A stretch of 64,000 bases of DNA, taken from positions 248,001 to 312,000 of the forward strand of contig JAIQGK010000001.1 of NCBI GenBank assembly GCA_020072645.1. The letters are read 5' to 3'. A program made the position numbers and the translations under genes. This document shows positions 1 through 64,000 of the stretch, in pieces. The stretch comes from Terriglobia bacterium. Its GTDB lineage: Bacteria; Acidobacteriota; Terriglobia; Terriglobales; Acidobacteriaceae. Below the pieces are notes generated by a model. It ran no database searches, was not told where the DNA came from, and saw only the letters and a list, made by a program, of their open reading frames with translations. Every line of letters starts with the position of its first letter. The stretch's first letter is position 1.

Positions 1-440
1 CGCATAACTTGCCGCATGCCTGTCCCCACCGATGGCTAAATCAAACGCTTTCTATTACAGAAATAATCCCACTCTGCTGGCTTTTTGATATTGTACCTTG
101 GAATGAAAAACAAGAGCACAACCGATCAGCTGAGAACGCCAAACAGATACACCTAGACGAGCGGCAATGAACATGTACACGTCTGGCCGTCCGGGGCTGT
201 GTGTGGCGCCTAGCCTGGTATAGCGAAATCTAAGGCAAATCCCGCAAGACGCAATTGCAGCCCTGAATTATCATGAATGGTTGCGTCTCAACACAACATG
301 CTGAGAATCGTATGACTTGGTGGAAGCAGACTTGGTATGCGTGTAATTCGAGGCAACTCGCAGCTTCCACAATCCTGCGCTGAGGCTATAGGGTAACAAG
401 TTGGCCCCTCGATGCACGGCAGACCTTTTCCGTCAAAAGT
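1..440. other. no gene recognised
   Basis: I see no supported coding sequence, RNA gene or repeat here. It is the upstream region of the Wzi/PAP2 fusion gene; no convincing promoter hexamers or Shine-Dalgarno sequence stand out just before that gene's ATG. Confidence 0.5.
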
Positions 441-3032
441 ATGAAAATCAATCTTGTTTCGCGGGTAGCATTCGTCGGGACTTTCCTGCTGGGAGGTTGT
501 TTTGCCCAGGAAGGTGACTTCCGGGTTGATAAGTCGACGCCGAAAACGTTAGTCTCCATTCAACCGCCTTCAGATATGCCCCGAATGGCTGGGGGATGCG
601 CTGGACTCTGTGGCAATGGGTTCAATCAATGCGGGAAGGAGGTTTCCTGTTCCAAGGTGTCCGTTCCGGAATCACAGAGTTCCACGCCGGATGCCACGGG
701 TCAGCAGAAGCAGCCTTCGGCCAAGATGTCAGTGAAAAGGGTATTCCTCAACCTTCCCGGAGATCAGAAGGCCATCTGGACATCGCCATTTCATCTGCGC
801 TTCGAAGACGCTCCATGGGTGGTCCCTCTTGCCGGCGCGACCGGCCTCTTTTTCGCGCGCGATCGCAGCATCATGTCCCGCGAACACTCCAACCTTACGG
901 CCATTGATCGGAGCGACAACATTTCCAACGGTGGCACGATCGCCCTCGCTGGCGTCCCAGCCATGATGTATGTGTGGGGAAGCCTCAACGGATCTGGACG
1001 TTCGAAAGAGACGGGTCTCCTGACAGGGGAAGCCCTGATCAACAGCTTCGTTGTCGTCGAAGCGCTGAAAGGCGTTTTCGGGAGGGAGCGCCCCACACTA
1101 CCTGATGGACGGGGAAGGTTCTTCCAGGATTTCGGCGACCCTTCGTTTCCTTCCCTTCATTCGATGCTGAGCTGGACGGCGGCGTCAGTGATCGCACATG
1201 AATATCCTGGATGGCTGTCCCAAACCCTGGCGTATGGCACCGCGTCTGCGGTGAGCGTGGCGCGAGTCACCGGCCGCAAGCATTTCCCCTCTGATGTCGT
1301 CATTGGTGGCGGGTTGGGATGGCTGATCGGCCGGCAAGTTTACAACAGGCACCACAATTCCGATCTTGATGAGGCTGACTATGGGAACTTCATTCCCGAA
1401 GGCCTCCACTTCGAAGGACCCCAGACCGGAACAACCTATGTGCCGATGGACAGCTGGGTATATCCAGAAATTGATCGGTTGGCAGCTCTCGGCTATATCA
1501 ACACTGCAGAATCAGGGATGCGCCCTTGGACTCGCTCTGAGTGTGCGAGGCTGGTGGATGAAGCAGGACAGGCAATTGATCTTCATGATTCCAGCAAATG
1601 GGGGGATATTTATAAGCGACTTGCGGCCGAGTTGTCCCCCGAATTGCAAGGAAAGCAAACCCAGCCGAACGCATTTCTGGAAGAAGCTTACACCCGTGTT
1701 GGCTTCGTCTCGGGCTCTCCTTTGTCGGATGATTATCACTTCGCTAAGACTTTTACCGAGGATTTCGGCCGGCCGTTTGGGAAAGGCGTGAACGATGTCA
1801 CCGGCGCCTCGGCACGGACCATTGTGGGGCGGCTCGCTTTTTACGTTCGCGGGGAATATCAGCATGCGGGGATGCTTTCACCTCTAAGCGCGACCGCGCA
1901 ACAGGCAATTGCCAATCTTGAGGGCTTGCCATTCGCCCCGCCGCAGCGTACTGACACGCTAGACCGTTTCCGCTTGCTCGATGCTTATGCTTCTTTTACT
2001 TTTCGCGACAATGTAATCTCGTTTGGTAATCAGACTCTTTGGTGGGGCCCGGGAACGGATGGCCCCTTCCTCGCCAGCAACAATGCTGAGCCTCTCCCAA
2101 TGCTTCGCATCTCGCGAGCCAAGCCATTTGTGCTGCCATGGATATTCCGCCTGATCGGTGCGATTCGCGTGGAGGCGTTCTGGGGCCAGTTAGAAGGGCA
2201 GCAATTTGTTGGCTTTGAGGATGCCGCAGGGAATCGCCACGTGATCGCTGCACCGCTCCATCCTCACCCCTTTATCCAGGGCGAGAAGCTGTCGTTCAAA
2301 CCAACGCGCAATCTGGAGTTCGGGTTTGGCGTAACTGCGGTCCTGAGCGGCCCAGGTTTTCCTCTAACACTGCACAGCCTGCTGCGCAGTTACTCGCCAA
2401 CGGGGAATACCATTCCCGGTCAGCCCAATGACCCTGGTGATCGCCGGTCAGCTTTTGATTTTTCTTACCGCATTCCCGGCCTGCGCGACTGGCTCACGTT
2501 TTATGGCGATTCTTTCACCGAAGACGAATACTCTCCTATTGCTTTTCCTCGAAAATCGGCATTCCGCACTGGCCTCTACATGCCTCGGCTTCCCAAGCTT
2601 CCGAAACTCGATCTGCGCGCCGAAGGCATCTACACGGACATACCCAACCTGGGCGGCGTCGGAGTGGCTTATTTCAATGACCATTTTCTAAGCGGCTATA
2701 CGAACTATGGACAAATCATCGGGAACGCGATTGGTCGGGAAGGGCGCGGGCTGAACCTCTGGACGACATACCGATTCAACGCCAGCGACAATTTGCAGTT
2801 TCATTACCGCAATCAAAATGTGAACCCGGCATTCCTGGAGGGAGGTTACTTGCGGGACTTTGATGTGAGCGGAACGATCGTCAAAATGGGAAGCCTGATT
2901 CTTACCGCTTCGGCCAAGTATGAGCATTGGAATTTTCCACTCTTATCGGCAACCCCAAAAACCGATATCGGTGTCTCGCTGCAGGTCAGTTTTCGCCCGC
3001 TGCACGGATTCAAGCTCTCTAAGAGCAACTGA
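441..3032 (+). CDS. PAP2 phosphatase - Wzi-like capsule assembly fusion protein
   Basis: An 863-residue exported protein. Residues 1-22 look like a signal peptide ending near a Gly-Cys. A PAP2 acid phosphatase domain follows (about 100-300) with its three motifs: KX6RP at K210-P218, PSLHS with H240 where the family usually has PSGH, and R-X5-H-X3-D at R275/H281/D285. From about residue 330 to the end the protein resembles the Wzi/outer-membrane beta-barrel family, with the NQTLWWGPG stretch near 529 and alternating aromatic strands. PAP2 enzymes remove phosphate from lipid or sugar-lipid phosphates, and Wzi-like barrels act in surface polysaccharide attachment, so a joint role in envelope polysaccharide or undecaprenyl-phosphate handling is my inference. 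The gene stands alone. The domain assignment is firm; the substrate is unknown. Confidence 0.8.
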   Translation: MKINLVSRVAFVGTFLLGGCFAQEGDFRVDKSTPKTLVSIQPPSDMPRMAGGCAGLCGNGFNQCGKEVSCSKVSVPESQSSTPDATGQQKQPSAKMSVKRVFLNLPGDQKAIWTSPFHLRFEDAPWVVPLAGATGLFFARDRSIMSREHSNLTAIDRSDNISNGGTIALAGVPAMMYVWGSLNGSGRSKETGLLTGEALINSFVVVEALKGVFGRERPTLPDGRGRFFQDFGDPSFPSLHSMLSWTAASVIAHEYPGWLSQTLAYGTASAVSVARVTGRKHFPSDVVIGGGLGWLIGRQVYNRHHNSDLDEADYGNFIPEGLHFEGPQTGTTYVPMDSWVYPEIDRLAALGYINTAESGMRPWTRSECARLVDEAGQAIDLHDSSKWGDIYKRLAAELSPELQGKQTQPNAFLEEAYTRVGFVSGSPLSDDYHFAKTFTEDFGRPFGKGVNDVTGASARTIVGRLAFYVRGEYQHAGMLSPLSATAQQAIANLEGLPFAPPQRTDTLDRFRLLDAYASFTFRDNVISFGNQTLWWGPGTDGPFLASNNAEPLPMLRISRAKPFVLPWIFRLIGAIRVEAFWGQLEGQQFVGFEDAAGNRHVIAAPLHPHPFIQGEKLSFKPTRNLEFGFGVTAVLSGPGFPLTLHSLLRSYSPTGNTIPGQPNDPGDRRSAFDFSYRIPGLRDWLTFYGDSFTEDEYSPIAFPRKSAFRTGLYMPRLPKLPKLDLRAEGIYTDIPNLGGVGVAYFNDHFLSGYTNYGQIIGNAIGREGRGLNLWTTYRFNASDNLQFHYRNQNVNPAFLEGGYLRDFDVSGTIVKMGSLILTASAKYEHWNFPLLSATPKTDIGVSLQVSFRPLHGFKLSKSN

Positions 3033-3563
3033 AGTATGGCGACTTTGCGCTGAGCTGCAATCTGTGAAGGCAGTTTGATGCTGATAACAAAGGGACGGTC
3101 GCTCAAGGCAATCGAATTTCCGCTAACTTCTGTGTTTGAAAACCCACAGGTTTTCACGCACCCAAGATCGCTCGTTTTAGTATTTCATTTTCAATGATTT
3201 GGCGTCATGAATCTTAAAGGGTTTTGATCTGCGGCAAGGATCTCGACTTTTCAGTCGACGCTCCGAAAACCTGCATCATGAGGATCTTATGAGTCACAGA
3301 GAACCGCTTCCGACAGCGAGCTGGTTTGTAACAAAAGGGATGGGCGGGCCATTTTTGCCGGAAGACTTATGACACACTTCAAAAATCGATAAAACAAGCC
3401 CGGGCGCTTCGACAGCCTGAGATCAAGTAAGGAACCATGCCCACGAACCTATTCTGGCACAGACGACCAGTATTTCTGCCAAGGCGGCTGCCTCTATTGC
3501 GCGGATCGCTAAATCGGTAATTTCGAGGTCCACGCAGGACTGCGTGAGAGGGCGAGAATACGT
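3033..3563. other. no gene recognised
   Basis: No credible intact gene. The open frames here are short and show no family resemblance. The stretch lies between the 3' ends of the Wzi/PAP2 gene and the decayed dinB, so it is a convergent intergenic space. No strong terminator hairpin was found. Confidence 0.4.
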
Positions 3564-4660
3564 TCACTGGCACGATTTTGGGCAATCCTGAACATCGCAC
3601 TCCCCAAAAAGGGATTGTTGCGAAAGCCCATCGTCGGGTTCGCGAAAATTGCCTACACCAACTCCTACGAGGCGAAAGCGTTGCTGCGGTCCCAGATTCA
3701 CTCGCTCCCGCAGCCCCAATGCGATGGTCGTCAATTCCTCGCAAGAAGAGGGAGGTGACCCGGCTATGACTGCGAGTCAGAATATTGAAGTCGCCGGTCT
3801 TCAACTTGAGAACGACTGTATGCGGTATACGTGATTCCTTACGCGAAGGTGACCACCTTTTCTGCGAGACGGCGAATCATCGGCTCTGTTTCAGATAGCA
3901 GCACATTGTGCTCAAAGGTATCCTCAGCAGAGATCGACTTTGTAGGCCTGTTCGGGATGACATGGCTATTGTCGATGCCGCGGGAGAGCTCGTACAGACG
4001 CCGGCCATAGCGACCAAAGTTGTTTTCGAGCGCTACAAGATCGAGGTCCCGCAGTTCCCGGACCGTGTTTACACCGAGCTTCTCAAGCCTCTCCCCGGTC
4101 ACTTTGCCTACTCCTGGCAGGCGGCCGACCGGTAGCGGCAGAAGAAAGGTGTCCACCTCTTCAGGCTGAATCACGAATAGTCCGTCCGGCTTATGCCAGT
4201 CCGATGCAAGTTTTGCTAAAAACTTGTTCGGCGCCACACCGGCTGAGGCTTTTAAGTTCAGTTCATGACGAATTTGCTCACGAATCTTGCTCGCGACGCG
4301 CGTAGCTGTTCGCAACGCGGTCTTATTCTCTGTGACATCCAGGTAGGCCTCATCAAGAGAGAGTGGTTCCCAGATCCGTGTGCCGCTGGAAAATCTCGCG
4401 CGTGAGCCGCGACACAGCTCGATATCTTGTGAAGTCAGGAGAAATAATATTGCCTCCGGGCACAATCGTTCAGCACGAACCGCTGGCATCGCTGAGCGTA
4501 CTCCGAAACGTCTGGCCTCATATGAGGCTGCGCAGACGACAGAACGATTGGCCTTCCAAGCCACAATCACAGGCCTCCCACGCAGTTCGGGATTGTCCCG
4601 CTGTTCGACGGAGGCATAAAAGGCACCCATGTCGATATGGACGATTTTGCGGACCGGCAT
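3564..4660 (-). pseudogene. dinB: DNA polymerase IV (DinB), frameshifted
   Basis: Y-family translesion polymerase remnant covering the full family length (about 365 codons) but broken into frames. Intact parts include the N-terminal VHIDMGAFYASVE metal-binding segment, SLDEAYLDVT with the catalytic Asp-Glu, the SAGVAPNKFLAKLAS segment and the helix-hairpin-helix LPGVGKVT. Between CPEAI and EPLSLDEAY (about 4,380-4,480) the expected PDFTRYRAVSR...IFQRHTDL lies in another frame, which implies two compensating indels. The main frame then stops at 3,839, while the little-finger sequence continues in a second frame (HTVVLKLKTGDFNILTRSH, from about 3,825) and a third (PPSSCEELTTIALGLRERV, to a stop at 3,564). 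At least four indels with little amino-acid drift suggest recent decay or local assembly error. An active polymerase is unlikely as written. Confidence 0.85.
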
Positions 4661-4956
4661 CTAGCAATGATTTTATTCTTCTCCTGGGGAGTTACCGAGG
4701 ACTGAATACGCTCGCTCTTACCTTGGGAACTTCAAGTCTGATCAAAAGGTGGACCTCATTAGTTCACAGGTTTTGACCGCAGATACTGAAGCGCCCTCTG
4801 CGCCATTCGTCTTTGACCTTTATAGCTCAGCGTGGCCGTCGCTTGGTCAAGAGGCATCTAAGGCCCTCCGCTGATTTGGCGTCGGGTTCACGAGTTTCCT
4901 GGTTGTTTTCGAGTAGCGCAGCCTGTGCTCCCTGACCCTAGCGAACTGATTGGTGG

Positions 4957-6153
4957 CTAGAACCTTACTGGCAGCGATTCGAGTCCCCGCAGAACCAATC
5001 CCTTCTTCCAGCGGACTTCTTTCACCGGCACCGCCAGCTGCAGATGAGGAGAGCGTCTTAGCAAGGCATTGATTGCAATCTGAGTTTCAAGTCGCGCGAG
5101 CGGAGCACCCAGGCAATAGTGAATTCCCTGGCCGAAGGCCAGATGGCGGTTATTCTGGCGAGTGATGTCCAGCCTGTCGGGATTTTCGAACTGCCGTTCA
5201 TCACGGTTAGCGGAAGCCAGCACCACGTATACCAGCGCGCCTCGCGGTATCGTGCTGCCAGAAATCAACACATCCTCCAACGCATACCGCTCGGTAGATG
5301 TCTCCACGGGGCCTTCAAAGCGCAGTAATTCCTCTACTGCCGGCTCAATCAAAGAAGGGTCGCAACGCAGCCTCTCCATTTGGTCGGGATGGCACAGGAG
5401 AGCCAGAGCGCTGTTGGCGATAAGATTGACTGTGGTCTCATGGCCGGCGATGAGCAACAGAAAAATCATCGAAAACAGCTCGTCCTCGTTCAATTTATCT
5501 CCAGCCTCTTCTGCTTGCGCCAGGGCGCTGGTTAGGTCACTCTGGGGATGGTTTCGTCGCAGACGGATGAGTTTGCGGATAAATCGCAAGAAGGCAATCG
5601 CGTGGGGAATGGCCCAAACTGTACCCCACTTGGAAGATTGCGAAGAAACAATTGCACTCGACCAGCGGTGAAACTTGTGCTGCTCGCCCGCAGGCACTCC
5701 CAGCATTTGCGCAATGATCGCGGTGGGCAGGGGTAAAGCATAGTCTTGTACCAGATCCATGCGCCCACAAGGCTGGGCGGCGTCGAGCAATTTCTCTGTC
5801 AGGGACTCTATGCCCTGGCGCATGCTCTCTACTATCTTGGGCGTAAAGGCCTTGTGTACAAGGCCGCGGAGACGTGCGTGGTCGGGATCGTCCAGATCGA
5901 GCATGTTGCGAGCAAGTGGCTTGAAATACGCCGGTATCCACGGCTGTTTTTGACCGGCGTTCAGCTTATCCTTGGAAAATCGCCTGTCTTTAAGGGCGGA
6001 GAGGGCATCGTCGTAGCGCGTGATGAGCCAAGCCGTTTGACCATCAGGAAGTCTCACCGGAAACACTGGGTGCTCGGCCCTCAGCTGCGCATAAAAGGGA
6101 TAAGGATCCGCCTTGAATAGTGAGCTTGAAATGTCAATCGCAGCTGAGTGCAT
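4957..6153 (-). CDS. cytochrome P450 (bacterial class I)
   Basis: A 398-residue soluble P450 of usual bacterial length. The landmarks are the I-helix oxygen-activation motif AGHETT (236-241), the K-helix ExxR in EELLR (275-278) and the haem loop FGQGIHYCLG with C347 as thiolate ligand. It should hydroxylate a small hydrophobic molecule using electrons from a ferredoxin/reductase pair, but none is encoded nearby. It is the last gene of a minus-strand series, 99 bp after the OsmC gene, so co-transcription is possible but not certain. The substrate cannot be read from the sequence. Confidence 0.93.
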   Translation of the reverse strand: MHSAAIDISSSLFKADPYPFYAQLRAEHPVFPVRLPDGQTAWLITRYDDALSALKDRRFSKDKLNAGQKQPWIPAYFKPLARNMLDLDDPDHARLRGLVHKAFTPKIVESMRQGIESLTEKLLDAAQPCGRMDLVQDYALPLPTAIIAQMLGVPAGEQHKFHRWSSAIVSSQSSKWGTVWAIPHAIAFLRFIRKLIRLRRNHPQSDLTSALAQAEEAGDKLNEDELFSMIFLLLIAGHETTVNLIANSALALLCHPDQMERLRCDPSLIEPAVEELLRFEGPVETSTERYALEDVLISGSTIPRGALVYVVLASANRDERQFENPDRLDITRQNNRHLAFGQGIHYCLGAPLARLETQIAINALLRRSPHLQLAVPVKEVRWKKGLVLRGLESLPVRF

Positions 6154-6252
6154 GTAAAGCTACGTTCTCCTCTGGTGGATCTTACTTGACGGTGCCTTTC
6201 CCGGCATTGGGTTGCCGCAGCGGCAGGTGGCGATCGGGCTGACGGCTCAAGG

Positions 6253-6696
6253 TCATTGAGATGTCGCGACATCAACTAAAGGCTCAAGCTGGCACTTAGC
6301 CTTAAGCGAATTAGTGACCAAACAGGTCTGTTCGGCTCGCGTTAAGAGCCGGAGTGCCTGTTCTTTGTTGATTTCAGGAGCCACTAGAAGGCGCACACGA
6401 ACGGCAAATCCGGTGAACTGCGTCACGCGGTCTACCTTATTCAGGGTGCCAACAACCTCACAATTCAGAGAAATCCAGGACAGATTCGACACCGCGGCAA
6501 TCGCTCGGAAAGTCAGTACAAAGCAGTCTGCCACCGCAGCGACGAGCAAAGTTTCGGGGGACCAGCGGTCGCCCGGTCCGCCAAACTCAGCGGGTGGAGC
6601 AGAGACGAGCCTGGGCAATCGTGGTGCGTCAACTGCAACATTGCCCTCCAAATTAGCGGACGCGGAAGCAGTATAGTGATGAGGAAATGGTTCCAT
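6253..6696 (-). CDS. OsmC/Ohr family protein
   Basis: A 147-residue OsmC-fold protein. The family's two redox cysteines are present, C58 in AVADCFVLTF and C125 in AEQTCLVTNSL, so it is likely an active thiol peroxidase or an organic-hydroperoxide-type protein. The C-terminal QTCLVTNSLK form resembles the general OsmC branch rather than classical Ohr. It lies 101 bp downstream of the ABC ATPase and 99 bp upstream of the P450 gene. A role in peroxide or electrophile defence is inferred from family knowledge. Confidence 0.85.
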   Translation of the reverse strand: MEPFPHHYTASASANLEGNVAVDAPRLPRLVSAPPAEFGGPGDRWSPETLLVAAVADCFVLTFRAIAAVSNLSWISLNCEVVGTLNKVDRVTQFTGFAVRVRLLVAPEINKEQALRLLTRAEQTCLVTNSLKAKCQLEPLVDVATSQ

Positions 6697-6797
6697 GCCT
6701 TTGACCTTTCATTGTTTAGGGTCGCAATGTTACAGACCGCAACGTGCCGAACGATGAAATCTACCGCCGACGCTGGCCACTTTGCCACCCCTTATGA

Positions 6798-7472
6798 TCA
6801 CTGAATTCTCCCGTCAGCTATTCGATACACCCTGTCGAAGCCCTCGAGCATACGTTCGTCATGCGTTACCACGATCACAGCGGCTCCCGTCTCGCGGCTG
6901 AGTTTCCGGAGAAGCCCCATCACGATCTTGCCTCGTTCAGTATCCAATGCGGCTGTGGGTTCGTCGGCGAGCAATACTTTAGGATGGTTGGCGAGCGCGC
7001 GGGCAATAGCGACGCGCTGCTGTTCACCACCCGAAATCTCGCCGGGATAGTGATGCCAACGGTGGGCGATTTCCAGGTACTCAAGCAGTTCCATGGCCCG
7101 GTCCTGCGCTTTTGCCTGCGGTATATGGTTGAGAGACAGAATCAGTTCCACATTTTCCAGAACGGTCAAGAACGGAATCAGGTTGTAAGACTGGAAAATT
7201 ACTCCCATTTTCTGGCGTCGCAGGGCGCGTACATCAACGCCCATCCAACCCTCATCGAAAACCGGGATGCCGTCCAATTCAATGCGGCCGTGCGTAGGCT
7301 CATTGATACAGCAAATCGCTGTCAGCAGGGTTGTCTTGCCGGAGCCGCTCGGACCCAGCAGGGCCACAAGTTCGCCGCTGTTCACGTTGAGGCTGGCGTC
7401 GATGAGAGCCACGGTCTGGGCATCACCGTGGCCGTAAATCTTCGTCAAGTGCTCCACACGTACAACTTCCAT
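6798..7472 (-). CDS. ABC transporter ATP-binding protein, MacB/LolD type
   Basis: About 224 residues from the chosen ATG at 7,472. The frame stays open to 7,526, but the MEVVRVEHLTKIY start sits 5 bp after the permease stop and matches the family N-terminus. Walker A GPSGSGKTT is at about 40-48, signature SGGEQQR at about 147-153, and Walker B LLADEPTAALD at about 167, followed by the switch His in VVTHDE. It supplies ATP hydrolysis to the FtsX-type permease encoded immediately upstream in the same operon; together with the HlyD-type adaptor they form a MacAB/DevBCA-like tripartite exporter. Confidence 0.93.
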   Translation of the reverse strand: MEVVRVEHLTKIYGHGDAQTVALIDASLNVNSGELVALLGPSGSGKTTLLTAICCINEPTHGRIELDGIPVFDEGWMGVDVRALRRQKMGVIFQSYNLIPFLTVLENVELILSLNHIPQAKAQDRAMELLEYLEIAHRWHHYPGEISGGEQQRVAIARALANHPKVLLADEPTAALDTERGKIVMGLLRKLSRETGAAVIVVTHDERMLEGFDRVYRIADGRIQ

Positions 7473-7477
7473 ACTGC

Positions 7478-8683
7478 TTATCCCCCACTCAGCGCTGTTC
7501 CGGGATCGACCTTCAGCGCGCGCCATATTCCCAGAATGCTCGCCAATATGCAGATCAGGACCACAATCGCGAACAGCGCCAGCATGTCGAGCGGCTGCAC
7601 GAGCACGGTTCGCGGATAGAGCATGTATGTCCTGCTGATGAGCGCGTAGCCCACGGCGAACCCGATCACTCCCAGCAAGAGTGACTGCTGCAGGATCATG
7701 CTGACGATGGTCCGATCTGACGCCCCGATAATCTTCAGGGTGGCAATCTCGCGCAGCTTATCCATGGTGAGCGTGTAGATGATGAGCGCAATGATCACGC
7801 CGGAGACGATCACAAGGATCGTCCGGAACAGCCAGAGCTGCTTTTGGGATTTCTCAATAAAGCCTTTGAGAAGGAGGTCCCGTTCTTGGTCGGCCGAAAA
7901 CACTTGATAGTGGTTCCAGCGGCGGACGTAATTCGCAACCTCGGCGGCCGCAAATGGATCGTCCAGTTCGGCAACGATGGCATTGGCGAAATGTGGGTTC
8001 TCGGCGGCAGCCAAGGCCTTCGCGGTTGCCTTGTCGCGCATCAATGGATTCATGCTGGCCAATTGTGCGTAGGTCGCAACCACGCGCTCGCGATTGTTCC
8101 GTATCGCGTCGTTGTCCAGCTGGAACTGGATGACCTGCGCGTCGGCCAACGAAACGAACGCGGCGGGATCTCCCGAGGGCGACGGCATCCCTTGCGTAAG
8201 ACCCACCACAGTGTAATCTTCCAGTCCCAAATGGATCGTATCTCCCACGGCGTAACCGGATTTGCGATCTGCCACAATTTCGTAATGTTTCTTGGTAATG
8301 GTGCGGCCTGCCATAATCACAGGCGGACCACCAATCCCACCGAGCTTGTACCCGATCAGAAACAACCGGATGGGTTTGTCTCCGTGCGGAATCTGCACGT
8401 ATTGAAACGACAGTGGCGAAGCCCGCCGAACACCTTCGACAGCCGCAATGGAGTGTTCGAGGTCTTCCGGTAGCCGCGAGCTTTCCGCGAATGGGCCGCG
8501 CGTGTCCTTTTGGACCACCCAGATCTGGGCCGGTGTCGCCTCCACCACCTTGGTAGCATCGCCAATCAAGCCGCGGTAGATACCGCTCATCGCCATCACG
8601 ACTGTCAGGAGCAGTCCCAACCCGACGCAGGTAAGCAGAAAGCGCGTCTTGTGACGGCGAATGTCGCGAATAGCAAGATTCAT
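7478..8683 (-). CDS. ABC transporter permease, FtsX/DevC type
   Basis: A 401-residue inner-membrane permease. One transmembrane helix sits near the N-terminus (about 14-36), followed by a large extracytoplasmic domain (about 40-275) and three C-terminal helices (about 282-390), the usual MacB/DevC layout. The conserved FtsX-type segment IATLKIIGASDRTIVSMIL is at about 310-330. The stop is 5 bp before the ATPase start and the gene begins 3 bp after the HlyD stop, so translation is coupled. Substrate unknown; these exporters move lipids, peptides or siderophore-like molecules. Confidence 0.92.
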   Translation of the reverse strand: MNLAIRDIRRHKTRFLLTCVGLGLLLTVVMAMSGIYRGLIGDATKVVEATPAQIWVVQKDTRGPFAESSRLPEDLEHSIAAVEGVRRASPLSFQYVQIPHGDKPIRLFLIGYKLGGIGGPPVIMAGRTITKKHYEIVADRKSGYAVGDTIHLGLEDYTVVGLTQGMPSPSGDPAAFVSLADAQVIQFQLDNDAIRNNRERVVATYAQLASMNPLMRDKATAKALAAAENPHFANAIVAELDDPFAAAEVANYVRRWNHYQVFSADQERDLLLKGFIEKSQKQLWLFRTILVIVSGVIIALIIYTLTMDKLREIATLKIIGASDRTIVSMILQQSLLLGVIGFAVGYALISRTYMLYPRTVLVQPLDMLALFAIVVLICILASILGIWRALKVDPGTALSGG

Positions 8684-8686
8684 AGC

Positions 8687-10012
8687 TTACCTCGACGCCA
8701 GAGTGCGCGTTTCCACCTGAGTGGTCCGTACGCGTTTGCCAGGCACGAGCTGAGTGCCTGCTGCATTCGGTTGAACAACAATCGGTTCAGAACCGGAGAG
8801 ACCGCTCAGGATCTCCACGAACCCGCGCTTGTCCGTCATTCCGAGAGAAATTGGAAGTAACTGAAGTTTGCCGTGCGTCACAGTCCAAACCGAAGCACCA
8901 TCGCGTGCCGGCACGATCGCGGTTCTCGGGAGTGTACTCGCACCGGCTTTCTCCGATTTCAGGATGTAGACCTCTGCGGTTTCATTGAGCTTGATATCAG
9001 ATGGCTGCTGGGCAAAAGCCACATCCACAACCACTTCCTCAGTGACCGGGTCGGCTTCTTTCGCGATTCGCGCAACCCTCCCAGGGATCTTGCGGTTTGG
9101 CGCAGACCGCAGGGTGATGGTTGCCGGTTGGCCGACTTTGAGCCCGTCTATCTCACGTTCATCAATGTTGGCCGACACCCAGATCACGCTGGAGTGGGCG
9201 ATGGTGAAAATAGGGAGCCCTGGGACCACGGTCGCTCCTTCCTCCAGATCGCGGGAAACAACGTACCCATCAGCCGGGCTGGTGATGATCGTGTATTGCA
9301 GATTGGCTTTTTGTAGCTGGACGTCTGCTTCGGAACCAGCCATCGTCTTTTGAGAGGTCGCAACCTGGGCCTCAGCTGCTTTCACTTCCTGCTGGGCCGA
9401 GTTCTGTAGCGCCTGCGTGTTCCGCAGGTCCTCTTGCGCCTGAGCATAGGCCGTTTCGGCAGCATCGAGAGACTCTTTTGAAACTACCCCGCCTTCGTGG
9501 AGTGATTTAGTGCGTTGATAGTTGATTTCAGCAAGTCGTAGACCTGCCTGAACTCGGGCCACCGCGCTGATGCTCGCCTGAAGGCGCGCCTCACTGGCGG
9601 AACGGTTCGCCTGCGCAGAATCAACCGTCGCCTTTTGCGCCTGGGCCAGACTCGTAGCCTGACCAAACTGACTTTGGAAGTCCAGGTTGTGCAGCTCAGC
9701 CAGAAGCTGACCTTTCCTCACGACGTCGCCCTGATCAACGTAGATTTTTAACACGACGCCGTTAATCTTGGCCCCAACCCCGATTGAGACTTTGGCGTGA
9801 ACGAACCCGGTACCGGCGGCTTCATCGCGCAGCGTCATTGCGGACAGACGGGTAACTGGGATTTTGGGTGGAAGAAGCACCAGGATGATGAGAATCAAAG
9901 CGAGGCAGCCAGCGCCGAGTATCCACAAGTGGCGCCGCCACTTTGATTTTGCCGGCGGCAGAGGCCGGACTGGAACGACATGTGGTCTTATTGGTGCTTC
10001 GACGGTTGCCAT
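8687..10012 (-). CDS. HlyD/MacA-type efflux adaptor
   Basis: A 441-residue periplasmic adaptor. I take the ATG at 10,012, which has GGGAG seven bases upstream, rather than the longer open frame to 10,057. An N-terminal anchor (about 28-48, LWILGAGCLALILIILVLL) is followed by a biotinyl-lipoyl half (VDQGDVVRKGQLLAELHN), a long Ala/Gln-rich alpha-hairpin coiled coil (about 115-225), the second lipoyl half (SPADGYVVSRDLEEGATV) and a beta-barrel domain. It links the ABC permease pair downstream to an outer-membrane channel not encoded here. Confidence 0.92.
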   Translation of the reverse strand: MATVEAPIRPHVVPVRPLPPAKSKWRRHLWILGAGCLALILIILVLLPPKIPVTRLSAMTLRDEAAGTGFVHAKVSIGVGAKINGVVLKIYVDQGDVVRKGQLLAELHNLDFQSQFGQATSLAQAQKATVDSAQANRSASEARLQASISAVARVQAGLRLAEINYQRTKSLHEGGVVSKESLDAAETAYAQAQEDLRNTQALQNSAQQEVKAAEAQVATSQKTMAGSEADVQLQKANLQYTIITSPADGYVVSRDLEEGATVVPGLPIFTIAHSSVIWVSANIDEREIDGLKVGQPATITLRSAPNRKIPGRVARIAKEADPVTEEVVVDVAFAQQPSDIKLNETAEVYILKSEKAGASTLPRTAIVPARDGASVWTVTHGKLQLLPISLGMTDKRGFVEILSGLSGSEPIVVQPNAAGTQLVPGKRVRTTQVETRTLASR

Positions 10013-10056
10013 TGGACTACTCCCTTTCACGCTTTGCCTCTCGGCAGGGGCTAACA

Positions 10057-10296
10057 TTAAATTTCCGTAAGCCAGGCCTTGATTTCGTCCTCATTAGGAA
10101 CGCGACCGGAAAGCTTGACGATGCCGTCGATAGCGATAGCTGGTGTCGCGAGCACACCAGCTTTGGCCATCTCAACAAAGTCCACTGCCTTGGTTACATT
10201 GGCGTCCACCCCGGATGCCTCGAGAACGTGGCGTACACGCCGTTCAGTTTCTTTGCACTTAGCACAACCAGGACCGTACACAGTAATATTCAGCAT
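10057..10296 (-). CDS. small redox-active thioredoxin-like protein (CxxC)
   Basis: A 79-residue thioredoxin-fold protein starting at the ATG 8 bp after the permease stop. Features are the active-site motif CAKC (11-14) in YGPGCAKCKETERR, the cis-Pro loop VLATPAIAIDG, and a GRVPNEDEI C-terminal stretch. This matches the mini-thioredoxins (redox-active disulfide protein 2 type) often encoded with YraQ/UPF0718 permeases. It probably reduces or carries a metal or metalloid substrate for the neighbouring permease; that role is inferred from context. Confidence 0.88.
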   Translation of the reverse strand: MLNITVYGPGCAKCKETERRVRHVLEASGVDANVTKAVDFVEMAKAGVLATPAIAIDGIVKLSGRVPNEDEIKAWLTEI

Positions 10297-10304
10297 GACC
10301 CTCA

Positions 10305-11393
10305 CTACATGATGAGATTGAAAACGTAACCGACAATCAGGATCCCCGTCGCAACAACCCCGACAAACACAGCAATGAGTGGCAGCCGAAGGACCTTGCG
10401 AAGAATAATGGTTTCCGGCAGTGACAAGCCGATCACCGACATCATGAATGCCAGCACGGTGCCGAGCGCGGCGCCCTTGCCAAGAAGAGCCTGCACTATC
10501 GGGATGATGCCCGCGGCATTGGAATACATGGGCACGCCGATCAGAACGGCCAAGGGAACCGACCACCACGCTCCCTTGCCCATGATGGATGCCATAAAGT
10601 TCTCGGGAACATAACCATGGATTCCTGCTCCCACGGCGATGCCGGCAATCACGTAAGGCCACACTTTGCCGACAATATCTCGCACGGCTTCCTTTCCCAG
10701 CCGGACACGTTCAGGCCAGGAGAGCTTCTGGTCGGCAGCCTCACTGTCGCCGAGCTGTGTGGCGTAAACCCACGGCTCCACGAACCGCTCCATCTTGAGC
10801 CGGCCGATCACCCACCCGGCGATAACAGCGATCAGCAAGCCTGTGCCAGCGTAGATCGCGGCAACACGCCAGCCGAAGAGCCCGAAGAGCAGGACCAGCG
10901 CAACCTCATTCACCATGGGTGCAGATATAAGGAACGAAAACGTGACTCCAAGCGGTACGCCAGTCGTGACAAAGCCTATGAAGAGCGGGACTGCCGAGCA
11001 GGAGCAGAACGGTGTGACGACTCCCAGCAGCGCGGCAAGGAGATTTCCAGCAGATTCACTCTTACCTGCTAAAACGGCCCGAGTGTGCTGCGGTGTGAAG
11101 AATGACCGGACGATGCCGACGCCAAAGACGACCAGCACCAGCAACATCAGAACCTTCGGGATCTCAAAGATAAGGAACTGAACTGCCGATCCGAGGTGAG
11201 TTGCTTTGTTCAGTCCAAGGACCGAGAAAGTGAGCCAGTCCGCCAGTGCCGGTAGTTGACGGTAAACAAGGTACCAGGCCGCAACAGAACCAATACCTGC
11301 AAGAAATAGGAGTCCCTTGTGAGCCTCCGGGCGCGGCCTCTTCGTTGTTGTTATGCGTTCGCGGGCCTCAGAGTATTGTTCGGCCTTGAGCAT
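10305..11393 (-). CDS. UPF0718/YraQ-type permease (ArsP-like)
   Basis: A 362-residue membrane protein with about eight hydrophobic helices. It carries the family hallmark TPFCSCSAVPLFIG at about 135, with the Cys-Ser-Cys that in ArsP-type members is tied to trivalent organoarsenical efflux, and a second conserved stretch GVPMYSNAAGIIPIVQAL near 280. Its ATG follows the ArsR stop by a single base, so ArsR very probably controls it. Family membership is firm. Export of organoarsenicals or another thiophilic compound is inferred. Confidence 0.85.
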   Translation of the reverse strand: MLKAEQYSEARERITTTKRPRPEAHKGLLFLAGIGSVAAWYLVYRQLPALADWLTFSVLGLNKATHLGSAVQFLIFEIPKVLMLLVLVVFGVGIVRSFFTPQHTRAVLAGKSESAGNLLAALLGVVTPFCSCSAVPLFIGFVTTGVPLGVTFSFLISAPMVNEVALVLLFGLFGWRVAAIYAGTGLLIAVIAGWVIGRLKMERFVEPWVYATQLGDSEAADQKLSWPERVRLGKEAVRDIVGKVWPYVIAGIAVGAGIHGYVPENFMASIMGKGAWWSVPLAVLIGVPMYSNAAGIIPIVQALLGKGAALGTVLAFMMSVIGLSLPETIILRKVLRLPLIAVFVGVVATGILIVGYVFNLIM

Positions 11394-11394
11394 C

Positions 11395-11799
11395 TCATTG
11401 TCCTAGGCGCTCGGTGTTGCACGGATCCCTGGGGAGTCCCGAATATGGGTGCCATTGAGTGGCATTGCATGCTCCGTCCTCGATGGCCTTCTGCAGCTTG
11501 TGAGAATCCTCTTCGAAAGCAGCATTCTGAGAGAACGCGGTGCGCAGAAAGAAAAATAGCTGTTTGCGCGCATCATCCATGGGCTCAGCCAAGCGATAGT
11601 ACATGCGAGGCCCATCGCGGCGATCGAGCACAAGGCCTGAATTCTTCAAATACGTGAGATGGCGGGAGATGTTCGGTTGCAATGCGCCTACAATCTGCTG
11701 CACATCGCACACACAAAGTTCCCCATGCAACAACAAGTTGAGGATCCTCAACCGGGTTATATCCGCCAGCCCTTTAAAGAGTTTTTCAAGTTCTCTCAT
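11395..11799 (-). CDS. ArsR/SmtB family metalloregulator
   Basis: About 134 residues with a winged helix-turn-helix. The alpha-3 metal-site motif ELCVCD is present (C29 and C31), typical of As(III)/Sb(III)-type or thiol sensors, followed by the recognition helix ALQPNISRHLTYLKNSGLV. I start at the ATG 11,799 because AGGTGA lies 6 bases upstream; a GTG nine bases earlier lacks a ribosome site. A C-terminal tail with further cysteines (GACNATQW, DPCNTERL) may add a sensing site. It is directly upstream of and translationally coupled to the permease, and likely represses the operon. Confidence 0.9.
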   Translation of the reverse strand: MRELEKLFKGLADITRLRILNLLLHGELCVCDVQQIVGALQPNISRHLTYLKNSGLVLDRRDGPRMYYRLAEPMDDARKQLFFFLRTAFSQNAAFEEDSHKLQKAIEDGACNATQWHPYSGLPRDPCNTERLGQ

Positions 11800-11892
11800 A
11801 ACCGTCACCTACGTTTGTTCCCTTCGCACCGCGTCTGTCGTTCTGGGCCTCGCGCATTTCTGGGTTCTGAATTCCCGATGCAGTTTCCCAAG

Positions 11893-12336
11893 CTACTTGC
11901 GTCTCCAGCCGCTCCAGGCCGGAAATCCGCTCGAGTCGCGTAGCATCAGGACTTCATCGCCTTTCTTTACTTCAGCCGCAACAATGGCGGGATGGCCCTC
12001 AAAGGTGATTCTCGAGCCCTTGACTTCAATCTTGTCGTTGGGAGCAAGCTTTACATCCTGATTGTCGATATACCAGCTTGGACCAAGATGGACGGAGATT
12101 GTTTCTTTGTCGGCCTTCAGCGTGAGGTGAACACCGTACGACATCCCCTTCATTGGTGTAATGCGATCAACGGATATTACCTGTCCGCTTATGGTTTCGA
12201 CTGTTTGAGCGTTATACATTCTTGTGTAAGAGCTTCCTGGTCCCCAACCTCCGCCTTTCCCCATGGGGCCTCGCTGCGCGTATAAGCCGGCAGCGACAGA
12301 AACCACCATCACAATCGCGATTAGTGCTTTTTTCAT
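11893..12336 (-). CDS. exported OB-fold (BOF-like) small protein
   Basis: A 147-residue protein with a clear signal peptide (MKKALIAIVMVVSVAAGLYA) and GGAGG seven bases before the ATG. After a Gly-rich linker comes a beta-rich domain (ETISGQVISVDRI, SVHLGPSWYIDNQ, DKIEVKGSRITFEG, VLMLRDSSGFPAWSGW), which looks like an OB-fold of the BOF type found in periplasmic metal- or nitrite-related proteins. Function unknown. It is the first gene of the minus-strand series leading to arsR (94 bp further), and its promoter carries a CRP/FNR-type dyad. A truncated relative lies at 20,004. Confidence 0.75.
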   Translation of the reverse strand: MKKALIAIVMVVSVAAGLYAQRGPMGKGGGWGPGSSYTRMYNAQTVETISGQVISVDRITPMKGMSYGVHLTLKADKETISVHLGPSWYIDNQDVKLAPNDKIEVKGSRITFEGHPAIVAAEVKKGDEVLMLRDSSGFPAWSGWRRK

Positions 12337-12381
12337 AGCTTCCTCCTTACAGGGACTTCTTCATCTATACGGATAGAAGCA

Positions 12382-12399
12382 TATCCTTATGCGAGGATA
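12382..12399. promoter_or_regulatory. inverted repeat TATCCT-N6-AGGATA
   Basis: Perfect 6-bp half sites separated by six bases, 46-63 bp upstream of the OB-fold gene's ATG and just downstream of the CRP/FNR-type dyad. It may be a second operator; the cognate regulator is unknown. Confidence 0.4.
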
Positions 12400-12405
12400 A
12401 TCGGC

Positions 12406-12421
12406 TGTGACCTGTGTCACA
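12406..12421. promoter_or_regulatory. CRP/FNR-type dyad TGTGA-N6-TCACA
   Basis: The sequence TGTGACCTGTGTCACA fits the CRP-family consensus TGTGA-N6-TCACA exactly. It lies 70-85 bp upstream of the OB-fold gene, a common activator position, and could drive the whole series into arsR and the exporter. Related dyads lie at 16,072 and 20,293. No CRP/FNR regulator is encoded in the window. Confidence 0.6.
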
Positions 12422-12862
12422 TACGGATGTGCCATTTAGTTTTGTTCCAACAACTGCGCTTGTTTGCACTATTCTCCGGAGATGAACGCGTAGAGTTCGC
12501 AAGATTGCACCTGCAGGATATGCGTCAAAATCAAGTCAAATGTTAAAGGCGCGACGCTGGAGCGGAGTTCAAATGCGCGCCACCCGACGCTGGCTTTTTG
12601 GCTGCGCAAGTCTTTCCCGTCTGCCCTGAGTGAAACAGGGCTGTGTGAAAGAATTGTCGCTGGATTATCAAGATTCCAACACAGCTCGTGAGTCGCGGCG
12701 AGTCGACAACGGATCACGAGAAGAAAAGGCCCCCAAGAACCAACGCGCATCGCATCCTGGGTTGAAGGGGGAGTATTCTGTTGTGTAATGCGTTCCGATT
12801 TAGCTAGCCCTGTACTCAAAGGTACACGCCGATTACAACATCCAATGAAGGGAACGAAGCAG
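12422..12862. other. divergent intergenic region
   Basis: Non-coding space between the minus-strand OB-fold gene and the plus-strand multicopper oxidase. The only structure noted is an inverted repeat CTCGTGA (12,685-12,691) / TCACGAG (12,714-12,720) with a 22-base spacer. No gene is seen. Confidence 0.4.
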
Positions 12863-14422
12863 ATGGACCGGCGAGAGTTTCTGGAATCGATCGCTCTTTC
12901 CGCGGCGGCCATCACTGGGCGACGCCTAATGGCGCCGCTGCAAGCGCTGGTCCGCGCTGAACCCGCGTTGCAGTCCAACCCCGCACTCGTGCCCGACGTG
13001 GAACTGGAACTAACTGCACAGCCCGCGCACCATGAGATTTTTCCCGGAGCGCCGACTGGCACGTGGTCGTACAGGGGCAAACTGCTGAAAGGCCGCGCTG
13101 GGGTGCTGGAAGACTCCGGCTCATATCTTGGACCTGCGATCCGCCTGCGCAAGGGCGATAAAGTCCGTGTGCACTTCCGCAACGAACTGCCCGAGACCAC
13201 CATCGTGCATTGGCATGGGCTAGCGGTACCGGCGCCAATGGACGGCCATCCGCGCTTGGTGATTCCAACAGATGCGCAGTACCTCTACGAGTTCGAAGTG
13301 CGGGACCGCGCCGGCCACTACTGGTACCATCCTCACCCGGACGACCGAACGGGGCCGCAGGTTTATCGCGGCTTGGCGGGAAATCTTTTCGTCAGCGACG
13401 ACGAGGAATCTTCATTGCGGTTGCCTTCAGGCGAGCATGAGATCCCGCTCGTCATTCAAGATCGCACTTTTGACGGCGATCACGACCTCACCTATATATC
13501 CGGCCGCATGGATGCGATGACCGGATTTCTGGGCGAGCGGATCCTGGTGAACGGAACTCTGGATAAACAACTAAAGCTGTCTACGTCCGTGTACCGGCTG
13601 CGAATCCTCAACGGGTCAAACTCGCGAATCTATAAACTCGCTTGGGACAATGGCATGCCGTTCACTCTCATCGGCACGGACGGCGGGCTTTTGGAGCGGC
13701 CGTTGCGGAAGCCTTACCTGGTACTAGCCCCGGCGGAACGTGTCGACGTGATCGTCGACTTAAGCAACCAAACCGTGGGCTCATCCCTGGAGTTGCTGAG
13801 CAGGCCGTTTCTCGCTCCTCAAATGATGACGGGAGGAGGAATGGGTCGGGGGATGGGAAGAGGCATGAGGGGTGGCGTTGGACTCGAACAGGGCTCTGAG
13901 TTCAGGGTCCTACGTGTACGGATCGAGAAGAAAGAGAAATCCGGCTTCCGCGTGCCGGCGCGCCTTTCGCAACCCGGTTTCCGCCGCCCGCAAGAAGCTG
14001 AGAACGCAAATCATCCGCGCGTGTTTCCACTGTCGTTCATGCGGATGCAATGGTTTCTGAATGGCAGTACATTTGAGATGGACGCGGTCAAAGAGAACGA
14101 AACGTTCAAGGCCGGCAGCATCCAAGCCGTGGAGTTCAGAAACATGAGCATGGGAATGATGCAGATGGCGCATCCCATACATCTTCACGGTGGGCAGTTT
14201 CAGGTATTGAAACGCACGCCTGCTGGGGGCACGGATGGTTTGACGGCGGCGCTGCACGAGGGTTTCACCGACGAGGGTTGGAAAGACACAGTCCTGGTCC
14301 TGCCCGGAGAACAGGTGCAGTTGCTCATGCGATTCCCACAATTCAAAGGGCTGTTTCTCTATCACTGCCACATTCTGGAACATGAAGACATGGGAATGAT
14401 GCGGAACTATCGCTTGACCTGA
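12863..14422 (+). CDS. multicopper oxidase (CueO/laccase type)
   Basis: About 519 residues from the ATG at 12,863, chosen because GAAGGGA lies nine bases upstream and DRREFLESIALSAAA then forms a Tat-like signal. All four copper-ligand motifs are present: HWHG (116), HYWYHPH (152), HPIHLHG (437) and HCHILEHEDMGMM (501), the last giving the T1 Cys502 and an axial Met. A Met/Gly-rich insert (MMTGGGMGRGMGRGMRGG) near 325 resembles the Cu(I)-binding segment of CueO. It should oxidise Cu(I) or phenolics in the periplasm with O2 as acceptor. Its position beside an ArsR/metal-type operon favours metal resistance. Confidence 0.92.
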   Translation: MDRREFLESIALSAAAITGRRLMAPLQALVRAEPALQSNPALVPDVELELTAQPAHHEIFPGAPTGTWSYRGKLLKGRAGVLEDSGSYLGPAIRLRKGDKVRVHFRNELPETTIVHWHGLAVPAPMDGHPRLVIPTDAQYLYEFEVRDRAGHYWYHPHPDDRTGPQVYRGLAGNLFVSDDEESSLRLPSGEHEIPLVIQDRTFDGDHDLTYISGRMDAMTGFLGERILVNGTLDKQLKLSTSVYRLRILNGSNSRIYKLAWDNGMPFTLIGTDGGLLERPLRKPYLVLAPAERVDVIVDLSNQTVGSSLELLSRPFLAPQMMTGGGMGRGMGRGMRGGVGLEQGSEFRVLRVRIEKKEKSGFRVPARLSQPGFRRPQEAENANHPRVFPLSFMRMQWFLNGSTFEMDAVKENETFKAGSIQAVEFRNMSMGMMQMAHPIHLHGGQFQVLKRTPAGGTDGLTAALHEGFTDEGWKDTVLVLPGEQVQLLMRFPQFKGLFLYHCHILEHEDMGMMRNYRLT

Positions 14423-15034
14423 TCTTGTAATACTACTATCGGCTTAAGCCTCATCAAGCGATAGCCTGGACGCGCAAGGAACATTGCTCGCTGAAAGAGT
14501 CAATTTCCAGAGGGAGCGGAGAGCAGGTCCAGGGCACTGCGCAAAAATAGGAGCGCCCATACACGACGCTCCAGAGGGTAGAAAGAAAAGGTAAGCTCAG
14601 CAGATATTTTACCGTGCCTAATCCAACTCTGCTATGGCCTCGCACATAGTCGCGCAGGCGAATACGAAGAATGTGTACGGTAAAAACAGAACGACATGGA
14701 GAGCGAAGCAAGATTAAAGCCGATCGCGGTCAAGGAAAGCGCAACATTCAAGGCTTTTACACTGATTGACTACGGCCACGTCCAAGCCGATGAGAATGTG
14801 ATCTGTCCTGTATGTTCGATGCGCTTTCCTGCTCGTGCTTGACAAAAAGGATCTCGACAATCATCGACAAGGCGAGATAAAGGGAGTTGGCACTTATTTT
14901 CGCGAGGTGATCGCTGCAGGCCAGGAGGCCGGCGATCAGCAGACGCGTTTATGATTGCACTAGGTCGAGGTTCCTTCATCTCTCTCCGAAACAAAGCTTA
15001 CACCCATGCTCGTGAGGTCAACTCCGTCTGATGG
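14423..15034. other. no intact gene; possible ORF debris
   Basis: No intact gene. A short plus-strand open stretch ending near 14,954 (containing DLDNHRQGEIKGVGTYFREV) looks protein-like but has no start and no recognised family, so it may be the tail of a lost gene. Nothing else is supported. Confidence 0.35.
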
Positions 15035-15982
15035 TCAAAACCCAGAGGTCGGACGGGCCTGGTAGCCGTGACTTTGATATTTACCTCGGAACGTCAGTAC
15101 CGAGCATGTAACGCTTGAGATAAGATTGCCAACCAGTGTGGGAATATGCATCGCCACTGCGTCTTCATATTCGGCACTCCGAATTCCTAGAACAACTGTG
15201 CTGATTGATTCTTGCTTTATGTAACGGGCGATCTGTTTTGTGGGATTGCCTTGCAAGCCCACGAGTGTGGCGCCCGAAATCGCAAAACGTTCAGCCAGGC
15301 GGCGAAGGCGGTCAACCGATTCGTTGACAGCATCTTCTCGTTCTTTTACCAACCTTGGGGCCTGGTTCACATTCAGCAACACCAGGGATGCCCTGAGCTG
15401 TTTTGCGAAGGCGGCGGCCAGAGGCAGCGCTTCGATTGATTCACGTTCGAAATCTGTTGCAAACAGGACTTTGTGGGGTGCTTGCGGTGGAGCGGTTGCG
15501 GCGGCTTTGGGGCCTATCACCAGAACAGGAACGTCCGCGTGCCTGAAAACGCCCTCAGCAAAGGAACCCAATGCCAACTTCTTGAGTCCTTGGCGCGCAT
15601 GAGTACCAAGCACGATCAGGTCGATGCTGTTGGCATCGATGATCTCCCGCAACTGAGCCTCAAAAGCGGCCGCCGCAAATGGCATTTCATGCTTGAGCTG
15701 AAATGGGGCGATAGAAACACTTGGGTCTCCGGTTCGGCACAGCTCATTCCGAACTGCCTGCAGCCTCCCGTCAGTATCCTCAAGCTGTACCGGCTGCTCC
15801 CCCGCATGCCGTGTGCCCTCGATCTGTTTAAAGTGGGTGAGAACGATTGCCGATCCAAGTTGCTTGGCGACCACCTTCAGCCACTCTGAAGCTCCCCCGG
15901 CGGCAGTCGAATAATCTGTAGCAAAAAGGATAGACCGGAAATCCGGTTGGGCTTGCTCGACGATGGCGTTCGCAGTAGACAT
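15035..15982 (-). CDS. tandem-domain universal stress protein
   Basis: About 315 residues from the ATG at 15,982, which has GGAGGGAG six bases upstream; the longer frame to 16,045 lacks such a site. Two UspA domains follow each other. The first (about 15-160) starts RSILFATDYS and ends with an ATP-type loop GTHARQGLKKLALGSFAEGV plus VPVLVIGP. The second (about 170-300) starts HKVLFATDFE but has a degenerate loop (GIRSAEYEDAVAMHIPTLVG), so only the first domain probably binds ATP. It is divergent from a second Usp gene, with a CRP/FNR-type dyad about 90 bp upstream of its start. Confidence 0.9.
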   Translation of the reverse strand: MSTANAIVEQAQPDFRSILFATDYSTAAGGASEWLKVVAKQLGSAIVLTHFKQIEGTRHAGEQPVQLEDTDGRLQAVRNELCRTGDPSVSIAPFQLKHEMPFAAAAFEAQLREIIDANSIDLIVLGTHARQGLKKLALGSFAEGVFRHADVPVLVIGPKAAATAPPQAPHKVLFATDFERESIEALPLAAAFAKQLRASLVLLNVNQAPRLVKEREDAVNESVDRLRRLAERFAISGATLVGLQGNPTKQIARYIKQESISTVVLGIRSAEYEDAVAMHIPTLVGNLISSVTCSVLTFRGKYQSHGYQARPTSGF

Positions 15983-16071
15983 AAAGTACTCCCTCCACGG
16001 CTGTGCGCCAAGGCGAACCATACACGCTGGAACCAGCCATCTCAATTAAATTCCAAGTAGGGGAGGGTTAC

Positions 16072-16087
16072 TGTGATGGCTATCACG
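16072..16087. promoter_or_regulatory. CRP/FNR-type dyad TGTGA-N6-TCACG
   Basis: TGTGATGGCTATCACG lies between two divergent universal stress protein genes, 90 bp upstream of the minus-strand one and about 180 bp upstream of the plus-strand one. Its core GTGATGGCTATCAC is nearly the same as GTGACGGCTGTCAC at 20,294. Usp genes are known targets of CRP/FNR-family regulators in other bacteria. Confidence 0.6.
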
Positions 16088-16266
16088 CCCGCCTCCCGAG
16101 CCGCTTGGTTATCCTTGCAAACGAGGCTGAGTGAAGGGCGAAGGCGCCGGATGCGCAGGCCCTGTTTCTTCCAGCAACTCTTGGCCTTTAATGACCGAAG
16201 TCTTGCATACGTTTATTCCCTTGGGAGCGGAAGGCAACCAGAATCGGGTACACGAGAGGAACTTAG

Positions 16267-16701
16267 ATGAGCTTCCAGAGAATCCTAATCGCGGTGGACA
16301 GCGAGCCAATTGCAGTCCATGCGGCTGATCTCGGTCTTGAACTAGCGGGCCTGCTTGGGGCCCAAGTAGCGTTCATTCATGTTGTTGATCCGCAGCTCAA
16401 TTTTGCGCCGGAATCCGGGATTCCCGCCAACGAGTTGATCGCTCGCGCGGCGGAGGATGGTAAAAGGCTGCTCGCCGGCTTTCGCGAACGAATCAAAGCG
16501 CAATTGCAATGCTTCGAATTTCTGGAAGTTGCCAAGCCCGCCAGTGCGATTGTGGATGCTGCGAAGCGTTGGCCGGCTGATGTCATCGTGATCGGCAGCC
16601 ATGGCCGTGGTGGGCTACCGCGCGCCGTGCTTGGCAGCGTGGCCGATGCTGTTATGCGTCATGCGCCCTGTCCGGTGCTGGTAGTGAAGGCAAAGGAGTG
16701 A
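16267..16701 (+). CDS. universal stress protein, single UspA domain
   Basis: A 144-residue UspA-fold protein of standard length. It begins RILIAVDSEP and ends with the ATP-binding motif GSHGRGGLPRAVLGSVADAV (G-2X-G-9X-G-S) followed by CPVLVVKA, so it belongs to the ATP-binding class. A GAGAGGAAC stretch precedes the ATG. It is divergent from the tandem Usp gene and about 155 bp upstream of the P-type ATPase, so the group may respond together to energy or oxygen stress. Confidence 0.92.
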   Translation: MSFQRILIAVDSEPIAVHAADLGLELAGLLGAQVAFIHVVDPQLNFAPESGIPANELIARAAEDGKRLLAGFRERIKAQLQCFEFLEVAKPASAIVDAAKRWPADVIVIGSHGRGGLPRAVLGSVADAVMRHAPCPVLVVKAKE

Positions 16702-16855
16702 GACTGAGGGATCGACTACCGAACTCCGCCGCTTCGGAAACGGAAATTGATGTACGTCGAGCATTTCCCTAACCTCAATCAATCCCTGGGACGGGCATGG
16801 CGGCTTGGCTGCTATGCTTGATCTCAGTTTCTGAATCACTTTATGGAATAGGAGC

Positions 16856-19303
16856 TTGCCCATTCCCCAAGATGTTGTCGATAGCACTGAGTCCTGGGAG
16901 AAACTTGCTCCCGAGATCGTGCTCGCGAGGCTCGACTCCACCATCGAAAGAGGTCTCACCGAGGCTGAGGTCGCCAAACGTCATACAGTTTACGGCGCGA
17001 ACGCGGTTGAAGAGAAGCGAACAAGCCTGGTTCTTCTTGTTCTCAAGAAATTCTGGGGCCCTTCCGCCTGGATGCTTGAGACGATTCTGGTTCTCTCCGT
17101 GGTCCTGGGCAAACGGGTGGACGCCTGGGTGGTCGGAGGTCTGCTTATTCTCAACGCGACTATCAGTGTTACCCAGGAAAAGCGCGCCCAATCTACCGTC
17201 GAAACCCTGAAGCAGCGCCTCCAGATCACCACACGTACTTTGCGAAACGGGCAGTGGGGGCCGCTGGCGGCGGACCTCCTCGTCCCCGGCGACATCGTCA
17301 GGCTGCGTATGGGAGATTTGGTGCCGGCAGATGTCAAGGTGCTCGTCGGGGAGCTGTCAGTAGACCAGGCCGCCCTCACCGGCGAGAGCAATGTTGTATC
17401 CAAATCCCGGGGTGACCTTGCCTTTGCCGGTTCCCTTGTAAAACGGGGGGAAAGCACCGGAATCGTTGTCCTGACGGGCGGAAGAACCTATTTTGGCAAG
17501 ACGATTGAGCTGGTGCAACTCGCCCGCCCCAAGCTGCACATGGAGGAAGTAGTTGGCAAGCTGGTTCGCTGGCTTTTCGTGATCATCGGCAGCCTTGTTC
17601 TGCTGGTTACCGCGATGGCTCCCTATCATGGATACTCTCTTCTGAAGATTCTTCCGCTCAGCCTCGTGCTCCTGATGAGTGCGATTCCGGTTGCGCTGCC
17701 GGTTATGTTTACCGTGAGCACGGCACTTGCCGCGCAAAAGCTAAGCAAGAAAGGAGTGCTGGTTACCCGTCTCAGCGCGGCGGAAGATGCAGCGACCATG
17801 GATGTGCTGTGTGTTGACAAAACGGGCACCATAACGCAGAACCTGTTGAAGGTCACGTTGATCGAGCCCGAACCGGGCTTCAGCAACGAAGACCTTCTCT
17901 TGTTCGCATGCCTTGCTTCAAATGAGTCGAACCAGGACACCATTGATCTTGCCCTGCTCCAGGAGGCAGCAGAGAGAAAGATTGACTTGAAGAGTTATCA
18001 GCAGCTCCGGTTTACGCCATTCTCGCCGGAGTCGCGCCGAACGGAAGCCCTGGTGAGCGGGCCGCGAGGACAGTTTCAGGTGATGAAGGGAGCAGTTCGC
18101 ACTCTGCTGCAACTGGCGCCAGTCCCACCGGAACGAGAAGAGGCAATTAATCACGCCCTGAGCGAGGCAGCAGCCAAAGGGTACCGGACGCTTGGCATTG
18201 CGCGGGCAGTTTCCAAAGACTCGCATCTTGCCTTCGCGGGACTTTTGTCTCTCTACGACGCGCCTCGGGAAGACTCGAAGTCTCTGATTCAGCATCTTGG
18301 CAGTTTAGGCGTGGAAGTGAAGATGCTCACCGGCGACGCAAGGCCAGTTGCCCGTGAGATCGCAAAGGAAGTCGGCCTCGGTGAAGTGATCAGCATGGCT
18401 GATTTTAGAACACCATCGAGCGCGAATAAGGCGTCTGTCTCTGAGGCTGTGCTGCACGCGAGCGGCATCGCCGAAGTATTTCCGGAAGACAAATTCGCCG
18501 TGATCGGAGCCCTTCAGACCCGTGGGCATGTTGTTGGCATGACCGGTGACGGAGTCAACGATGCTCCTGCACTCCAGGCCGCCGAGGTTGGAATTGCCGT
18601 CAGCACAGCCACCGACGCCGCAAAATCAGCTGCCAGCGTTGTACTCACAGCCGAGGGCCTGGGTGGGATTGTTGATCTGGTTGAGAACGGCCGGGCAGTG
18701 TATCAACGGATTCTGACCTGGGTCATTAATAAGATCAGCCGGACCGTTCTTAAGAGCGGCTTCGTGGTTGTAGCTTTTTTGTTGACAGGGAAGTTTGTCA
18801 TTTCAGCTCTTGCCATGCTGGTTCTGGTGTTCATGACTGATTTTGTAAAGATCGCGTTGGCCACAGATCGGGTGGTCCCTTCGGCCAAGCCCGACAGTTG
18901 GCGGATTGGTCGGCACATCGCGCTGGGCATCGCGGTTGGATTCGCCATGCTAATCGAAGCGCTTGTCGTCTTGAAAGTCACCATGAGAACCTTCGCCATC
19001 CCTGCAGGATCGCCGCTCGTAAATGCTTTAAGTTTTCAGATTCTTCTGTTTCTGGCGATTTTTTCGCTGATCTCGATCCGTGAGCGCGGCTCCTTATTGC
19101 GTTCCCGGCCCAGCGCGACTCTTACGGCTGCTCTTTGTGCTGACGCTTTCCTTGGCATCACTATCGGCCTCGCTGGCTGGCTCGATATGCCGCGCATTTC
19201 GTGGACGGTGATTCTGCTTGTTCTTTGTTCTTCGATGTTTGCTTGTCTGGTACTAAACGAGGGCCTCAAGAGACTGATCTTGAGGGCTCCCATTAAGGTG
19301 TGA
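16856..19303 (+). CDS. P-type ATPase, plasma-membrane proton pump type (P3A)
   Basis: An 815-residue P-type ATPase. It has the actuator motif LTGES (174-178), the phosphorylation site DKTGT (D321) and the hinge TGDGVNDAP (563 on). The lack of N-terminal metal-binding domains and the PVALPVMFTVSTALAAQ helix ahead of DKTGT match the H+-exporting P3A group rather than heavy-metal pumps. It would expel protons and build membrane potential, fitting acid tolerance. The start is uncertain: TTG at 16,856 is the first start codon after an in-frame stop at 16,832 and gives the expected N-terminus, but AGGAG lies only one base before it. Confidence 0.88.
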   Translation: MPIPQDVVDSTESWEKLAPEIVLARLDSTIERGLTEAEVAKRHTVYGANAVEEKRTSLVLLVLKKFWGPSAWMLETILVLSVVLGKRVDAWVVGGLLILNATISVTQEKRAQSTVETLKQRLQITTRTLRNGQWGPLAADLLVPGDIVRLRMGDLVPADVKVLVGELSVDQAALTGESNVVSKSRGDLAFAGSLVKRGESTGIVVLTGGRTYFGKTIELVQLARPKLHMEEVVGKLVRWLFVIIGSLVLLVTAMAPYHGYSLLKILPLSLVLLMSAIPVALPVMFTVSTALAAQKLSKKGVLVTRLSAAEDAATMDVLCVDKTGTITQNLLKVTLIEPEPGFSNEDLLLFACLASNESNQDTIDLALLQEAAERKIDLKSYQQLRFTPFSPESRRTEALVSGPRGQFQVMKGAVRTLLQLAPVPPEREEAINHALSEAAAKGYRTLGIARAVSKDSHLAFAGLLSLYDAPREDSKSLIQHLGSLGVEVKMLTGDARPVAREIAKEVGLGEVISMADFRTPSSANKASVSEAVLHASGIAEVFPEDKFAVIGALQTRGHVVGMTGDGVNDAPALQAAEVGIAVSTATDAAKSAASVVLTAEGLGGIVDLVENGRAVYQRILTWVINKISRTVLKSGFVVVAFLLTGKFVISALAMLVLVFMTDFVKIALATDRVVPSAKPDSWRIGRHIALGIAVGFAMLIEALVVLKVTMRTFAIPAGSPLVNALSFQILLFLAIFSLISIRERGSLLRSRPSATLTAALCADAFLGITIGLAGWLDMPRISWTVILLVLCSSMFACLVLNEGLKRLILRAPIKV

Positions 19304-19329
19304 TCTGTCTCAATTCCAGAAAGCTGGAT

Positions 19330-19854
19330 TCATTCCAGCGTGAATTCCCAGCCACAATACTGGTCCTGAGCCGCATCGGGAGGACAGTGCAGGCATGCCG
19401 TACGAATACGGGAATCGATGGTTCTAGCAAAGGTTTCGAACTCTACGATGCCTACACTCTTGCATGGGAAGTCGGGTAGGCCCTTGCGTCGCCGGGTCTC
19501 CTGGACTCGACACACATCCATGAAGAAGCGCAGGCGCCGGCGATCATCTGACCATTCGGTTCGTTGTGCATTGATGACGCTGTAGAGACGCAAGCCCAAG
19601 GCTTTCTCCAAAGCCGCAAGACCACCATCTGGCTTGATGTTGAAGGTGGCCATGATGCGTCGCGCTTCTGCTGCAGCGAACTGTTTCCACGAGAGGGCAT
19701 CCAACTCGATGGCAACGTCCTGTCCTAAGCGTTCTTCCGCCGCAAGAAACCAGCAACCATCGTGCGCGAGCCAGTTCTTCGCGAACATTTCCAATGCCCG
19801 GAGCAGGTCGTCACGGCCCATTTCGGCGAACACGTTTGGTGATTTAGAAGGCAT
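19330..19854 (-). CDS. conserved protein, DUF6125-like
   Basis: A 174-residue soluble protein. The N-terminus RDDLLRALEMFAKNWLAHDGCWFLAAEERLG and the C-terminal cysteine region (RTACLHCPPD...QYCGWEFTL) resemble the small cytosolic proteins grouped as DUF6125, whose function is not established. Four C-terminal Cys residues could bind a metal. It is convergent with the P-ATPase gene (26 bp between stops) and looks monocistronic. Confidence 0.6.
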   Translation of the reverse strand: MPSKSPNVFAEMGRDDLLRALEMFAKNWLAHDGCWFLAAEERLGQDVAIELDALSWKQFAAAEARRIMATFNIKPDGGLAALEKALGLRLYSVINAQRTEWSDDRRRLRFFMDVCRVQETRRRKGLPDFPCKSVGIVEFETFARTIDSRIRTACLHCPPDAAQDQYCGWEFTLE

Positions 19855-20003
19855 GTATTTGCTTCACATGTTTTAAGGCTACCCCGGGACTAATTTTAGT
19901 CGCTTAATGATGCTGGAAAGTCTCTTGCTTCTGAGAAGCGCAAAAACTGGATCGGACGATAGCATTTAAAATTGCACCTGTCAGTTCGTAGAAGGGGAAT
20001 GCC

Positions 20004-20240
20004 TCAAGGGCCATACCCCTTTTGCTTTCGGTTCTTACCGGACATGCCGCGCGGCCAGTTCGGCATTCCCATCTCATCTCGCAAGGTGATCGTTTTGCCG
20101 CCACTGGTGATCTGGCCGGCCATAAATATCTCGCCTCGACGGGTGTTAGCCTTCGCTCCGAGCACCTCTACCTGATCGCCTTTCTTGAGGTCCAGCTTTT
20201 GGTCGCTCAAGAAGCAGGCAACACATTTGTAATCATCTGC
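20004..20240 (-). pseudogene. 5'-truncated OB-fold (BOF-like) paralogue
   Basis: The reading frame carries the C-terminal half of the family seen at 11,893: ACFLSDQKLDLKKGDQVEV and ITLRDEMGMPNWPRG line up with SWYIDNQDVKLAPNDKIEV and LMLRDSSGFPAWSGW. There is no signal peptide or N-terminal strands, an in-frame TGA stands just upstream of 20,240, and the only internal start is a TTG at 20,210 without a ribosome site. I read it as a truncated copy; a short cytosolic version starting at the TTG cannot be excluded. Confidence 0.6.
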
Positions 20241-20292
20241 TCATATAGCTATATAGCTACCTTCATTACAAGACGAAGGCCGATGATTTTAC

Positions 20293-20308
20293 CGTGACGG
20301 CTGTCACG
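20293..20308. promoter_or_regulatory. palindrome CGTGAC-GGCT-GTCACG (CRP/FNR-like)
   Basis: A perfect 6-bp inverted repeat that keeps the GTGA-N6-TCAC geometry of the CRP/FNR family. It lies about 55-70 bp upstream of the truncated OB-fold gene, the same relation as the dyad at 12,406 has to the full-length paralogue. This suggests the promoter was duplicated with the gene. Confidence 0.5.
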
Positions 20309-20475
20309 CACCGATGTGTGAAGGGAATATCTTTGCTGATCTCCGGAGTTGGTTGGCCATGCTGTTGATTTAGCGGACGCGCCAGCAAACCCCTCCATTC
20401 GACTAGTCCATAAAGTTGGCACTTGATAACAGCACGAGAATTCGAGGAGGCCCGTACCTGTTTTTTTATCTTTTT

Positions 20476-20496
20476 GTACTGTATTGACTGTATTTT
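20476..20496 (+). repeat. imperfect direct repeat, copy 1
   Basis: A 21-base unit of the form GTACTGT-N3-GACTGTATT matching the unit at 20,719-20,739 in 17 of 21 positions; both follow a T-rich tract. They could be paired regulator half-sites or mobile-element debris. Confidence 0.4.
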
Positions 20497-20718
20497 CGTA
20501 TGATGCAGTTTTTTACGATCATAAATAAAATGCTGTGAAGGTCTCCTGCCCGGTGCCGTAAGTGGTATGTCTCTCTCCTGGCGTTCCGCAGCACCGGGCA
20601 CCTTATAGCGCTTGAGATAGAGCGCATGTCTAGGCCAGTTGCGCTTCGACGGCACACGATTTGAGCTATCGAGAACTCAAATCACCGAGATTGAAGATAC
20701 AGTGATTTTTTCTTTCAC

Positions 20719-20739
20719 GTACTGTCAAGACTGTATTCT
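20719..20739 (+). repeat. imperfect direct repeat, copy 2
   Basis: Second copy of the GTACTGT-N3-GACTGTATT unit, 243 bases downstream of the first and again preceded by a T-rich tract. Confidence 0.4.
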
Positions 20740-21106
20740 ATTTGCGGGCGTCTTTAATGACGATAGTCTTGCAACAAGAGGATGCTAAACGCTCTCACAA
20801 GAGGATCTCCGAAACTCATCTCCTGCCTGGTGGTTTCTACGGCAACCAGAAGTTGACCGGTGGAGCACCAGGCAGCATTTTTGCGCATCGAGAGGCTCCT
20901 TGTTAATATCCGTAGGGCCGTGCGGCTTAGCTGTTTCTAAAGATGCGATCGCCATGATTGCACTGTAAAAAGCGGATTCAGATCCTCCCAACAGTCAGTT
21001 TTTGGAAGCCCAAGCTTACGAACGGCATCGATGAGCCCGTTTCAATGGAGTAAGCTGAGAATGGCATCGCTTTGAAACTGGCTGTTGCCTCTAAGAGAAT
21101 TCGAAT

Positions 21107-22462
21107 ATGTGGAGCCGACAAGCGATTAAATCTCGCTCTTCTTTTGTATTGGCACTTGGTTTTGGAACCCTGATTGCCCTCATCGCCATTCTTGGAATTG
21201 GTGCGATCCGCCGCGCCAGGGCTATCTACAACGAAATGGAAAGCGTTCAAAGTGCGTACCTGCAGACGGAGACGTTCCGGCGGGATATTGCGACGGATAT
21301 GTACCTAGCGGACATTCTTGTTCGCGACTACCTACTGGATCCTTCGCCTCAGAACGCGCCGCTTCACCGCCAACAGCTTTTGGAAATCCGTTCCTCGCTA
21401 CAGAAACGGCTAGACGTGCTGGCAACGCGCATGGCAGAGAGCGACAGCCCGCGACTCGAGCGCCTGCAAAGTGAGGTCCAGGGCTACTGGGATTCACTTG
21501 ATCCTATCTTTGCATGGACTCCTCAAGAAAAGGCCGAGCGGAGTTGGTCGTTCTTGCGCCACAATGTATTGCCCAGACGGCAGGCGGTTGTCGACCTTGC
21601 CCGCGAAATCGCAAAGCTGAACCGGGACAATCTGGAACGGGAGCGGGAGAGAACAAGAGACAGCCAGCAAGTGTTGCAAGCATTTCTCTCACGAATGCTG
21701 ACATTCGCTCTCGCGTTTGGCACTCTCGTGGCCTTTCTGACTACCTACCGGGTCGCCACGCTGGAAAGAAGACACGAGGAACAACGAAGGGAGATTGAAC
21801 AAACGCAAGCTAACCTAAGAAAATTGTCGCGCAGACTGGTGCAGGCACAAGAGGGCGAGAGAAAGGCCCTTTCTCGAGAGTTGCACGATGAAGTGGGCCA
21901 GACGATGACCGCGCTGGGCATAGAAATTGGCCATTTGGAAAAGCTCCGTGCGGCGGACCCGCAGGCCTTTCATGACCACATCGAAGATGCAAAGCAGTTA
22001 AATATGAAAGCGATGCGTGCGATACGTGACCTTGCCATGGGCCTTCGTCCGTCCATGCTTGATGATCTTGGATTAGAGCCGGCGCTGCAATGGCAGGGCA
22101 GGGAATTCTCTCGCCACACGGGAGTATCCGCAAGCGTGCAGGTGGGTGGGATCCTCGACGATTTGTCGGAAGCTCAGCGTACCTCGATCTATCGAGTCGT
22201 CCAGGAAGCGCTCACCAATTGCGCTAGACATGCAAAAGCCAAGAACGTCCTGGTCTCGGTACGGGCTGAGGACGATCAGGTAGTTGTGGTGGTGCAGGAT
22301 GATGGGGTCGGTTTTGACCCTTCTGCCCGCTTGCGTAGCGGGCTTGGATTGCTCGGCATGCAGGAGAGGATCCAGGAACTGGAAGGTTCGCTGAAGATTA
22401 TTTCCGGGCGTGGCAGAGGTACGACCTTAAGGGCCGAGATTCCGATCGGGGTTCCGGCATGA
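21107..22462 (+). CDS. sensor histidine kinase, NarL/DegS (HisKA_3) type
   Basis: A 451-residue membrane kinase. TM1 is at about 10-30, an extracytoplasmic helical sensor domain (CHASE3-like in size) at about 35-190, TM2 at about 196-217, then a coiled coil. The HisKA_3 dimerisation helix carries the phospho-acceptor H260 in RELHDEVGQTMTALG. The ATPase domain shows the N-box NCARHAKA, DDGVGFD and GLGLLGMQER. It overlaps the next gene by four bases (ATGA), so it phosphorylates that response regulator. The signal is unknown. Confidence 0.93.
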   Translation: MWSRQAIKSRSSFVLALGFGTLIALIAILGIGAIRRARAIYNEMESVQSAYLQTETFRRDIATDMYLADILVRDYLLDPSPQNAPLHRQQLLEIRSSLQKRLDVLATRMAESDSPRLERLQSEVQGYWDSLDPIFAWTPQEKAERSWSFLRHNVLPRRQAVVDLAREIAKLNRDNLERERERTRDSQQVLQAFLSRMLTFALAFGTLVAFLTTYRVATLERRHEEQRREIEQTQANLRKLSRRLVQAQEGERKALSRELHDEVGQTMTALGIEIGHLEKLRAADPQAFHDHIEDAKQLNMKAMRAIRDLAMGLRPSMLDDLGLEPALQWQGREFSRHTGVSASVQVGGILDDLSEAQRTSIYRVVQEALTNCARHAKAKNVLVSVRAEDDQVVVVVQDDGVGFDPSARLRSGLGLLGMQERIQELEGSLKIISGRGRGTTLRAEIPIGVPA

Positions 22463-23109
22463 ACAAAGTTCAGATCCTAATCGCTGATGATCACGGCATT
22501 GTGCGAAAAGGCCTGCGGCTCCAGTTGGAGCAAAGCCCGGATTTTCAGGTTGTCGGAGAGGCCGCAGATGGCCGCGAAGCAGTGCGGATGACCGAAGAGC
22601 TGAAGCCGGATGTGGTGTTGATGGATATTGCGATGCCGAATCTCAACGGCATTCAGGCTACAGCCCAAATCGTCAAGCGAAGCCCACGTACGGGGGTCAT
22701 CATACTAAGCATGCACTCTGACGAGAGTTACTTGATACGAACGCTGGCGGCCGGCGCCAAAGGATATCTGTTGAAAGATACAGCTGAAGTTGATCTCTAC
22801 CGTGCAGTTCAGGTCGTTGCACAGGGTAAATCATTTTTCAGCCCGGCCATCGCGAACACCCTGCTGGAAGACTACATGCGCCAGCTTCAGCAGCGCGGCC
22901 TCCAGGATTCGTATGACTTACTCACGGATCGTGAGAAAGAGATCTTTCAGCTATTGGCGGAAGGCAAGTCAAACAAAGAAGTCGCCACCACGCTGAACCT
23001 TTCAACCAGTACCGTTGAAACCCATCGCACGCGGCTGATGCAGAAGCTCGATTTGCACAGCTCGGCAGAAATCGTTCTATACGCGGTCAGAAAAAAGATC
23101 ATTTCATAA
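22459..23109 (+). CDS. response regulator, NarL/FixJ family
   Basis: A 216-residue regulator with a receiver domain (acidic pair D10/D11, phospho-acceptor D56 in VVLMDIAMP, K105-type lysine in GYLLKD) and a LuxR-type helix-turn-helix (LTDREKEIFQLLAEGKSNKEVA...STVETHRTRLMQKL). Its start overlaps the kinase stop by four bases. Targets are unknown; the neighbouring trehalose genes, 170 bp downstream, are candidates by position only. Confidence 0.94.
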   Translation: MNKVQILIADDHGIVRKGLRLQLEQSPDFQVVGEAADGREAVRMTEELKPDVVLMDIAMPNLNGIQATAQIVKRSPRTGVIILSMHSDESYLIRTLAAGAKGYLLKDTAEVDLYRAVQVVAQGKSFFSPAIANTLLEDYMRQLQQRGLQDSYDLLTDREKEIFQLLAEGKSNKEVATTLNLSTSTVETHRTRLMQKLDLHSSAEIVLYAVRKKIIS

Positions 23110-23207
23110 GTCGCCTACCCTGATTTTCGTGTCTTTGTACTGGCCCTACAGTATTTCTCTGCAGGACAAATCCGCGTCATATTGGATGGAAGATGTGAGT
23201 AGCTTCT

Positions 23208-23253
23208 TGCCCGGGCTGGAACATCCTTCTGTTCCCATGCGCCAGCCCGGGCA
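23208..23253. promoter_or_regulatory. 12-bp perfect inverted repeat before otsB
   Basis: TGCCCGGGCTGG (23,208-23,219) and CCAGCCCGGGCA (23,242-23,253) can pair perfectly across a 22-base loop. The structure ends 25 bases before the otsB ATG. No T-tract follows, so it is not a standard terminator; it may affect otsB translation or be an operator. Confidence 0.5.
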
Positions 23254-23278
23254 TCGCGAATCACGTTAGGAGCGCCCA

Positions 23279-24073
23279 ATGAGTACAGCCGCCCTCAAAT
23301 GTGACGTGAGCCCTTTCTTTGACCAATTGCGCACAGCTACCGAGCGGCTCCTGTTGCTCGACTATGACGGCACAATCGCTCCCTTTTCAACAGACCGCAA
23401 ACGGGCGCTTCCTTACCCATCCGTGGCGGAACTCCTGGAGAGCATTCGCTGCACGTGCAGGACCAGAGTCGTCTTGATCAGCGGCCGCTCCGCGGACGAG
23501 ATCCCATCTCTCCTGGGACTTGCCTGCCATCCCGAAATTTGGGGAGTGCACGGGTTGGAACGTCTATTTCCCGACGATCGGCATCAAGTCGTCTATCTTA
23601 GCGAGAATACCTTGCAAGCGCTGGCGGAGGCCCGTGGAATCCTCGACCGGGCAGGTTTGACTGAGCTGTGCGAATTCAAAGCAGGAGCAGTGGCGGTCCA
23701 TTGGCGCGGACTCAGCCAGCGGCATGTCGAAGAAATTCGAGCACAGATTTACAGTTTGCTGGGCCCGCTTGCATGCCGAGGTAATCTTCTACTGACAGAG
23801 TTTGATGGTGGCGCAGAATTAAAAGCGCGAGGGGCCAACAAGGGGTATGCCGTCAAGACATTGTTGTCTGAGACAGATGACTCCGTCCCAGTGGCATACC
23901 TCGGCGATGATGCCACGGACGAGGATGCGTTCCAGGCGATGGAGGACCGTGGCCTGCCGGTATTGGTAAATCGAAAATGGCGGTCGACCCGGGCGAAGAT
24001 GTGGATTCAACCTCCGGAAGAACTGCTGCAGTTTCTAAATGACTGGATTCGGGCCTGCGGTGGTGACGTATGA
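23279..24073 (+). CDS. otsB: trehalose-6-phosphate phosphatase
   Basis: A 264-residue HAD-superfamily phosphatase that converts trehalose 6-phosphate to trehalose. Motif I LLLDYDGTIAPF carries the nucleophile D28 and general acid D30, motif II is LISGRS, WGVHGLERLF follows, and motif IV is YLGDDATDEDAF. TTAGGAGCGCCCA precedes the ATG. The stop overlaps the otsA start (ATGA), giving an otsB-otsA order with coupled translation. Trehalose protects against desiccation and osmotic stress. Confidence 0.95.
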   Translation: MSTAALKCDVSPFFDQLRTATERLLLLDYDGTIAPFSTDRKRALPYPSVAELLESIRCTCRTRVVLISGRSADEIPSLLGLACHPEIWGVHGLERLFPDDRHQVVYLSENTLQALAEARGILDRAGLTELCEFKAGAVAVHWRGLSQRHVEEIRAQIYSLLGPLACRGNLLLTEFDGGAELKARGANKGYAVKTLLSETDDSVPVAYLGDDATDEDAFQAMEDRGLPVLVNRKWRSTRAKMWIQPPEELLQFLNDWIRACGGDV

Positions 24074-25548
24074 ATTCCAAAGGCCGGCTAATCATCGTCG
24101 CCAATCGCCTCCCGGTGAACATTGAGCGTACAAGCGAGGGGCTAAACGTCCAGCCGAGTTCTGGAGGGCTTGTCTCGGCGCTACTGCCGATTTTCAAACG
24201 CAACGGCGGAGTTTGGGTGGGATGGCCGGGCATTGACCATGAACCAGGAGTCGATTCAATCTTGCGAACGGAATGCGCGCCGGATTATTGCCTTGAGCCT
24301 GTGTTCCTGACAGATGCCGAAAAAACTTTTTTTTATGACGGCTGCTGCAACGAGATACTTTGGCCTTTGTTCCATGACCTCCCATCCAGATGCAACTTCG
24401 ATCCGCTGTACTGGATTTCTTACACGCAAGTTAATGAGAAATTTGCTGACTCTGTCGAAGCTGTTGCGCATCGTACCGACTGTATCTGGGTGCACGATTA
24501 TCATCTGATGATGCTCGCCGATCGCCTGCGCGCACGCGGCATCGGCTCGTCCTTGGCTTACTTCCATCACATCCCTTTCCCGTCCCCGGATATCTTTGAG
24601 AAACTCCCATGGAGCAAAGAAATCCTTCGGGCATTACTTCAGTTCCAGTTGCTGGGATTTCAAACAAAGCGTGACCAAAGAAACTTTGTGGCGTGTGTCC
24701 GCCGCTGCCTCCAGGGTTCACGGGTCAAACGCATCGGCAAAAAATTGTTGGTCGGCGCCGGAGGCAAATATGCAGAAGTGGGTGCATTCCCGATTAGCAT
24801 CGACTTCACCGCCTATGCCAACGCATCACTCAGCCCGGAGACAATTGCCAGGCGTGATGCCATCCGCCACAGTCTTCGAGAAAAGCAACTTCTTATAGGC
24901 ATCGATCGTCTGGATTACACAAAAGGAATTCGCGAACGGCTGCTGGCATTCCGAACTCTTCTTGCGCGTGAGCCTGCACTTCGAGGCTGCGTTTCGCTCA
25001 TTCAGGTCATTGTGCCCAGCCGGGAGCAGATTGCTGAATACCACGAATACAAGGCGGATGTCGAACGCCTTGTAAGCGAGATCAATGGAGAATACAGCCG
25101 GCCTGATTGGTCGCCCATCACATATTTGCACCGATCTCTTGAAGGGACTGAACTCCTCGCACTCTACTGTGCCGCAGATGTCGCGCTGGTTACGCCCTTA
25201 CGAGACGGGATGAACCTGGTCGCAAAGGAGTTCTGTGCGGCGCGCTGCGATGAGCAAGGTGCTTTGGTGCTGAGTGAATTTGCCGGCTCTGCTGCGGAAC
25301 TCGGGGCAGGGGCACTCCTCGTTAATCCCTGCGATGTTGAAGGCATGGCGTCAACTCTTCGCCAGGCCCTGTGCATGCCCGACTCCGAACAGCGGGTCCG
25401 AATGCGTGCTATGCGCGGGGTGATCCAAGCGAATGATGTTTTTAAATGGTGCAAGACATTCTTTAGCGAGGCGACTCTGGTCAGAGCAGAACTCGCCTTT
25501 GCTGAGTGGCCTCCCTCACGATATCTAGCAGCTGCTGAAGCAGTCTGA
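24070..25548 (+). CDS. otsA: trehalose-6-phosphate synthase
   Basis: A 492-residue GT20 enzyme that joins UDP-glucose (or another NDP-glucose) and glucose 6-phosphate. It has the N-terminal VANRLPVN, the SSGGLVSAL loop, [11 protein letters not shown] near 140, [11 protein letters not shown] near 277 and the nucleotide-sugar site [16 protein letters not shown] near 375. It overlaps otsB by four bases and works with it in the two-step OtsA-OtsB pathway in the cytoplasm. Length and motifs are typical. Confidence 0.96.
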
Positions 25549-25708
25549 CCGGGAAGAATGAGAGGCATGTATACGGGCCCTAGAAGAGAGGCACTGGCTT
25601 GGTTCTGTTTTTTCCGGGAACTCCAGTTTCTCGAAGGCCGATTCGGGAATGAGCCTTCACACTTCTTAACCACGAAAAGGCACAGAACAGAACTAATGTT
25701 AGCAGTTG

Positions 25709-26062
25709 ATGATATCTATTTTGCTCATCGATGACGATCGCGAGCTAGGCATCCTGTTGCAGGAGTGCTTGCAAGAAGAGTTCGAGTTGCATCCGGCATT
25801 CGACGGGGTTAGCGGGTTACAAGAGGCATTGAGCCACTCATACGCCGCAGTTATCCTTGATCTCATGTTGCCATGCATGAGCGGGCTGGAGGTCCTCAAG
25901 CATCTCAGGAAAGAGAGCGCCATACCGGTGCTGGTTTTAAGTGCCTGCGGCAGCGACAAAAGCCGCATTGCGGCTCTTGAACTCGGCGCGGACGACTACC
26001 TTTCCAAACCGTTCCAGCTAAAGGAACTCGTGACAAGCTTGCGGGCTATTCTAACTGGCTGA
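25709..26062 (+). CDS. stand-alone receiver-domain protein
   Basis: A 117-residue OmpR-type receiver only: acidic pocket LIDDDRE, phospho-acceptor D51 in VILDLMLP, and the switch Lys in DDYLSKPFQ. The frame ends right after the last receiver helix, where an OmpR-family regulator would continue into a winged helix; none follows in any frame. It is either a single-domain CheY-like relay protein or a truncated regulator. I use the ATG at 25,709, one codon after a TTG; no strong ribosome site is visible. A small membrane protein gene follows about 85 bp downstream. Confidence 0.75.
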
Positions 26063-26147
26063 AAATGTGTTCTTGAGCTGAACAGGAAGTGTTGAGCAAG
26101 CCGGCATCGCACTGGTGCCAAACGTTTTGTGTTATTCCATTGTTAAT

Positions 26148-26600
26148 ATGCGACCCGAGCATCCAATTCCGTCCCGCATGCGAATCTTTTTGATTTCGCT
26201 GTTTGCCTCATTTTTAGTGTTGGTGGTATCTCTTGTCATTCAGTGGCTTGTATACGATGACTGGCTACGTCACACGGGGCCGCTACGAATAGTCGGAACG
26301 GCTATTGCTGCCATGATCACTTTGGCCTTCATGCTTCGTTGGCAATATTCCATTCGCGAACAACAACGCAACATGATTCGTCGCTTCGAACTCATCTCAC
26401 ACATGAATGATCGGATTCGCAATGCACTTCAGGCGATTGAGTGTGTGACATATGTCGCTCAGCCGGAAGCAACCGCGGTCGTCAGACAAGAGGTCAACGC
26501 CATTGACAAGGTCTTGCGTGATGTACTTTCAGAGGCCGGCGTCATCTCTCTGGATCTTCCTCAGAAAGATCCAATGAAGGCCTCCCGAAAATCTGCCTGA
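26148..26600 (+). CDS. small two-TM protein, possible kinase-like remnant
   Basis: About 150 residues from the ATG at 26,148; the start is uncertain because no ribosome site is clear and the frame opens at 26,115. Two hydrophobic helices (about 13-33 and 48-66) precede a helical tail RRFELISHMNDRIRNALQAIE...VNAIDKVLRDVL that resembles the dimerisation helices of histidine kinases, but there is no ATPase domain and no canonical phospho-His motif. It follows the stand-alone receiver gene, so the two may be the shrunken remains of, or an accessory to, a two-component system. Function unknown. Confidence 0.55.
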   Translation: MRPEHPIPSRMRIFLISLFASFLVLVVSLVIQWLVYDDWLRHTGPLRIVGTAIAAMITLAFMLRWQYSIREQQRNMIRRFELISHMNDRIRNALQAIECVTYVAQPEATAVVRQEVNAIDKVLRDVLSEAGVISLDLPQKDPMKASRKSA

Positions 26601-26660
26601 CAGATTGGAATCGCGACGTGCATGGCTGCAAGAAGAACTTAACTGCCGAATCGATAAATA

Positions 26661-27668
26661 TCACTCTGGAGGCGCGTAGAATCCCTTTTTCGCGGAGACA
26701 TGCAACGGCGGAAGACCTTTTGGCGGCAGTAATTTAACTCGGATCTTGTGCCACTTGCCATCATGGGGCTTTATCGAGGGTTTGTAAGCGAGAACGTATT
26801 CGTCCCGAAGGGCGATCGCTATCTTCGCTGCGACATCAGGAAGATCGTTCAAGTTTGATACAGTGAAGCTCTCGCCACCGGTGGCTTCAGTGATGTCAGA
26901 AAGCAGTTCGGGCCCAAATTGTTCCTCCGGAGTAGTTGTAACCGCATCGAACAAACCTACGGCAAAAATCTGGACGTCAGCTTCTTCCACGCGCGATTTG
27001 ATCTCCCTTTCCGTGTAGCGGCTGTGATTGTCACCTCCATCAGAGATGATTAGCAACGCCTTGCGTTTATTGCGCGCCTCGCTCATAGCCGATAATGCGA
27101 GATAGATCGCATCGAGTAGCGCTGTACGCCCCTTCGGCTGGGTCAAAATGAGCTTGTCTTCGATCCTCTCAATTTTGCGGCTGAATCTGGATACGAGTTG
27201 CGGACGGTCAGAGAAGGTGATCAAAAAGAACTCATCTTCCGGATTGGCGATCTTCAGGAATTCAGTGACTGCTTGGCTGGCTTGAAGGACCTTGTCATTC
27301 ATGCTCCCGCTGATGTCAAAAATGATTCCGACTGACACCGGGCTATCTTCACTCCAGAGAGCCTGGACGCTCTCCTTCGCCTTGTCCTGATAGATCGCAA
27401 AGTTATCTTTATCCAGGCCGGTAACCAGACGATCCATTGAATCGGTCACCGTTGCAGGCACCAAGATTAGATCGACGTCCTCGCGAAAAGGCTTGAAGTG
27501 ATTGCCTGACTCTTGGGCTGAGGGATTCCTATTCGCTTGCGTGTCGCGCGGAGAGATATGTACGTTAACATCTTGGCAAACAGCTCGACCCGTTGAGGTC
27601 AGCATCGCACCGAGGGCGATTATGATCAAAGAAATAGGACGACGAGCAGCCCTGATCGACAATCGCAT
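26661..27668 (-). CDS. exported VWFA-related Acidobacterial protein
   Basis: About 335 residues from the ATG at 27,668, which has GGGAGG nine bases upstream. A signal peptide (about 10-30) leads to a short beta region (VDLILVPATVTDSMDRLVTGLDKDNF) and then a von Willebrand A domain with the metal-ion site DISGSMN (118-124), the Thr in KGRTALLDA and ISDGGDN. This is the architecture of the VWFA-related Acidobacterial family (TIGR03436 type). It probably acts in extracytoplasmic protein binding; no partner is nearby. Confidence 0.88.
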   Translation of the reverse strand: MRLSIRAARRPISLIIIALGAMLTSTGRAVCQDVNVHISPRDTQANRNPSAQESGNHFKPFREDVDLILVPATVTDSMDRLVTGLDKDNFAIYQDKAKESVQALWSEDSPVSVGIIFDISGSMNDKVLQASQAVTEFLKIANPEDEFFLITFSDRPQLVSRFSRKIERIEDKLILTQPKGRTALLDAIYLALSAMSEARNKRKALLIISDGGDNHSRYTEREIKSRVEEADVQIFAVGLFDAVTTTPEEQFGPELLSDITEATGGESFTVSNLNDLPDVAAKIAIALRDEYVLAYKPSIKPHDGKWHKIRVKLLPPKGLPPLHVSAKKGFYAPPE

Positions 27669-28261
27669 ATCGTGGCGCCTCCCGGCAATCAACCCCCAAA
27701 CAAGCGCTTCTTTACCTATTACCAAGGATGTACGGTTTTACTCAGCGGGTTGCTCTTTGTTATTTCTCATTCTCTCGTTTGCTTGAGCAGTGCATTTGCT
27801 GCAGTAACAACGGTAAACGCTGGGTCGACATTTGGGTTACCGGAACGAATCGCGACCGCACACAGCATAGTAAGAAACAGGTTCATTTGCCGGTTGCCGC
27901 GGTTTACCTACTCCTCGGAGTAGATTCTCATCTTCTTTGACGCCCTGCTTTGCTCTTGTCCTGATTTGACTCTTAGCACTGGAAATCGGCGCACTCGGAT
28001 GAGAACGGCGCGTGTCACTCAGACCTCTACATTTGGAGCCTTTCCTACGCGGCACCATGGGTAGCGGGTCTCGCCGGACGAAGCAAGACCCTGCCCCCGT
28101 TGGAAAGGAGATCACTCGACGATCGGAGATATTGTCATACGATTGGACCGCATCGGAAAATACAGCGTTGACAGTACAAGTGACAAAAAATCTCTGCAGC
28201 ATGCTTCAACGGCTCCTTTGCACCGTCTCGATTCCTCTACGCCTCATATCCTCTAAAAGGT
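27669..28261. other. no gene recognised
   Basis: About 590 bases with only short unrelated open frames on both strands. I see no RNA gene, repeat or clear promoter. Confidence 0.4.
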
Positions 28262-28489
28262 TTGGGGGACGCCATCCTCCTGCATCGTAAATATGGTGGC
28301 AAGGCTTACGGTCTCGTTGCCGAATCGGAGGCGCTTCAAGCCGTGTCCGTTCGCAAGTCGGTTCTTGAAAGCGCTAGATTCAATGTTCTTATCGCTCATA
28401 GCGGAGGAAAGCGCTCGATCTTTTTCACTCCGTTCCCGGAGACGCTTATCGATCTGATGCGCACCCTTAGCGATGATCCCCGTTCATAG
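28262..28489 (+). CDS. small hypothetical protein (doubtful)
   Basis: A 75-residue frame from a TTG, rich in ordinary protein-like composition (YGLVAESEALQAVSVRKSVL, IFFTPFPETLIDLMRTLSDD). The same frame stays open upstream to about 28,184 with no better start. No family is recognised, and it overlaps the minus-strand candidate at 28,396 by 94 bases, so at most one is likely real. It could be the tail of a decayed gene. Confidence 0.3.
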   Translation: MGDAILLHRKYGGKAYGLVAESEALQAVSVRKSVLESARFNVLIAHSGGKRSIFFTPFPETLIDLMRTLSDDPRS

Positions 28490-28806
28490 CCAGCGCCCTC
28501 GCCGTCGATATTGACGGTCACCAGTGTTCGTGATGGTAATCTTCGCAGATAAAAAGCGCTCATGACGAGGGCTTGGCGGGTCCTGCTTCTGGATCTTGCC
28601 GCCGCTTTCTTCTTCCGTTCAGACCAACGTTTCTTCGTGGCCAGGCCGATTTTCCTACGCGCTGCTGCTGACAGACGCCGTCTGCGGCCATCGGGCTTAC
28701 CTGCTGCCGTTCTGCCGCGTTTGTCTTGGCTGTTCTGGGCTGCCCGACATAGCTGTCGAAAACAGGGGTTACACTCAAAGCAGGGTCGCGAGTAAAGGGC
28801 GGGCAT
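28396..28806 (-). CDS. small basic protein or fragment (doubtful)
   Basis: The frame contains GRRRRLSAAARRKIGLATKK followed by RWSERKKKAA, a Lys/Arg/Ala-rich motif I recognise as recurring in small nucleic-acid-binding-like proteins of Acidobacteria. The N-terminal and C-terminal parts show no resemblance to anything, so this may be a fragment of such a gene. The start codon is undetermined. Confidence 0.3.
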   Translation of the reverse strand: MPALYSRPCFECNPCFRQLCRAAQNSQDKRGRTAAGKPDGRRRRLSAAARRKIGLATKKRWSERKKKAAARSRSRTRQALVMSAFYLRRLPSRTLVTVNIDGEGAGYERGSSLRVRIRSISVSGNGVKKIERFPPL

Positions 28807-28873
28807 TCGCTAGAAGGGGACTTGGGTAGTCCATCAGGACGAACCCGAGATTCGGTGAAGTTTAGGGGAACCC

Positions 28874-30382
28874 ATGAAAAAGGTTTTGGAGTCGAGACGA
28901 CAATTTCTGAAAACAGCAGGTATGACCGCTGGAGCGATGCTCCTATCCGGACGAGACAGTTCCGGTCAGATCAGAACGATGATGGAACCCTCAGGAACTT
29001 CCGCCGAGTCCGAAGCGGCAGATTACACGCTGCGAATCACGACGTCGCCTGTGGAGATTGCAAAAAACAGGATCGTTTCGTTGACCACGTACAACGGGCA
29101 GTTTCCCGGGCCGCTGCTTCGCCTGAAAGAAGGACAAGAGGTGACGGTGGATGTCTATAACGAAACGGACGTCGCAGAGCAACTGCATTGGCATGGGCAG
29201 ATGATACCTGTTGAGGTGGACGGAGCAGCCGAGGAGGGAACACCTTTCATCCCCGCACATGGCAATCGCCGGATCGCGTTCACTCCCAAGCCAGCCGGGC
29301 TTCGTTTTTATCACACACATATTCGGGCCGGAGCGGATCTTTATGCCGGTCAGTACAGCGGCCAGGTTGGCCCGGTGTACATCGAGCCAAAGCATGAGCC
29401 TGGGAACTATGATCGCGAGGTCTTTCTTACACTCAAGGAGTTCGAGCCAACCTTCAGTCGCGGCGGAGACATGCCAATGGATTTCCTCTCGCCGGCAACT
29501 CGCGTGAAGGCGCTCGAAGGGCAGGCTGAATCAGCCATGAAGGCTTCTCTCGCCAAGGGCATGCCGCATGGATTCGAAGTGGGCTACGGTTCCTTTACGA
29601 TCAATGGCCGGATGCTGCACCACGGGGAGCCGATTCGCGTGAAGCAGGGCGAACGGGTTCTCTTCCACGTCTTGAATGGAAGCGCCACAGAGATCCGCAG
29701 CCTTGCTCTGCCCGGCCATGCCTTTCACGTGGTTGCATTAGATGGGAACCCGGTACCGAATCCCGCCACGGTTCCGGTGCTCTGGCTGGGGACGGCGGAG
29801 CGAGTTTCTGCCATTGTGCAAATGAACCACCCAGGCGTTTGGATCATGGGAGATACTGCCGATGACGACCGGCGCCATGGCATGGGCATCGTCGTGGAAT
29901 ATGCGGGACATGCAGGCAAAGCGCAATGGATTGCGCCGCCGCGGTTTCACTGGAACTATGCCCGCTTCGCCAAGCCGGGCGCCACCGCGGCTGCGCCGGA
30001 TGACACCTTCGAGATGATCTTCGCCAAGGACAACGCTGCCGCAGACGGGTTCAATCGATGGACCATCAATGGAGCCGCATATCCTATGGCCAACAAAATG
30101 GCTCCGGCCGCATTCCACTTGAAGCAGGGCAAGCGATATCGAATCCACATGCGTAATGCCAGTGATGACATTCATCCCCTTCATCTCCACCGGCACAGTT
30201 TCGAACTGACCAGCTTGGCGGGAATTCCGACGGCCGGAATTCTGAAAGACGTGGTCATGCTTGGCGGATACCAGGAGGCCACCATGGATTTCGTAGCTGA
30301 TAATCCGGGGCTGACCCTATTTCACTGCCACCAGCAATTGCACATGGATTTCGGTTTCATGACCCTTTTCAGCTATATCTAA
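28874..30382 (+). CDS. multicopper oxidase (laccase-like)
   Basis: A 502-residue three-domain oxidase with a Tat signal (SRRQFLKTAG, 8-17). The copper motifs are HWHG (about 106), FYHTH (about 146), HPLHLHRH (about 434) and HCHQQLHMDFGFM (about 484), giving the T1 Cys and a Met-bearing tail. GGGGAACCC precedes the ATG. It differs from the oxidase at 12,863 in lacking the Met-rich insert and resembles the laccase/nitrite-reductase-like group that oxidises phenolics. No chaperone or partner gene is adjacent. Confidence 0.92.
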   Translation: MKKVLESRRQFLKTAGMTAGAMLLSGRDSSGQIRTMMEPSGTSAESEAADYTLRITTSPVEIAKNRIVSLTTYNGQFPGPLLRLKEGQEVTVDVYNETDVAEQLHWHGQMIPVEVDGAAEEGTPFIPAHGNRRIAFTPKPAGLRFYHTHIRAGADLYAGQYSGQVGPVYIEPKHEPGNYDREVFLTLKEFEPTFSRGGDMPMDFLSPATRVKALEGQAESAMKASLAKGMPHGFEVGYGSFTINGRMLHHGEPIRVKQGERVLFHVLNGSATEIRSLALPGHAFHVVALDGNPVPNPATVPVLWLGTAERVSAIVQMNHPGVWIMGDTADDDRRHGMGIVVEYAGHAGKAQWIAPPRFHWNYARFAKPGATAAAPDDTFEMIFAKDNAAADGFNRWTINGAAYPMANKMAPAAFHLKQGKRYRIHMRNASDDIHPLHLHRHSFELTSLAGIPTAGILKDVVMLGGYQEATMDFVADNPGLTLFHCHQQLHMDFGFMTLFSYI

Positions 30383-30651
30383 GGATCATCGGCGGAATGT
30401 CCGCTGGCCCGTACGGCTGCGGCGATTATTAATGATGAATGAATCGGTAATGCGAACGCGCTACTTTGCTGGAGTTTCAAGGAACACCTTTCTTCTGGCG
30501 TTCACTAGTCTGTTTGCGGATCCGTTGTGTTGCATTTCAGAGCGAGTGGAGAGTGAAGCCCACTACAGAATTGCTATCTTTGGATGCGATTATCCAAAAA
30601 GTTGGCGATGATTAATGAGTCAGTCAAGCGGGCATACTGAATCGTGAACGT

Positions 30652-30954
30652 GTGACAGTATCGGGGGAGCACTTATCGCTTGTGCCGTTATCTAATAAAA
30701 AGTTTCCGTTTATTTCCCACGTTGCCTGCGCAGAATGCTGCAAAAATGATAAATCCCCGTCAGCCTTGCTGGATGAGCAATATTGGTTATTGACGAAAGA
30801 AATTGACCCAGCTCTGCATGACGCGGTTGTTCGGGTTGCGAAAATGATTGGGCAAGCAGACGCTGCGTCATCACAGGCAGACAGGGACAGATTATTTAGA
30901 GAGATGGAATTCATTCGTTCCGAGACATTTCCCCTGAGTGTCCAAGGCAAATAA
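30652..30954 (+). CDS. hypothetical protein
   Basis: A 100-residue frame from a GTG with no visible ribosome site. Composition is protein-like, with a Cys pair in HVACAECCKND and amphipathic helices (DAVVRVAKMIGQADAASSQA). No family is recognised. It lies in an AT-rich stretch just left of the tRNA-like repeat at 31,210, in the accessory region, and could be an orphan island gene. Confidence 0.4.
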   Translation: MTVSGEHLSLVPLSNKKFPFISHVACAECCKNDKSPSALLDEQYWLLTKEIDPALHDAVVRVAKMIGQADAASSQADRDRLFREMEFIRSETFPLSVQGK

Positions 30955-31453
30955 GGATGCTCTGAACTGCTTGGCTGATTTGGATGATGACGCTTGTTTT
31001 CAGGGCAGCACTCGAGTGAAATTTGAACCAAGAAATAGTTCTTGATTTGATTTTTTTCTTTGTTATCCTTCGTTCAAGCGCGGACGTGGAGCGGCAGCGA
31101 TTTTTCGTGTACCTCCTATGTACCGCCAAACCGGCTTTTGTAGGTTTTTGGGATTTTTAGGTCTTTGGAAAATCAATAACTTACCTGTTTTCAGCGCCCC
31201 TTGGCCGTTCGATTCCGTCCCTGGCCATCAGAATTTGGCGGTTTAAAGAAAAAAGCAGCCACAGACTGCAGTCTTTATAAGCCGTGTTTTTATCACTTCC
31301 AGATGCCGACCCGTCCTCCCACATTGAACTTCGGCGTGCTGCGGAACGGCGATAGCATCAACACGCTTTGTTCTGATCGCCTGGAAAACAAACAGATCGC
31401 CTGTTTCACTGCACTATACTGGTTTCATACGAACCACAGGCTCACGCTGACCA
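30955..31453. other. AT-rich intergenic region containing a tRNA 3'-end fragment
   Basis: No gene is seen. The stretch contains the tRNA-like 18-mer at 31,210-31,227. No tRNA 5' half (acceptor GGCCAGG, D-arm) lies within the preceding 100 bases. Confidence 0.5.
31210..31227 (+). repeat. tRNA 3'-end fragment / attachment-site-like repeat, copy 1
   Basis: CGATTCCGTCCCTGGCCA, preceded by GTT so that it reads as T-loop (TTCGATT), T-stem 3' strand (CCGTC), acceptor 3' strand (CCTGGCC) and discriminator A. The upstream tRNA half is absent. The identical 18-mer recurs at 39,672. This is the usual form of an attachment site left by a tRNA-targeting integrase. The acceptor sequence would fit a tRNA starting GGCCAGG; the isotype cannot be determined. 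Confidence 0.65.
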
Positions 31454-32107
31454 ATGCTGGAAACTGAACTCTTCGCGCTCCTTGAAGGCACCTCGGACGC
31501 GGCCTTTTGCGTCAGCGCAGAGGGCGAAATACAATCATGGAACAAGTCAGCGGAAAAACTCTTCGGTTATTCGCGATCACAAGCCCTGCATAAGACGTGT
31601 TACCAACTCCTGGAAGGCTTTGGCCCTTTGGGCACACGCGTATGCCATCAGCATTGCAGCGTTGCCGAGTGTGCAGGCAGGGATGCGGAGATTCCCAATT
31701 TCGATATGAGCGTGAAAACAAACTCCGGTGAGCGGCTTTGGATCAATATGTCCACTGTCATTTTCGAAAACTCACGCACCGGACGCCGCATGCTGATTCA
31801 TCTGGCACATGACATCACTGCTCAGAAATCCAGTGAAGAACTGACGCAGAAGATGCTCGATCTTGCCCGGCAGCTCGGTTCGACGCAGCCTCCGCCGGGC
31901 CGGGCCGCTCCCGCAGTCGCACTTTCAGAACAGGAAAAACAGGTTTTGCGGCTCTTTGCCGAAGGCAAGAGTTCAACCCACATCTCCCGGGCCCTGCATA
32001 TCAGCTCCAGTACTCTCAGGAACCACCTCCATCACATCAACCAGAAACTGCGTACCCACAACCGGCTGGAAGCCGTGATGAATGCCATACAACGCAAACT
32101 GATCTGA
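31454..32107 (+). CDS. PAS-domain LuxR-family regulator
   Basis: A 217-residue regulator. A PAS domain (about 5-125) begins FALLEGTSDAAFCVSAEGEI and contains an unusual Cys/His set: C49, C64, H65, H67, C68 and C73. A LuxR-type helix-turn-helix (about 150-217) reads LSEQEKQVLRLFAEGKSSTH...STLRNHLHHINQKL. The cluster of Cys/His suggests a metal, haem or redox-sensing site. There is no receiver domain, so it probably senses its signal directly in the cytoplasm. It lies at the left edge of the repeat-bounded segment and may control the redox genes there. Confidence 0.85.
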   Translation: MLETELFALLEGTSDAAFCVSAEGEIQSWNKSAEKLFGYSRSQALHKTCYQLLEGFGPLGTRVCHQHCSVAECAGRDAEIPNFDMSVKTNSGERLWINMSTVIFENSRTGRRMLIHLAHDITAQKSSEELTQKMLDLARQLGSTQPPPGRAAPAVALSEQEKQVLRLFAEGKSSTHISRALHISSSTLRNHLHHINQKLRTHNRLEAVMNAIQRKLI

Positions 32108-32219
32108 ACTTCCCGCATGCCTGTGACATTCCTCTCATGTAACAGTACAGATGGTGGATTGTGCAGTTCCCTCCCCCGGCGCTAATGTGCAGGAAGAATG
32201 GTGTGAAGGAGGGTCTCCA

Positions 32220-32513
32220 ATGATTTCTCACTGCGCTAATCCAGCATGTCGAGCGCCACTGCATTACCTTCGTGGGGGGCGGCTGTACCGGTTCGACGTG
32301 AAATCGCCCGGGGAGCCCTACCTTGATGTTCCGAATGCGATCTGTACGAGCAAGCCGGCGCGGGCAGCCATCTTCTTCTGGCTTTGCCAGGAATGCTGTT
32401 CCCGCTTCACTCTCAAATTTGACCTGCGCCTGGGCGTGAAACTTGTGCCCCAGAGTGCACTGAGCCGCAGGCCTCTCAACCGCCCAGTGGTGAACGCCGG
32501 AGACGCTGCGTAA
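32220..32513 (+). CDS. small zinc-ribbon-like protein
   Basis: A 97-residue protein starting at the ATG at 32,220, with AAGGAGGG six bases upstream. Two Cys pairs, CANPAC near residue 6 and CQECC near 60, could form a four-Cys metal site. The middle reads LHYLRGGRLYRFDV. The family is not recognised by name, but the pattern is common in small Acidobacterial proteins. It stands between the PAS-LuxR gene and the first cupin. Confidence 0.7.
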   Translation: MISHCANPACRAPLHYLRGGRLYRFDVKSPGEPYLDVPNAICTSKPARAAIFFWLCQECCSRFTLKFDLRLGVKLVPQSALSRRPLNRPVVNAGDAA

Positions 32514-32560
32514 GAAACAAGATGGTCATGTAAACAAAATGCTTTTCACAGGAGGAAGCG

Positions 32561-33073
32561 ATGACAATTCCACAAATTACAGTTCATAACGGCCGTGTGC
32601 GTGAGCCCGGAGTACTTGCCGCAACGTCGTTGAAGTTCAATCTGGATGAGGAGATCCGCCAGCTTCAGGCAGAGCCCCGCTGGCAGGCCGGCCATACTGC
32701 AAAGACGATTGCAAAATACCTGGACTTTCGCGTTGTGCTGGTTGTCATGAAGGCGGGAGCGCAACTCGTGCGTCACCGCACTGCGGGCCGCATTTCGATT
32801 CAGGCCTGTCGCGGCAGCATCCGGGTGCTCTTCAGCGGCGCCTTCGAAAGTGAAACAGTGGGCATGACCGCCGGTGACCTCCTCATGCTGGATCGCGAGG
32901 TGGCCCATGACGTCGAGGCGCTGGCAGATAGCGCGTTTCTACTTACGATCGCCTGGCCATCCCTGGATCCGCTGCTCACAGGAGAGATCTTGTCGCGAGC
33001 CCCCATCCATCGCCACAGCGCCGAAGTTGCTGCGATCGAGGATGATCGCTTTCTCATGACCGGGACAGCGTAA
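32561..33073 (+). CDS. cupin-domain protein A
   Basis: A 170-residue protein with AGGAGG before the ATG. A cupin core (about 65-135) includes MKAGAQLVRHRTAGRISIQ, a Gly-bounded turn, and VGMTAGDLLMLDREVAHDVEA. Metal-ligand positions hold His (RHRTAG and AHDVEA) without the full HXH set, so enzymatic activity is uncertain. It is clearly paralogous to the cupin at 35,461 (shared GRISIQ, VLDxEVxHDVEA and SAFLLT stretches). It is convergent with the NuoG-like gene, 45 bp between stops. Confidence 0.8.
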   Translation: MTIPQITVHNGRVREPGVLAATSLKFNLDEEIRQLQAEPRWQAGHTAKTIAKYLDFRVVLVVMKAGAQLVRHRTAGRISIQACRGSIRVLFSGAFESETVGMTAGDLLMLDREVAHDVEALADSAFLLTIAWPSLDPLLTGEILSRAPIHRHSAEVAAIEDDRFLMTGTA

Positions 33074-33118
33074 GGTCTGCAGCGAGTGGCGTAGAACCCA
33101 ACGCGTGTGGCGCCATAT

Positions 33119-35455
33119 CTAGTCCTGCTCGTAGGGAAGTTGCAGGTCGTGTTCCAACACTTCACCGAGCACTCGCGAATAGCGCCCGAGCGTGCCGGAA
33201 GAAAACAAGTCATCGTTCGATGGAAGAATCACATCGTCCGCCGCATAGGCTCGAAAGTCCTCGCCGGATTTTGTTTCGGCCGAGGCCAGGCTGGCATGGC
33301 CCAGGCGGTAGTTGGGAAACAATTCCTGGATCTCATCAAGTACGGCCCGCGGGTTAAAGCCGCCAAGCTGAGGTTCCAGGCCCTGATCGCGCAACCAAAC
33401 GGCGTGGCGATCGGCTTCTCCCGATTGAACGCCTCGCGATTGTCCCAAGTCAGCGCGCAGCCACTCTCCTCGGGTGGAAAGCTTTCTGACGTCGTATCCG
33501 AGTTTATGTGCCAGATGCGCCATGATCTCCAGGTCACCCTTGGGTCCGGCAACGTCGCCTGCCTTCTTTATGAACTGGACGTCGCCACAGGTGTTAGTGA
33601 ACGTGCCCGATTTTTCGTACGCACAGGCTGCCGGAAGCACCACATCGGCCAGGGCCGCGGTCTCGCTTAGAAACAGGTCTTGAACAACCAGAAAAGTGTG
33701 CGGCGAGGGATGGAACTCCGGTATGTATCGGCGCACAGGATTTGAGCCAACGACATAGAGCGCTCGCAGCTTTCCCTGACTGACATTTTCCATCATCTGC
33801 AGAAGATTGAGTCCCTGATCTTTGGGAACCGGCGCGCCCCAGATCCGTTCAAACTGCGAGCTGTCGCCAAGAGGTTTATAGCCAGGCAGAAGATCGGGAT
33901 AGAGGCCCATATCGGCTGCGCCGTGGGAATTGGCATAGTCAGCCAGACACACGAACTTGCAGCCCGAGATCGCAGACCCGAACTTCGCTAGGATTTCAAT
34001 GTCATGGCCGCGCAGTTCAGAACCAAAAACGATGATGAGATCCTTTTCTTCGCGCAGTCTCCGGCCTAAGGCCGCCAACTGTTCATTCACTTGATTGCCA
34101 CCCAGTTCCGTGGAACTGTCGCCGGCAAGAAATGCTGTCGCCCTGCCCTCTGTGCCGGGGGCGATCTGGACGAATTGACTCGCCTGCCTGACCAGCTTGA
34201 TCTCCCGCGAGTTTATGAGATAGAGCCGTGCTCCATGCAGGCGCACGTTGTTTCGAATTTGCCAGGCCAGAAGGGGGTGCTGATATGTGGGGTCGTTGCC
34301 GATGAGAAGGATCGCGGGGGCATCGAAGACCTCCGCCATGCTCGCAGTTGCATCCGGCGCGCTCTGCCCCAGCGCGCGCAGGAATGAAGGGAAATCGGCC
34401 GTCCGGTGATGGTCAATATTGTTCGTCCGGAAGACCACGCGGGCAATCTTCTGAAGGAAGTAGTCTTCTTCGTTGGTCGTGCGGGTGGAGCCGATCACAC
34501 CAATCGCTTCGCCGCCGTGTTTGTCGCGAACGTCTCTAAAACGATCCGCAACCAGCGAGAGCGTCTCGTTCCATGAAGCGGGCTGCAGCTTTCCTTCGCG
34601 GCGTATCAGCGGCTGCTTCAGCCGATCGGGATGATCGATGAAGTCGAAGGCATACCGTCCTTTAATACAAAGAAAATCACCGTTGATCCCGGTCTTGTCC
34701 CGGTTGCTTCCGCGAATGATTCTGGCCCCGGTTGGGGTTGGCCGCACGCCCAGAGTGGTGGTACAGCCGTCAGCACAATGGGTGCAGATCGTACCCACAT
34801 GCTTCATCTCCCAGGGACGAGTCTTATAACGATATGCACCTGAGGTCAGCGCTCCTACAGGACAGACATCAATGCACATGCCGCATTCTTCGCACTCGAG
34901 ATGCTCCTGTTTATTGGGCATGATGAGTTGCGCAGAATTGCGATTGGCAATGCCCAACGCCCACACGTCCATGCCCTCGCCGCAGACGCGCACGCAGCGA
35001 TAACACATGATGCAGCGTGGCCGGTCAAAATACACCACCGGCGACCACTCCTGTTCATCGCGATGGTTCTTGAAATCAATGAGTTTGGATTCCGACGCCC
35101 CATAAGTCAGTGTTGCATCCTGCAGTTCGCACTGTCCTCCGGCATCGCAGACCGGGCAATCCAGTGGGTGGTTTTGCAATACAAACTCCAGCATTGCCTT
35201 TCTGGCCTGTTTCACCGTGTCGCTCTGCGTGGTGACAACCATGCCTTCGGCCACTGGGGTGGTACAGGCTGTTTGCAGCTTGGCCATCTTGGCGACCTCG
35301 ACCAGGCACATCCGGCAGGCGCCCTGGAGGGAAAGTCCGGGGTAATAGCAGAAGGATGGGACCTCGATGCCTGCGCTCTTGCACGCTTCGATCAGCAGTG
35401 TCCCCGCCGGGGCTCTGACTTGCCTGCCATCGACGGTGAGGGTTACATCAGCCAT
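33119..35455 (-). CDS. orphan NuoG-like molybdopterin/iron-sulfur oxidoreductase
   Basis: A 778-residue protein laid out like complex I subunit NuoG. An N-terminal plant-type [2Fe-2S] ferredoxin domain (C36 and CRMC around 47-50) is followed by the HPLDCPVCDAGGQCELQD loop, two CxxCxxC clusters (CIMCYRCVRVC and CEECGMCIDVC), then a molybdopterin-type domain with its own CTHCADGC...FLCIKG cluster. No nuoE, nuoF or other complex I gene is near. It is preceded by a cupin gene 5 bp upstream in the same orientation and followed by the convergent paralogous cupin. It may serve as an electron-transfer or formate-dehydrogenase-like subunit with the SdhB-like protein encoded upstream; that is inference. 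Confidence 0.85.
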   Translation of the reverse strand: MADVTLTVDGRQVRAPAGTLLIEACKSAGIEVPSFCYYPGLSLQGACRMCLVEVAKMAKLQTACTTPVAEGMVVTTQSDTVKQARKAMLEFVLQNHPLDCPVCDAGGQCELQDATLTYGASESKLIDFKNHRDEQEWSPVVYFDRPRCIMCYRCVRVCGEGMDVWALGIANRNSAQLIMPNKQEHLECEECGMCIDVCPVGALTSGAYRYKTRPWEMKHVGTICTHCADGCTTTLGVRPTPTGARIIRGSNRDKTGINGDFLCIKGRYAFDFIDHPDRLKQPLIRREGKLQPASWNETLSLVADRFRDVRDKHGGEAIGVIGSTRTTNEEDYFLQKIARVVFRTNNIDHHRTADFPSFLRALGQSAPDATASMAEVFDAPAILLIGNDPTYQHPLLAWQIRNNVRLHGARLYLINSREIKLVRQASQFVQIAPGTEGRATAFLAGDSSTELGGNQVNEQLAALGRRLREEKDLIIVFGSELRGHDIEILAKFGSAISGCKFVCLADYANSHGAADMGLYPDLLPGYKPLGDSSQFERIWGAPVPKDQGLNLLQMMENVSQGKLRALYVVGSNPVRRYIPEFHPSPHTFLVVQDLFLSETAALADVVLPAACAYEKSGTFTNTCGDVQFIKKAGDVAGPKGDLEIMAHLAHKLGYDVRKLSTRGEWLRADLGQSRGVQSGEADRHAVWLRDQGLEPQLGGFNPRAVLDEIQELFPNYRLGHASLASAETKSGEDFRAYAADDVILPSNDDLFSSGTLGRYSRVLGEVLEHDLQLPYEQD

Positions 35456-35460
35456 GTCAT

Positions 35461-35877
35461 TTACTTGTGCGCAGCTGCGCAGACAGTCAGCAGAAAAGCG
35501 CTTTCCTCAACGGCTTCCACGTCATGTGGCACTTCGGTATCAAGCACCAGGAGCTTCCCCGGGGTCAGTTCAACCGTGTGTTCCGGCACGTGCAGCCGCA
35601 TCCTTCCCATCACGCCTTGGATGGAGATGCGTCCTCCGGTCTTATGTTCCTTCACGTGCGCACCGGCTTGCAGCAAAGTCAAAACGATGCGGAGGTCCGG
35701 ATATTTCGCCAGCGTTTTCGAACTCCGGCCCGTGCCGCGCTTCCACGAGTCCTCCTGCCGCAACTGAGCAATTTCCGCCGCAAAATCAAATTCCAGAATA
35801 GATGCCGCGAGTTGAGGCAGCCGTGTTAATTCACTTGCACCGCCTGAGACGGTTTCAGTTTTCAAGCTTTCAGCCAT
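35461..35877 (-). CDS. cupin-domain protein B
   Basis: A 138-residue cupin paralogous to the one at 32,561. The core reads LLQAGAHVKEHKTGGRISIQ, then LTPGKLLVLDTEVPHDVEAV and SAFLLTVCAAAHK. A GGAGGAG sequence stands before the ATG. It lies directly upstream of the NuoG-like gene on the same strand (5 bp), so co-expression is expected. Possible roles include small-ligand sensing or assembly support for the oxidoreductase; neither is shown by the sequence. Confidence 0.8.
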   Translation of the reverse strand: MAESLKTETVSGGASELTRLPQLAASILEFDFAAEIAQLRQEDSWKRGTGRSSKTLAKYPDLRIVLTLLQAGAHVKEHKTGGRISIQGVMGRMRLHVPEHTVELTPGKLLVLDTEVPHDVEAVEESAFLLTVCAAAHK

Positions 35878-35914
35878 TTTTTCTCCTCCTTAATTCTTGT
35901 TGACGCGCTACCCG

Positions 35915-36664
35915 TTACTTACGGAAGAAATCGGTCAGCGCTTGCTTGATTACCTGTCCATAGACCTTGGAGATCGAAGTGGTCAGCGGAATGCCCTTGG
36001 GGCAGATCTTCACGCAGTTCTGGGCGAAACTGCATTCGTGAATGCCGCCATCACCCATCATGGCGTGAAGCCGTTCGCTTTTAATTGCCTTGCCCGTAGG
36101 ATGATCGTTGAAGAGCCGAACCTGGTTGATCACCGCTGCTCCTGCGAAACCGGTTGCCGGAGTCACCTGGGGGCAGACTTCCAGGCACAGGCAGCAGGAA
36201 ATACACCGCGAAAGCGGATACATCTCCTCCTGCTTGCTGGGTGAAATCCGCGGACCGGAGCCAAGATTGTATGTACCATCGATCGGCACCCATGCCTTCA
36301 CCTTTTTCAGATTCTCAAACAACACGCTTCGGTCGACTGCAAGGTCACGAACCACAGGAAAGCGGGACAAGGGCTCCAGACGGACGGGCTGTTCCAGCTT
36401 GCTAACTAATGATGAGCAGGCCATTGCAGCTTTACCATTGATCAGCATGGCGCAGGATCCGCAGACTTCCTCCAGGCAGTTGGACTCATAGGTGACAGGT
36501 GTCGTCGGCTTTCCGAATCGGTCCACTGGGTTGGCCGCGATGTCCATCAGGCCGATGATCACATTCATTCCTTTCCGCAACGGGAGATCAAACTCTTCGA
36601 GATAAGGGGTCGAGTGCGGACTTGCCTGGCGCTTGATGATGAATCGTACTGTTGAACGAGACAT
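35915..36664 (-). CDS. SdhB/FrdB-type iron-sulfur protein
   Basis: A 249-residue iron-sulfur subunit of the succinate dehydrogenase/fumarate reductase type. The [2Fe-2S] site is NCLEEVCGSCAMLINGKAAMAC (about 63-83), followed by CISCCLCLEVCP for the [4Fe-4S] centre and CSFAQNCVKICPKGIPL for the third. No SdhA flavoprotein or membrane anchor is encoded nearby, so it is an orphan electron carrier. It lies 37 bp upstream of cupin B and NuoG on the same strand, which suggests they form one electron-transfer chain. Confidence 0.88.
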   Translation of the reverse strand: MSRSTVRFIIKRQASPHSTPYLEEFDLPLRKGMNVIIGLMDIAANPVDRFGKPTTPVTYESNCLEEVCGSCAMLINGKAAMACSSLVSKLEQPVRLEPLSRFPVVRDLAVDRSVLFENLKKVKAWVPIDGTYNLGSGPRISPSKQEEMYPLSRCISCCLCLEVCPQVTPATGFAGAAVINQVRLFNDHPTGKAIKSERLHAMMGDGGIHECSFAQNCVKICPKGIPLTTSISKVYGQVIKQALTDFFRK

Positions 36665-36715
36665 GAAAACTCTCGAGTCGTAGCGTTTTACCGGAGAACC
36701 ATGCCTCCGGCCAAA

Positions 36716-37081
36716 CTATGCGGCTTTCTCTTTACTTGCTCGCGACTCCAGAAATTCTTTCAATGCAACCGCATTGTTGTGTTCTGGGTCGTGCGAGCTG
36801 TAGACAAGTGTTATTTTGTTGTTGCGGGCCTCTTCCACTAGAGGTTTCCAAACCTTAGGCTTGGCCGCTAACTCGGCGCGATAGCGACGCCGGAATTCGC
36901 TCCATTTGGCAGGGTCGTGGCCAAACCACTTTCTCAATTCTGTGCTTGGTGCAACGTCTTTCAGCCAACCGCTTAGCGGCAGCTCACTTTTCCTGACTCC
37001 GCGTGGCCATAAACGCTCTACCAGAAACCGTTTGCCATCCTTTGCCGCGGATCGATCGTATGCGCGTTTCAGCTGGATCAT
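36716..37081 (-). CDS. DUF488 family protein
   Basis: A 121-residue protein. I start at the ATG at 37,081; the open frame reaches 37,315 but overlaps the redoxin-like gene, and this start gives the family N-terminus (IQLKRAYDRSAAKDGKRFLV). The conserved ERLWPRGVRKSEL, LRKWFGHDPAKWSEFRRRY and LVYSSHDPEHNNAVALKEFL stretches mark DUF488, a family of unknown function seen in stress and metal-resistance contexts. It is on the same strand as the SdhB-like gene, 51 bp upstream. Confidence 0.85.
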   Translation of the reverse strand: MIQLKRAYDRSAAKDGKRFLVERLWPRGVRKSELPLSGWLKDVAPSTELRKWFGHDPAKWSEFRRRYRAELAAKPKVWKPLVEEARNNKITLVYSSHDPEHNNAVALKEFLESRASKEKAA

Positions 37082-37112
37082 TGTTCTCTTTTCCCCGTTC
37101 CAGACAAAGAAA

Positions 37113-37646
37113 TCAGTCGGGCCATTCTCGAGCGCCACATTCAGGACATTGGTAGTTAATGAACTCGAGCCAGCCGAGCACTTCCTCAGCTGACGGAATG
37201 CTCTTGTGTGCATCGATTTTGAGGATCGCAAATATCTCGCCAAAACGATCTGTGACAAAAACCATCGGCACAGGTTGGCCGGCGGTATCGATGGCGCCCA
37301 AAGTACGGTGGACACGGCCGTTCAAGTCCACTAGGAGGTCATGATTCAAGCGCAGCTCTTGTTTCATTTCGCAGGCGTGCTGCATGCTTCCCGCTGCCAT
37401 CACCAGAACGCGCGCGTTGTTTTCCGCCAGTTCTTGTTGCTTGCTGTCAAGCTGCGAAAATAAATCATTCAGGAGATTAGAGTCGGCGGCAAGGATCAGC
37501 ACCAGATTGGAGCGCCCACGATATGCAGACGCAAGCACCGGCTCACCTCGAGATGAAGGCAGCTCGAAGTCCGGAAGGACATTGCCTATTTCAGGATGCC
37601 CCTCGGAAGGAGGAATCAGTCTTCCGGCGATTTCCGCTTGCAACAT
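37113..37646 (-). CDS. redoxin/AhpC-like protein lacking the peroxidatic Cys
   Basis: A 177-residue thioredoxin-fold protein. The peroxiredoxin-type start (GNVLPDFELPSSRGEPVLAS) is clear, but the peroxidatic Cys region is replaced by LILAADSNLLNDLF, so classical peroxidase chemistry is unlikely. A C-terminal CPEC motif in YQCPECGAREWPD could bind metal or form a disulfide. It begins the minus-strand redox series and is divergent from the cytochrome b/Mo fusion, sharing its regulatory region. Confidence 0.75.
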   Translation of the reverse strand: MLQAEIAGRLIPPSEGHPEIGNVLPDFELPSSRGEPVLASAYRGRSNLVLILAADSNLLNDLFSQLDSKQQELAENNARVLVMAAGSMQHACEMKQELRLNHDLLVDLNGRVHRTLGAIDTAGQPVPMVFVTDRFGEIFAILKIDAHKSIPSAEEVLGWLEFINYQCPECGAREWPD

Positions 37647-37666
37647 GTGCTCTCTTCACATTACTT

Positions 37667-37698
37667 ATCGTTTACGATGCTAATATCGTCTTACGATA
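37667..37698. promoter_or_regulatory. paired dyads ATCGT-N2/3-ACGAT
   Basis: Two adjacent inverted repeats, ATCGTTTACGAT (37,667-37,678) and TATCGTCTTACGATA (37,684-37,698), lie between the divergent redoxin-like gene and the cytochrome b/Mo fusion. Repeated dyads of this kind are typical operators for a dimeric repressor. The regulator is unknown; the PAS-LuxR protein is one candidate by context only. Confidence 0.55.
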
Positions 37699-37809
37699 TA
37701 TGTTACACCTTTTTTGAATCGCATATGGTGGGTGACTGATGGCATTGACACAGATACCTGAAAACCGGCAAGAAGCTCTGAAAATCCATGAAGATCCGGG
37801 ATTAAGACG

Positions 37810-39477
37810 ATGATTTCCTTCGATCCCGCACATCGGGCAGTGCACTACCCTAACGACCGCCGTTTTCGCGTCTGGATTCGTCCTTCCATCCTGATCGGAA
37901 TCGCCGTAGCCGCTGTTTCTGCGGTTCTCGCAGCCTGGATTGAGGTTGCTCTGGCGGGCCTGCCTCATATTCCACCTGTGCCTCAGGTATATCCCAGCAA
38001 CTTCGCAGGACCGCACGGCTTTCCACTCTGGGTCCGTTATTGCCATTTTTTCAATTTCCTCTTCGTTATGCTCCTGATCCGTAGCGGTCTTTCCATTCTG
38101 ATGGATCACCCGCGCTTATACTTCAATGATCACTGCACGCCAGGCAGCGAATGGATCCGGTTTACGCCCCTTAGTGTCCCTCGTGACCGCATTTGGACGG
38201 CAAAGGACGATGCCCGTTATATTTCACCACTCGCCGGCACACCGGGGTACCGTCATACGATCGGCATCGCTCGGGTCTGGCACTTCATCAACGTTCACGG
38301 ATTTCTGATTACCGGTATCGTGTTCGTGTTCATGCTCTTTGTCACTGAGCAGTGGCGGCGCATTGTTCCCACCTCACCGCTGGTCGTTGCGCAGGCGTGG
38401 AATACCTTCGTGCATTACGCAACCTTGCATCTGCCTCCTGAGCCAAACGGCTTTTATGGATACAACGCACTGCAGCAGATTGCTTATTTCACGTTCGTCT
38501 TTATCTCCGGTCCTCTGGCCCTCCTCACTGGTGTAGCGATGTCGCCGGCCGTGGTGAACCGTTTCCCCTGGTACGCTCGGATCTTTGGTGGCCGCCAATC
38601 AGCCAGATCCATCCACTTCCTCAACATGGTTGGCTTTGTTGCTTTCATTGTGGTGCACGTGACCTTGGTGGTAATGACCGGGTTTGTGCGGAATATGAAC
38701 CACATCGTGAGGGGAACAGATGATCAGGGCAACTCAGGTGTTGTGCTGGGATTCGTGGGTATCAGCGTCGTCGTGCTTTCCTGGATCGTTGCCCACTACA
38801 TTTCCTGGAACCAACCGCGGAAGCTGCAGCACGCCCTCAAGTCAGTGACGTATCCCATGCAACTCCTCACCCTGAATCGGTTGGTCCCCCGCCAGAACTA
38901 TTCCGAACGGGATATCTCGCCATATTTCTGGCCCAACGGCAAAATCCCGGTGCGAGAGGACTGGAAGCGCCTGGTGGAGGGCGGCTTCCAGGATTTCAGA
39001 TTAAGAGTGGGAGGCCTGGTCGAAAATCCGGTAGAGCTGTCGCTCGCCGACATCGAAAAGCTTGGACAACTCGAGCACATTACGATGCACCATTGTATTC
39101 AGGGCTGGAGCGGCATTGCGAAATGGGGCGGTATTCCGATGAAGGCACTCATTGCGCTTGTGCGCCCCAAAGCCGAAGCCAAGGTTGTGGCCTTCTTCTC
39201 CTTTGGCGAAGCCCTCTATGGCGGTGCCTATTACGATACGCAGAGCATGGAGAATTTGCTGAAAGCCGAATGCCTGCTTGCCTCTCGCATGAACGGGCAA
39301 CAGCTTCCAGCGGTGTACGGCGCTCCGCTGAGACTACGGGTTGAGAATCAACTGGGCTACAAGATGGTTAAATGGATCGAGCGTATTGAGTTCATCCAGT
39401 CGGAGAAGCATCTCGGCCAGGGAGAAGGCGGGAAAAATGAGGATGACGAATATTTTGATCTTCTGCCTAACATCTGA
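37810..39477 (+). CDS. cytochrome b561-type / sulfite-oxidase-type molybdopterin fusion
   Basis: A 555-residue protein joining two parts usually encoded separately. Residues about 20-340 form a membrane cytochrome b domain with about five helices and paired His residues in WVRYCHFFNFLFV, VWHFINVHGF, RSIHFLNMVGF and VVHVTLVVMTG, suited to two haems. Residues about 385-545 form a sulfite-oxidase/MsrP-type Mo domain with likely Mo ligand C429 in MHHCIQGWSGIAKWGG. The natural split is a MsrP-MsrQ-like pair, so this is a fused quinone-linked Mo reductase or dehydrogenase. Unlike MsrP, the Mo domain carries no Tat signal and follows the membrane part. Confidence 0.85.
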   Translation: MISFDPAHRAVHYPNDRRFRVWIRPSILIGIAVAAVSAVLAAWIEVALAGLPHIPPVPQVYPSNFAGPHGFPLWVRYCHFFNFLFVMLLIRSGLSILMDHPRLYFNDHCTPGSEWIRFTPLSVPRDRIWTAKDDARYISPLAGTPGYRHTIGIARVWHFINVHGFLITGIVFVFMLFVTEQWRRIVPTSPLVVAQAWNTFVHYATLHLPPEPNGFYGYNALQQIAYFTFVFISGPLALLTGVAMSPAVVNRFPWYARIFGGRQSARSIHFLNMVGFVAFIVVHVTLVVMTGFVRNMNHIVRGTDDQGNSGVVLGFVGISVVVLSWIVAHYISWNQPRKLQHALKSVTYPMQLLTLNRLVPRQNYSERDISPYFWPNGKIPVREDWKRLVEGGFQDFRLRVGGLVENPVELSLADIEKLGQLEHITMHHCIQGWSGIAKWGGIPMKALIALVRPKAEAKVVAFFSFGEALYGGAYYDTQSMENLLKAECLLASRMNGQQLPAVYGAPLRLRVENQLGYKMVKWIERIEFIQSEKHLGQGEGGKNEDDEYFDLLPNI

Positions 39478-39868
39478 CAGAGCATTCTGTGACGGAGCAT
39501 TCCTGGATGACGGGCGATACGGATGTTATTGCGGGCCTGGCCGTGGGAGGATCTGCCCTGGTCAACGTTGAACATTACGTTCCGTAACAGCTTTCGTCAG
39601 AAGTATTTGAGTTGGTTTTTGGATTCAGCAGAATGCCCCTGGTGGAATCCGAAGGCGTGTGTAATGCTGACCGATTCCGTCCCTGGCCACCATAAAATTT
39701 GCCAAGTTGAATATCTACTGCGCTTGGGATGAGCGCAGAACGCCGCACAGTGCGAGCAACGCGCCAGAAGCGTAGTCCTTAGATAGTCACCAGGCAAGAA
39801 TCGGACGCTTAACATTTCTTTACCACCTTGCGCCATACCCATCTTGAGAGCTGCCCGTCTAACTGATA
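39478..39868. other. island-to-chromosome junction region, no gene
   Basis: No coding sequence is seen. The stretch holds the second tRNA 3'-end copy and separates the accessory block from the RND efflux operon. Confidence 0.5.
39672..39692 (+). repeat. tRNA 3'-end fragment / attachment-site-like repeat, copy 2
   Basis: The 18-mer CGATTCCGTCCCTGGCCA (39,672-39,689) is identical to the one at 31,210 and here is followed by CCA (39,690-39,692), exactly as a complete tRNA 3' end. The T-stem 5' strand and the rest of the tRNA are missing. This is what the distal junction of an element inserted into a plus-strand tRNA gene looks like. Confidence 0.65.
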
Positions 39869-39888
39869 AAGTAAGTATTCACTTACTT
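39869..39888. promoter_or_regulatory. TetR-type operator AAGTAAGT-N4-ACTTACTT
   Basis: A perfect 8-bp inverted repeat with a 4-base centre, 15-34 bp upstream of the TetR start. The position and form fit autoregulation by the adjacent TetR-family repressor of the efflux operon. Confidence 0.75.
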
Positions 39889-39902
39889 CATAAATCTCTT
39901 TC

Positions 39903-40607
39903 ATGCCTGTACGCCTTTCATCTCTCGACCGCCGACGCCAGATATTGCGCACTGCCTCCGGCATTTTTGCGCGCAGGGGTTATCGCGGCACCACAACGCG
40001 GGAGATCGCCGAGCGCGCCGGTATTAATGAAGCGCTGCTGTTTCGCCATTTTCCCAGCAAGGAAAAACTTTACTGGACGCTGATTGAGGAGCTGTGCAGC
40101 GCCCGCGGACGCCGCCGCAACGTCAGCAACATTCTTGAGGCCGGCGGCACCGACCTGGAGATTTTTACCGCCATTGCGCGCGAAATGCTGGTGCGCAACG
40201 CACGCGACACGGAGCTAACCCGCCTGCTCTGGTTTACCGCGCTGGAAAGCCACACGCTATCGCAAAGGTTCTTCCGCACCTTTATCGCCGTCTATTACGA
40301 AGAGCTGGCGGCTTATATCCGGCGGCGTGTGCGTGAAGGCGCGTTTCGCAATGTCGATCCCCTGCTATCAGCCCGCGGGTTCCTTGGCATGGTGGTCTAT
40401 CACTTTCTGGTGCAGGAGCTTTTTGGGGCCAGAAAGTTCCAGAAGTTTGATCCTGAAACGGTGGCGGCCACGCTGGCGGGAATCTGGCTGAACGGAATGC
40501 AGAGTGGCGCTGCGCACGTGAATTCAAATGGCGTAGCTCATGCACGTTCAAACGGCCATAACGGAAATCAGGCTCGCGCAGGAAAAAGATCCAACAATGA
40601 AAACTAG
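39903..40607 (+). CDS. TetR/AcrR family repressor
   Basis: A 234-residue regulator. The N-terminal helix-turn-helix reads RRQILRTASGIFARRGYRGTTTREIAERAGINEALLFRHFPSKEKLY; the rest is the ligand-binding domain, with an Asn/Gly-rich tail. It is the first gene of an operon with the RND adaptor (11-base overlap) and pump, and a palindromic operator lies in its leader. It probably represses the pump until a toxic ligand binds. Confidence 0.93.
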   Translation: MPVRLSSLDRRRQILRTASGIFARRGYRGTTTREIAERAGINEALLFRHFPSKEKLYWTLIEELCSARGRRRNVSNILEAGGTDLEIFTAIAREMLVRNARDTELTRLLWFTALESHTLSQRFFRTFIAVYYEELAAYIRRRVREGAFRNVDPLLSARGFLGMVVYHFLVQELFGARKFQKFDPETVAATLAGIWLNGMQSGAAHVNSNGVAHARSNGHNGNQARAGKRSNNEN

Positions 40608-41712
40608 AGACTACATTCTTCAAACATTACTGGCGGCGCTTCTGCTGCTGGCCGCTGGCTGCTCCAACAAAGATGCGGTGCAGGCAGCCAAGCCGCAACA
40701 GGCGGCAGGCGCTCCGGTGCGCGTGGCCATGGTCGCATCGCGCACCATGCCGGTTGAGTTGCAGGCCATCGGCAACGTTGAGGCCATCTCCGCCGTGACC
40801 ATTAAGGCCCAGATTTCCGGGCAGCTGATGCGCGTGCATTTCAAGGAAGGCGACTTCGTCAAGAAAGGCCAGCTGCTTTTCACCATTGATCGCCAGCCGT
40901 TTGAAGCTGCACTGCGCCAGGCTGAAGGCACTCTGGCCAAGGATGAAGCGCAGGCGCTTAATTCCAAGCTTGACGCGGAGCGCTACCAGGGTCTGGGCAA
41001 GCAGGGCATCGTTTCGAAGCAGCAAGTGGACGCCGCAGGAGCTGCCGCGAACGCCATGGCTGCCACGGTCGCCGCCGACAAAGCGGCTGTTGAGACAGCA
41101 AAAATCAATTTGGAATATACGTCGATCTATTCACCCATCAACGGACGCACGGGAAGCGTGGGCGTGAAGGAAGGCAATCTGGTCAAAGCCAATGACGTGC
41201 CGATACTGGTGACCATCAACCAGATTGAACCGATCTATGTGAGCTTCTCCATTCCGGAACAGCAACTGGCGGAGTTGAAGCAATATTCCAATGCTAAAAG
41301 CCTGAAAGTTGACGCAGCGCCGCAAGGCAGCTCGCAGCACTTCCAAGGCAGGCTTACGTTTATCGATAGCTCAGTGGACCTGACGACCGGCACGATCAAG
41401 CTAAAAGCTACGTTTGATAACGTAGCGCACGTGCTCTGGCCGGGACAATTTGCCGACGTAACGCTGACACTGAAATCACAGCCGAACGCTATTGTGGTCC
41501 CGACTGCAGCGCTGCAAACCAGCCAGAACGGCACATACGTATATGTGGTGGATCAAGACCTGACGGCGAAGCAACAAGCGGTAAAAGTGGGCTGGAATGT
41601 TGGCGAGGACACCGTAATTGCTTCCGGCTTGCAGCCGGGGCAGCGCGTTGTGACCGATGGCCAATTGCGCCTGACGCCCGGCGCCAAAGTCGACATTAAG
41701 AGCGGATCGTAA
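40597..41712 (+). CDS. RND efflux periplasmic adaptor (lipoprotein)
   Basis: About 371 residues from the ATG at 40,597, chosen because it yields a lipoprotein signal (LLALLLLAAGC type, Cys22) and sits 18 bases after AGGAAAAAG; the frame remains open upstream to 40,540. The MdtA/AcrA layout is present: lipoyl half motifs SGQLMRVHFKEGDFVKKGQLL and YSPINGRTGSVGVKEGNLV flank an alpha-hairpin, then a beta-barrel and membrane-proximal domain. It connects the pump encoded 2 bases downstream to an outer-membrane channel not encoded here. Confidence 0.93.
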   Translation: MKTRDYILQTLLAALLLLAAGCSNKDAVQAAKPQQAAGAPVRVAMVASRTMPVELQAIGNVEAISAVTIKAQISGQLMRVHFKEGDFVKKGQLLFTIDRQPFEAALRQAEGTLAKDEAQALNSKLDAERYQGLGKQGIVSKQQVDAAGAAANAMAATVAADKAAVETAKINLEYTSIYSPINGRTGSVGVKEGNLVKANDVPILVTINQIEPIYVSFSIPEQQLAELKQYSNAKSLKVDAAPQGSSQHFQGRLTFIDSSVDLTTGTIKLKATFDNVAHVLWPGQFADVTLTLKSQPNAIVVPTAALQTSQNGTYVYVVDQDLTAKQQAVKVGWNVGEDTVIASGLQPGQRVVTDGQLRLTPGAKVDIKSGS

Positions 41713-41713
41713 T

Positions 41714-44700
41714 ATGAATACACAGTTATTTATCCGGCGGCCCATTACTACCACGCTGATCATGGCGGCGATCCTGATCTTTGGCGTGTTCGCTTATCGG
41801 CTGTTGCCGGTCAGCGATCTGCCCAATGTTGACTTCCCCACCATCCAGGTAAGTGCCACGCTACCCGGAGCCAGCCCTGAAACGATGGCTGCTGCCGTGG
41901 CGCTGCCGCTGGAAAAACAATTTTCCACCATCGCCGGCCTTGATTCGATGACGTCATCAAGCGCGCTGGGAGGCACCAGCATCACGCTGCAGTTTACGCT
42001 TGACCGCAACATTGATGCTGCCGCGCAGGACGTGCAGGCCATGATCGCCAAAACGGCCTCACAGCTTCCGCCGGAACTGCCCTCGCCTCCGTCATACCAA
42101 AAAGTAAATCCTGCCGACCAGCCGGTGCTCTATCTTGCGCTGGCCTCGCCCAACATGCGCCTTTCTGACGTGGACGAGTCTGCGGAAACAACCGTAGCGC
42201 AGCGCCTTTCCATGGTAAGCGGCGTAGCGCAAGTACAGGTGTTTGGCACGCAGAAATATGCGGTGCGGGCGCAGCTTGATCCGCGCGCATTGGCGGCGCG
42301 GCAGATCGGCATTGATGAAGTTGCCAGCGCCATCACCAACGCCAACGTCAACCTGCCCACGGGAACTTTGTTTGGCCATTCCACTTCATACACGGTGCAG
42401 GCCACCGGACAGCTGCTTGAGGCCAAGTCATATAAGCCGCTAATTGTGGCATATCGCAACGGTTCGCCCGTGCGTCTTGACGAAGTCGGGCATGTGTTTG
42501 ACAGCGTGGAAAACGACAAGACAGCAAGCTGGTTCAGCGGCGACCGTGCCATTGTGCTGGCAATCCAGCGGCAACCCGGAACCAACACAGTTGAAGTTGT
42601 TGACAGCATCAAGCGGTTGCTGCCGCAGATGCAACAGCAGATGCCTGCTGGAATCAAGCTGAACATTTTGTATGACCGCTCGGTTTCCATCCGCAATTCC
42701 GTTAACGACGTAAAGTTCACGCTGCTGCTGACCATCGCCCTGGTAGTGATGGTGATCTTTCTTTTCCTGCGCAACATTTCCGCGACGATCATTCCCAGCC
42801 TGGCGCTGCCCATGTCGATTGTGGGCACGTTCTCCGCGATGTACCTGCTGGGCTACAGCCTGGACAATCTTTCACTGATGGCGCTCACGCTCACCGTCGG
42901 CTTTGTGGTGGATGACGCGATTGTGATGCTGGAAAACATTGTTCGCCACATGGAGATGGGCAAGCCTCCGTACCAGGCAGCCGTGGAAGGTGCGCGCGAG
43001 ATTGGCTTCACCATTATTTCCATGACCATCTCGCTCGCCGCCGTCTTTATTCCTGTGCTGTTCATGGGCGGAATCATCGGACGGCTGCTGCATGAATTTG
43101 CCGTCACCATCGGCGTGGCGATTCTTGTTTCCGGTTTCGTTTCTTTGACTCTCACTCCCATGTTGTGCAGCCGTTTTCTGCGCAACACTCATAACGATCG
43201 GCACGGCTACCTCTACCAGAAGAGCGAAGCTGTTTTTGACGCCATGCTCCACGGCTATGAATGGAGCCTGAAAAAAGTCATGGCGCATCCGCGCATTACC
43301 ATGGCCCTGTCGCTGGTGATTCTTGTGGCCACGGCGTTTCTGTACATGGATATCCCCAAGGGCTTTCTGCCCAGTGAAGATCAGGGCCAGCTCTTTGCTT
43401 TTACTGAAGGCATTCAGGGCATCTCGTTTGAAGACATGATGCGCCACCAGCAGGAGGCGGCAAAGATCGTCGGCCAGAGTCCTTACGTTGCGAATTACAT
43501 GTCCACCGTGGGCGGAGGCGGCGTAAATGCCGCGCTTAACTCCGGACGCATCTTTGCCCGGCTCACCGATCGCAAGACGCGGCCTCATGTCGATAAGATC
43601 ATTGAAGAGCTGCGGCCCAAGCTGGCGCAGATACCGGGCATTAATGTCTATCTGCAAAATCTCCCTCCCATCCGAATTGGCGGCGCGCTTACCAAAAGCC
43701 AGTACCAGTTCACGCTGCAAAGCCCGGACACCAACGAGCTTTATCAATATGCGCCGCTGCTGGAGCAAAAGCTGCGCGGCATTGCACAATTGCAGGACGT
43801 GACCAGCGACCTGCAGATCAAGAACCCGCAAGTTACGGTAAGCATCAATCGCGACAAAGCCGCGGCGCTCAACGTTGATCCACGCACGCTGGAAGACGCT
43901 CTTTACAGCGCTTACGGCGCGCGCCAGATTTCAACAATCTACGCGCCCAACAACCAGTACAAAGTCATCATGGAACTGGAGCCGCAATACGCGCTCGATC
44001 CATCCGCGCTCGGCATGCTTTATGTCCATTCCAAGACCGGACAGCTTGTGCCCATGAGCGCGCTGGCCAGCTTCAAAAAAGAAGTGGGGCCGCTCACGGT
44101 GAATCACCTGGGACAGCTTCCTGCCGTCACCGTAAGCTTTAACCTGAAGCCGGGCGTTGCGCTGGGTGACGCCATTACCGCCGTGAACAGCGCGGCCGCG
44201 CAGATTCTCCCGTCCACCATCACCACCAGCCTGCAGGGCACAGCGCAGGCATTTCAATCGTCGTTCGCCGGTTTGGGCGTGCTGCTCATGATGGCCATCC
44301 TGGTCATCTACATCGTGCTGGGAATTCTGTACGAAAGCTTCATCCATCCCATCACCATTCTTTCCGGCTTGCCTTCCGCAGGCGTGGGCGCTCTGCTCAC
44401 GCTCAAACTTTTTCACACCGAGCTAAGCATTTACGCGTTCGTCGGCGTGATCATGCTCGTTGGCCTGGTAAAGAAAAACGCCATCATGATGATCGACTTC
44501 GCGCTCGACGCGCAGCGTGAAGAAGGCAAGAGCGCCATGGAAGCCATCTACCAGGGCGCGCTCGTCCGCTTCCGTCCGATCATGATGACCACCATGGCCG
44601 CGCTGATGGGCACCTTGCCAATCGCAATGGGCTTTGGCGCCGGCGCCGAATCACGCCGTCCGCTGGGCCTGGCCGTGGTCGGCGGATTGATCTTCTCGCA

Positions 44701-44836
44701 AACGCTCACGCTCTACATCACGCCGATCTACTACGTCTATCTCGACAAGCTTGGCCCGGGCCTGAAAAAACTTTTCGGCGGCAAGAAGACAACCAAGCGC
44801 GTGCAAGAACGCGAACTGGAAGCGGTGGGCGGATAA
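41714..44836 (+). CDS. RND multidrug efflux pump, MdtB/AcrB type
   Basis: A 1,040-residue inner-membrane pump, the normal RND length. It opens FIRRPITTTLIMAAILIFGV, has the TM4 proton-relay pair in GFVVDDAIVMLENI and the TM10 Lys segment VGLVKKNAIMMIDFA, with two large periplasmic loops between repeated six-helix halves. It starts 2 bases after the adaptor stop. It exports hydrophobic toxic compounds using the proton gradient. The MdtBC-like signature PVSDLPNVDFPTIQV fits the multidrug rather than heavy-metal group. Confidence 0.95.
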   Translation: MNTQLFIRRPITTTLIMAAILIFGVFAYRLLPVSDLPNVDFPTIQVSATLPGASPETMAAAVALPLEKQFSTIAGLDSMTSSSALGGTSITLQFTLDRNIDAAAQDVQAMIAKTASQLPPELPSPPSYQKVNPADQPVLYLALASPNMRLSDVDESAETTVAQRLSMVSGVAQVQVFGTQKYAVRAQLDPRALAARQIGIDEVASAITNANVNLPTGTLFGHSTSYTVQATGQLLEAKSYKPLIVAYRNGSPVRLDEVGHVFDSVENDKTASWFSGDRAIVLAIQRQPGTNTVEVVDSIKRLLPQMQQQMPAGIKLNILYDRSVSIRNSVNDVKFTLLLTIALVVMVIFLFLRNISATIIPSLALPMSIVGTFSAMYLLGYSLDNLSLMALTLTVGFVVDDAIVMLENIVRHMEMGKPPYQAAVEGAREIGFTIISMTISLAAVFIPVLFMGGIIGRLLHEFAVTIGVAILVSGFVSLTLTPMLCSRFLRNTHNDRHGYLYQKSEAVFDAMLHGYEWSLKKVMAHPRITMALSLVILVATAFLYMDIPKGFLPSEDQGQLFAFTEGIQGISFEDMMRHQQEAAKIVGQSPYVANYMSTVGGGGVNAALNSGRIFARLTDRKTRPHVDKIIEELRPKLAQIPGINVYLQNLPPIRIGGALTKSQYQFTLQSPDTNELYQYAPLLEQKLRGIAQLQDVTSDLQIKNPQVTVSINRDKAAALNVDPRTLEDALYSAYGARQISTIYAPNNQYKVIMELEPQYALDPSALGMLYVHSKTGQLVPMSALASFKKEVGPLTVNHLGQLPAVTVSFNLKPGVALGDAITAVNSAAAQILPSTITTSLQGTAQAFQSSFAGLGVLLMMAILVIYIVLGILYESFIHPITILSGLPSAGVGALLTLKLFHTELSIYAFVGVIMLVGLVKKNAIMMIDFALDAQREEGKSAMEAIYQGALVRFRPIMMTTMAALMGTLPIAMGFGAGAESRRPLGLAVVGGLIFSQTLTLYITPIYYVYLDKLGPGLKKLFGGKKTTKRVQERELEAVGG

Positions 44837-44985
44837 TTTCCCAAGTCTCGACCCTGAACTTGCCGGAGGGGAGAGATCCCTATAGCAAGAAACCTCTCCG
44901 CTCTTCCCAACTATCGGTCCGACTTGCGACGTTTATGTAGCAACGCCGCCCTCCGCTGCGTTTCCCATTTCCCGGCCACGGCCAA

Positions 44986-47100
44986 TCACCAGATCCTCAC
45001 CCTATCGTGCGGCGCAAGATAAAGTTTCTGTCCGGGCTTTACCTTGAATGCGTCATACCAGGCGTCAATGTTGCGCACGGTGGCAGCGCGGTATTGACCC
45101 GGAGAATGCGAGTCGCCCATCACTTGCGCGCGCAACGCGGCATCACGCACTTTCGATCCGTAATCCTGCGCAAATGCGATAAAGAATTGCTGGTCGCCCG
45201 TGAAGCCCTGTTGCTCTGGTCCTGGCTTGCCGCCATGCGCTGCGCGATAGCCGTCATAAGAAGCCGCGATGCCCGCAACGTCGGCAATATTTTCCGCCAG
45301 CGTCTGCTTGCCGTTGATTGAAAGGTCTGGGAACGGCTTGTACGTGTCATACTGCGCGGCCAGCTTCGCCGTCGCAGCGTTGAAGTGTTCAAGATCAGAT
45401 TCCGTCCACCAGTTGCGCACGCGGCCCTTTGAGTCAAACGCGGAGCCTTCACTATCAAACGTATGGCTGATCTCGTGGCCAATCACCGTGCCAATTGCGC
45501 CATAGTTCACCGCGTCCGGGGCCTTGGGATCAAAAAACGGCGGTTGCAGAATCGCCGCCGGAAAGTTGAGCCCATTCTGCAACGGCAGATTCACGGCATT
45601 CACCGTCTGTGGTGACATGGACCACTCTTTGCGGTCCACCTGCGCGCCCAGCCGCCCAACTTCACGGTGATATTCAAACAAGCCGCCGCGCCAGAGATTG
45701 CCAAACATGTCATCGGCCTTTACTTCAAAACCGGAGTAGTCATGCCAGTGCTCCGGATATCCAATGCCCACATAAAGACTTTTGAGCTTCTCCAGTGCTT
45801 CAGCTTTGGTGGCCGGGGCCATCCAGGGCAGCGCTTCAACCCGCTTGCGGAAAGCCGCAGTAATATTTGCGACCATCTCTTGCGCTTTTGCCTTGGCTTC
45901 CGGCGGGAAAAAACGTTCTGCATAAATTTTTCCCACCGCATCACCCAGCCAGCGGTCCACCACGGCCACGCCGCGTTGCCAGCGCGGCCTCTGTTGCGGC
46001 GTGCCGAACAGCGTCTTGCCAAAGAATGCGAAGCTCTCATCGGCCAGGGCCTTGGGCAATACGGCGGCATAATCTTCTATCAGGTGATACGCCAGCCAGT
46101 CCTTCCACGTTTCCAGCGGAACGGAAGCCACCAGCGCCGATTCTCCCGTAAACGCCGTAGGCTGCCACACGGTAAACTCCGCCTGCTTGCTCAGCCCTGC
46201 TCCGCGGAAATACTCTTCCCACTCTAGTCCTGGTGCCTTCGCTGCAAAGTCCGCTTGCTTCCACGTGTTGTTTGCTTTGTGGATGTCGTCATTCTCCGCC
46301 AGGCTGAGGTGTTTTTCCGCAATGGCATGTTCCAGGTCAAAGATCCGCTTGGCGCGCGCGTCCGTGTCGTCAAAGCCGGTAAGCTTCAGCATGGCCGCCA
46401 TGTGGGCCAGATATTTTGTGCGGGCATCGCGCATGCTTGCCGCGTCAGAAAGGTAATACTCGCGGTCCGGCAGCACGAGTCCGCCCTGAAGCAGATAAGC
46501 GGCATAGTGCTCTGAGTCATTGAATCCGGGAGCCACCCAAAGCCCAAACAGGTTCGACGTATGAAAGTTGGTGTTGTTCAGCGCGTCCACGTCAGCGCGT
46601 AGCGTCTCTCCCAGCGCATGCGCCAGCTCGTGCTTGTCTTTAATGGCCGCAATCGCCTCCAGATGCGGCTTCAGCGGCGTCAGCCCCTTGGCTTCAATGC
46701 CCGCTTCATCCATGTACGCGTTGTAGAGATCCGCAATCTGGCGACCAGCGATCTTGCGACTATCCGAGCCCGCCGCGGCTTTCTGCTTTGCGGCCTCTTC
46801 AATAATCGCGGCCGTGCGCTTGTTCGTCAGGTCCGCCAGCGCTGTAAACACGCCCACGCCGGGGCGGTCCGGCGGGATTACCGTTCTCTTGATCCACTCA
46901 CCGTTGGCGTAATGGTAAAAATCATCGCCCGGCTGCACTGAGCGGTCGATGTTCGCTACCGCAATGCCGTGGACTGGTTTTGCGGGAACATCGGCGCTTG
47001 CGGGAGCATACGCCCACGCAAAAACAAAGCCGAGCGAGAGAACGACGAGGATGCACACCGCAGCGCGCGCAGCGGAGAGGATTTTAGTTCTCGATTTCAT
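44986..47100 (-). CDS. M13 (neprilysin-like) metallopeptidase
   Basis: A 704-residue exported zinc peptidase. A signal anchor (about 10-33) precedes DRSVQPGDDFYHYANGEWIK, typical of bacterial M13 enzymes. The zinc site HEISH (542-546) in VIGHEISHTFDSEG and the downstream ENIADVAG with the third ligand Glu are intact, as is the C-terminal NIDAWYDAFKVKPGQKLYL. It cleaves peptides in the periplasm or at the surface. It is monocistronic. Confidence 0.95.
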   Translation of the reverse strand: MKSRTKILSAARAAVCILVVLSLGFVFAWAYAPASADVPAKPVHGIAVANIDRSVQPGDDFYHYANGEWIKRTVIPPDRPGVGVFTALADLTNKRTAAIIEEAAKQKAAAGSDSRKIAGRQIADLYNAYMDEAGIEAKGLTPLKPHLEAIAAIKDKHELAHALGETLRADVDALNNTNFHTSNLFGLWVAPGFNDSEHYAAYLLQGGLVLPDREYYLSDAASMRDARTKYLAHMAAMLKLTGFDDTDARAKRIFDLEHAIAEKHLSLAENDDIHKANNTWKQADFAAKAPGLEWEEYFRGAGLSKQAEFTVWQPTAFTGESALVASVPLETWKDWLAYHLIEDYAAVLPKALADESFAFFGKTLFGTPQQRPRWQRGVAVVDRWLGDAVGKIYAERFFPPEAKAKAQEMVANITAAFRKRVEALPWMAPATKAEALEKLKSLYVGIGYPEHWHDYSGFEVKADDMFGNLWRGGLFEYHREVGRLGAQVDRKEWSMSPQTVNAVNLPLQNGLNFPAAILQPPFFDPKAPDAVNYGAIGTVIGHEISHTFDSEGSAFDSKGRVRNWWTESDLEHFNAATAKLAAQYDTYKPFPDLSINGKQTLAENIADVAGIAASYDGYRAAHGGKPGPEQQGFTGDQQFFIAFAQDYGSKVRDAALRAQVMGDSHSPGQYRAATVRNIDAWYDAFKVKPGQKLYLAPHDRVRIW

Positions 47101-47330
47101 AAGATAAATAAGGCTCCGAAGTATCTCTTAATGTAAGACGTATGGCAAAAAGAGAAGGTAGCACGGCGATCCCTATGGTCTGCTTCATCTCTGTTTGATC
47201 CATGGTGTTTTGCTCTTCCGATCCTGAGCTGTTCTCCATGTCTCTGTGCCTCCTGTGGTAGGTTTGCTTTTCCGATCTCGGCGATTACGCGCGATGTCGG
47301 CGATCCAAAAGAGGGTAGCACGCGCTAATC

Positions 47331-47684
47331 CTATCTCCCCCTCAACACCATTGAAGCTTTCTCCAGCTTCTGCAACAACCCACCTGCATAATCCTCGTCG
47401 ATCCGGTCTTGCACCAGAGCCTGCGTCACATCGCTAATGGCTCGCCGTACCGTCGCCAGGTCCACCAGCGGAGGCAGCGTATATTGCGCCCGCCACCGCC
47501 GCTCCATGTCCGCCCGTTCCTGGTGCTTGTAGCAGACGTCGGCGTCTTTCATCGCCGGGGCTTTGCACTGCTGCCCATTCTTGCGGAACCGCTGGCAACG
47601 CCGATAGTAGCCGTACCGGGCTTCAACAACCTGGCCCTGCAGAGCTTCGCCTTGACCTTGACCGCCAGCACTCGTGTCTTCCAT
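47331..47684 (-). CDS. small conserved Acidobacterial protein (RCQRF motif)
   Basis: A 117-residue protein with the motif RCQRFRKNGQQCKAPAMK and then VCYKHQ, giving a C-x9-C-x9-C-x2-H pattern that could bind zinc. The C-terminus ATVRRAISDVTQALVQDRID resembles tails found on many small Acidobacterial proteins of unknown role. The function is unknown. It is flanked by short imperfect repeats on both sides. Confidence 0.7.
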   Translation of the reverse strand: MEDTSAGGQGQGEALQGQVVEARYGYYRRCQRFRKNGQQCKAPAMKDADVCYKHQERADMERRWRAQYTLPPLVDLATVRRAISDVTQALVQDRIDEDYAGGLLQKLEKASMVLRGR

Positions 47685-48460
47685 CGTCTATGCCTTCCAC
47701 TGATAGCTTTCCGATCACGGGGATCACGGCGACCCCCCAATTCCGCATGGCCCGGCCCGTATCCGCCAACTAGGCTTCCAAAGGACTTATATGGGCCATC
47801 CCAGAGCCTATTCCCCTGCCCCACCCCGGTACCCCTCAATTAGGATTCCAAAAGAGTTAGCGCCCTACATCCCACTGTCATCCCATCGGCCACGCCATAG
47901 ATGAGTCCGGCATCGGCTAGAGATCAGGCGATGATACTTCACTTTTTGTTTGCTGTCAACCGTTAAATTATTTGTGCGTAACAATTTATCAGCGGAGCCC
48001 CGCTGATACTGCCCCAGAGCCGAAGTGGAGCGGCTCACAAGAACAGCGTCATAGCACGATCTTGCTCTTTAAGATTAAGGACAATCTGAATGCAGGGACG
48101 GCCTTGCGCGCGCTGATGCCCAGCTGGCCAGACGATCCCGATGTAGAAGCAGCCTTTTCAGCAGCAGCAATCGTGTTCTTCAGGCAAAATGTCGAGTTAA
48201 CGCATATGTCAGATCTACAGGAAGTTCTCACCACAACAGCGCTAGTGTGGCATCTCTGAAATAACTCGACAATGCATGCAATAAACAAATCATTGTGGAC
48301 CGCAGCCCCCCTCAGCTGCGCGGAATAATCTTTTGGGCAAGCAAGTATCGGGCCAACTCTTTGTAAAGTATTTGTGAGACACCACACTAGCCTCATTCTG
48401 ACTGGACCCTCAATATAATCGTTACAATAGGTTCTCTCGCTCCGCTCGAGATTCAGAAAA
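47685..48460. other. intergenic region with short imperfect repeats
   Basis: No gene I can support; a 95-residue frame at 47,972 lacks any family signal. Two related stretches, CAACTAGGCTTCCAAAGGAC near 47,767 and CAATTAGGATTCCAAAAGAG near 47,836, form an imperfect direct repeat about 69 bases apart. A TATAAT box at 48,414-48,419 is a plausible -10 for the DNA polymerase X gene, whose ATG is at 48,461. Confidence 0.45.
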
Positions 48461-50218
48461 ATGGACAACAAAGCCATCGCGAACATTTTTTATGAAACCG
48501 CCGATCTGATGAAGGTCGCCAATGAAGACGGCTTTCGCATTCGCTCGTATGAACGCGCGGCAGAGGCGCTGGAAGGCTGGCCGCAACAGGTTTCGACGAT
48601 GGCGGATAAAGAACTGCTGGAGATTCCTGGAATCGGAAAAAGCATGGCGGCGAACATCCGCCAGCTGAACACGACCGGCAAGCTGAGCATGCATGAAGAG
48701 ATGTTGCAGAAGTTCCGCCCGTCGATGCTGGAGCTGCTCAAGATTTCCGGGCTGGGTCCGAAGACCATCGCGCTGATCTGGGACGCCTTCCAGATTTGCG
48801 ACGTTGAAGGCGTGGCCAAGCTCGCCAGCGAAGGCAAGCTGCGCACGCTGCCGCGCCTGAGCGAAAAATCCGAACAGAAAATATTGAAGTCGATTGAGAA
48901 TTACCGGCAACTCACAGGACGCTTTCTGCTGAATACGGCCGACGAAGTCGCTACCAAGATGACGGAATTTCTTGCTGGGCTGCCGGGCGTGGAGAAAGTT
49001 ACACCGGCGGGATCGCTGCGTCGCGGTCGTGAAACTGTAGGCGATCTTGATCTGCTGGTAACAGGGAAGTGCTGCGATACGGATTCACAGCGCAACGCGG
49101 TCATTGATCGGATCGTGAGCTTCCCGGGGATTCTTGATGTGCTGGCCAAGGGCGATAACAAAGTGAGCTTTAAGCTGCGCAGCGGCATGCAGGTGGATGT
49201 GCGCCTGCTTCCGCCGGACTCTTTTGGCGCCGCAATGCAATACTTTACCGGCTCCAAGAACCATAACGTTCAACTGCGCCAGCGCGCAATCAAGCAAGGC
49301 TACACGCTCAATGAATACGGGCTTGTGCGCGTGGAAGACAACAAGCGCGTCGCGGGCAAGACTGAAGAAGAAATTTACAAAAAGCTTGGCCTGAAGTTTA
49401 TTCCGCCGGAGCTGCGCGAGGATTGCGGCGAAATACAGGCCGCGGCGGAGGACACGCTGCCCGAGTTGATCACGCAGGCTGATATCCAGGGCGACGTGCA
49501 CATGCATACCGTCGAGACAGATGGCAAATGCACGATTGAGGAGATGGCGCTGGCGGCGCGGGAGCGCGGCTATAAATACATGGCCATCACTGACCACTCC
49601 AAGAACCTGGCATTCGCCAACGGCTTAGATGACAAACGCGCCGAAGCGCACATCAAGAAGATACGCGCGGCATCAAAAGCGATTGACGGAATCACGATCT
49701 TTGCCGGCATTGAAGTGGACATACTGGCCGATGGCGAACTTGATCTTTCCGACTCCGTGCTCGAGCAGATGGATATTGTGATCGCCAGCGTGCATTCCCA
49801 CTTCAACCAGGAGCCGGCACAGATGACCGACCGCCTGCTGCGCGTGATTGATAACCCCAACACGTCATTGATGGGACATCCCACCGGTCGAATGTTGCTT
49901 CGGCGTGAAGGCTTCAGCTTTGACTATGACAAAGTGTTTACCGCCGCCGCCAAGGCGGGCGTGGCGATGGAGCAGAACGCATATCCTGACCGGCTTGATT
50001 TGCGGGACCAGCATCTGCGGATGGCCAAGGCAAAGGGCGTGAAATTTATCATTAATACTGACGCGCATCACACGTCGCACATGGAGAAGATTCGCTATGG
50101 CATCTTGCAGCTTCGCCGCGCATGGCTGACGAAACAGGACGTGTTGAACACGCTGCCGACGGCCGAGTTCGCAAAGATCGTGCGGCGCGGCAGGCCGGTG
50201 CTGGCGGAGATTGCTTAA
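48461..50218 (+). CDS. polX: DNA polymerase X with PHP domain
   Basis: A 585-residue family X polymerase. N-terminal helix-hairpin-helix motifs (LEIPGIGKSMAANI, ISGLGPKTIALIW) bind DNA, the nucleotidyltransferase core carries AGSLRRGRETVGDLDLLV, and the C-terminal PHP domain (from about 345: GDVHMHTVETDGKCTIEEM, MAITDHSKNLA, NTDAHH) provides 3'-5' exonuclease or AP endonuclease activity. It works in base excision and gap repair. Length and order match bacterial PolX. Confidence 0.95.
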   Translation: MDNKAIANIFYETADLMKVANEDGFRIRSYERAAEALEGWPQQVSTMADKELLEIPGIGKSMAANIRQLNTTGKLSMHEEMLQKFRPSMLELLKISGLGPKTIALIWDAFQICDVEGVAKLASEGKLRTLPRLSEKSEQKILKSIENYRQLTGRFLLNTADEVATKMTEFLAGLPGVEKVTPAGSLRRGRETVGDLDLLVTGKCCDTDSQRNAVIDRIVSFPGILDVLAKGDNKVSFKLRSGMQVDVRLLPPDSFGAAMQYFTGSKNHNVQLRQRAIKQGYTLNEYGLVRVEDNKRVAGKTEEEIYKKLGLKFIPPELREDCGEIQAAAEDTLPELITQADIQGDVHMHTVETDGKCTIEEMALAARERGYKYMAITDHSKNLAFANGLDDKRAEAHIKKIRAASKAIDGITIFAGIEVDILADGELDLSDSVLEQMDIVIASVHSHFNQEPAQMTDRLLRVIDNPNTSLMGHPTGRMLLRREGFSFDYDKVFTAAAKAGVAMEQNAYPDRLDLRDQHLRMAKAKGVKFIINTDAHHTSHMEKIRYGILQLRRAWLTKQDVLNTLPTAEFAKIVRRGRPVLAEIA

Positions 50219-50293
50219 CTCGACGGCTTCTCTATCTTGCGCCAGCCGTGATTTCAGCATCTCACAAGAGTATGCTGTTCCCGGAGCAACTCT

Positions 50294-50926
50294 ATGCCTG
50301 ACAACGTCAATCCCACACCGCCCCCACCCAGCAATCCGCCAAACGCGAAAGCACCAGTGAAAGCGAAGGCCGCCGAAGCGTCGAACCTCGGACACATCCC
50401 CATCACTGAAGAATTAGACAGTGCCAAGTGGACCCTGCCTCCCATTGTGCCGCTGCTCATAGCTGCGGTCGTTGTGGGAGTGCTGGTGGCCGTGGTCGCA
50501 CTCTCAAACCGGACGAAGCCGAGCGCCGCTTTGGCCATTACCAAAGTGGTTTCTGCGGCGCAGGAAAGCAATACCATGGTGGCGATCCAGATCAAGCTGG
50601 ACAATCAGGTGGAAGGCCCGCTGTGGATCAAGCAAATCCAGGCTGAGGTGGAGACGCCGGACGGCAAAAAATATAGCGACAACGCGGCTCCGGCTGTGGA
50701 TGCGCCGCGTTACGTTGAGGCATTCCCGCCGCTCGCTGAGGCGAAGGCCGATTGGCTGAAAGAAGACCTGAAGATTCCCACCAAAACAAGCTTCAACGGC
50801 GTGGGTATTTTTTCTTTTCCCGTGGACAAGGCGGCATTCGACAAGCGCAAACAGGTAACGGTGCGAATCCAGCTTTATGACCGGCCAACCCTGGTAGCGG
50901 TCAACACGCCCACGCCGGCTCCCTGA
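50294..50926 (+). CDS. single-TM hypothetical protein
   Basis: A 210-residue protein with GGAG seven bases before the ATG. It has a Pro/Lys-rich cytoplasmic tail (1-40), one transmembrane helix (about 50-72, PPIVPLLIAAVVVGVLVAVV) and an extracytoplasmic beta-type domain (DNQVEGPLWIKQIQAEVETP) of about 130 residues. No family name is recognised. It lies between polX and the blaI-blaR1 pair and probably stands alone. Confidence 0.75.
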   Translation: MPDNVNPTPPPPSNPPNAKAPVKAKAAEASNLGHIPITEELDSAKWTLPPIVPLLIAAVVVGVLVAVVALSNRTKPSAALAITKVVSAAQESNTMVAIQIKLDNQVEGPLWIKQIQAEVETPDGKKYSDNAAPAVDAPRYVEAFPPLAEAKADWLKEDLKIPTKTSFNGVGIFSFPVDKAAFDKRKQVTVRIQLYDRPTLVAVNTPTPAP

Positions 50927-50999
50927 CGTTCCACAAAGCCCGTCGGACCTGAGGGCCCATTCGCAAAAATATCTTTTTTTGCCTAAGGGCATTTTTTCA

Positions 51000-51027
51000 T
51001 TGACAAAACAAACATATGTAGTAGATT
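51000..51027 (+). promoter_or_regulatory. promoter upstream of blaI with an internal dyad
   Basis: TTGACA (51,000-51,005) and TAGATT (51,022-51,027) with a 16-base spacer, about 31 bp before the blaI ATG. The palindrome ACATATGT (51,012-51,019) sits between the hexamers, where BlaI-type repressors normally bind. Confidence 0.55.
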
Positions 51028-51058
51028 AACAGACGAGCATAGTAGTAACCATCAATAT

Positions 51059-51445
51059 ATGACTTTGCCAAAACTAACAAAGCTCGAATTGCAGATCATG
51101 GAAGCGTTGTGGACGCGCGGCGAGGCTTCCATCCGCGAGATACAGGAAAGCTTTCCGGAAAAGAAAAGACCTGCTTATACGACGATCCAGACCACGGTAT
51201 ACCGGCTGGAAGCGAAGAAAGCTGTTCGGCGGGTAAAGAAGGTAGGCAACTTCCACATCTTTGAAGCCGCGGTTTCCCGCAATGCGGCGCAGCGGCGGCT
51301 CATTGATGATTTGCTGGCGCTCTTTGGCGGGCGCACGCAGCCGGTGATGGCGCACCTGATTGAATCCGGCAAGCTGACGCTGGACGACGTGAAGGAAGCG
51401 GAGACCCTTTTGCGGCAACTGGAAAGAAAGGACAAATCAAAATGA
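51059..51445 (+). CDS. BlaI/MecI-family repressor
   Basis: A 128-residue winged-helix repressor: LTKLELQIMEALWTRGEASIREIQESF...AYTTIQTTVYRLEAKKAVRRVKK is the family DNA-binding domain, followed by the C-terminal dimerisation helices where BlaR1-triggered cleavage normally occurs. It overlaps the blaR1-like gene by four bases (ATGA). The target is probably its own promoter. Confidence 0.93.
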   Translation: MTLPKLTKLELQIMEALWTRGEASIREIQESFPEKKRPAYTTIQTTVYRLEAKKAVRRVKKVGNFHIFEAAVSRNAAQRRLIDDLLALFGGRTQPVMAHLIESGKLTLDDVKEAETLLRQLERKDKSK

Positions 51446-53301
51446 TCTTCCAAACTTTGTCCTCGCTGTGGACGGCCTTGTCCCCTGGTATTGGCAATCA
51501 TTTGTGGCAATCAACACTGTTTGCCGCCGTCGCCGGATTGCTGACCCTCGCGCTGCGTAAGAACCATGCTCGCGCACGATACTGGCTGTGGCTGGCGGCG
51601 TCGTTGAAATTCCTGGTGCCGTTCTCTCTTCTCACCAGCCTTGGCAGCCGCATGGCGTGGTCACGCGGGTCCGCGGCGACCCAGGGATCTCTCTCTTTTG
51701 TGATCGAGCAGGTAAGCCAACCCTTCGCGCAGCAAGCAAATTCGCAGGCTACTTCCCAGACGTTGTTGGTGGGCCTTCCAGCGATTCTTATGGCCGCATG
51801 GTCCTGCGGATTCGTCGCAGTGTTGGTGGTATGGTTCGCGCGCTGGCGACGGGTTTCCTTGGGGATTAGAAACACTGCGCCGCTACGCGAAGGTCGCGAA
51901 GTGGAAGCCTTGCGTCGGCTGGAGCAAGCAGGAGGCATCCGAAGAACGATTGAAATCTTTTTGTCGCGTGCTTCACTGGAGCCGGGAATTCTCGGCATTG
52001 TGAAACCAGTTCTGCTGTGGCCTCATGGGATTTCAGACCGGCTGGGAGATGCGCATCTTGAAGCAATTCTGGCGCATGAAGTGTGGCATGTGCGCCGCAA
52101 TGACAATCTGGCGGCAGCGGTCCACATGGTAGTGGAAGCTCTTTTTTGGTTTCATCCGCTGGTGTGGTGGCTGGGCGCGCGGATGGTGGATGAGCGCGAG
52201 CGGGCCTGCGACGAAGAAGTGCTGCAACTGGGCAGCCAGCCGCAGGTCTATGCCGAAAGCATTTTGAAAATTTGCGAGTTCTGTGTGGGATCACCCCTGG
52301 CGTGCGTCGCGGGAGTAACAGGATCTGATCTTAAGAGAAGGATAGCGAATATCATGAACAAGAATATTGTCCGCAAACTGAACTTTGGAAAGAAATTGCT
52401 GCTCAGTACGCTGGGCGTGGCGGCCATCGCCCTGCCAATCGTGTTTGGATTGGCAAGGCCGCAGCAATCATCCGCGCAGAATGCGCCTGCCAATCCAGCA
52501 GTGCTTACCGCCGGGTACCAGCATGTTTCCGTCACGCCTGGAGAAACCGGAAACGAAATTATCCAAACCAGAATCGTGTTTAGGCCGGACAGCCTCACAG
52601 CCAAGAACCAGACCTTGCAGGAACTTCTTAAGCTGGCGTATGGAGTCCAGGCTAGCCAGATTTCAGGCGGACCAGATTGGCTTGCTACTGCCAGATTTAA
52701 CGTCGAGGCAAAACTGGACGAGTCAACTGTTGCCGAGTTGAAAAAACTCGGCCCCGAGCAACAGAAGATGGAACGGGACCTGATGTTCCAAAATCTGCTG
52801 GCGGATCAGTTCAAGGTGGCGCTCCATCGTGAAAGCAAGCTCCTGCCTGGTTATGCGCTGGTGATCGCGAAGAACGGCCCCAAAGTTCAGCAGGCGAAGC
52901 CGGGAGATACCTATCCTAACGGCATCAAGGGCCCGGATGGACTCCCGGCGGGGCCGCATAAGTTTACTTTTGGACCTGAAGGAGTGATCGTGCAGGCACT
53001 GCCGATGTCATTCGTATCGAATAACCTCGCCACCCATCTGGGCCAGCCCGTGGTCGATCGAACAGGGCTCACAGGCGATTATGACTTCACAATGAAGTTT
53101 TCTCCGGGAGGCGGAACTGCGGCCAGGAGTAATGAGCAAACCGGGACGAAGACAACCACAATGCCCGTAAACTCAATGAGTGAGCATAATGCCGCTCTTA
53201 TCGCCGCTGTCGAGGAGCAACTGGGGTTGAAACTGGATCAACAAACAATCCCGTTGCCGGTGCTTGTGATTGACCGGGCCGAAAAGCCCGCGGCCAACTA
53301 A
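51442..53301 (+). CDS. BlaR1-type M56 peptidase fused to a TIGR03435-type domain
   Basis: A 619-residue membrane sensor. An N-terminal M56 domain with several helices holds the zinc site HEVWH (212-216) followed by WFHPLVWWLGARMVDERERACDEEV. After a last helix near 325, the extracytoplasmic C-terminus (about 350-610) is not a penicillin-binding domain but the Acidobacteria-specific TIGR03435 type (YQHVSVTP, LLKLAYGVQASQISGGPDWL, FNVEAKL, VVDRTGLTGDYDFTMKF). It therefore probably senses something other than a beta-lactam and releases BlaI repression. The terminator at 53,312 ends the operon. Confidence 0.9.
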   Translation: MIFQTLSSLWTALSPGIGNHLWQSTLFAAVAGLLTLALRKNHARARYWLWLAASLKFLVPFSLLTSLGSRMAWSRGSAATQGSLSFVIEQVSQPFAQQANSQATSQTLLVGLPAILMAAWSCGFVAVLVVWFARWRRVSLGIRNTAPLREGREVEALRRLEQAGGIRRTIEIFLSRASLEPGILGIVKPVLLWPHGISDRLGDAHLEAILAHEVWHVRRNDNLAAAVHMVVEALFWFHPLVWWLGARMVDERERACDEEVLQLGSQPQVYAESILKICEFCVGSPLACVAGVTGSDLKRRIANIMNKNIVRKLNFGKKLLLSTLGVAAIALPIVFGLARPQQSSAQNAPANPAVLTAGYQHVSVTPGETGNEIIQTRIVFRPDSLTAKNQTLQELLKLAYGVQASQISGGPDWLATARFNVEAKLDESTVAELKKLGPEQQKMERDLMFQNLLADQFKVALHRESKLLPGYALVIAKNGPKVQQAKPGDTYPNGIKGPDGLPAGPHKFTFGPEGVIVQALPMSFVSNNLATHLGQPVVDRTGLTGDYDFTMKFSPGGGTAARSNEQTGTKTTTMPVNSMSEHNAALIAAVEEQLGLKLDQQTIPLPVLVIDRAEKPAAN

Positions 53302-53311
53302 CCAAACAAAG

Positions 53312-53355
53312 CGGGGACGTGCCGCCAGCGTCCGGCGAGTCCCCGTTTTCCCTTT
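53312..53355 (+). terminator. Rho-independent terminator after blaR1
   Basis: CGGGGAC (53,312-53,318) pairs with GTCCCCG (53,339-53,345), with an inner GCCG/CGGC stem, followed by T-rich sequence TTTTCCCTTTTT. Confidence 0.75.
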
Positions 53356-53447
53356 TTGGGACTGCTTCCGGCTTCCGCTGACGTTCATCTCTTCTTGAAA
53401 CTGTCTCGCCTTCCGAGACAAACTACTTTGACATAAAAATTAAATCC

Positions 53448-53475
53448 TTGACATTTGTTTTGCTTGTTAGACAAT
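53448..53475 (+). promoter_or_regulatory. putative promoter for the TonB receptor gene
   Basis: TTGACA (53,448-53,453) and GACAAT (53,470-53,475) with a 16-base spacer, about 100 bp before the receptor ATG. The -10 is a weak match. Confidence 0.4.
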
Positions 53476-53505
53476 GGCCCGCTCAGGGATGGGTGCCCGA
53501 ATCGT

Positions 53506-53528
53506 GCCGCCTGCTCTATCCAGGCGGC
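53506..53528 (+). promoter_or_regulatory. 5'-leader hairpin before the TonB receptor
   Basis: GCCGCCTG (53,506-53,513) and CAGGCGGC (53,521-53,528) form a perfect 8-bp stem with a 7-base loop in the leader. No T-tract follows. It may protect or regulate the message. Confidence 0.45.
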
Positions 53529-53577
53529 GGGTTAGAACGAACGTTCGTAAGCTCCCGCTTCCCCGGCTGGAGGAAAT

Positions 53578-56500
53578 ATGAAACGTGGTTTCGCGTTTGT
53601 CATGTTCGCACTTGTTCTTTTTATCTCCTGTAACTCAGCGTATGCGCAGAGCAGCGCCACAGACGCCCAACTCAACGGATCAGTCCGCGACCAGACCGGA
53701 AGCATGATTGCAAAGGCCACAGTCGCGCTGCGCAATGTGGATACAAACCAGATTTATAAGACCACCTCCAGCAGCGTAGGCTTCTACATCCTGCCCAATG
53801 TGCCACCGGGAAATTATGAACTGACGGCGGAGTCACAGGGATTTGCCAAGTATTCCCAGACCGGAATCGTGTTGCGCGTTGCCCAGGTGGCGACGATTGA
53901 CATGAGCCTGAAAGTGGCCGGCACCACGCAGGAAGTCACGGTCAATACTGAAGCGCCGACCATCGAGCCGACGCGCACGGAAGTGAGCCAGGTAATTGAC
54001 ACGCAACAAATCCAGTCACTGCCTATCTCCGGCCGGCTCTTTACGGACTTTGCCTTGCTGAGCCCGGGAGTGACCACCGGAAGAATCAGCCTGCAATCGA
54101 CTTTTACAGATCCCTCGGTCACGCGCATTTCATTTGGCGGCCAGCGCGACCTGAACAACGCCGTGACGGTGGATGGCGCGGACAACATCAATACGGCAAC
54201 CGGTTCGCAACGCGCCACGCCATCACAGGAAGCCGTGAGCGAGTTCCGCGTCGTGAACAACAGCTTTGCCGCCGAATACGGACGCGCGCTGGGCGGGATC
54301 GTTAGCATCGTGACCAAGTCCGGGACCAACGACACTCATGGCTCGGTGTATGAGTACTTTATGAACAATAAGCTCAACGCCGAACCGCTGCTGGCGCCGC
54401 CGGGCTTTGACGCGTTCCGGCAGAACCAGTTTGGAGCTACGCTGGGCGGCCCCATCAAAAAAGACAAGACTTTTTATTTCGTCAATTATGAAGGCCAGCG
54501 GAAAGGGCAATCACCGCAGTATCCCTCTCTTCTGGTAAACAACCTGGCGGCAATCAATGCGCTGAAAGCCAGCCTTGGAATTGCGCCGGAGAATCTGAAC
54601 GTACTAAAGACGGCCGATGTGGACAACGGTTTCGTGAAACTCGATCATCAATTGACCGACAACAACCGGCTGTCCGCGCGCTATTCAATCCAGGACTCCA
54701 ACAACCTCAACATGCTGGTGGGTGAGACGCTGGATGGCGGCGGTGTGGGCGCGCCCAGCAGCGGACGCAACGGATCTTTGCGCGACCAGGACCTGGTAGG
54801 AACGCTCACGACCACGCTTACTGAAAATAAGGTGAACTCATTGCTGTTCCAATGGGCGCGGCGTAACTACGGTTTTCTTGGAGTAACCGGCCAGCCGAAC
54901 CTCGATGTTCCCAACCTACTGCTTTTTGGCCACAACTTTGGAGCCTTTGACCGTTACAACGAAACGCGTATTCAAGCTTCAGACACTTTCTCCTGGGTCC
55001 ACGGAAAGCACTACGCCAAATTTGGAGTCGATACCAATTACGTGCGCAATTTTGTGATCTGGCCGGGTTTCACTCCGGCCCGCGTGATCTTCCCCAGTCT
55101 GGATGACCTGCTGGCGTCAGGCAAGTCTGACTGGGGATCAACGCCGTGTCCTGCGCCGCTTGTTGGGCTGGTAGCGCCATGCCTGGCAGCTTTCTTCTGG
55201 GGCGCGCCGATTGGTCCGGGCCCATTTAATCCGAATGCGGCATCCCCTTCAGTACCTACAACATGGGACCAGGCGTTTTTGCCTTCTGAAGCGTCAAATT
55301 TCTTTGTTCACGTGAACCATAGTTATTTTGGTTTCTTTGCCCAGGACCAGTACAAAGTTACGCCCAAGCTCACGGTGAATTACGGCCTCAGATATGACGT
55401 GGAGGCCGGACTGGGATTCTTTGTGAATGGCGACCATAACAATTTCCAGCCCAGAGTGGGTTTTGCCTATGCGCCGGATTCAAAGACGGTGATCCGCAGC
55501 GGGTTTGGCATCTTTAATGACAAATACAGCCTGACGTTTTTCTTTGTGCCGGCCCCACAGCGGCCACCCGTAATCGCTGGATTGCCGCTGGTAAATAACC
55601 AGACGACCGGAACGTACCTGCTGAACAGTATTTTCCTGCCTACGCCCTGCGTGCTGGCTGGATGTCCGACTGTGCCTCCGCTGCCTTTGCCGCCGGGAAC
55701 GGTGCCGCCGCCACTGTTGACTTCAGCATTTGAGAACCTGATCAACAGCGGGTCTTTCCCCAATAACTCGCTCTTCGCCCAGGGCGGAACGGCGGTAGAT
55801 CGCAATCTGCGTTCGCCCTATACGGAGCAGGGGAACCTGGAAATTGACCGCTCTCTTGGCGGCGGGTTGACGGTAAGCGTCGGCTATCTGTTTGTTGCCG
55901 GACACAAGCTGGTGCGTCCTATTAATCTAAACGTGGGACCGCCAGTTGGCGTGCAGCCCAGCACAGGCAAAGACATTTACGCCTTTGCCATTCTCGATCC
56001 CAACATTCCCGCGCCGCCGGCGGGATCTCCGGGAACGAACGGCATTTTTTACTTTACCGATTCCACCGGCAACTCGATCTATCACGGGCTGACGTTACAG
56101 GTGATCGAAAAGGCGGGCAAGTATTTCTCCATGAACGCAAATTACACGCTGTCACACACGCTGGATGACGGCACGTTTGTCACGTTCGTGAGCACGCCAC
56201 AATCCAACGCGCAACGCAACCTGGAACGGGCCAATTCCAACCAGGACGCGCGGCACCGTTTTGTGGCAAACTTCACCGCCGATGCGCCGCAGAGCACGTT
56301 CCTGCGCAACTTCCAGTTGAGCAGCATTGTCACGTTGCAATCGGCGCGGCCCTTTACATTGTTTGTGGGCTTTGATGCAAACAACGATGGCAACCCGGTC
56401 ACGGACCGCGTGGGCAATTCTCCGCGCAACAGCTATCGCGGCGATAACCTGGAAACGGTTGACATGCGGCTGGCCCGCGCTGTCCACATCGGCGAACAGA

Positions 56501-56715
56501 AAGTGCTGAATCTTTCCGTGGATGCGTTCAACATTCTTAATCACACCAACATCGACGAAGTATTTTCGGTTTACGGCGCGCCGGACTTTGTTGCGGGACA
56601 GATCCAGCCGCAGCACTTTGGCGATGGTGGTTTCAGCCCCAGCGGCCAGGTTGGCGCACCCAGAACGGCCTTCAATACACGGCAGTTCCAACTGGGAGCG
56701 AAGTTTACTTTCTAG
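53578..56715 (+). CDS. TonB-dependent receptor, Oar-like
   Basis: A 1,045-residue outer-membrane protein. The signal peptide (1-24) is followed by a carboxypeptidase-regulatory-like domain (about 30-115: LNGSVRDQTGSMIAKATVAL...NVPPGNYELTAESQGF), a plug region (ITFSFGGQRDLNN-like, DGADNINTATGS, EFRVVNNSFAAEYGRALGG) and a large beta-barrel ending with the aromatic strand RQFQLGAKFTF, whose terminal Phe is standard for barrel insertion. This architecture is the Acidobacterial Oar type, used for uptake of large or complex substrates. A rho-independent terminator follows. Confidence 0.93.
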   Translation: MKRGFAFVMFALVLFISCNSAYAQSSATDAQLNGSVRDQTGSMIAKATVALRNVDTNQIYKTTSSSVGFYILPNVPPGNYELTAESQGFAKYSQTGIVLRVAQVATIDMSLKVAGTTQEVTVNTEAPTIEPTRTEVSQVIDTQQIQSLPISGRLFTDFALLSPGVTTGRISLQSTFTDPSVTRISFGGQRDLNNAVTVDGADNINTATGSQRATPSQEAVSEFRVVNNSFAAEYGRALGGIVSIVTKSGTNDTHGSVYEYFMNNKLNAEPLLAPPGFDAFRQNQFGATLGGPIKKDKTFYFVNYEGQRKGQSPQYPSLLVNNLAAINALKASLGIAPENLNVLKTADVDNGFVKLDHQLTDNNRLSARYSIQDSNNLNMLVGETLDGGGVGAPSSGRNGSLRDQDLVGTLTTTLTENKVNSLLFQWARRNYGFLGVTGQPNLDVPNLLLFGHNFGAFDRYNETRIQASDTFSWVHGKHYAKFGVDTNYVRNFVIWPGFTPARVIFPSLDDLLASGKSDWGSTPCPAPLVGLVAPCLAAFFWGAPIGPGPFNPNAASPSVPTTWDQAFLPSEASNFFVHVNHSYFGFFAQDQYKVTPKLTVNYGLRYDVEAGLGFFVNGDHNNFQPRVGFAYAPDSKTVIRSGFGIFNDKYSLTFFFVPAPQRPPVIAGLPLVNNQTTGTYLLNSIFLPTPCVLAGCPTVPPLPLPPGTVPPPLLTSAFENLINSGSFPNNSLFAQGGTAVDRNLRSPYTEQGNLEIDRSLGGGLTVSVGYLFVAGHKLVRPINLNVGPPVGVQPSTGKDIYAFAILDPNIPAPPAGSPGTNGIFYFTDSTGNSIYHGLTLQVIEKAGKYFSMNANYTLSHTLDDGTFVTFVSTPQSNAQRNLERANSNQDARHRFVANFTADAPQSTFLRNFQLSSIVTLQSARPFTLFVGFDANNDGNPVTDRVGNSPRNSYRGDNLETVDMRLARAVHIGEQKVLNLSVDAFNILNHTNIDEVFSVYGAPDFVAGQIQPQHFGDGGFSPSGQVGAPRTAFNTRQFQLGAKFTF

Positions 56716-56737
56716 ATTGTTGATGAATGCTTCTAGA

Positions 56738-56763
56738 GACGGCGTTTCGGCGCCGTCTTTTTT
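56738..56763 (+). terminator. Rho-independent terminator after the TonB receptor
   Basis: GACGGCG (56,738-56,744), loop TTTCGG, CGCCGTC (56,751-56,757), then TTTTTT. Its position just beyond both convergent genes could let it stop transcription from either side. Confidence 0.85.
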
Positions 56764-56772
56764 CTTGCGACG

Positions 56773-57582
56773 TTAATTTCGGGTGCGGAAGGGCAGCTTG
56801 AATTTGCGCGCGATTTCCGGCCAGTACTCGCGAAGCACGTCCCACGCCATGTCATTGGCCACGCTGTAGCCGACGCGGCTTGCCGTGGGGCCAAAGCCGC
56901 GCGGGTTTCCGGGATGATAGAGATTGCTCAGCGCTTTGGAACTTACGGTGCCAAACCATTCAGAGTAGTTAGGCATGAACTTGCCGGAATCGCTCTGGGT
57001 CACAAACCTGTGTGCCAGCGCGTGGCCGAGCCGCGACGGCGTGGACCCCTGTCCAAGCCGGTAATAGCGCGGGTCTTGCCGGAAGAGCGCGGGATAAAGA
57101 AAGATGCCGAAGAAATCGCCGGTCGCGTTGTCAGTGACCGCAGCGCCGAAGCGTTTTCCATACCCTGCGGCGCCCATCTGGTAGGTGGGATCGTCTTTGT
57201 CCAACTGTGCGGTTGCAGCGTCCCATGCTGCGCCGACGTAGTTCAGCGGATCAGAAGTGCTTTCCACGAACATATGGAACTTGTCTGAGGCTGAAAGCGC
57301 GCAAGGCCGCAGATCGCTCCTGTGGCGCGGAATGTGGACCGTGGTGCTTTCCAGCCGCTGCGAGAATCGCCCGACCACCTGGCTGAGTGGGCCATTGTAA
57401 TCATCGATATCAAACGGCTCAATAGGATGAACGCACGGCTGCTTTGCAGGTGTGATCATCGAAGGCGGAACCAGCGAGAGAGCGGGCGTCAAATTATTCA
57501 GCCGCGGTACAGGCTGGGCCAGGGCCAGAGTGCCAGCCAGCAGCAGTCCCAACAGCGCGAATTGTCTGTGCATGCTCTTCAT
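56773..57582 (-). CDS. exported hypothetical protein
   Basis: About 269 residues from the ATG at 57,582 (the open frame goes on to a TTG at 57,633). A signal peptide (HRQFALLGLLLAGTLALAQ) precedes a domain with ASDKFHMFVESTSDPLNYVG, GAAGYGKRFGAAVTDNATGDF and RQDPRYYRLGQGSTPSRLGH. This is a conserved Acidobacterial exported family I recognise only by pattern; its function is unknown. It is convergent with the TonB gene and shares the terminator between them. Confidence 0.75.
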   Translation of the reverse strand: MKSMHRQFALLGLLLAGTLALAQPVPRLNNLTPALSLVPPSMITPAKQPCVHPIEPFDIDDYNGPLSQVVGRFSQRLESTTVHIPRHRSDLRPCALSASDKFHMFVESTSDPLNYVGAAWDAATAQLDKDDPTYQMGAAGYGKRFGAAVTDNATGDFFGIFLYPALFRQDPRYYRLGQGSTPSRLGHALAHRFVTQSDSGKFMPNYSEWFGTVSSKALSNLYHPGNPRGFGPTASRVGYSVANDMAWDVLREYWPEIARKFKLPFRTRN

Positions 57583-57835
57583 TGTCAGCAATCCAGCAAG
57601 CGGCCCCGTCAGACGCGTCTTAAACTTTATCAATAGTTGCGCTTTCTAAAATTTTAAGAATTGTTACGTTCGGCCTTGCACCGGTTAACTTTGCAGTTAA
57701 TAGCCGTCTGCGCAAGTTCAACAAATCAAGGCCCTTTCAAACGGGCAGCCACTGGACGGCCTTTTCCGCCTTCAGGGCCTTGAACGCCACTTCCTGTAAC
57801 TTAAGACACGCAGCGCGCTCCGGCGGAACGCCATT

Positions 57836-57841
57836 TATAAT
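57836..57841 (+). promoter_or_regulatory. -10 box close to the bioB start
   Basis: TATAAT ends 10 bases before the bioB ATG at 57,852, so the transcript would begin within a few bases of the start codon. No ribosome site precedes the ATG and no clear -35 is seen. Confidence 0.45.
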
Positions 57842-57851
57842 TGCCCCCGCC

Positions 57852-58802
57852 ATGCGAACGGATTGGACCCGGCAGGAAATCGCTGCCCTCTATCATCAGC
57901 CGCTGCTCGATCTTCTTGTGCAAGCGCAAGAAGTACATCGAAAATTTCACCCGGCCAATGAAGTGCAGATGTGCCGGCTGCTTTCCATCAAGACCGGTGG
58001 ATGTCCGGAGGACTGCGCTTACTGTCCGCAAAGCGCGCGCTACCCAACCGGGGTGGAGCGCGAGCCGCTGATGAATTGCGATGAAATTCTGCCCGCCGCC
58101 CGCCGCGCAAAAGCCGATGGCGCAACCCGCTTCTGCATGGGCGCTGCATGGCGGCAGGCGCCGGAAGGCCGCGAGTTCGATTCCGTACTGGAATCCGTGC
58201 GCGCGGTGGCCGCGCTGGGCATGGAAGTCTGCTGCACGCTGGGCATGCTGACGCATTCGCAAGCCGCTCAGCTTAAGGAAGCCGGCCTTACCGCTTACAA
58301 CCATAACCTGGATTCTTCTCCCGAGTTTTACGCGAACATCATCAGCACCCGGGCTTACCAGGAACGTTTGGATACGATTGCTGCCGTGCGCAGGGCCGGC
58401 ATCACGGTTTGCTGCGGCGGAATTCTCGGAATGGGCGAATCCGAAGATGACCGCATCGGGCTTTTGCATCAACTCGCCACGCTGCGCCCGCATCCTGAAA
58501 GTGTCCCGATCAATATGCTGGTCCGCGCAGAAGGCACGCCGCTGGCGTCGGAACCAGATCTCGATCCATTCATCATGGTGCGTACAATTGCCTGCGCCCG
58601 CATCCTGATGCCGCGTTCGATGGTCCGCCTGGCCGCAGGACGTAAGCAGATGTCGCGTGAAGCGATCCTGCTGTGCTTCCTCGCCGGAGCGAATTCCATC
58701 TTTACCGGTGAACGGCTTTTGACGACGCCAAACCCCGCGCCAGATGAGGACGCCGCGCTGTTGCAAGAGCTGGGAATGAGGCCAATGGAACTTGCGCGAT
58801 AA
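57852..58802 (+). CDS. bioB: biotin synthase
   Basis: A 316-residue radical SAM enzyme that inserts sulfur into dethiobiotin. The CxxxCxxC cluster motif is [13 protein letters not shown] (C51, C55, C58). Downstream signatures [36 protein letters not shown] and the C-terminal [27 protein letters not shown] (Arg ligand of the second cluster) are intact. I start at the ATG at 57,852, which gives the family N-terminus ([19 protein letters not shown]). No other bio genes are adjacent. Confidence 0.96.
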
Positions 58803-58866
58803 CATGAATGATCAATTGGTCATCATGCCTTAGGGAAACTGATTCTTAACTGCGCAGGTTTTCGGG

Positions 58867-58894
58867 TTGACGAGCATATAAATATACATATAAT
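58867..58894 (+). promoter_or_regulatory. strong promoter of the toxin-antitoxin pair
   Basis: TTGACG (58,867-58,872), 16-base spacer, TATAAT (58,889-58,894). The GTG start of the toxin follows at 58,901, six bases after the -10, so the message is probably leaderless. The AT-rich palindromic-looking surroundings are a likely operator for the antitoxin. Confidence 0.65.
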
Positions 58895-58900
58895 CATATA

Positions 58901-59293
58901 GTGAATCGTGAGCTGCCAAAACCTCTCCGTTGGGTCGGGTCGTCTCTAAGCGATTTAAGGTCCTTTCCATCTGAGGTCCGTTCCGCAGTAGGCTATGCGC
59001 TCTATGCTGCGCAAAACGGCCATGTTGACCCGGCAGCAAAACCCATGAAAGGCTTTGGCGGCGCAAGTGTCATGGAAATTATTGCTCCCTTTGCTGGAAA
59101 CACGTGGCGTGCCGTCTATACCATCCGCTTTCAAGAAGTTGTTTATGTCCTCCACGCTTTCCAGAAGAAATCCAAATCAGGGATTTCTACTCCAAAGAAA
59201 GAGATAGACCTGATTTATCAGCGGCTGGCGGCTGCTCAGCGAGACTACGAAACGAGGCAGAAATTTTATGCAGACCAAAAGAAAAACCGCTAA
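58901..59293 (+). CDS. RelE/HigB-type toxin (phage Gp49-like)
   Basis: A 130-residue protein of the HigB/Gp49-like RelE fold: LRSFPSEVRSAVGYALYAAQ, KPMKGFGGASVMEIIAPFAG, TWRAVYTIRFQEVVYVLHAFQKKS and STPKKEIDLIYQRL are the conserved pieces. It should act as a ribosome-dependent mRNA interferase. It starts at a GTG with no ribosome site and overlaps the antitoxin gene by 26 bases, the toxin-first order typical of HigBA. Confidence 0.9.
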   Translation: MNRELPKPLRWVGSSLSDLRSFPSEVRSAVGYALYAAQNGHVDPAAKPMKGFGGASVMEIIAPFAGNTWRAVYTIRFQEVVYVLHAFQKKSKSGISTPKKEIDLIYQRLAAAQRDYETRQKFYADQKKNR

Positions 59294-59609
59294 AAAAACT
59301 ATTGTTGCGGAGAGTAGCGGCAATGTTTTTGCCGATCTTGGCCTTCCCAACGCGGACCAGGAGCTCATGAAAGCGCGCCTGACTCTGCAAATCCACCGTA
59401 TCATCCAGGAACGCGGTCTTACCCAGACGGAGGCCGGAAGAATTCTCGGAATCCCGCAACCTCAAGTTTCAGCGTTGGCGCGCAATCGCTCCGGCAATTT
59501 CTCCATCGGTCGCCTGATTGAGTTTCTAACCGCACTTGGTCAGGACGTTAAGATAACCGTTACTCCGGCACGTAAACCGCACGGTCAAATGTCTGTTGTG
59601 GTGGCTTGA
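59268..59609 (+). CDS. XRE-family antitoxin (HigA-like)
   Basis: A 113-residue antitoxin with a Cro/C1 helix-turn-helix in its middle: LTLQIHRIIQERGLTQTEAGRILGIPQPQVSALAR...IGRLIEFLTALGQDVKI. It binds the promoter region and neutralises the toxin. The N-terminal 30 residues are basic and probably flexible. It overlaps the toxin gene, so the two are translationally coupled. Confidence 0.9.
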   Translation: MQTKRKTAKKTIVAESSGNVFADLGLPNADQELMKARLTLQIHRIIQERGLTQTEAGRILGIPQPQVSALARNRSGNFSIGRLIEFLTALGQDVKITVTPARKPHGQMSVVVA

Positions 59610-59651
59610 TAGGTGTTCTCTATATAATTGCCATCCGTACATGGAGACTGC

Positions 59652-60866
59652 ATGAAAGCCAATGTTTGCTCCGGTCTGTTGTTTCTTCTACTCGCCGTTA
59701 TTCCTTCCGCGGCCAACGAGCTTCGCACCACCATTGTTTATGACGATGCGCCAACCGATCTGGCCGCGGTACGTGAAGACGGCGGCCAGCTCTGGATCAC
59801 CACTGCCGACCTGAAGCGCGCAACGCGTTTTGAAGTAAAGCCGCAAGGAGTCTGTCGCGATGAGCTCTGCTTTCCGCTGCCCAAGGCGCGGCAGCAGGAA
59901 TTTATTCGCAAGACTCCACCAGTGACGTGGTTTAACATGACGGCGTTTGCTGCTCTGGTCCACCAGCCGGTGGCGCATGATGCCGCAATGTCCACTTGGT
60001 ATTTTGGGCTGCGCTCTGACCAGCGCCAGCAGCTCAGTTCACTGCAAGCGCCGGACTTTACGCTGCCTGATCTGAATGGCAAGCCGCACCGGCTCTCGGA
60101 TTTCCGCGGAAAGAAAATTTTGCTGGTTACATGGGCAAGCTGGTGAGGGTGCCGCTTTGACCTGCCAGGCTGGCAGGCAATCTACCAGCAATTGAAAGAT
60201 AGGAATTTTGAAATCATCTCCGTAGCGCAGGATACTGGCGGCGCAAAAGATGCCGGGCCTTGGATCGATCCATTGAAATATGTTTCGGCCAAGCCTGATC
60301 TGCCGCCAGCGACGATTGAGACGGCGAAGAAAATCGGCCCGCTGAGCTATACCGTGCTGATAGACGAGAAGCACCTCGTCTCCAAGTTGTACAACATGGT
60401 CAACGTGCCCACCGGCGTCTGGATCAACGAGCAAGGCCGCATTGTGCGTCCGAATGAAGTTGCATTCGTGGACGACCGCTTCAAGAACTTCACCGGCATG
60501 GACTCTGAACCGTATCTCAATGCACTGAAGGACTGGGTGGAAAAAGGCGACAAGAGCGCCTACGTGATGAGTGAAGATCATCTACGTGAAAAACTAACGG
60601 TTCAAGATCCGAACATCGCGCAAGCCGCGGCTGAGTTTGGCCTGGGCGAGCAACTCTACAAGTCCGGCCACCAACCGGAAGCCGTCGCGCACTTCAAGGA
60701 GGCGCAGCGTTTGAATCCGAAGAGCTGGAATTACAAGCGCCAGGCCTATGCTCTCTCAAGCGAAAAGGATTATGGAACCACGTTCCGCGATGAGGTGCAG
60801 AAGATTGGCGGGAGCAAGGTTTACTATCCGCCACCGGAGTTGCCGGGAGAGAAGAAGCCGAATTAA
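59652..60866 (+). CDS. thioredoxin-fold selenoprotein (WASW-U-GC), exported, with C-terminal helical repeat
   Basis: 404 residues if the in-frame UGA at 60,144-60,146 is read as selenocysteine. I use the ATG at 59,652 (GGAG six bases upstream). A signal peptide (MKANVCSGLLFLLLAVIPSAA) and an extra domain (about 25-130) precede a redoxin domain starting DFTLPDLNGKPHRLSDFRGK. The active site is WASW-U165-G-C167-RFDLPGWQ. The frame continues intact through the thioredoxin fold (FEIISVAQDTGG, VPTGVWINEQGRIVRPNE) and ends with a TPR-like helical pair (AAAEFGLGEQLYKSGHQPEAVAHFKEAQRLN). The hairpin 14 bases after UGA fits a bacterial SECIS. Alternatives are a nonsense mutation in a Cys version or a sequencing error. 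Confidence 0.85.
60161..60177 (+). promoter_or_regulatory. bacterial SECIS-like hairpin
   Basis: CCTGCCAGGCTGGCAGG folds as a perfect 7-bp stem with loop GGC (or 6 bp with loop AGGCT). The loop starts 21 bases after the UGA at 60,144. Bacterial SECIS elements are small stem-loops within the coding sequence just downstream of UGA, with a G-rich apical loop; this one meets the geometry. Folding was done by eye. Confidence 0.7.
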
Positions 60867-61121
60867 CCACTAGATCAACCGCAAAGAACGCGAACAAACG
60901 CAAAGGAATTGATCGAGCAAGAAATGGATTAGAGGAAAATTGGAGCGGCGACACAGGCCCAGAATGATCGATTTACTGAATGATTAGCGTGTTGTTGCGT
61001 ACTCTCTGGATTGACTTCGTGTTCCTTTGTGTCCTGATGGTTCGCCAGCGCAAGCACTATATATAATTTGGCCGAGATTCATTTTCTGCAAGCTTGGGTG
61101 TGTGGTGGAAGGAGAATCTAT

Positions 61122-63176
61122 ATGAGCACCTTTTCGCCCAAAGAGAGCCGGCAACGGACACCCTCGAGCACTCCCAGCCTTATCGCGCCGACCCGTTCGA
61201 TCAACCATCAGCAGCATCCAATTCTGAATTTGCAGCGCACAATTGGCAATCAGGCGGCGCTGCGGCTCATGCAGGCGCCGGTGCGGAGCATCCAGCGGAA
61301 ACTCGCCATTAACGAGCCCGGCGATGCATACGAGCAAGAAGCCGACCGCGTGTCCGAGCAGGTGATGCGCATGCCCGAGACCCGCACGGCTGCGGCCGCG
61401 GCATCAAGCGCGGCCCCAAGAGTCCAGCGCGCCTGCGCCTGCGGTGGAACATGCGACGACTGCAAGAAGCATTCAGAAGACGAACATGCCCGCGTGCAGA
61501 TGAAAGCCGCCGGGCCGCGCAGCAGCGGCGGGATGGAAGCGCCGCCGATTGTCCATGAAGCTCTGCGCTCGCCCGGTAAACCGCTGGACAGGGCGACACG
61601 CGACTTTATGGAGCCTCGGTTCGGGCACGACTTCAGCGGTGTGCGGGTGCATACGGGTACGAAGGCGATGGAGTCGGCGAAGGCGGTGAATGCAAGAGCG
61701 TATACGGCGGGGAATAACGTGGTATTCGGCGCGGGAGAATTTACGCCAGGAACGCATGAAGGCCAGCGATTGCTGGGGCATGAGCTGACGCATGTGGTCC
61801 AGCAGGACGGCCTATCAACAGCGCCGCAGGTGCAGCGCAAACCCTCAACCGACGATGAAAGAGCACATAACCAAGCGGTCCAGCAGCACAAGGAGCAGCA
61901 ACTGAATGTTGCTCAGATACTGGAGCGGGGACGTAAGATCAAGCGCGATCCTTCGAAAGGCCCCCTGGATCCGGACAATCTTTATGTGAATACAATAGAT
62001 CTGCTGGACAAGAGGAGAATGGTTTTGACTATTCTCACTCCTACACATTATTCAGATCCGAACAACCCGACTTATTTTGATCCCAAAGTCCACTACCCGG
62101 ATACCGGCGGGGATTACTTGGCGGATCCGAGAGCCAAAGGCGTTGGAACAGTTTCTCCTCCCACTCCCGGCACGGCAGGTCTAACAGACGTGCTGAAGAC
62201 GCAAAGCACTTCAATCTCGACGGTGCAAAAAGGAGATGAAAAGGTTCAGCCACGCGTAACCTTGACACCGCAGCCAGAGCAATCACCCGAAGTAGAACCC
62301 CAGCGAAAGGCACCACAGGCCACACCACCGGTCCTTCCGGCATTGACGTGGACCGCTGCCGAAGTCCAATTATTCACCAGCTCTACTCCCATTTCAGAAT
62401 CAGATTTTAGAAATACATTTGTGCACGAAGGGCAACATGTTGCGGACTTGGACTATCTTCAGACATTGGATTTTTCCGATTGGCATACGGTGTTTGCGCG
62501 ATACGCCAGCGAGTTCAGGGCTTTCTGGCTACAGCCAAAAAACCAAGGTTCATGCCCCATCCCCGGCGTTTGTGTCGGAGCCGGAGGGAATTTTCCTGAT
62601 CCCATTCCTATCGATCCCGCCGACAAGCAGCCCCCCATAACTTTGGGAAAGGATCAAAACTGTAAGCCATGTCCTACGCCTGCTCAAGGGAGCACGCCGC
62701 CTGCCAGAAGCAGAGTCCCCCAAATGAAGAATTCCAGGCAGGATGCCATCTTTCGGACCCTGATGAGTAATTATTCCTACCAGCAGTTCGACTGCTTTTA
62801 TGTATGTAACAAGAGTTTTTCTGATGCAGTAGATGCCTTCACGCTTCCCGCCGGTGAGAATGTCGCAAACTCTGTGCGCCTGATGGACCTACGCCTTGAG
62901 TTGCAAAAGCTGGCGCCGACAATGAGCCTGGCCGAACTCAAACAAACTAAATTCGAGGCAGCAATCAGCGCTCTCGATGACATTGACTGGGCATTTTTGA
63001 AGGAGAGGCAGACGAAGTCCGCAAAAGGGCTCCACCTTTCCGATCCACTCTGGGACCTGCTTCGCAGCGCTGCGCCCGCACCCATCGTGGATATGATGGC
63101 AGCGGTGGTCGATAAGAAGAGTCCAAGGGATGCGGCGGTGAAAGCCCTGGAAAGCGCCTTGAAGAAAATTAAGTAA
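61122..63176 (+). CDS. DUF4157 protein with a second HExxH-like motif
   Basis: 684 residues from the ATG at 61,122, which has GGAAGGAG just upstream. The N-terminus carries the repeat-like LQRTIGNQAALRLM and a Cys cluster (CACGGTCDDCKK). The DUF4157 core (about 155-230) reads FGHDFSGVRVHTG...ARAYTAGNNVVFG and ends with the metalloprotease-type H220-ELTH-VVQQ. A second HEGQH at 435-439 (FVHEGQHVADLDYLQ) lies in the C-terminal half. DUF4157 proteins are frequently linked to extracellular contractile injection systems as processing proteases or cargo; no injection-system gene is in the window. A TATAAT box is at 61,062-61,067. Confidence 0.85.
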   Translation: MSTFSPKESRQRTPSSTPSLIAPTRSINHQQHPILNLQRTIGNQAALRLMQAPVRSIQRKLAINEPGDAYEQEADRVSEQVMRMPETRTAAAAASSAAPRVQRACACGGTCDDCKKHSEDEHARVQMKAAGPRSSGGMEAPPIVHEALRSPGKPLDRATRDFMEPRFGHDFSGVRVHTGTKAMESAKAVNARAYTAGNNVVFGAGEFTPGTHEGQRLLGHELTHVVQQDGLSTAPQVQRKPSTDDERAHNQAVQQHKEQQLNVAQILERGRKIKRDPSKGPLDPDNLYVNTIDLLDKRRMVLTILTPTHYSDPNNPTYFDPKVHYPDTGGDYLADPRAKGVGTVSPPTPGTAGLTDVLKTQSTSISTVQKGDEKVQPRVTLTPQPEQSPEVEPQRKAPQATPPVLPALTWTAAEVQLFTSSTPISESDFRNTFVHEGQHVADLDYLQTLDFSDWHTVFARYASEFRAFWLQPKNQGSCPIPGVCVGAGGNFPDPIPIDPADKQPPITLGKDQNCKPCPTPAQGSTPPARSRVPQMKNSRQDAIFRTLMSNYSYQQFDCFYVCNKSFSDAVDAFTLPAGENVANSVRLMDLRLELQKLAPTMSLAELKQTKFEAAISALDDIDWAFLKERQTKSAKGLHLSDPLWDLLRSAAPAPIVDMMAAVVDKKSPRDAAVKALESALKKIK

Positions 63177-63287
63177 AGGCCATCTGGTGGCATTATCCGC
63201 AATTTCTAAGCGGATCATCGGATCCGCGCCTCACTGGACATTCCTGTCCCAAATCGCTATAAAAGTCCGTTTCCCCAAGGAGTTTTC

Positions 63288-64000
63288 ATGTCCCGTTCTG
63301 TCCGCTTTCTTTTTGTTGTGCTCTGTCTATCCGCGGCGATTGCCGGCTTTGCCCAGGCGCAAAAGCGTTCGATCACAGAGAAAGACATCTTCCAATTCAA
63401 CTGGATTGGCGACCCGCAGATTTCGCCTGACGGCTCTCACGTGGCCTTTGTAAAGGTCACAGTCGACGAAAAGAAGACCGGATATGACACCGCCATCTGG
63501 AGCGTCAGCACGCGCGGCGACGAGCAACCGCGCCGCATGACCGATGGCAAGCATGATTCTTCTCCGCGCTGGTCGCCGGACGGCAAGTGGCTGGTGTTTG
63601 TGCGCGCGCCTGAGCCTGCTGCCGGCGCGGGTCCTGGCGGCCCCGGCGGAATGGGACGTGGACCGTTACCGCAGCTCTATTTGCTGCCGGTGAGCGGAGG
63701 CGGCGAGTCATGGAAGATTACCGATCTGCCACGCGGCGCGGGCGGGCCTGCGTGGTCGCCAGACAGCAAGATGATCGCTTTTACCAGTGACACGTCTGCG
63801 GAAGACCTGGCCAAGCAGCACAAGAAAGAAGCGGCGTCCAAAGGCAAGTCAGAAGAAAAATTCTCAGCCGATAAACCGGAAGCGGGGCCGACTGCGGCGA
63901 AATCGCCGGAAGCAGATGCCGACCATGAGAGCGATGTACGCGTGATCACGCGTTCGGTCTATCGCATCAACGGCGGCGGCTATCTGGATTACAAACACCC
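63288..64000 (+). CDS. S9 family peptidase, N-terminal part (runs off the window)
   Basis: The gene begins at the ATG at 63,288 with AAGGAG six bases upstream and continues past the window end. A signal peptide (RFLFVVLCLSAAIAGFAQA) leads into beta-propeller repeats with the TolB/S9-type signature: DPQISPDGSHVAFV, SSPRWSPDGKWLVFV and GPAWSPDSKMIAFTSD. A Gly/Pro-rich and a charged low-complexity insert interrupt the blades. The catalytic alpha/beta-hydrolase domain would lie beyond the edge, so activity cannot be judged. Confidence 0.85.
   Translation, partial: MSRSVRFLFVVLCLSAAIAGFAQAQKRSITEKDIFQFNWIGDPQISPDGSHVAFVKVTVDEKKTGYDTAIWSVSTRGDEQPRRMTDGKHDSSPRWSPDGKWLVFVRAPEPAAGAGPGGPGGMGRGPLPQLYLLPVSGGGESWKITDLPRGAGGPAWSPDSKMIAFTSDTSAEDLAKQHKKEAASKGKSEEKFSADKPEAGPTAAKSPEADADHESDVRVITRSVYRINGGGYLDYKH

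What the first reader, a model, noticed from the sequence alone, without database searches (positions are those of the whole stretch)
59652..60866. Undetected selenoprotein: thioredoxin-like gene read through an in-frame UGA
Seen: the frame runs from 59,652 to 60,866 with a single TGA at 60,144 flanked by WASW and GCR, exactly where a redox Cys belongs. Both halves show thioredoxin-fold sequence, the downstream 240 codons have no other stop, and a perfect 7-bp hairpin with loop GGC begins 14 bases after the UGA. Known: bacterial selenocysteine insertion needs a UGA plus an immediately downstream SECIS hairpin, and Trx-like U-x-C proteins exist. Inference: this is a genuine selenoprotein. Standard gene calling would report two unrelated fragments.
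Basis: partly seen in the sequence, partly recalled or inferred. Interest (0 to 1): 0.85.

Follow-up and report, generated by a model that had tools for sequence, protein, structure and literature searches.

The report
Selenocysteine thioredoxin-like protein of known family

Summary
TGA 60144-60146 is the only in-frame stop in 59652-60866; a perfect 7-bp hairpin, loop GGC, follows, its loop 21 nt after the UGA. The same genome (99.14% complete) has SelA, SelB, tRNA-Sec, and SelD and formate dehydrogenase genes with in-frame TGA and similar hairpins. Of 80 named relatives (the best 80 of 309), 68 have TGA and 12 a Cys codon here, with at least six switches on a tree of 76 rows. The hairpin is intact in 61 of 66 UGA rows and 2 of 11 Cys rows, and is kept in part by paired silent changes (CTG..CAG to TTG..CAA). 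It is very probably a genuine selenoprotein, not shown by experiment. It is not a new kind: NCBIfam holds the family (NF041054, 'WAxxUGC_long'; 295.1 bits here against a cut-off of 300), and papers of 2008, 2022 and 2026 list 'UGC-containing' Prx-like/TlpA-like selenoproteins. I infer a periplasmic thiol-disulfide or peroxide reductase; substrate unknown.

The parts
59652..60866 (+). selenoprotein gene, 404 residues with Sec at 165; hydrophobic N terminus, beta domain, ResA/TlpA-like domain, TPR-like tail
   Evidence: open frame but for one TGA; NF041054 295.1 bits; AhpC-TSA 60.1 bits; model mean pLDDT 84.5
60144..60146 (+). UGA codon read as selenocysteine (residue 165), in the motif W-A-S-W-U-G-C
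   Evidence: 68 of 80 named relatives TGA, 12 of 80 Cys codons here
60161..60177 (+). SECIS-like hairpin, 7 bp, loop GGC, 21 nt between UGA and loop
   Evidence: paired changes in alignment A3
59709..60026 (+). N-terminal beta domain with Cys68-x4-Cys73; no Pfam match to the window protein, no PDB match at E 0.001
   Evidence: a Cys-x4-Cys upstream of the site in 80 of 80 named relatives by pattern
60030..60551 (+). thioredoxin-fold domain, ResA/TlpA-like, with Sec165-Gly-Cys167 and invariant Pro253 (its reading as the cis-Pro is recalled)
   Evidence: 3gl3 Z 18.2, 139 residues, 2.2 A; 1st9 Z 17.4, 136 residues, 2.5 A
60624..60722 (+). TPR-like stretch in the C-terminal tail
   Evidence: PF07719 21.4 bits, below its cut-off of 27, in this protein; TPR_2 in 17 of 18 members of A1 at E up to 1

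Best explanation
This is a functional selenoprotein gene. At UGA 60144, SelB carrying Sec-tRNA(Sec) binds the hairpin 60161-60177 and Sec is inserted at residue 165 (inferred from sequence and comparison; not shown by experiment). The product is probably exported by its hydrophobic N terminus (inferred) and acts as a thiol-disulfide oxidoreductase or peroxide reductase on a ResA/TlpA-like fold: the selenolate of Sec165 attacks the substrate and Cys167 resolves it (inferred from fold and motif). The Cys68/Cys73 pair of the N-terminal domain may pass electrons to or from the Sec site (speculative). Read-through as Sec: about 0.97. ResA/TlpA-like redox chemistry: about 0.75. Substrate: unknown.
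For: Machinery in the same genome: SelA E 4e-131; SelB 387.9 bits, cut-off 242.25; tRNA-Sec 73.9 bits, gathering score 47, with TCA at the anticodon place by eye; SelD with an in-frame TGA near its N terminus (that this is SelD's usual Sec site is recalled). SelD and three FdhA-like genes of the genome have hairpins of 7-8 pairs (G-U allowed) whose loops start 18-20 nt after the UGA; here it is 21. Relatives: phylum sample, 26 copies in 24 of 396 genomes, 25 with one TGA and 1 with TGC; SelB in 24 of those 24 and in 256 of all 396. Named genomes: 68 of 80 TGA, 12 of 80 Cys codon, at least 6 switches on a 76-row tree. Hairpin on 67 UGA rows: 94.5% of cells paired against 90.1 in shuffles, 30 cells with both sides changed against 9.3 (0 of 500 shuffles as high for either). 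Columns 19-33 go together in 4 of 4 independent pairs, columns 18-34 in 3 of 4, none opposite. Six-pair stem (G-U allowed) in 61 of 66 UGA rows and 2 of 11 Cys rows. Coding constraint after the UGA: against the same-genus L051, dN 0.13 and dS 2.2 in 238 codons after it, 0.25 and 1.6 in 164 before (dS near saturation).
Against: The hairpin by itself is weak evidence (22 of 2154 TGAs; 779 of 20000 recodings), and a 56-nt fold prefers another structure and is no better than shuffles. Two covariation measures are not above shuffles: pairs with a change on both sides (273 of 500 as high) and further pair types (500 of 500); and sliding the 3' partner by -1 gives nearly as many both-side changes (29 against 30) and a covariation score of 0.192 against 0.224, though only 39.0% of cells pair. 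Shuffles ignore kinship. Independent-pair sign tests do not reach 0.05 (18-34 p 0.25; 19-33 p 0.125; UGA against intact stem, same way in 3.9 of 6 on average, median p 0.125). One Cys-form genome (G183) also has SelB. The 24 phylum genomes are clustered (12 genera of 210), so SelB in 24 of 24 is weaker than it looks. No protein or selenium was measured.
Confidence: 0.95

Rival explanations
1. The TGA is a sequencing error or a recent nonsense mutation in a Cys gene (pseudogene).
For: Cys homologues exist (12 of 80); one base separates the two forms.
Against: TGA is shared by 68 of 80 named relatives and 25 of 26 phylum copies (the sets overlap); low dN against dS on both sides of the UGA; stem intact in 61 of 66 UGA rows and 2 of 11 Cys rows.
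Confidence: 0.01
2. The UGA is a real stop: a short 164-residue protein and a separate downstream protein from an internal start (for example TTG 60192).
For: A plain ORF listing gives exactly these two ORFs.
Against: The cut falls inside one thioredoxin fold, between strand 155-161 and helix 166-181 of the model; Cys forms run through the site; the machinery is present.
Confidence: 0.02
3. The protein is a peroxiredoxin-type enzyme that reduces peroxides (Prx-like, as older papers name it) rather than a ResA/TlpA-type disulfide reductase.
For: Best Pfam family is AhpC-TSA, 60.1 bits; the literature name is 'Prx-like (UGC-containing)'; peroxiredoxin and Bcp structures reach Z 14-15.
Against: The top rows of solved structures are DsbE-like and ResA (Z 16-18), a small gap; NCBIfam calls the family ResA-like. 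The Prx T-x-x-C motif (recalled) is not seen: the sequence is WASWU.
Confidence: 0.25

Closest known systems
NCBIfam NF041054 WAxxUGC_long, 'ResA-like WAxxUGC motif-containing protein'
   Same: motif WAxxUGC and matches over model positions 8-205 and 234-353 of 354, E 8e-88; all 18 members of A1 match the model at E 0.001
   Different: this protein scores 295.1, 4.9 bits under the cut-off of 300; its same-genus relative L051 reaches 302.4 in the genome scan
'Prx-like (UGC-containing)' / 'UGC-containing TlpA disulfide reductase family' selenoproteins (PMC2398784, PMC9312934, PMC13188914; passages seen)
   Same: AhpC-TSA or TlpA-type domain with U-G-C at the active site
   Different: the passages seen give domain and motif only and do not mention an N-terminal Cys-x4-Cys domain or TPR tail; their member sequences were not compared with this one
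ResA / TlpA / DsbE (CcmG) thiol-disulfide oxidoreductases
   Same: thioredoxin fold, Z 17.4 to ResA 1st9; a conserved Pro in the place of the cis-Pro (role recalled)
   Different: active site is Sec-Gly-Cys, one residue shorter than the Cys-x-x-Cys of the genome's own paralogues; extra N-terminal domain and tail

Membership tests
bacterial selenoprotein | in-frame UGA at a redox Cys position, with Cys homologues | tested here: met
   68 TGA and 12 Cys codons of 80
bacterial selenoprotein | SelA, SelB, SelD and tRNA-Sec in the genome | tested here: met
   each over its cut-off
bacterial selenoprotein | SECIS model: loop 3-9 nt with G in its first two positions, stem 4-16 bp, 16-37 nt from UGA to loop, MFE at most -7.5 (PMC13188914, section 5) | tested here: met
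   loop GGC, 7 bp, 21 nt; 21-nt hairpin fragment -11.7 kcal/mol; but a 56-nt fold prefers another structure
bacterial selenoprotein | Sec found in the protein | not testable with these tools
   needs 75Se labelling or mass spectrometry
NCBIfam NF041054 | score at or above 300 bits | tested here: not met
   295.1 bits, read with Cys for Sec
NCBIfam NF041054 | WAxxUGC motif | tested here: met
   WASWUGC at 161-167
ResA/TlpA oxidoreductase | thioredoxin fold | tested here: met
   predicted model, Z 17.4 to 1st9, 136 residues, 2.5 A
ResA/TlpA oxidoreductase | Cys-x-x-Cys active site | tested here: not met
   Sec-Gly-Cys instead
ResA/TlpA oxidoreductase | disulfide reductase activity | not testable with these tools
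   no assay
peroxiredoxin | peroxidatic T-x-x-C motif (recalled) | tested here: not met
   the sequence before Sec is W-A-S-W

The most novel reading that the evidence does not exclude
A three-part selenoenzyme in which the conserved Cys-x4-Cys of an uncharacterised N-terminal beta domain is a second redox centre that shuttles electrons to or from the Sec-Gly-Cys site: a self-contained periplasmic relay, found under the labels of eleven phyla (record labels of mostly MAGs, at least one of them doubtful).
Probability: 0.3. Interest if true: 0.5.

Novelty: new member of a known kind. Interest (0 to 1): 0.3.

Why it matters
It shows that reading raw sequence can find a true selenoprotein. A plain ORF listing splits the gene in two, and this member scores just under NCBI's own cut-off for the family. 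The UGA rows give a clean SECIS alignment with silent paired changes, and the conserved Cys-x4-Cys domain is a testable lead on a family whose function is not given in the passages I saw.

Tried and rejected
Rfam scan of the window at gathering scores: 0 matches. A 56-nt fold of the UGA region was not significant. Conserved gene neighbours: clustering 647 ORFs of at least 100 aa from the flanks (up to 6 kb, often cut by contig ends) of the 80 named relatives and the window found no neighbour family in more than 4 loci, apart from pieces of the gene itself in the loci that the exclusion missed; I found no operon partner at that sensitivity. N-terminal domain: no Pfam match to the window's domain, only weak single-member hits (best E 0.24) among 17 members; Foldseek best E 1.0; a second look gave best Z 7.4 to 5h3k and 6.0 to an usher N-domain, within the range of common arrangements, so its fold is undecided. 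The viral structure library gave mainly glutathione peroxidase and thioredoxin-type matches, 5 at E 0.001. Promoter-like sites 2 (shuffles 1.2), terminator-like sites 2 (shuffles 2.1): nothing to use. Papers: 'WAxxUGC' with 'selenoprotein' 0; 'UGC-containing' with 'selenoprotein' 3; further searches. Passages only were seen of PMC12013277, PMC5029168 and PMC1794560; they added nothing on this family. Of PMC13188914 I saw abstract, outline, passages and section 5.

Mended on the way: a first translation script read the minus-strand loci on the wrong strand and was replaced. A first regex for the formate dehydrogenase UGA sites gave no true site and was replaced. The first classification missed 4 of 80 loci by its regex (3 TGA, 1 TGC); they were added but are not in the tree (77 rows given, L075 left out as too short), in A3 or A4, or. 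The score cut of E 1e-40 leaves out more distant copies.

Full report
What is there. The frame 59652-60866 is open but for TGA 60144-60146 at codon 165, in the context LLVTWASW-U-GCRFDLPGWQ. A perfect 7-bp hairpin, loop GGC, starts after 14 nt; its loop lies 21 nt after the UGA. Against chance the hairpin alone is modest: 22 of 2154 TGAs of the window have a Watson-Crick stem as long in the SECIS position range, and 779 of 20000 synonymous recodings of the same peptide do. A 56-nt fold prefers another structure and is no better than shuffles; the 21-nt hairpin fragment folds at -11.7 kcal/mol. It meets each constraint of the published bacterial SECIS model (PMC13188914, section 5).

The genome can do it. 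The window's assembly (42 contigs, 99.14% complete) has SelA, SelB over its cut-off, a tRNA-Sec at 73.9 bits with TCA at the anticodon place by eye, and SelD with an in-frame TGA near its N terminus. Two formate dehydrogenase genes over the model's cut-off (925.2 bits, and 1295.4 with its pieces joined by the tool, cut-off 814.2) and a third, weak FdhA-like match (86.3 bits) have one in-frame TGA each. After these four UGAs the longest hairpin (G-U allowed, G in the first two loop positions, distances 10-39 searched) has 7 or 8 pairs and a loop that starts 18-20 nt away. So the genome's surer selenoprotein genes show nearly the geometry of the gene under study. The rate of such hairpins with G-U allowed was not measured at random sites.

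Relatives. In 396 genomes of the phylum, 24 (own included) have the family at E 1e-40, with 26 copies; 25 have one TGA, and one (L043, genome G183) has TGC at the same place and no hairpin. All 24 have SelB, against 256 of all 396; the 24 fall in 12 genera of 210, so this is weaker than it looks. A scan of named genomes kept the best 80 of 309 relatives: 68 TGA, 11 TGC, 1 TGT. Its two search patterns were made with Cys for Sec, so one of them favours Cys forms. The two sets overlap: L044, L045, L046, L050, L053, L054 and L043 lie on contigs of the same length as those of L081, L106, L057, L061, L118, L095 and L113, so their counts must not be added. A tree of 76 rows needs at least six switches between UGA and Cys. 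The nearest named relative is Candidatus Angelobacter sp. Gp1-AA117 (L055, 70% identity), so the window is probably from that neighbourhood of the Acidobacteriota. The rows carry labels of eleven phyla, but they are mostly MAG record names, and L113, labelled Acidimicrobiia, seems to be the contig that the genome search places in the window's phylum.

The hairpin as RNA. In 67 UGA rows (window, L051 and 65 of the 68 named UGA loci) the stem is paired in 94.5% of cells; the bottom pair is C-G 38, U-A 23, U-G 1, unpaired 5, the next C-G 57, U-A 7, unpaired 3. The second pair joins the first base of a Leu codon (CTG or TTG) to the third base of a Gln codon (CAG or CAA): both changes are silent, so protein constraint does not explain why they go together. 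On the tree they go together in 4 of 4 independent pairs, the bottom pair in 3 of 4, none opposite, too few for significance. Sliding the partner by one to three columns drops pairing to 26-59%; but the slide by -1 keeps nearly as many both-side changes (29 against 30) and a covariation score of 0.192 against 0.224, and two measures (pairs with both-side change, further pair types) are not above shuffles. Six-pair stems are intact in 61 of 66 UGA rows and 2 of 11 Cys rows; across independent UGA/Cys pairs the stem goes the same way in 3.9 of 6 on average. The Cys set pairs at 66.2%, not clearly above its shuffles (119 of 500). I take the hairpin as good support, not proof; the UGA/Cys exchange and the machinery carry more weight, so my odds do not change with these weaknesses.

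What the protein is. Pfam gives AhpC-TSA at 60.1 bits and TPR below cut-off. NCBIfam gives NF041054, 'ResA-like WAxxUGC motif-containing protein', at 295.1 bits against a cut-off of 300. The AlphaFold2 model (18-row alignment, mean pLDDT 84.5) has an N-terminal hydrophobic helix of low confidence, a beta domain, a thioredoxin fold and a helical tail. The Trx part is nearest to DsbE-like 3gl3 (Z 18.2) and ResA 1st9 (Z 17.4); peroxiredoxins reach 14-15. Invariant in 18 rows are, among others, Cys68, Cys73, Sec/Cys165, Cys167 and Pro253. A Cys-x4-Cys upstream of the site is found by pattern in 80 of 80 named relatives, Cys forms included. The N-terminal domain has no Pfam match in the window and no convincing PDB match. 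Some relatives (L030, L036, L038 and L042 in A1) start at the beta domain without a signal-like stretch, so export is not certain for the whole family.

Known or new. The 2008 ocean survey lists 'Prx-like (UGC-containing)', pfam00578, with 46 selenoproteins and 855 Cys homologues (PMC2398784, passages). Reviews of 2022 and 2026 list a UGC-containing Prx-like protein and a UGC-containing TlpA disulfide reductase family protein (PMC9312934, passages; PMC13188914, passages). So the finding is a new member of a known kind. Formal membership in NF041054 misses the cut-off by 4.9 bits, though the same-genus relative L051 at 75% identity reaches 302.4. Whether the deposited record already has this gene as a selenoprotein could not be seen.

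Verdict. The claim that it is new is not supported.

Noticed in passing
window 58901-59609 (+): A Gp49-like (PF05973) gene overlapping an HTH_37 gene directly upstream of the selenoprotein: looks like a HigB/HigA-type toxin-antitoxin pair (type name recalled).
   Followed up: partly
window 61068-63176 (+): Large protein with an eCIS_core domain, 111.4 bits, downstream on the same strand; such domains go with extracellular contractile injection systems (recalled).
   Followed up: no
L018/L021 (G000:C12:254514-255335): SelD of the same genome is itself a UGA gene with a 7-pair hairpin, loop 20 nt after the UGA.
   Followed up: yes
L135, L137, L139 (G000:C7, C9, C1): Three FdhA-like genes with one in-frame TGA each; L139 is only a weak partial match to the formate dehydrogenase model (86.3 bits) but has U-H-A-P-S-V and an 8-pair hairpin.
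   Followed up: partly
L074, L098, L111: Relatives from Chloroflexi or Dehalococcoidia records with U-S-C or C-S-C in place of U-G-C at the active site.
   Followed up: no
L045 and L054 (genome G077); L042 and L053 (genome G152): Two UGA copies of the family in one genome.
   Followed up: no
L043 (G183): A Cys-form gene without hairpin in a genome that still has SelB: Sec and Cys can exchange without loss of the machinery. Its contig seems to be L113, whose record is labelled Acidimicrobiia.
   Followed up: partly
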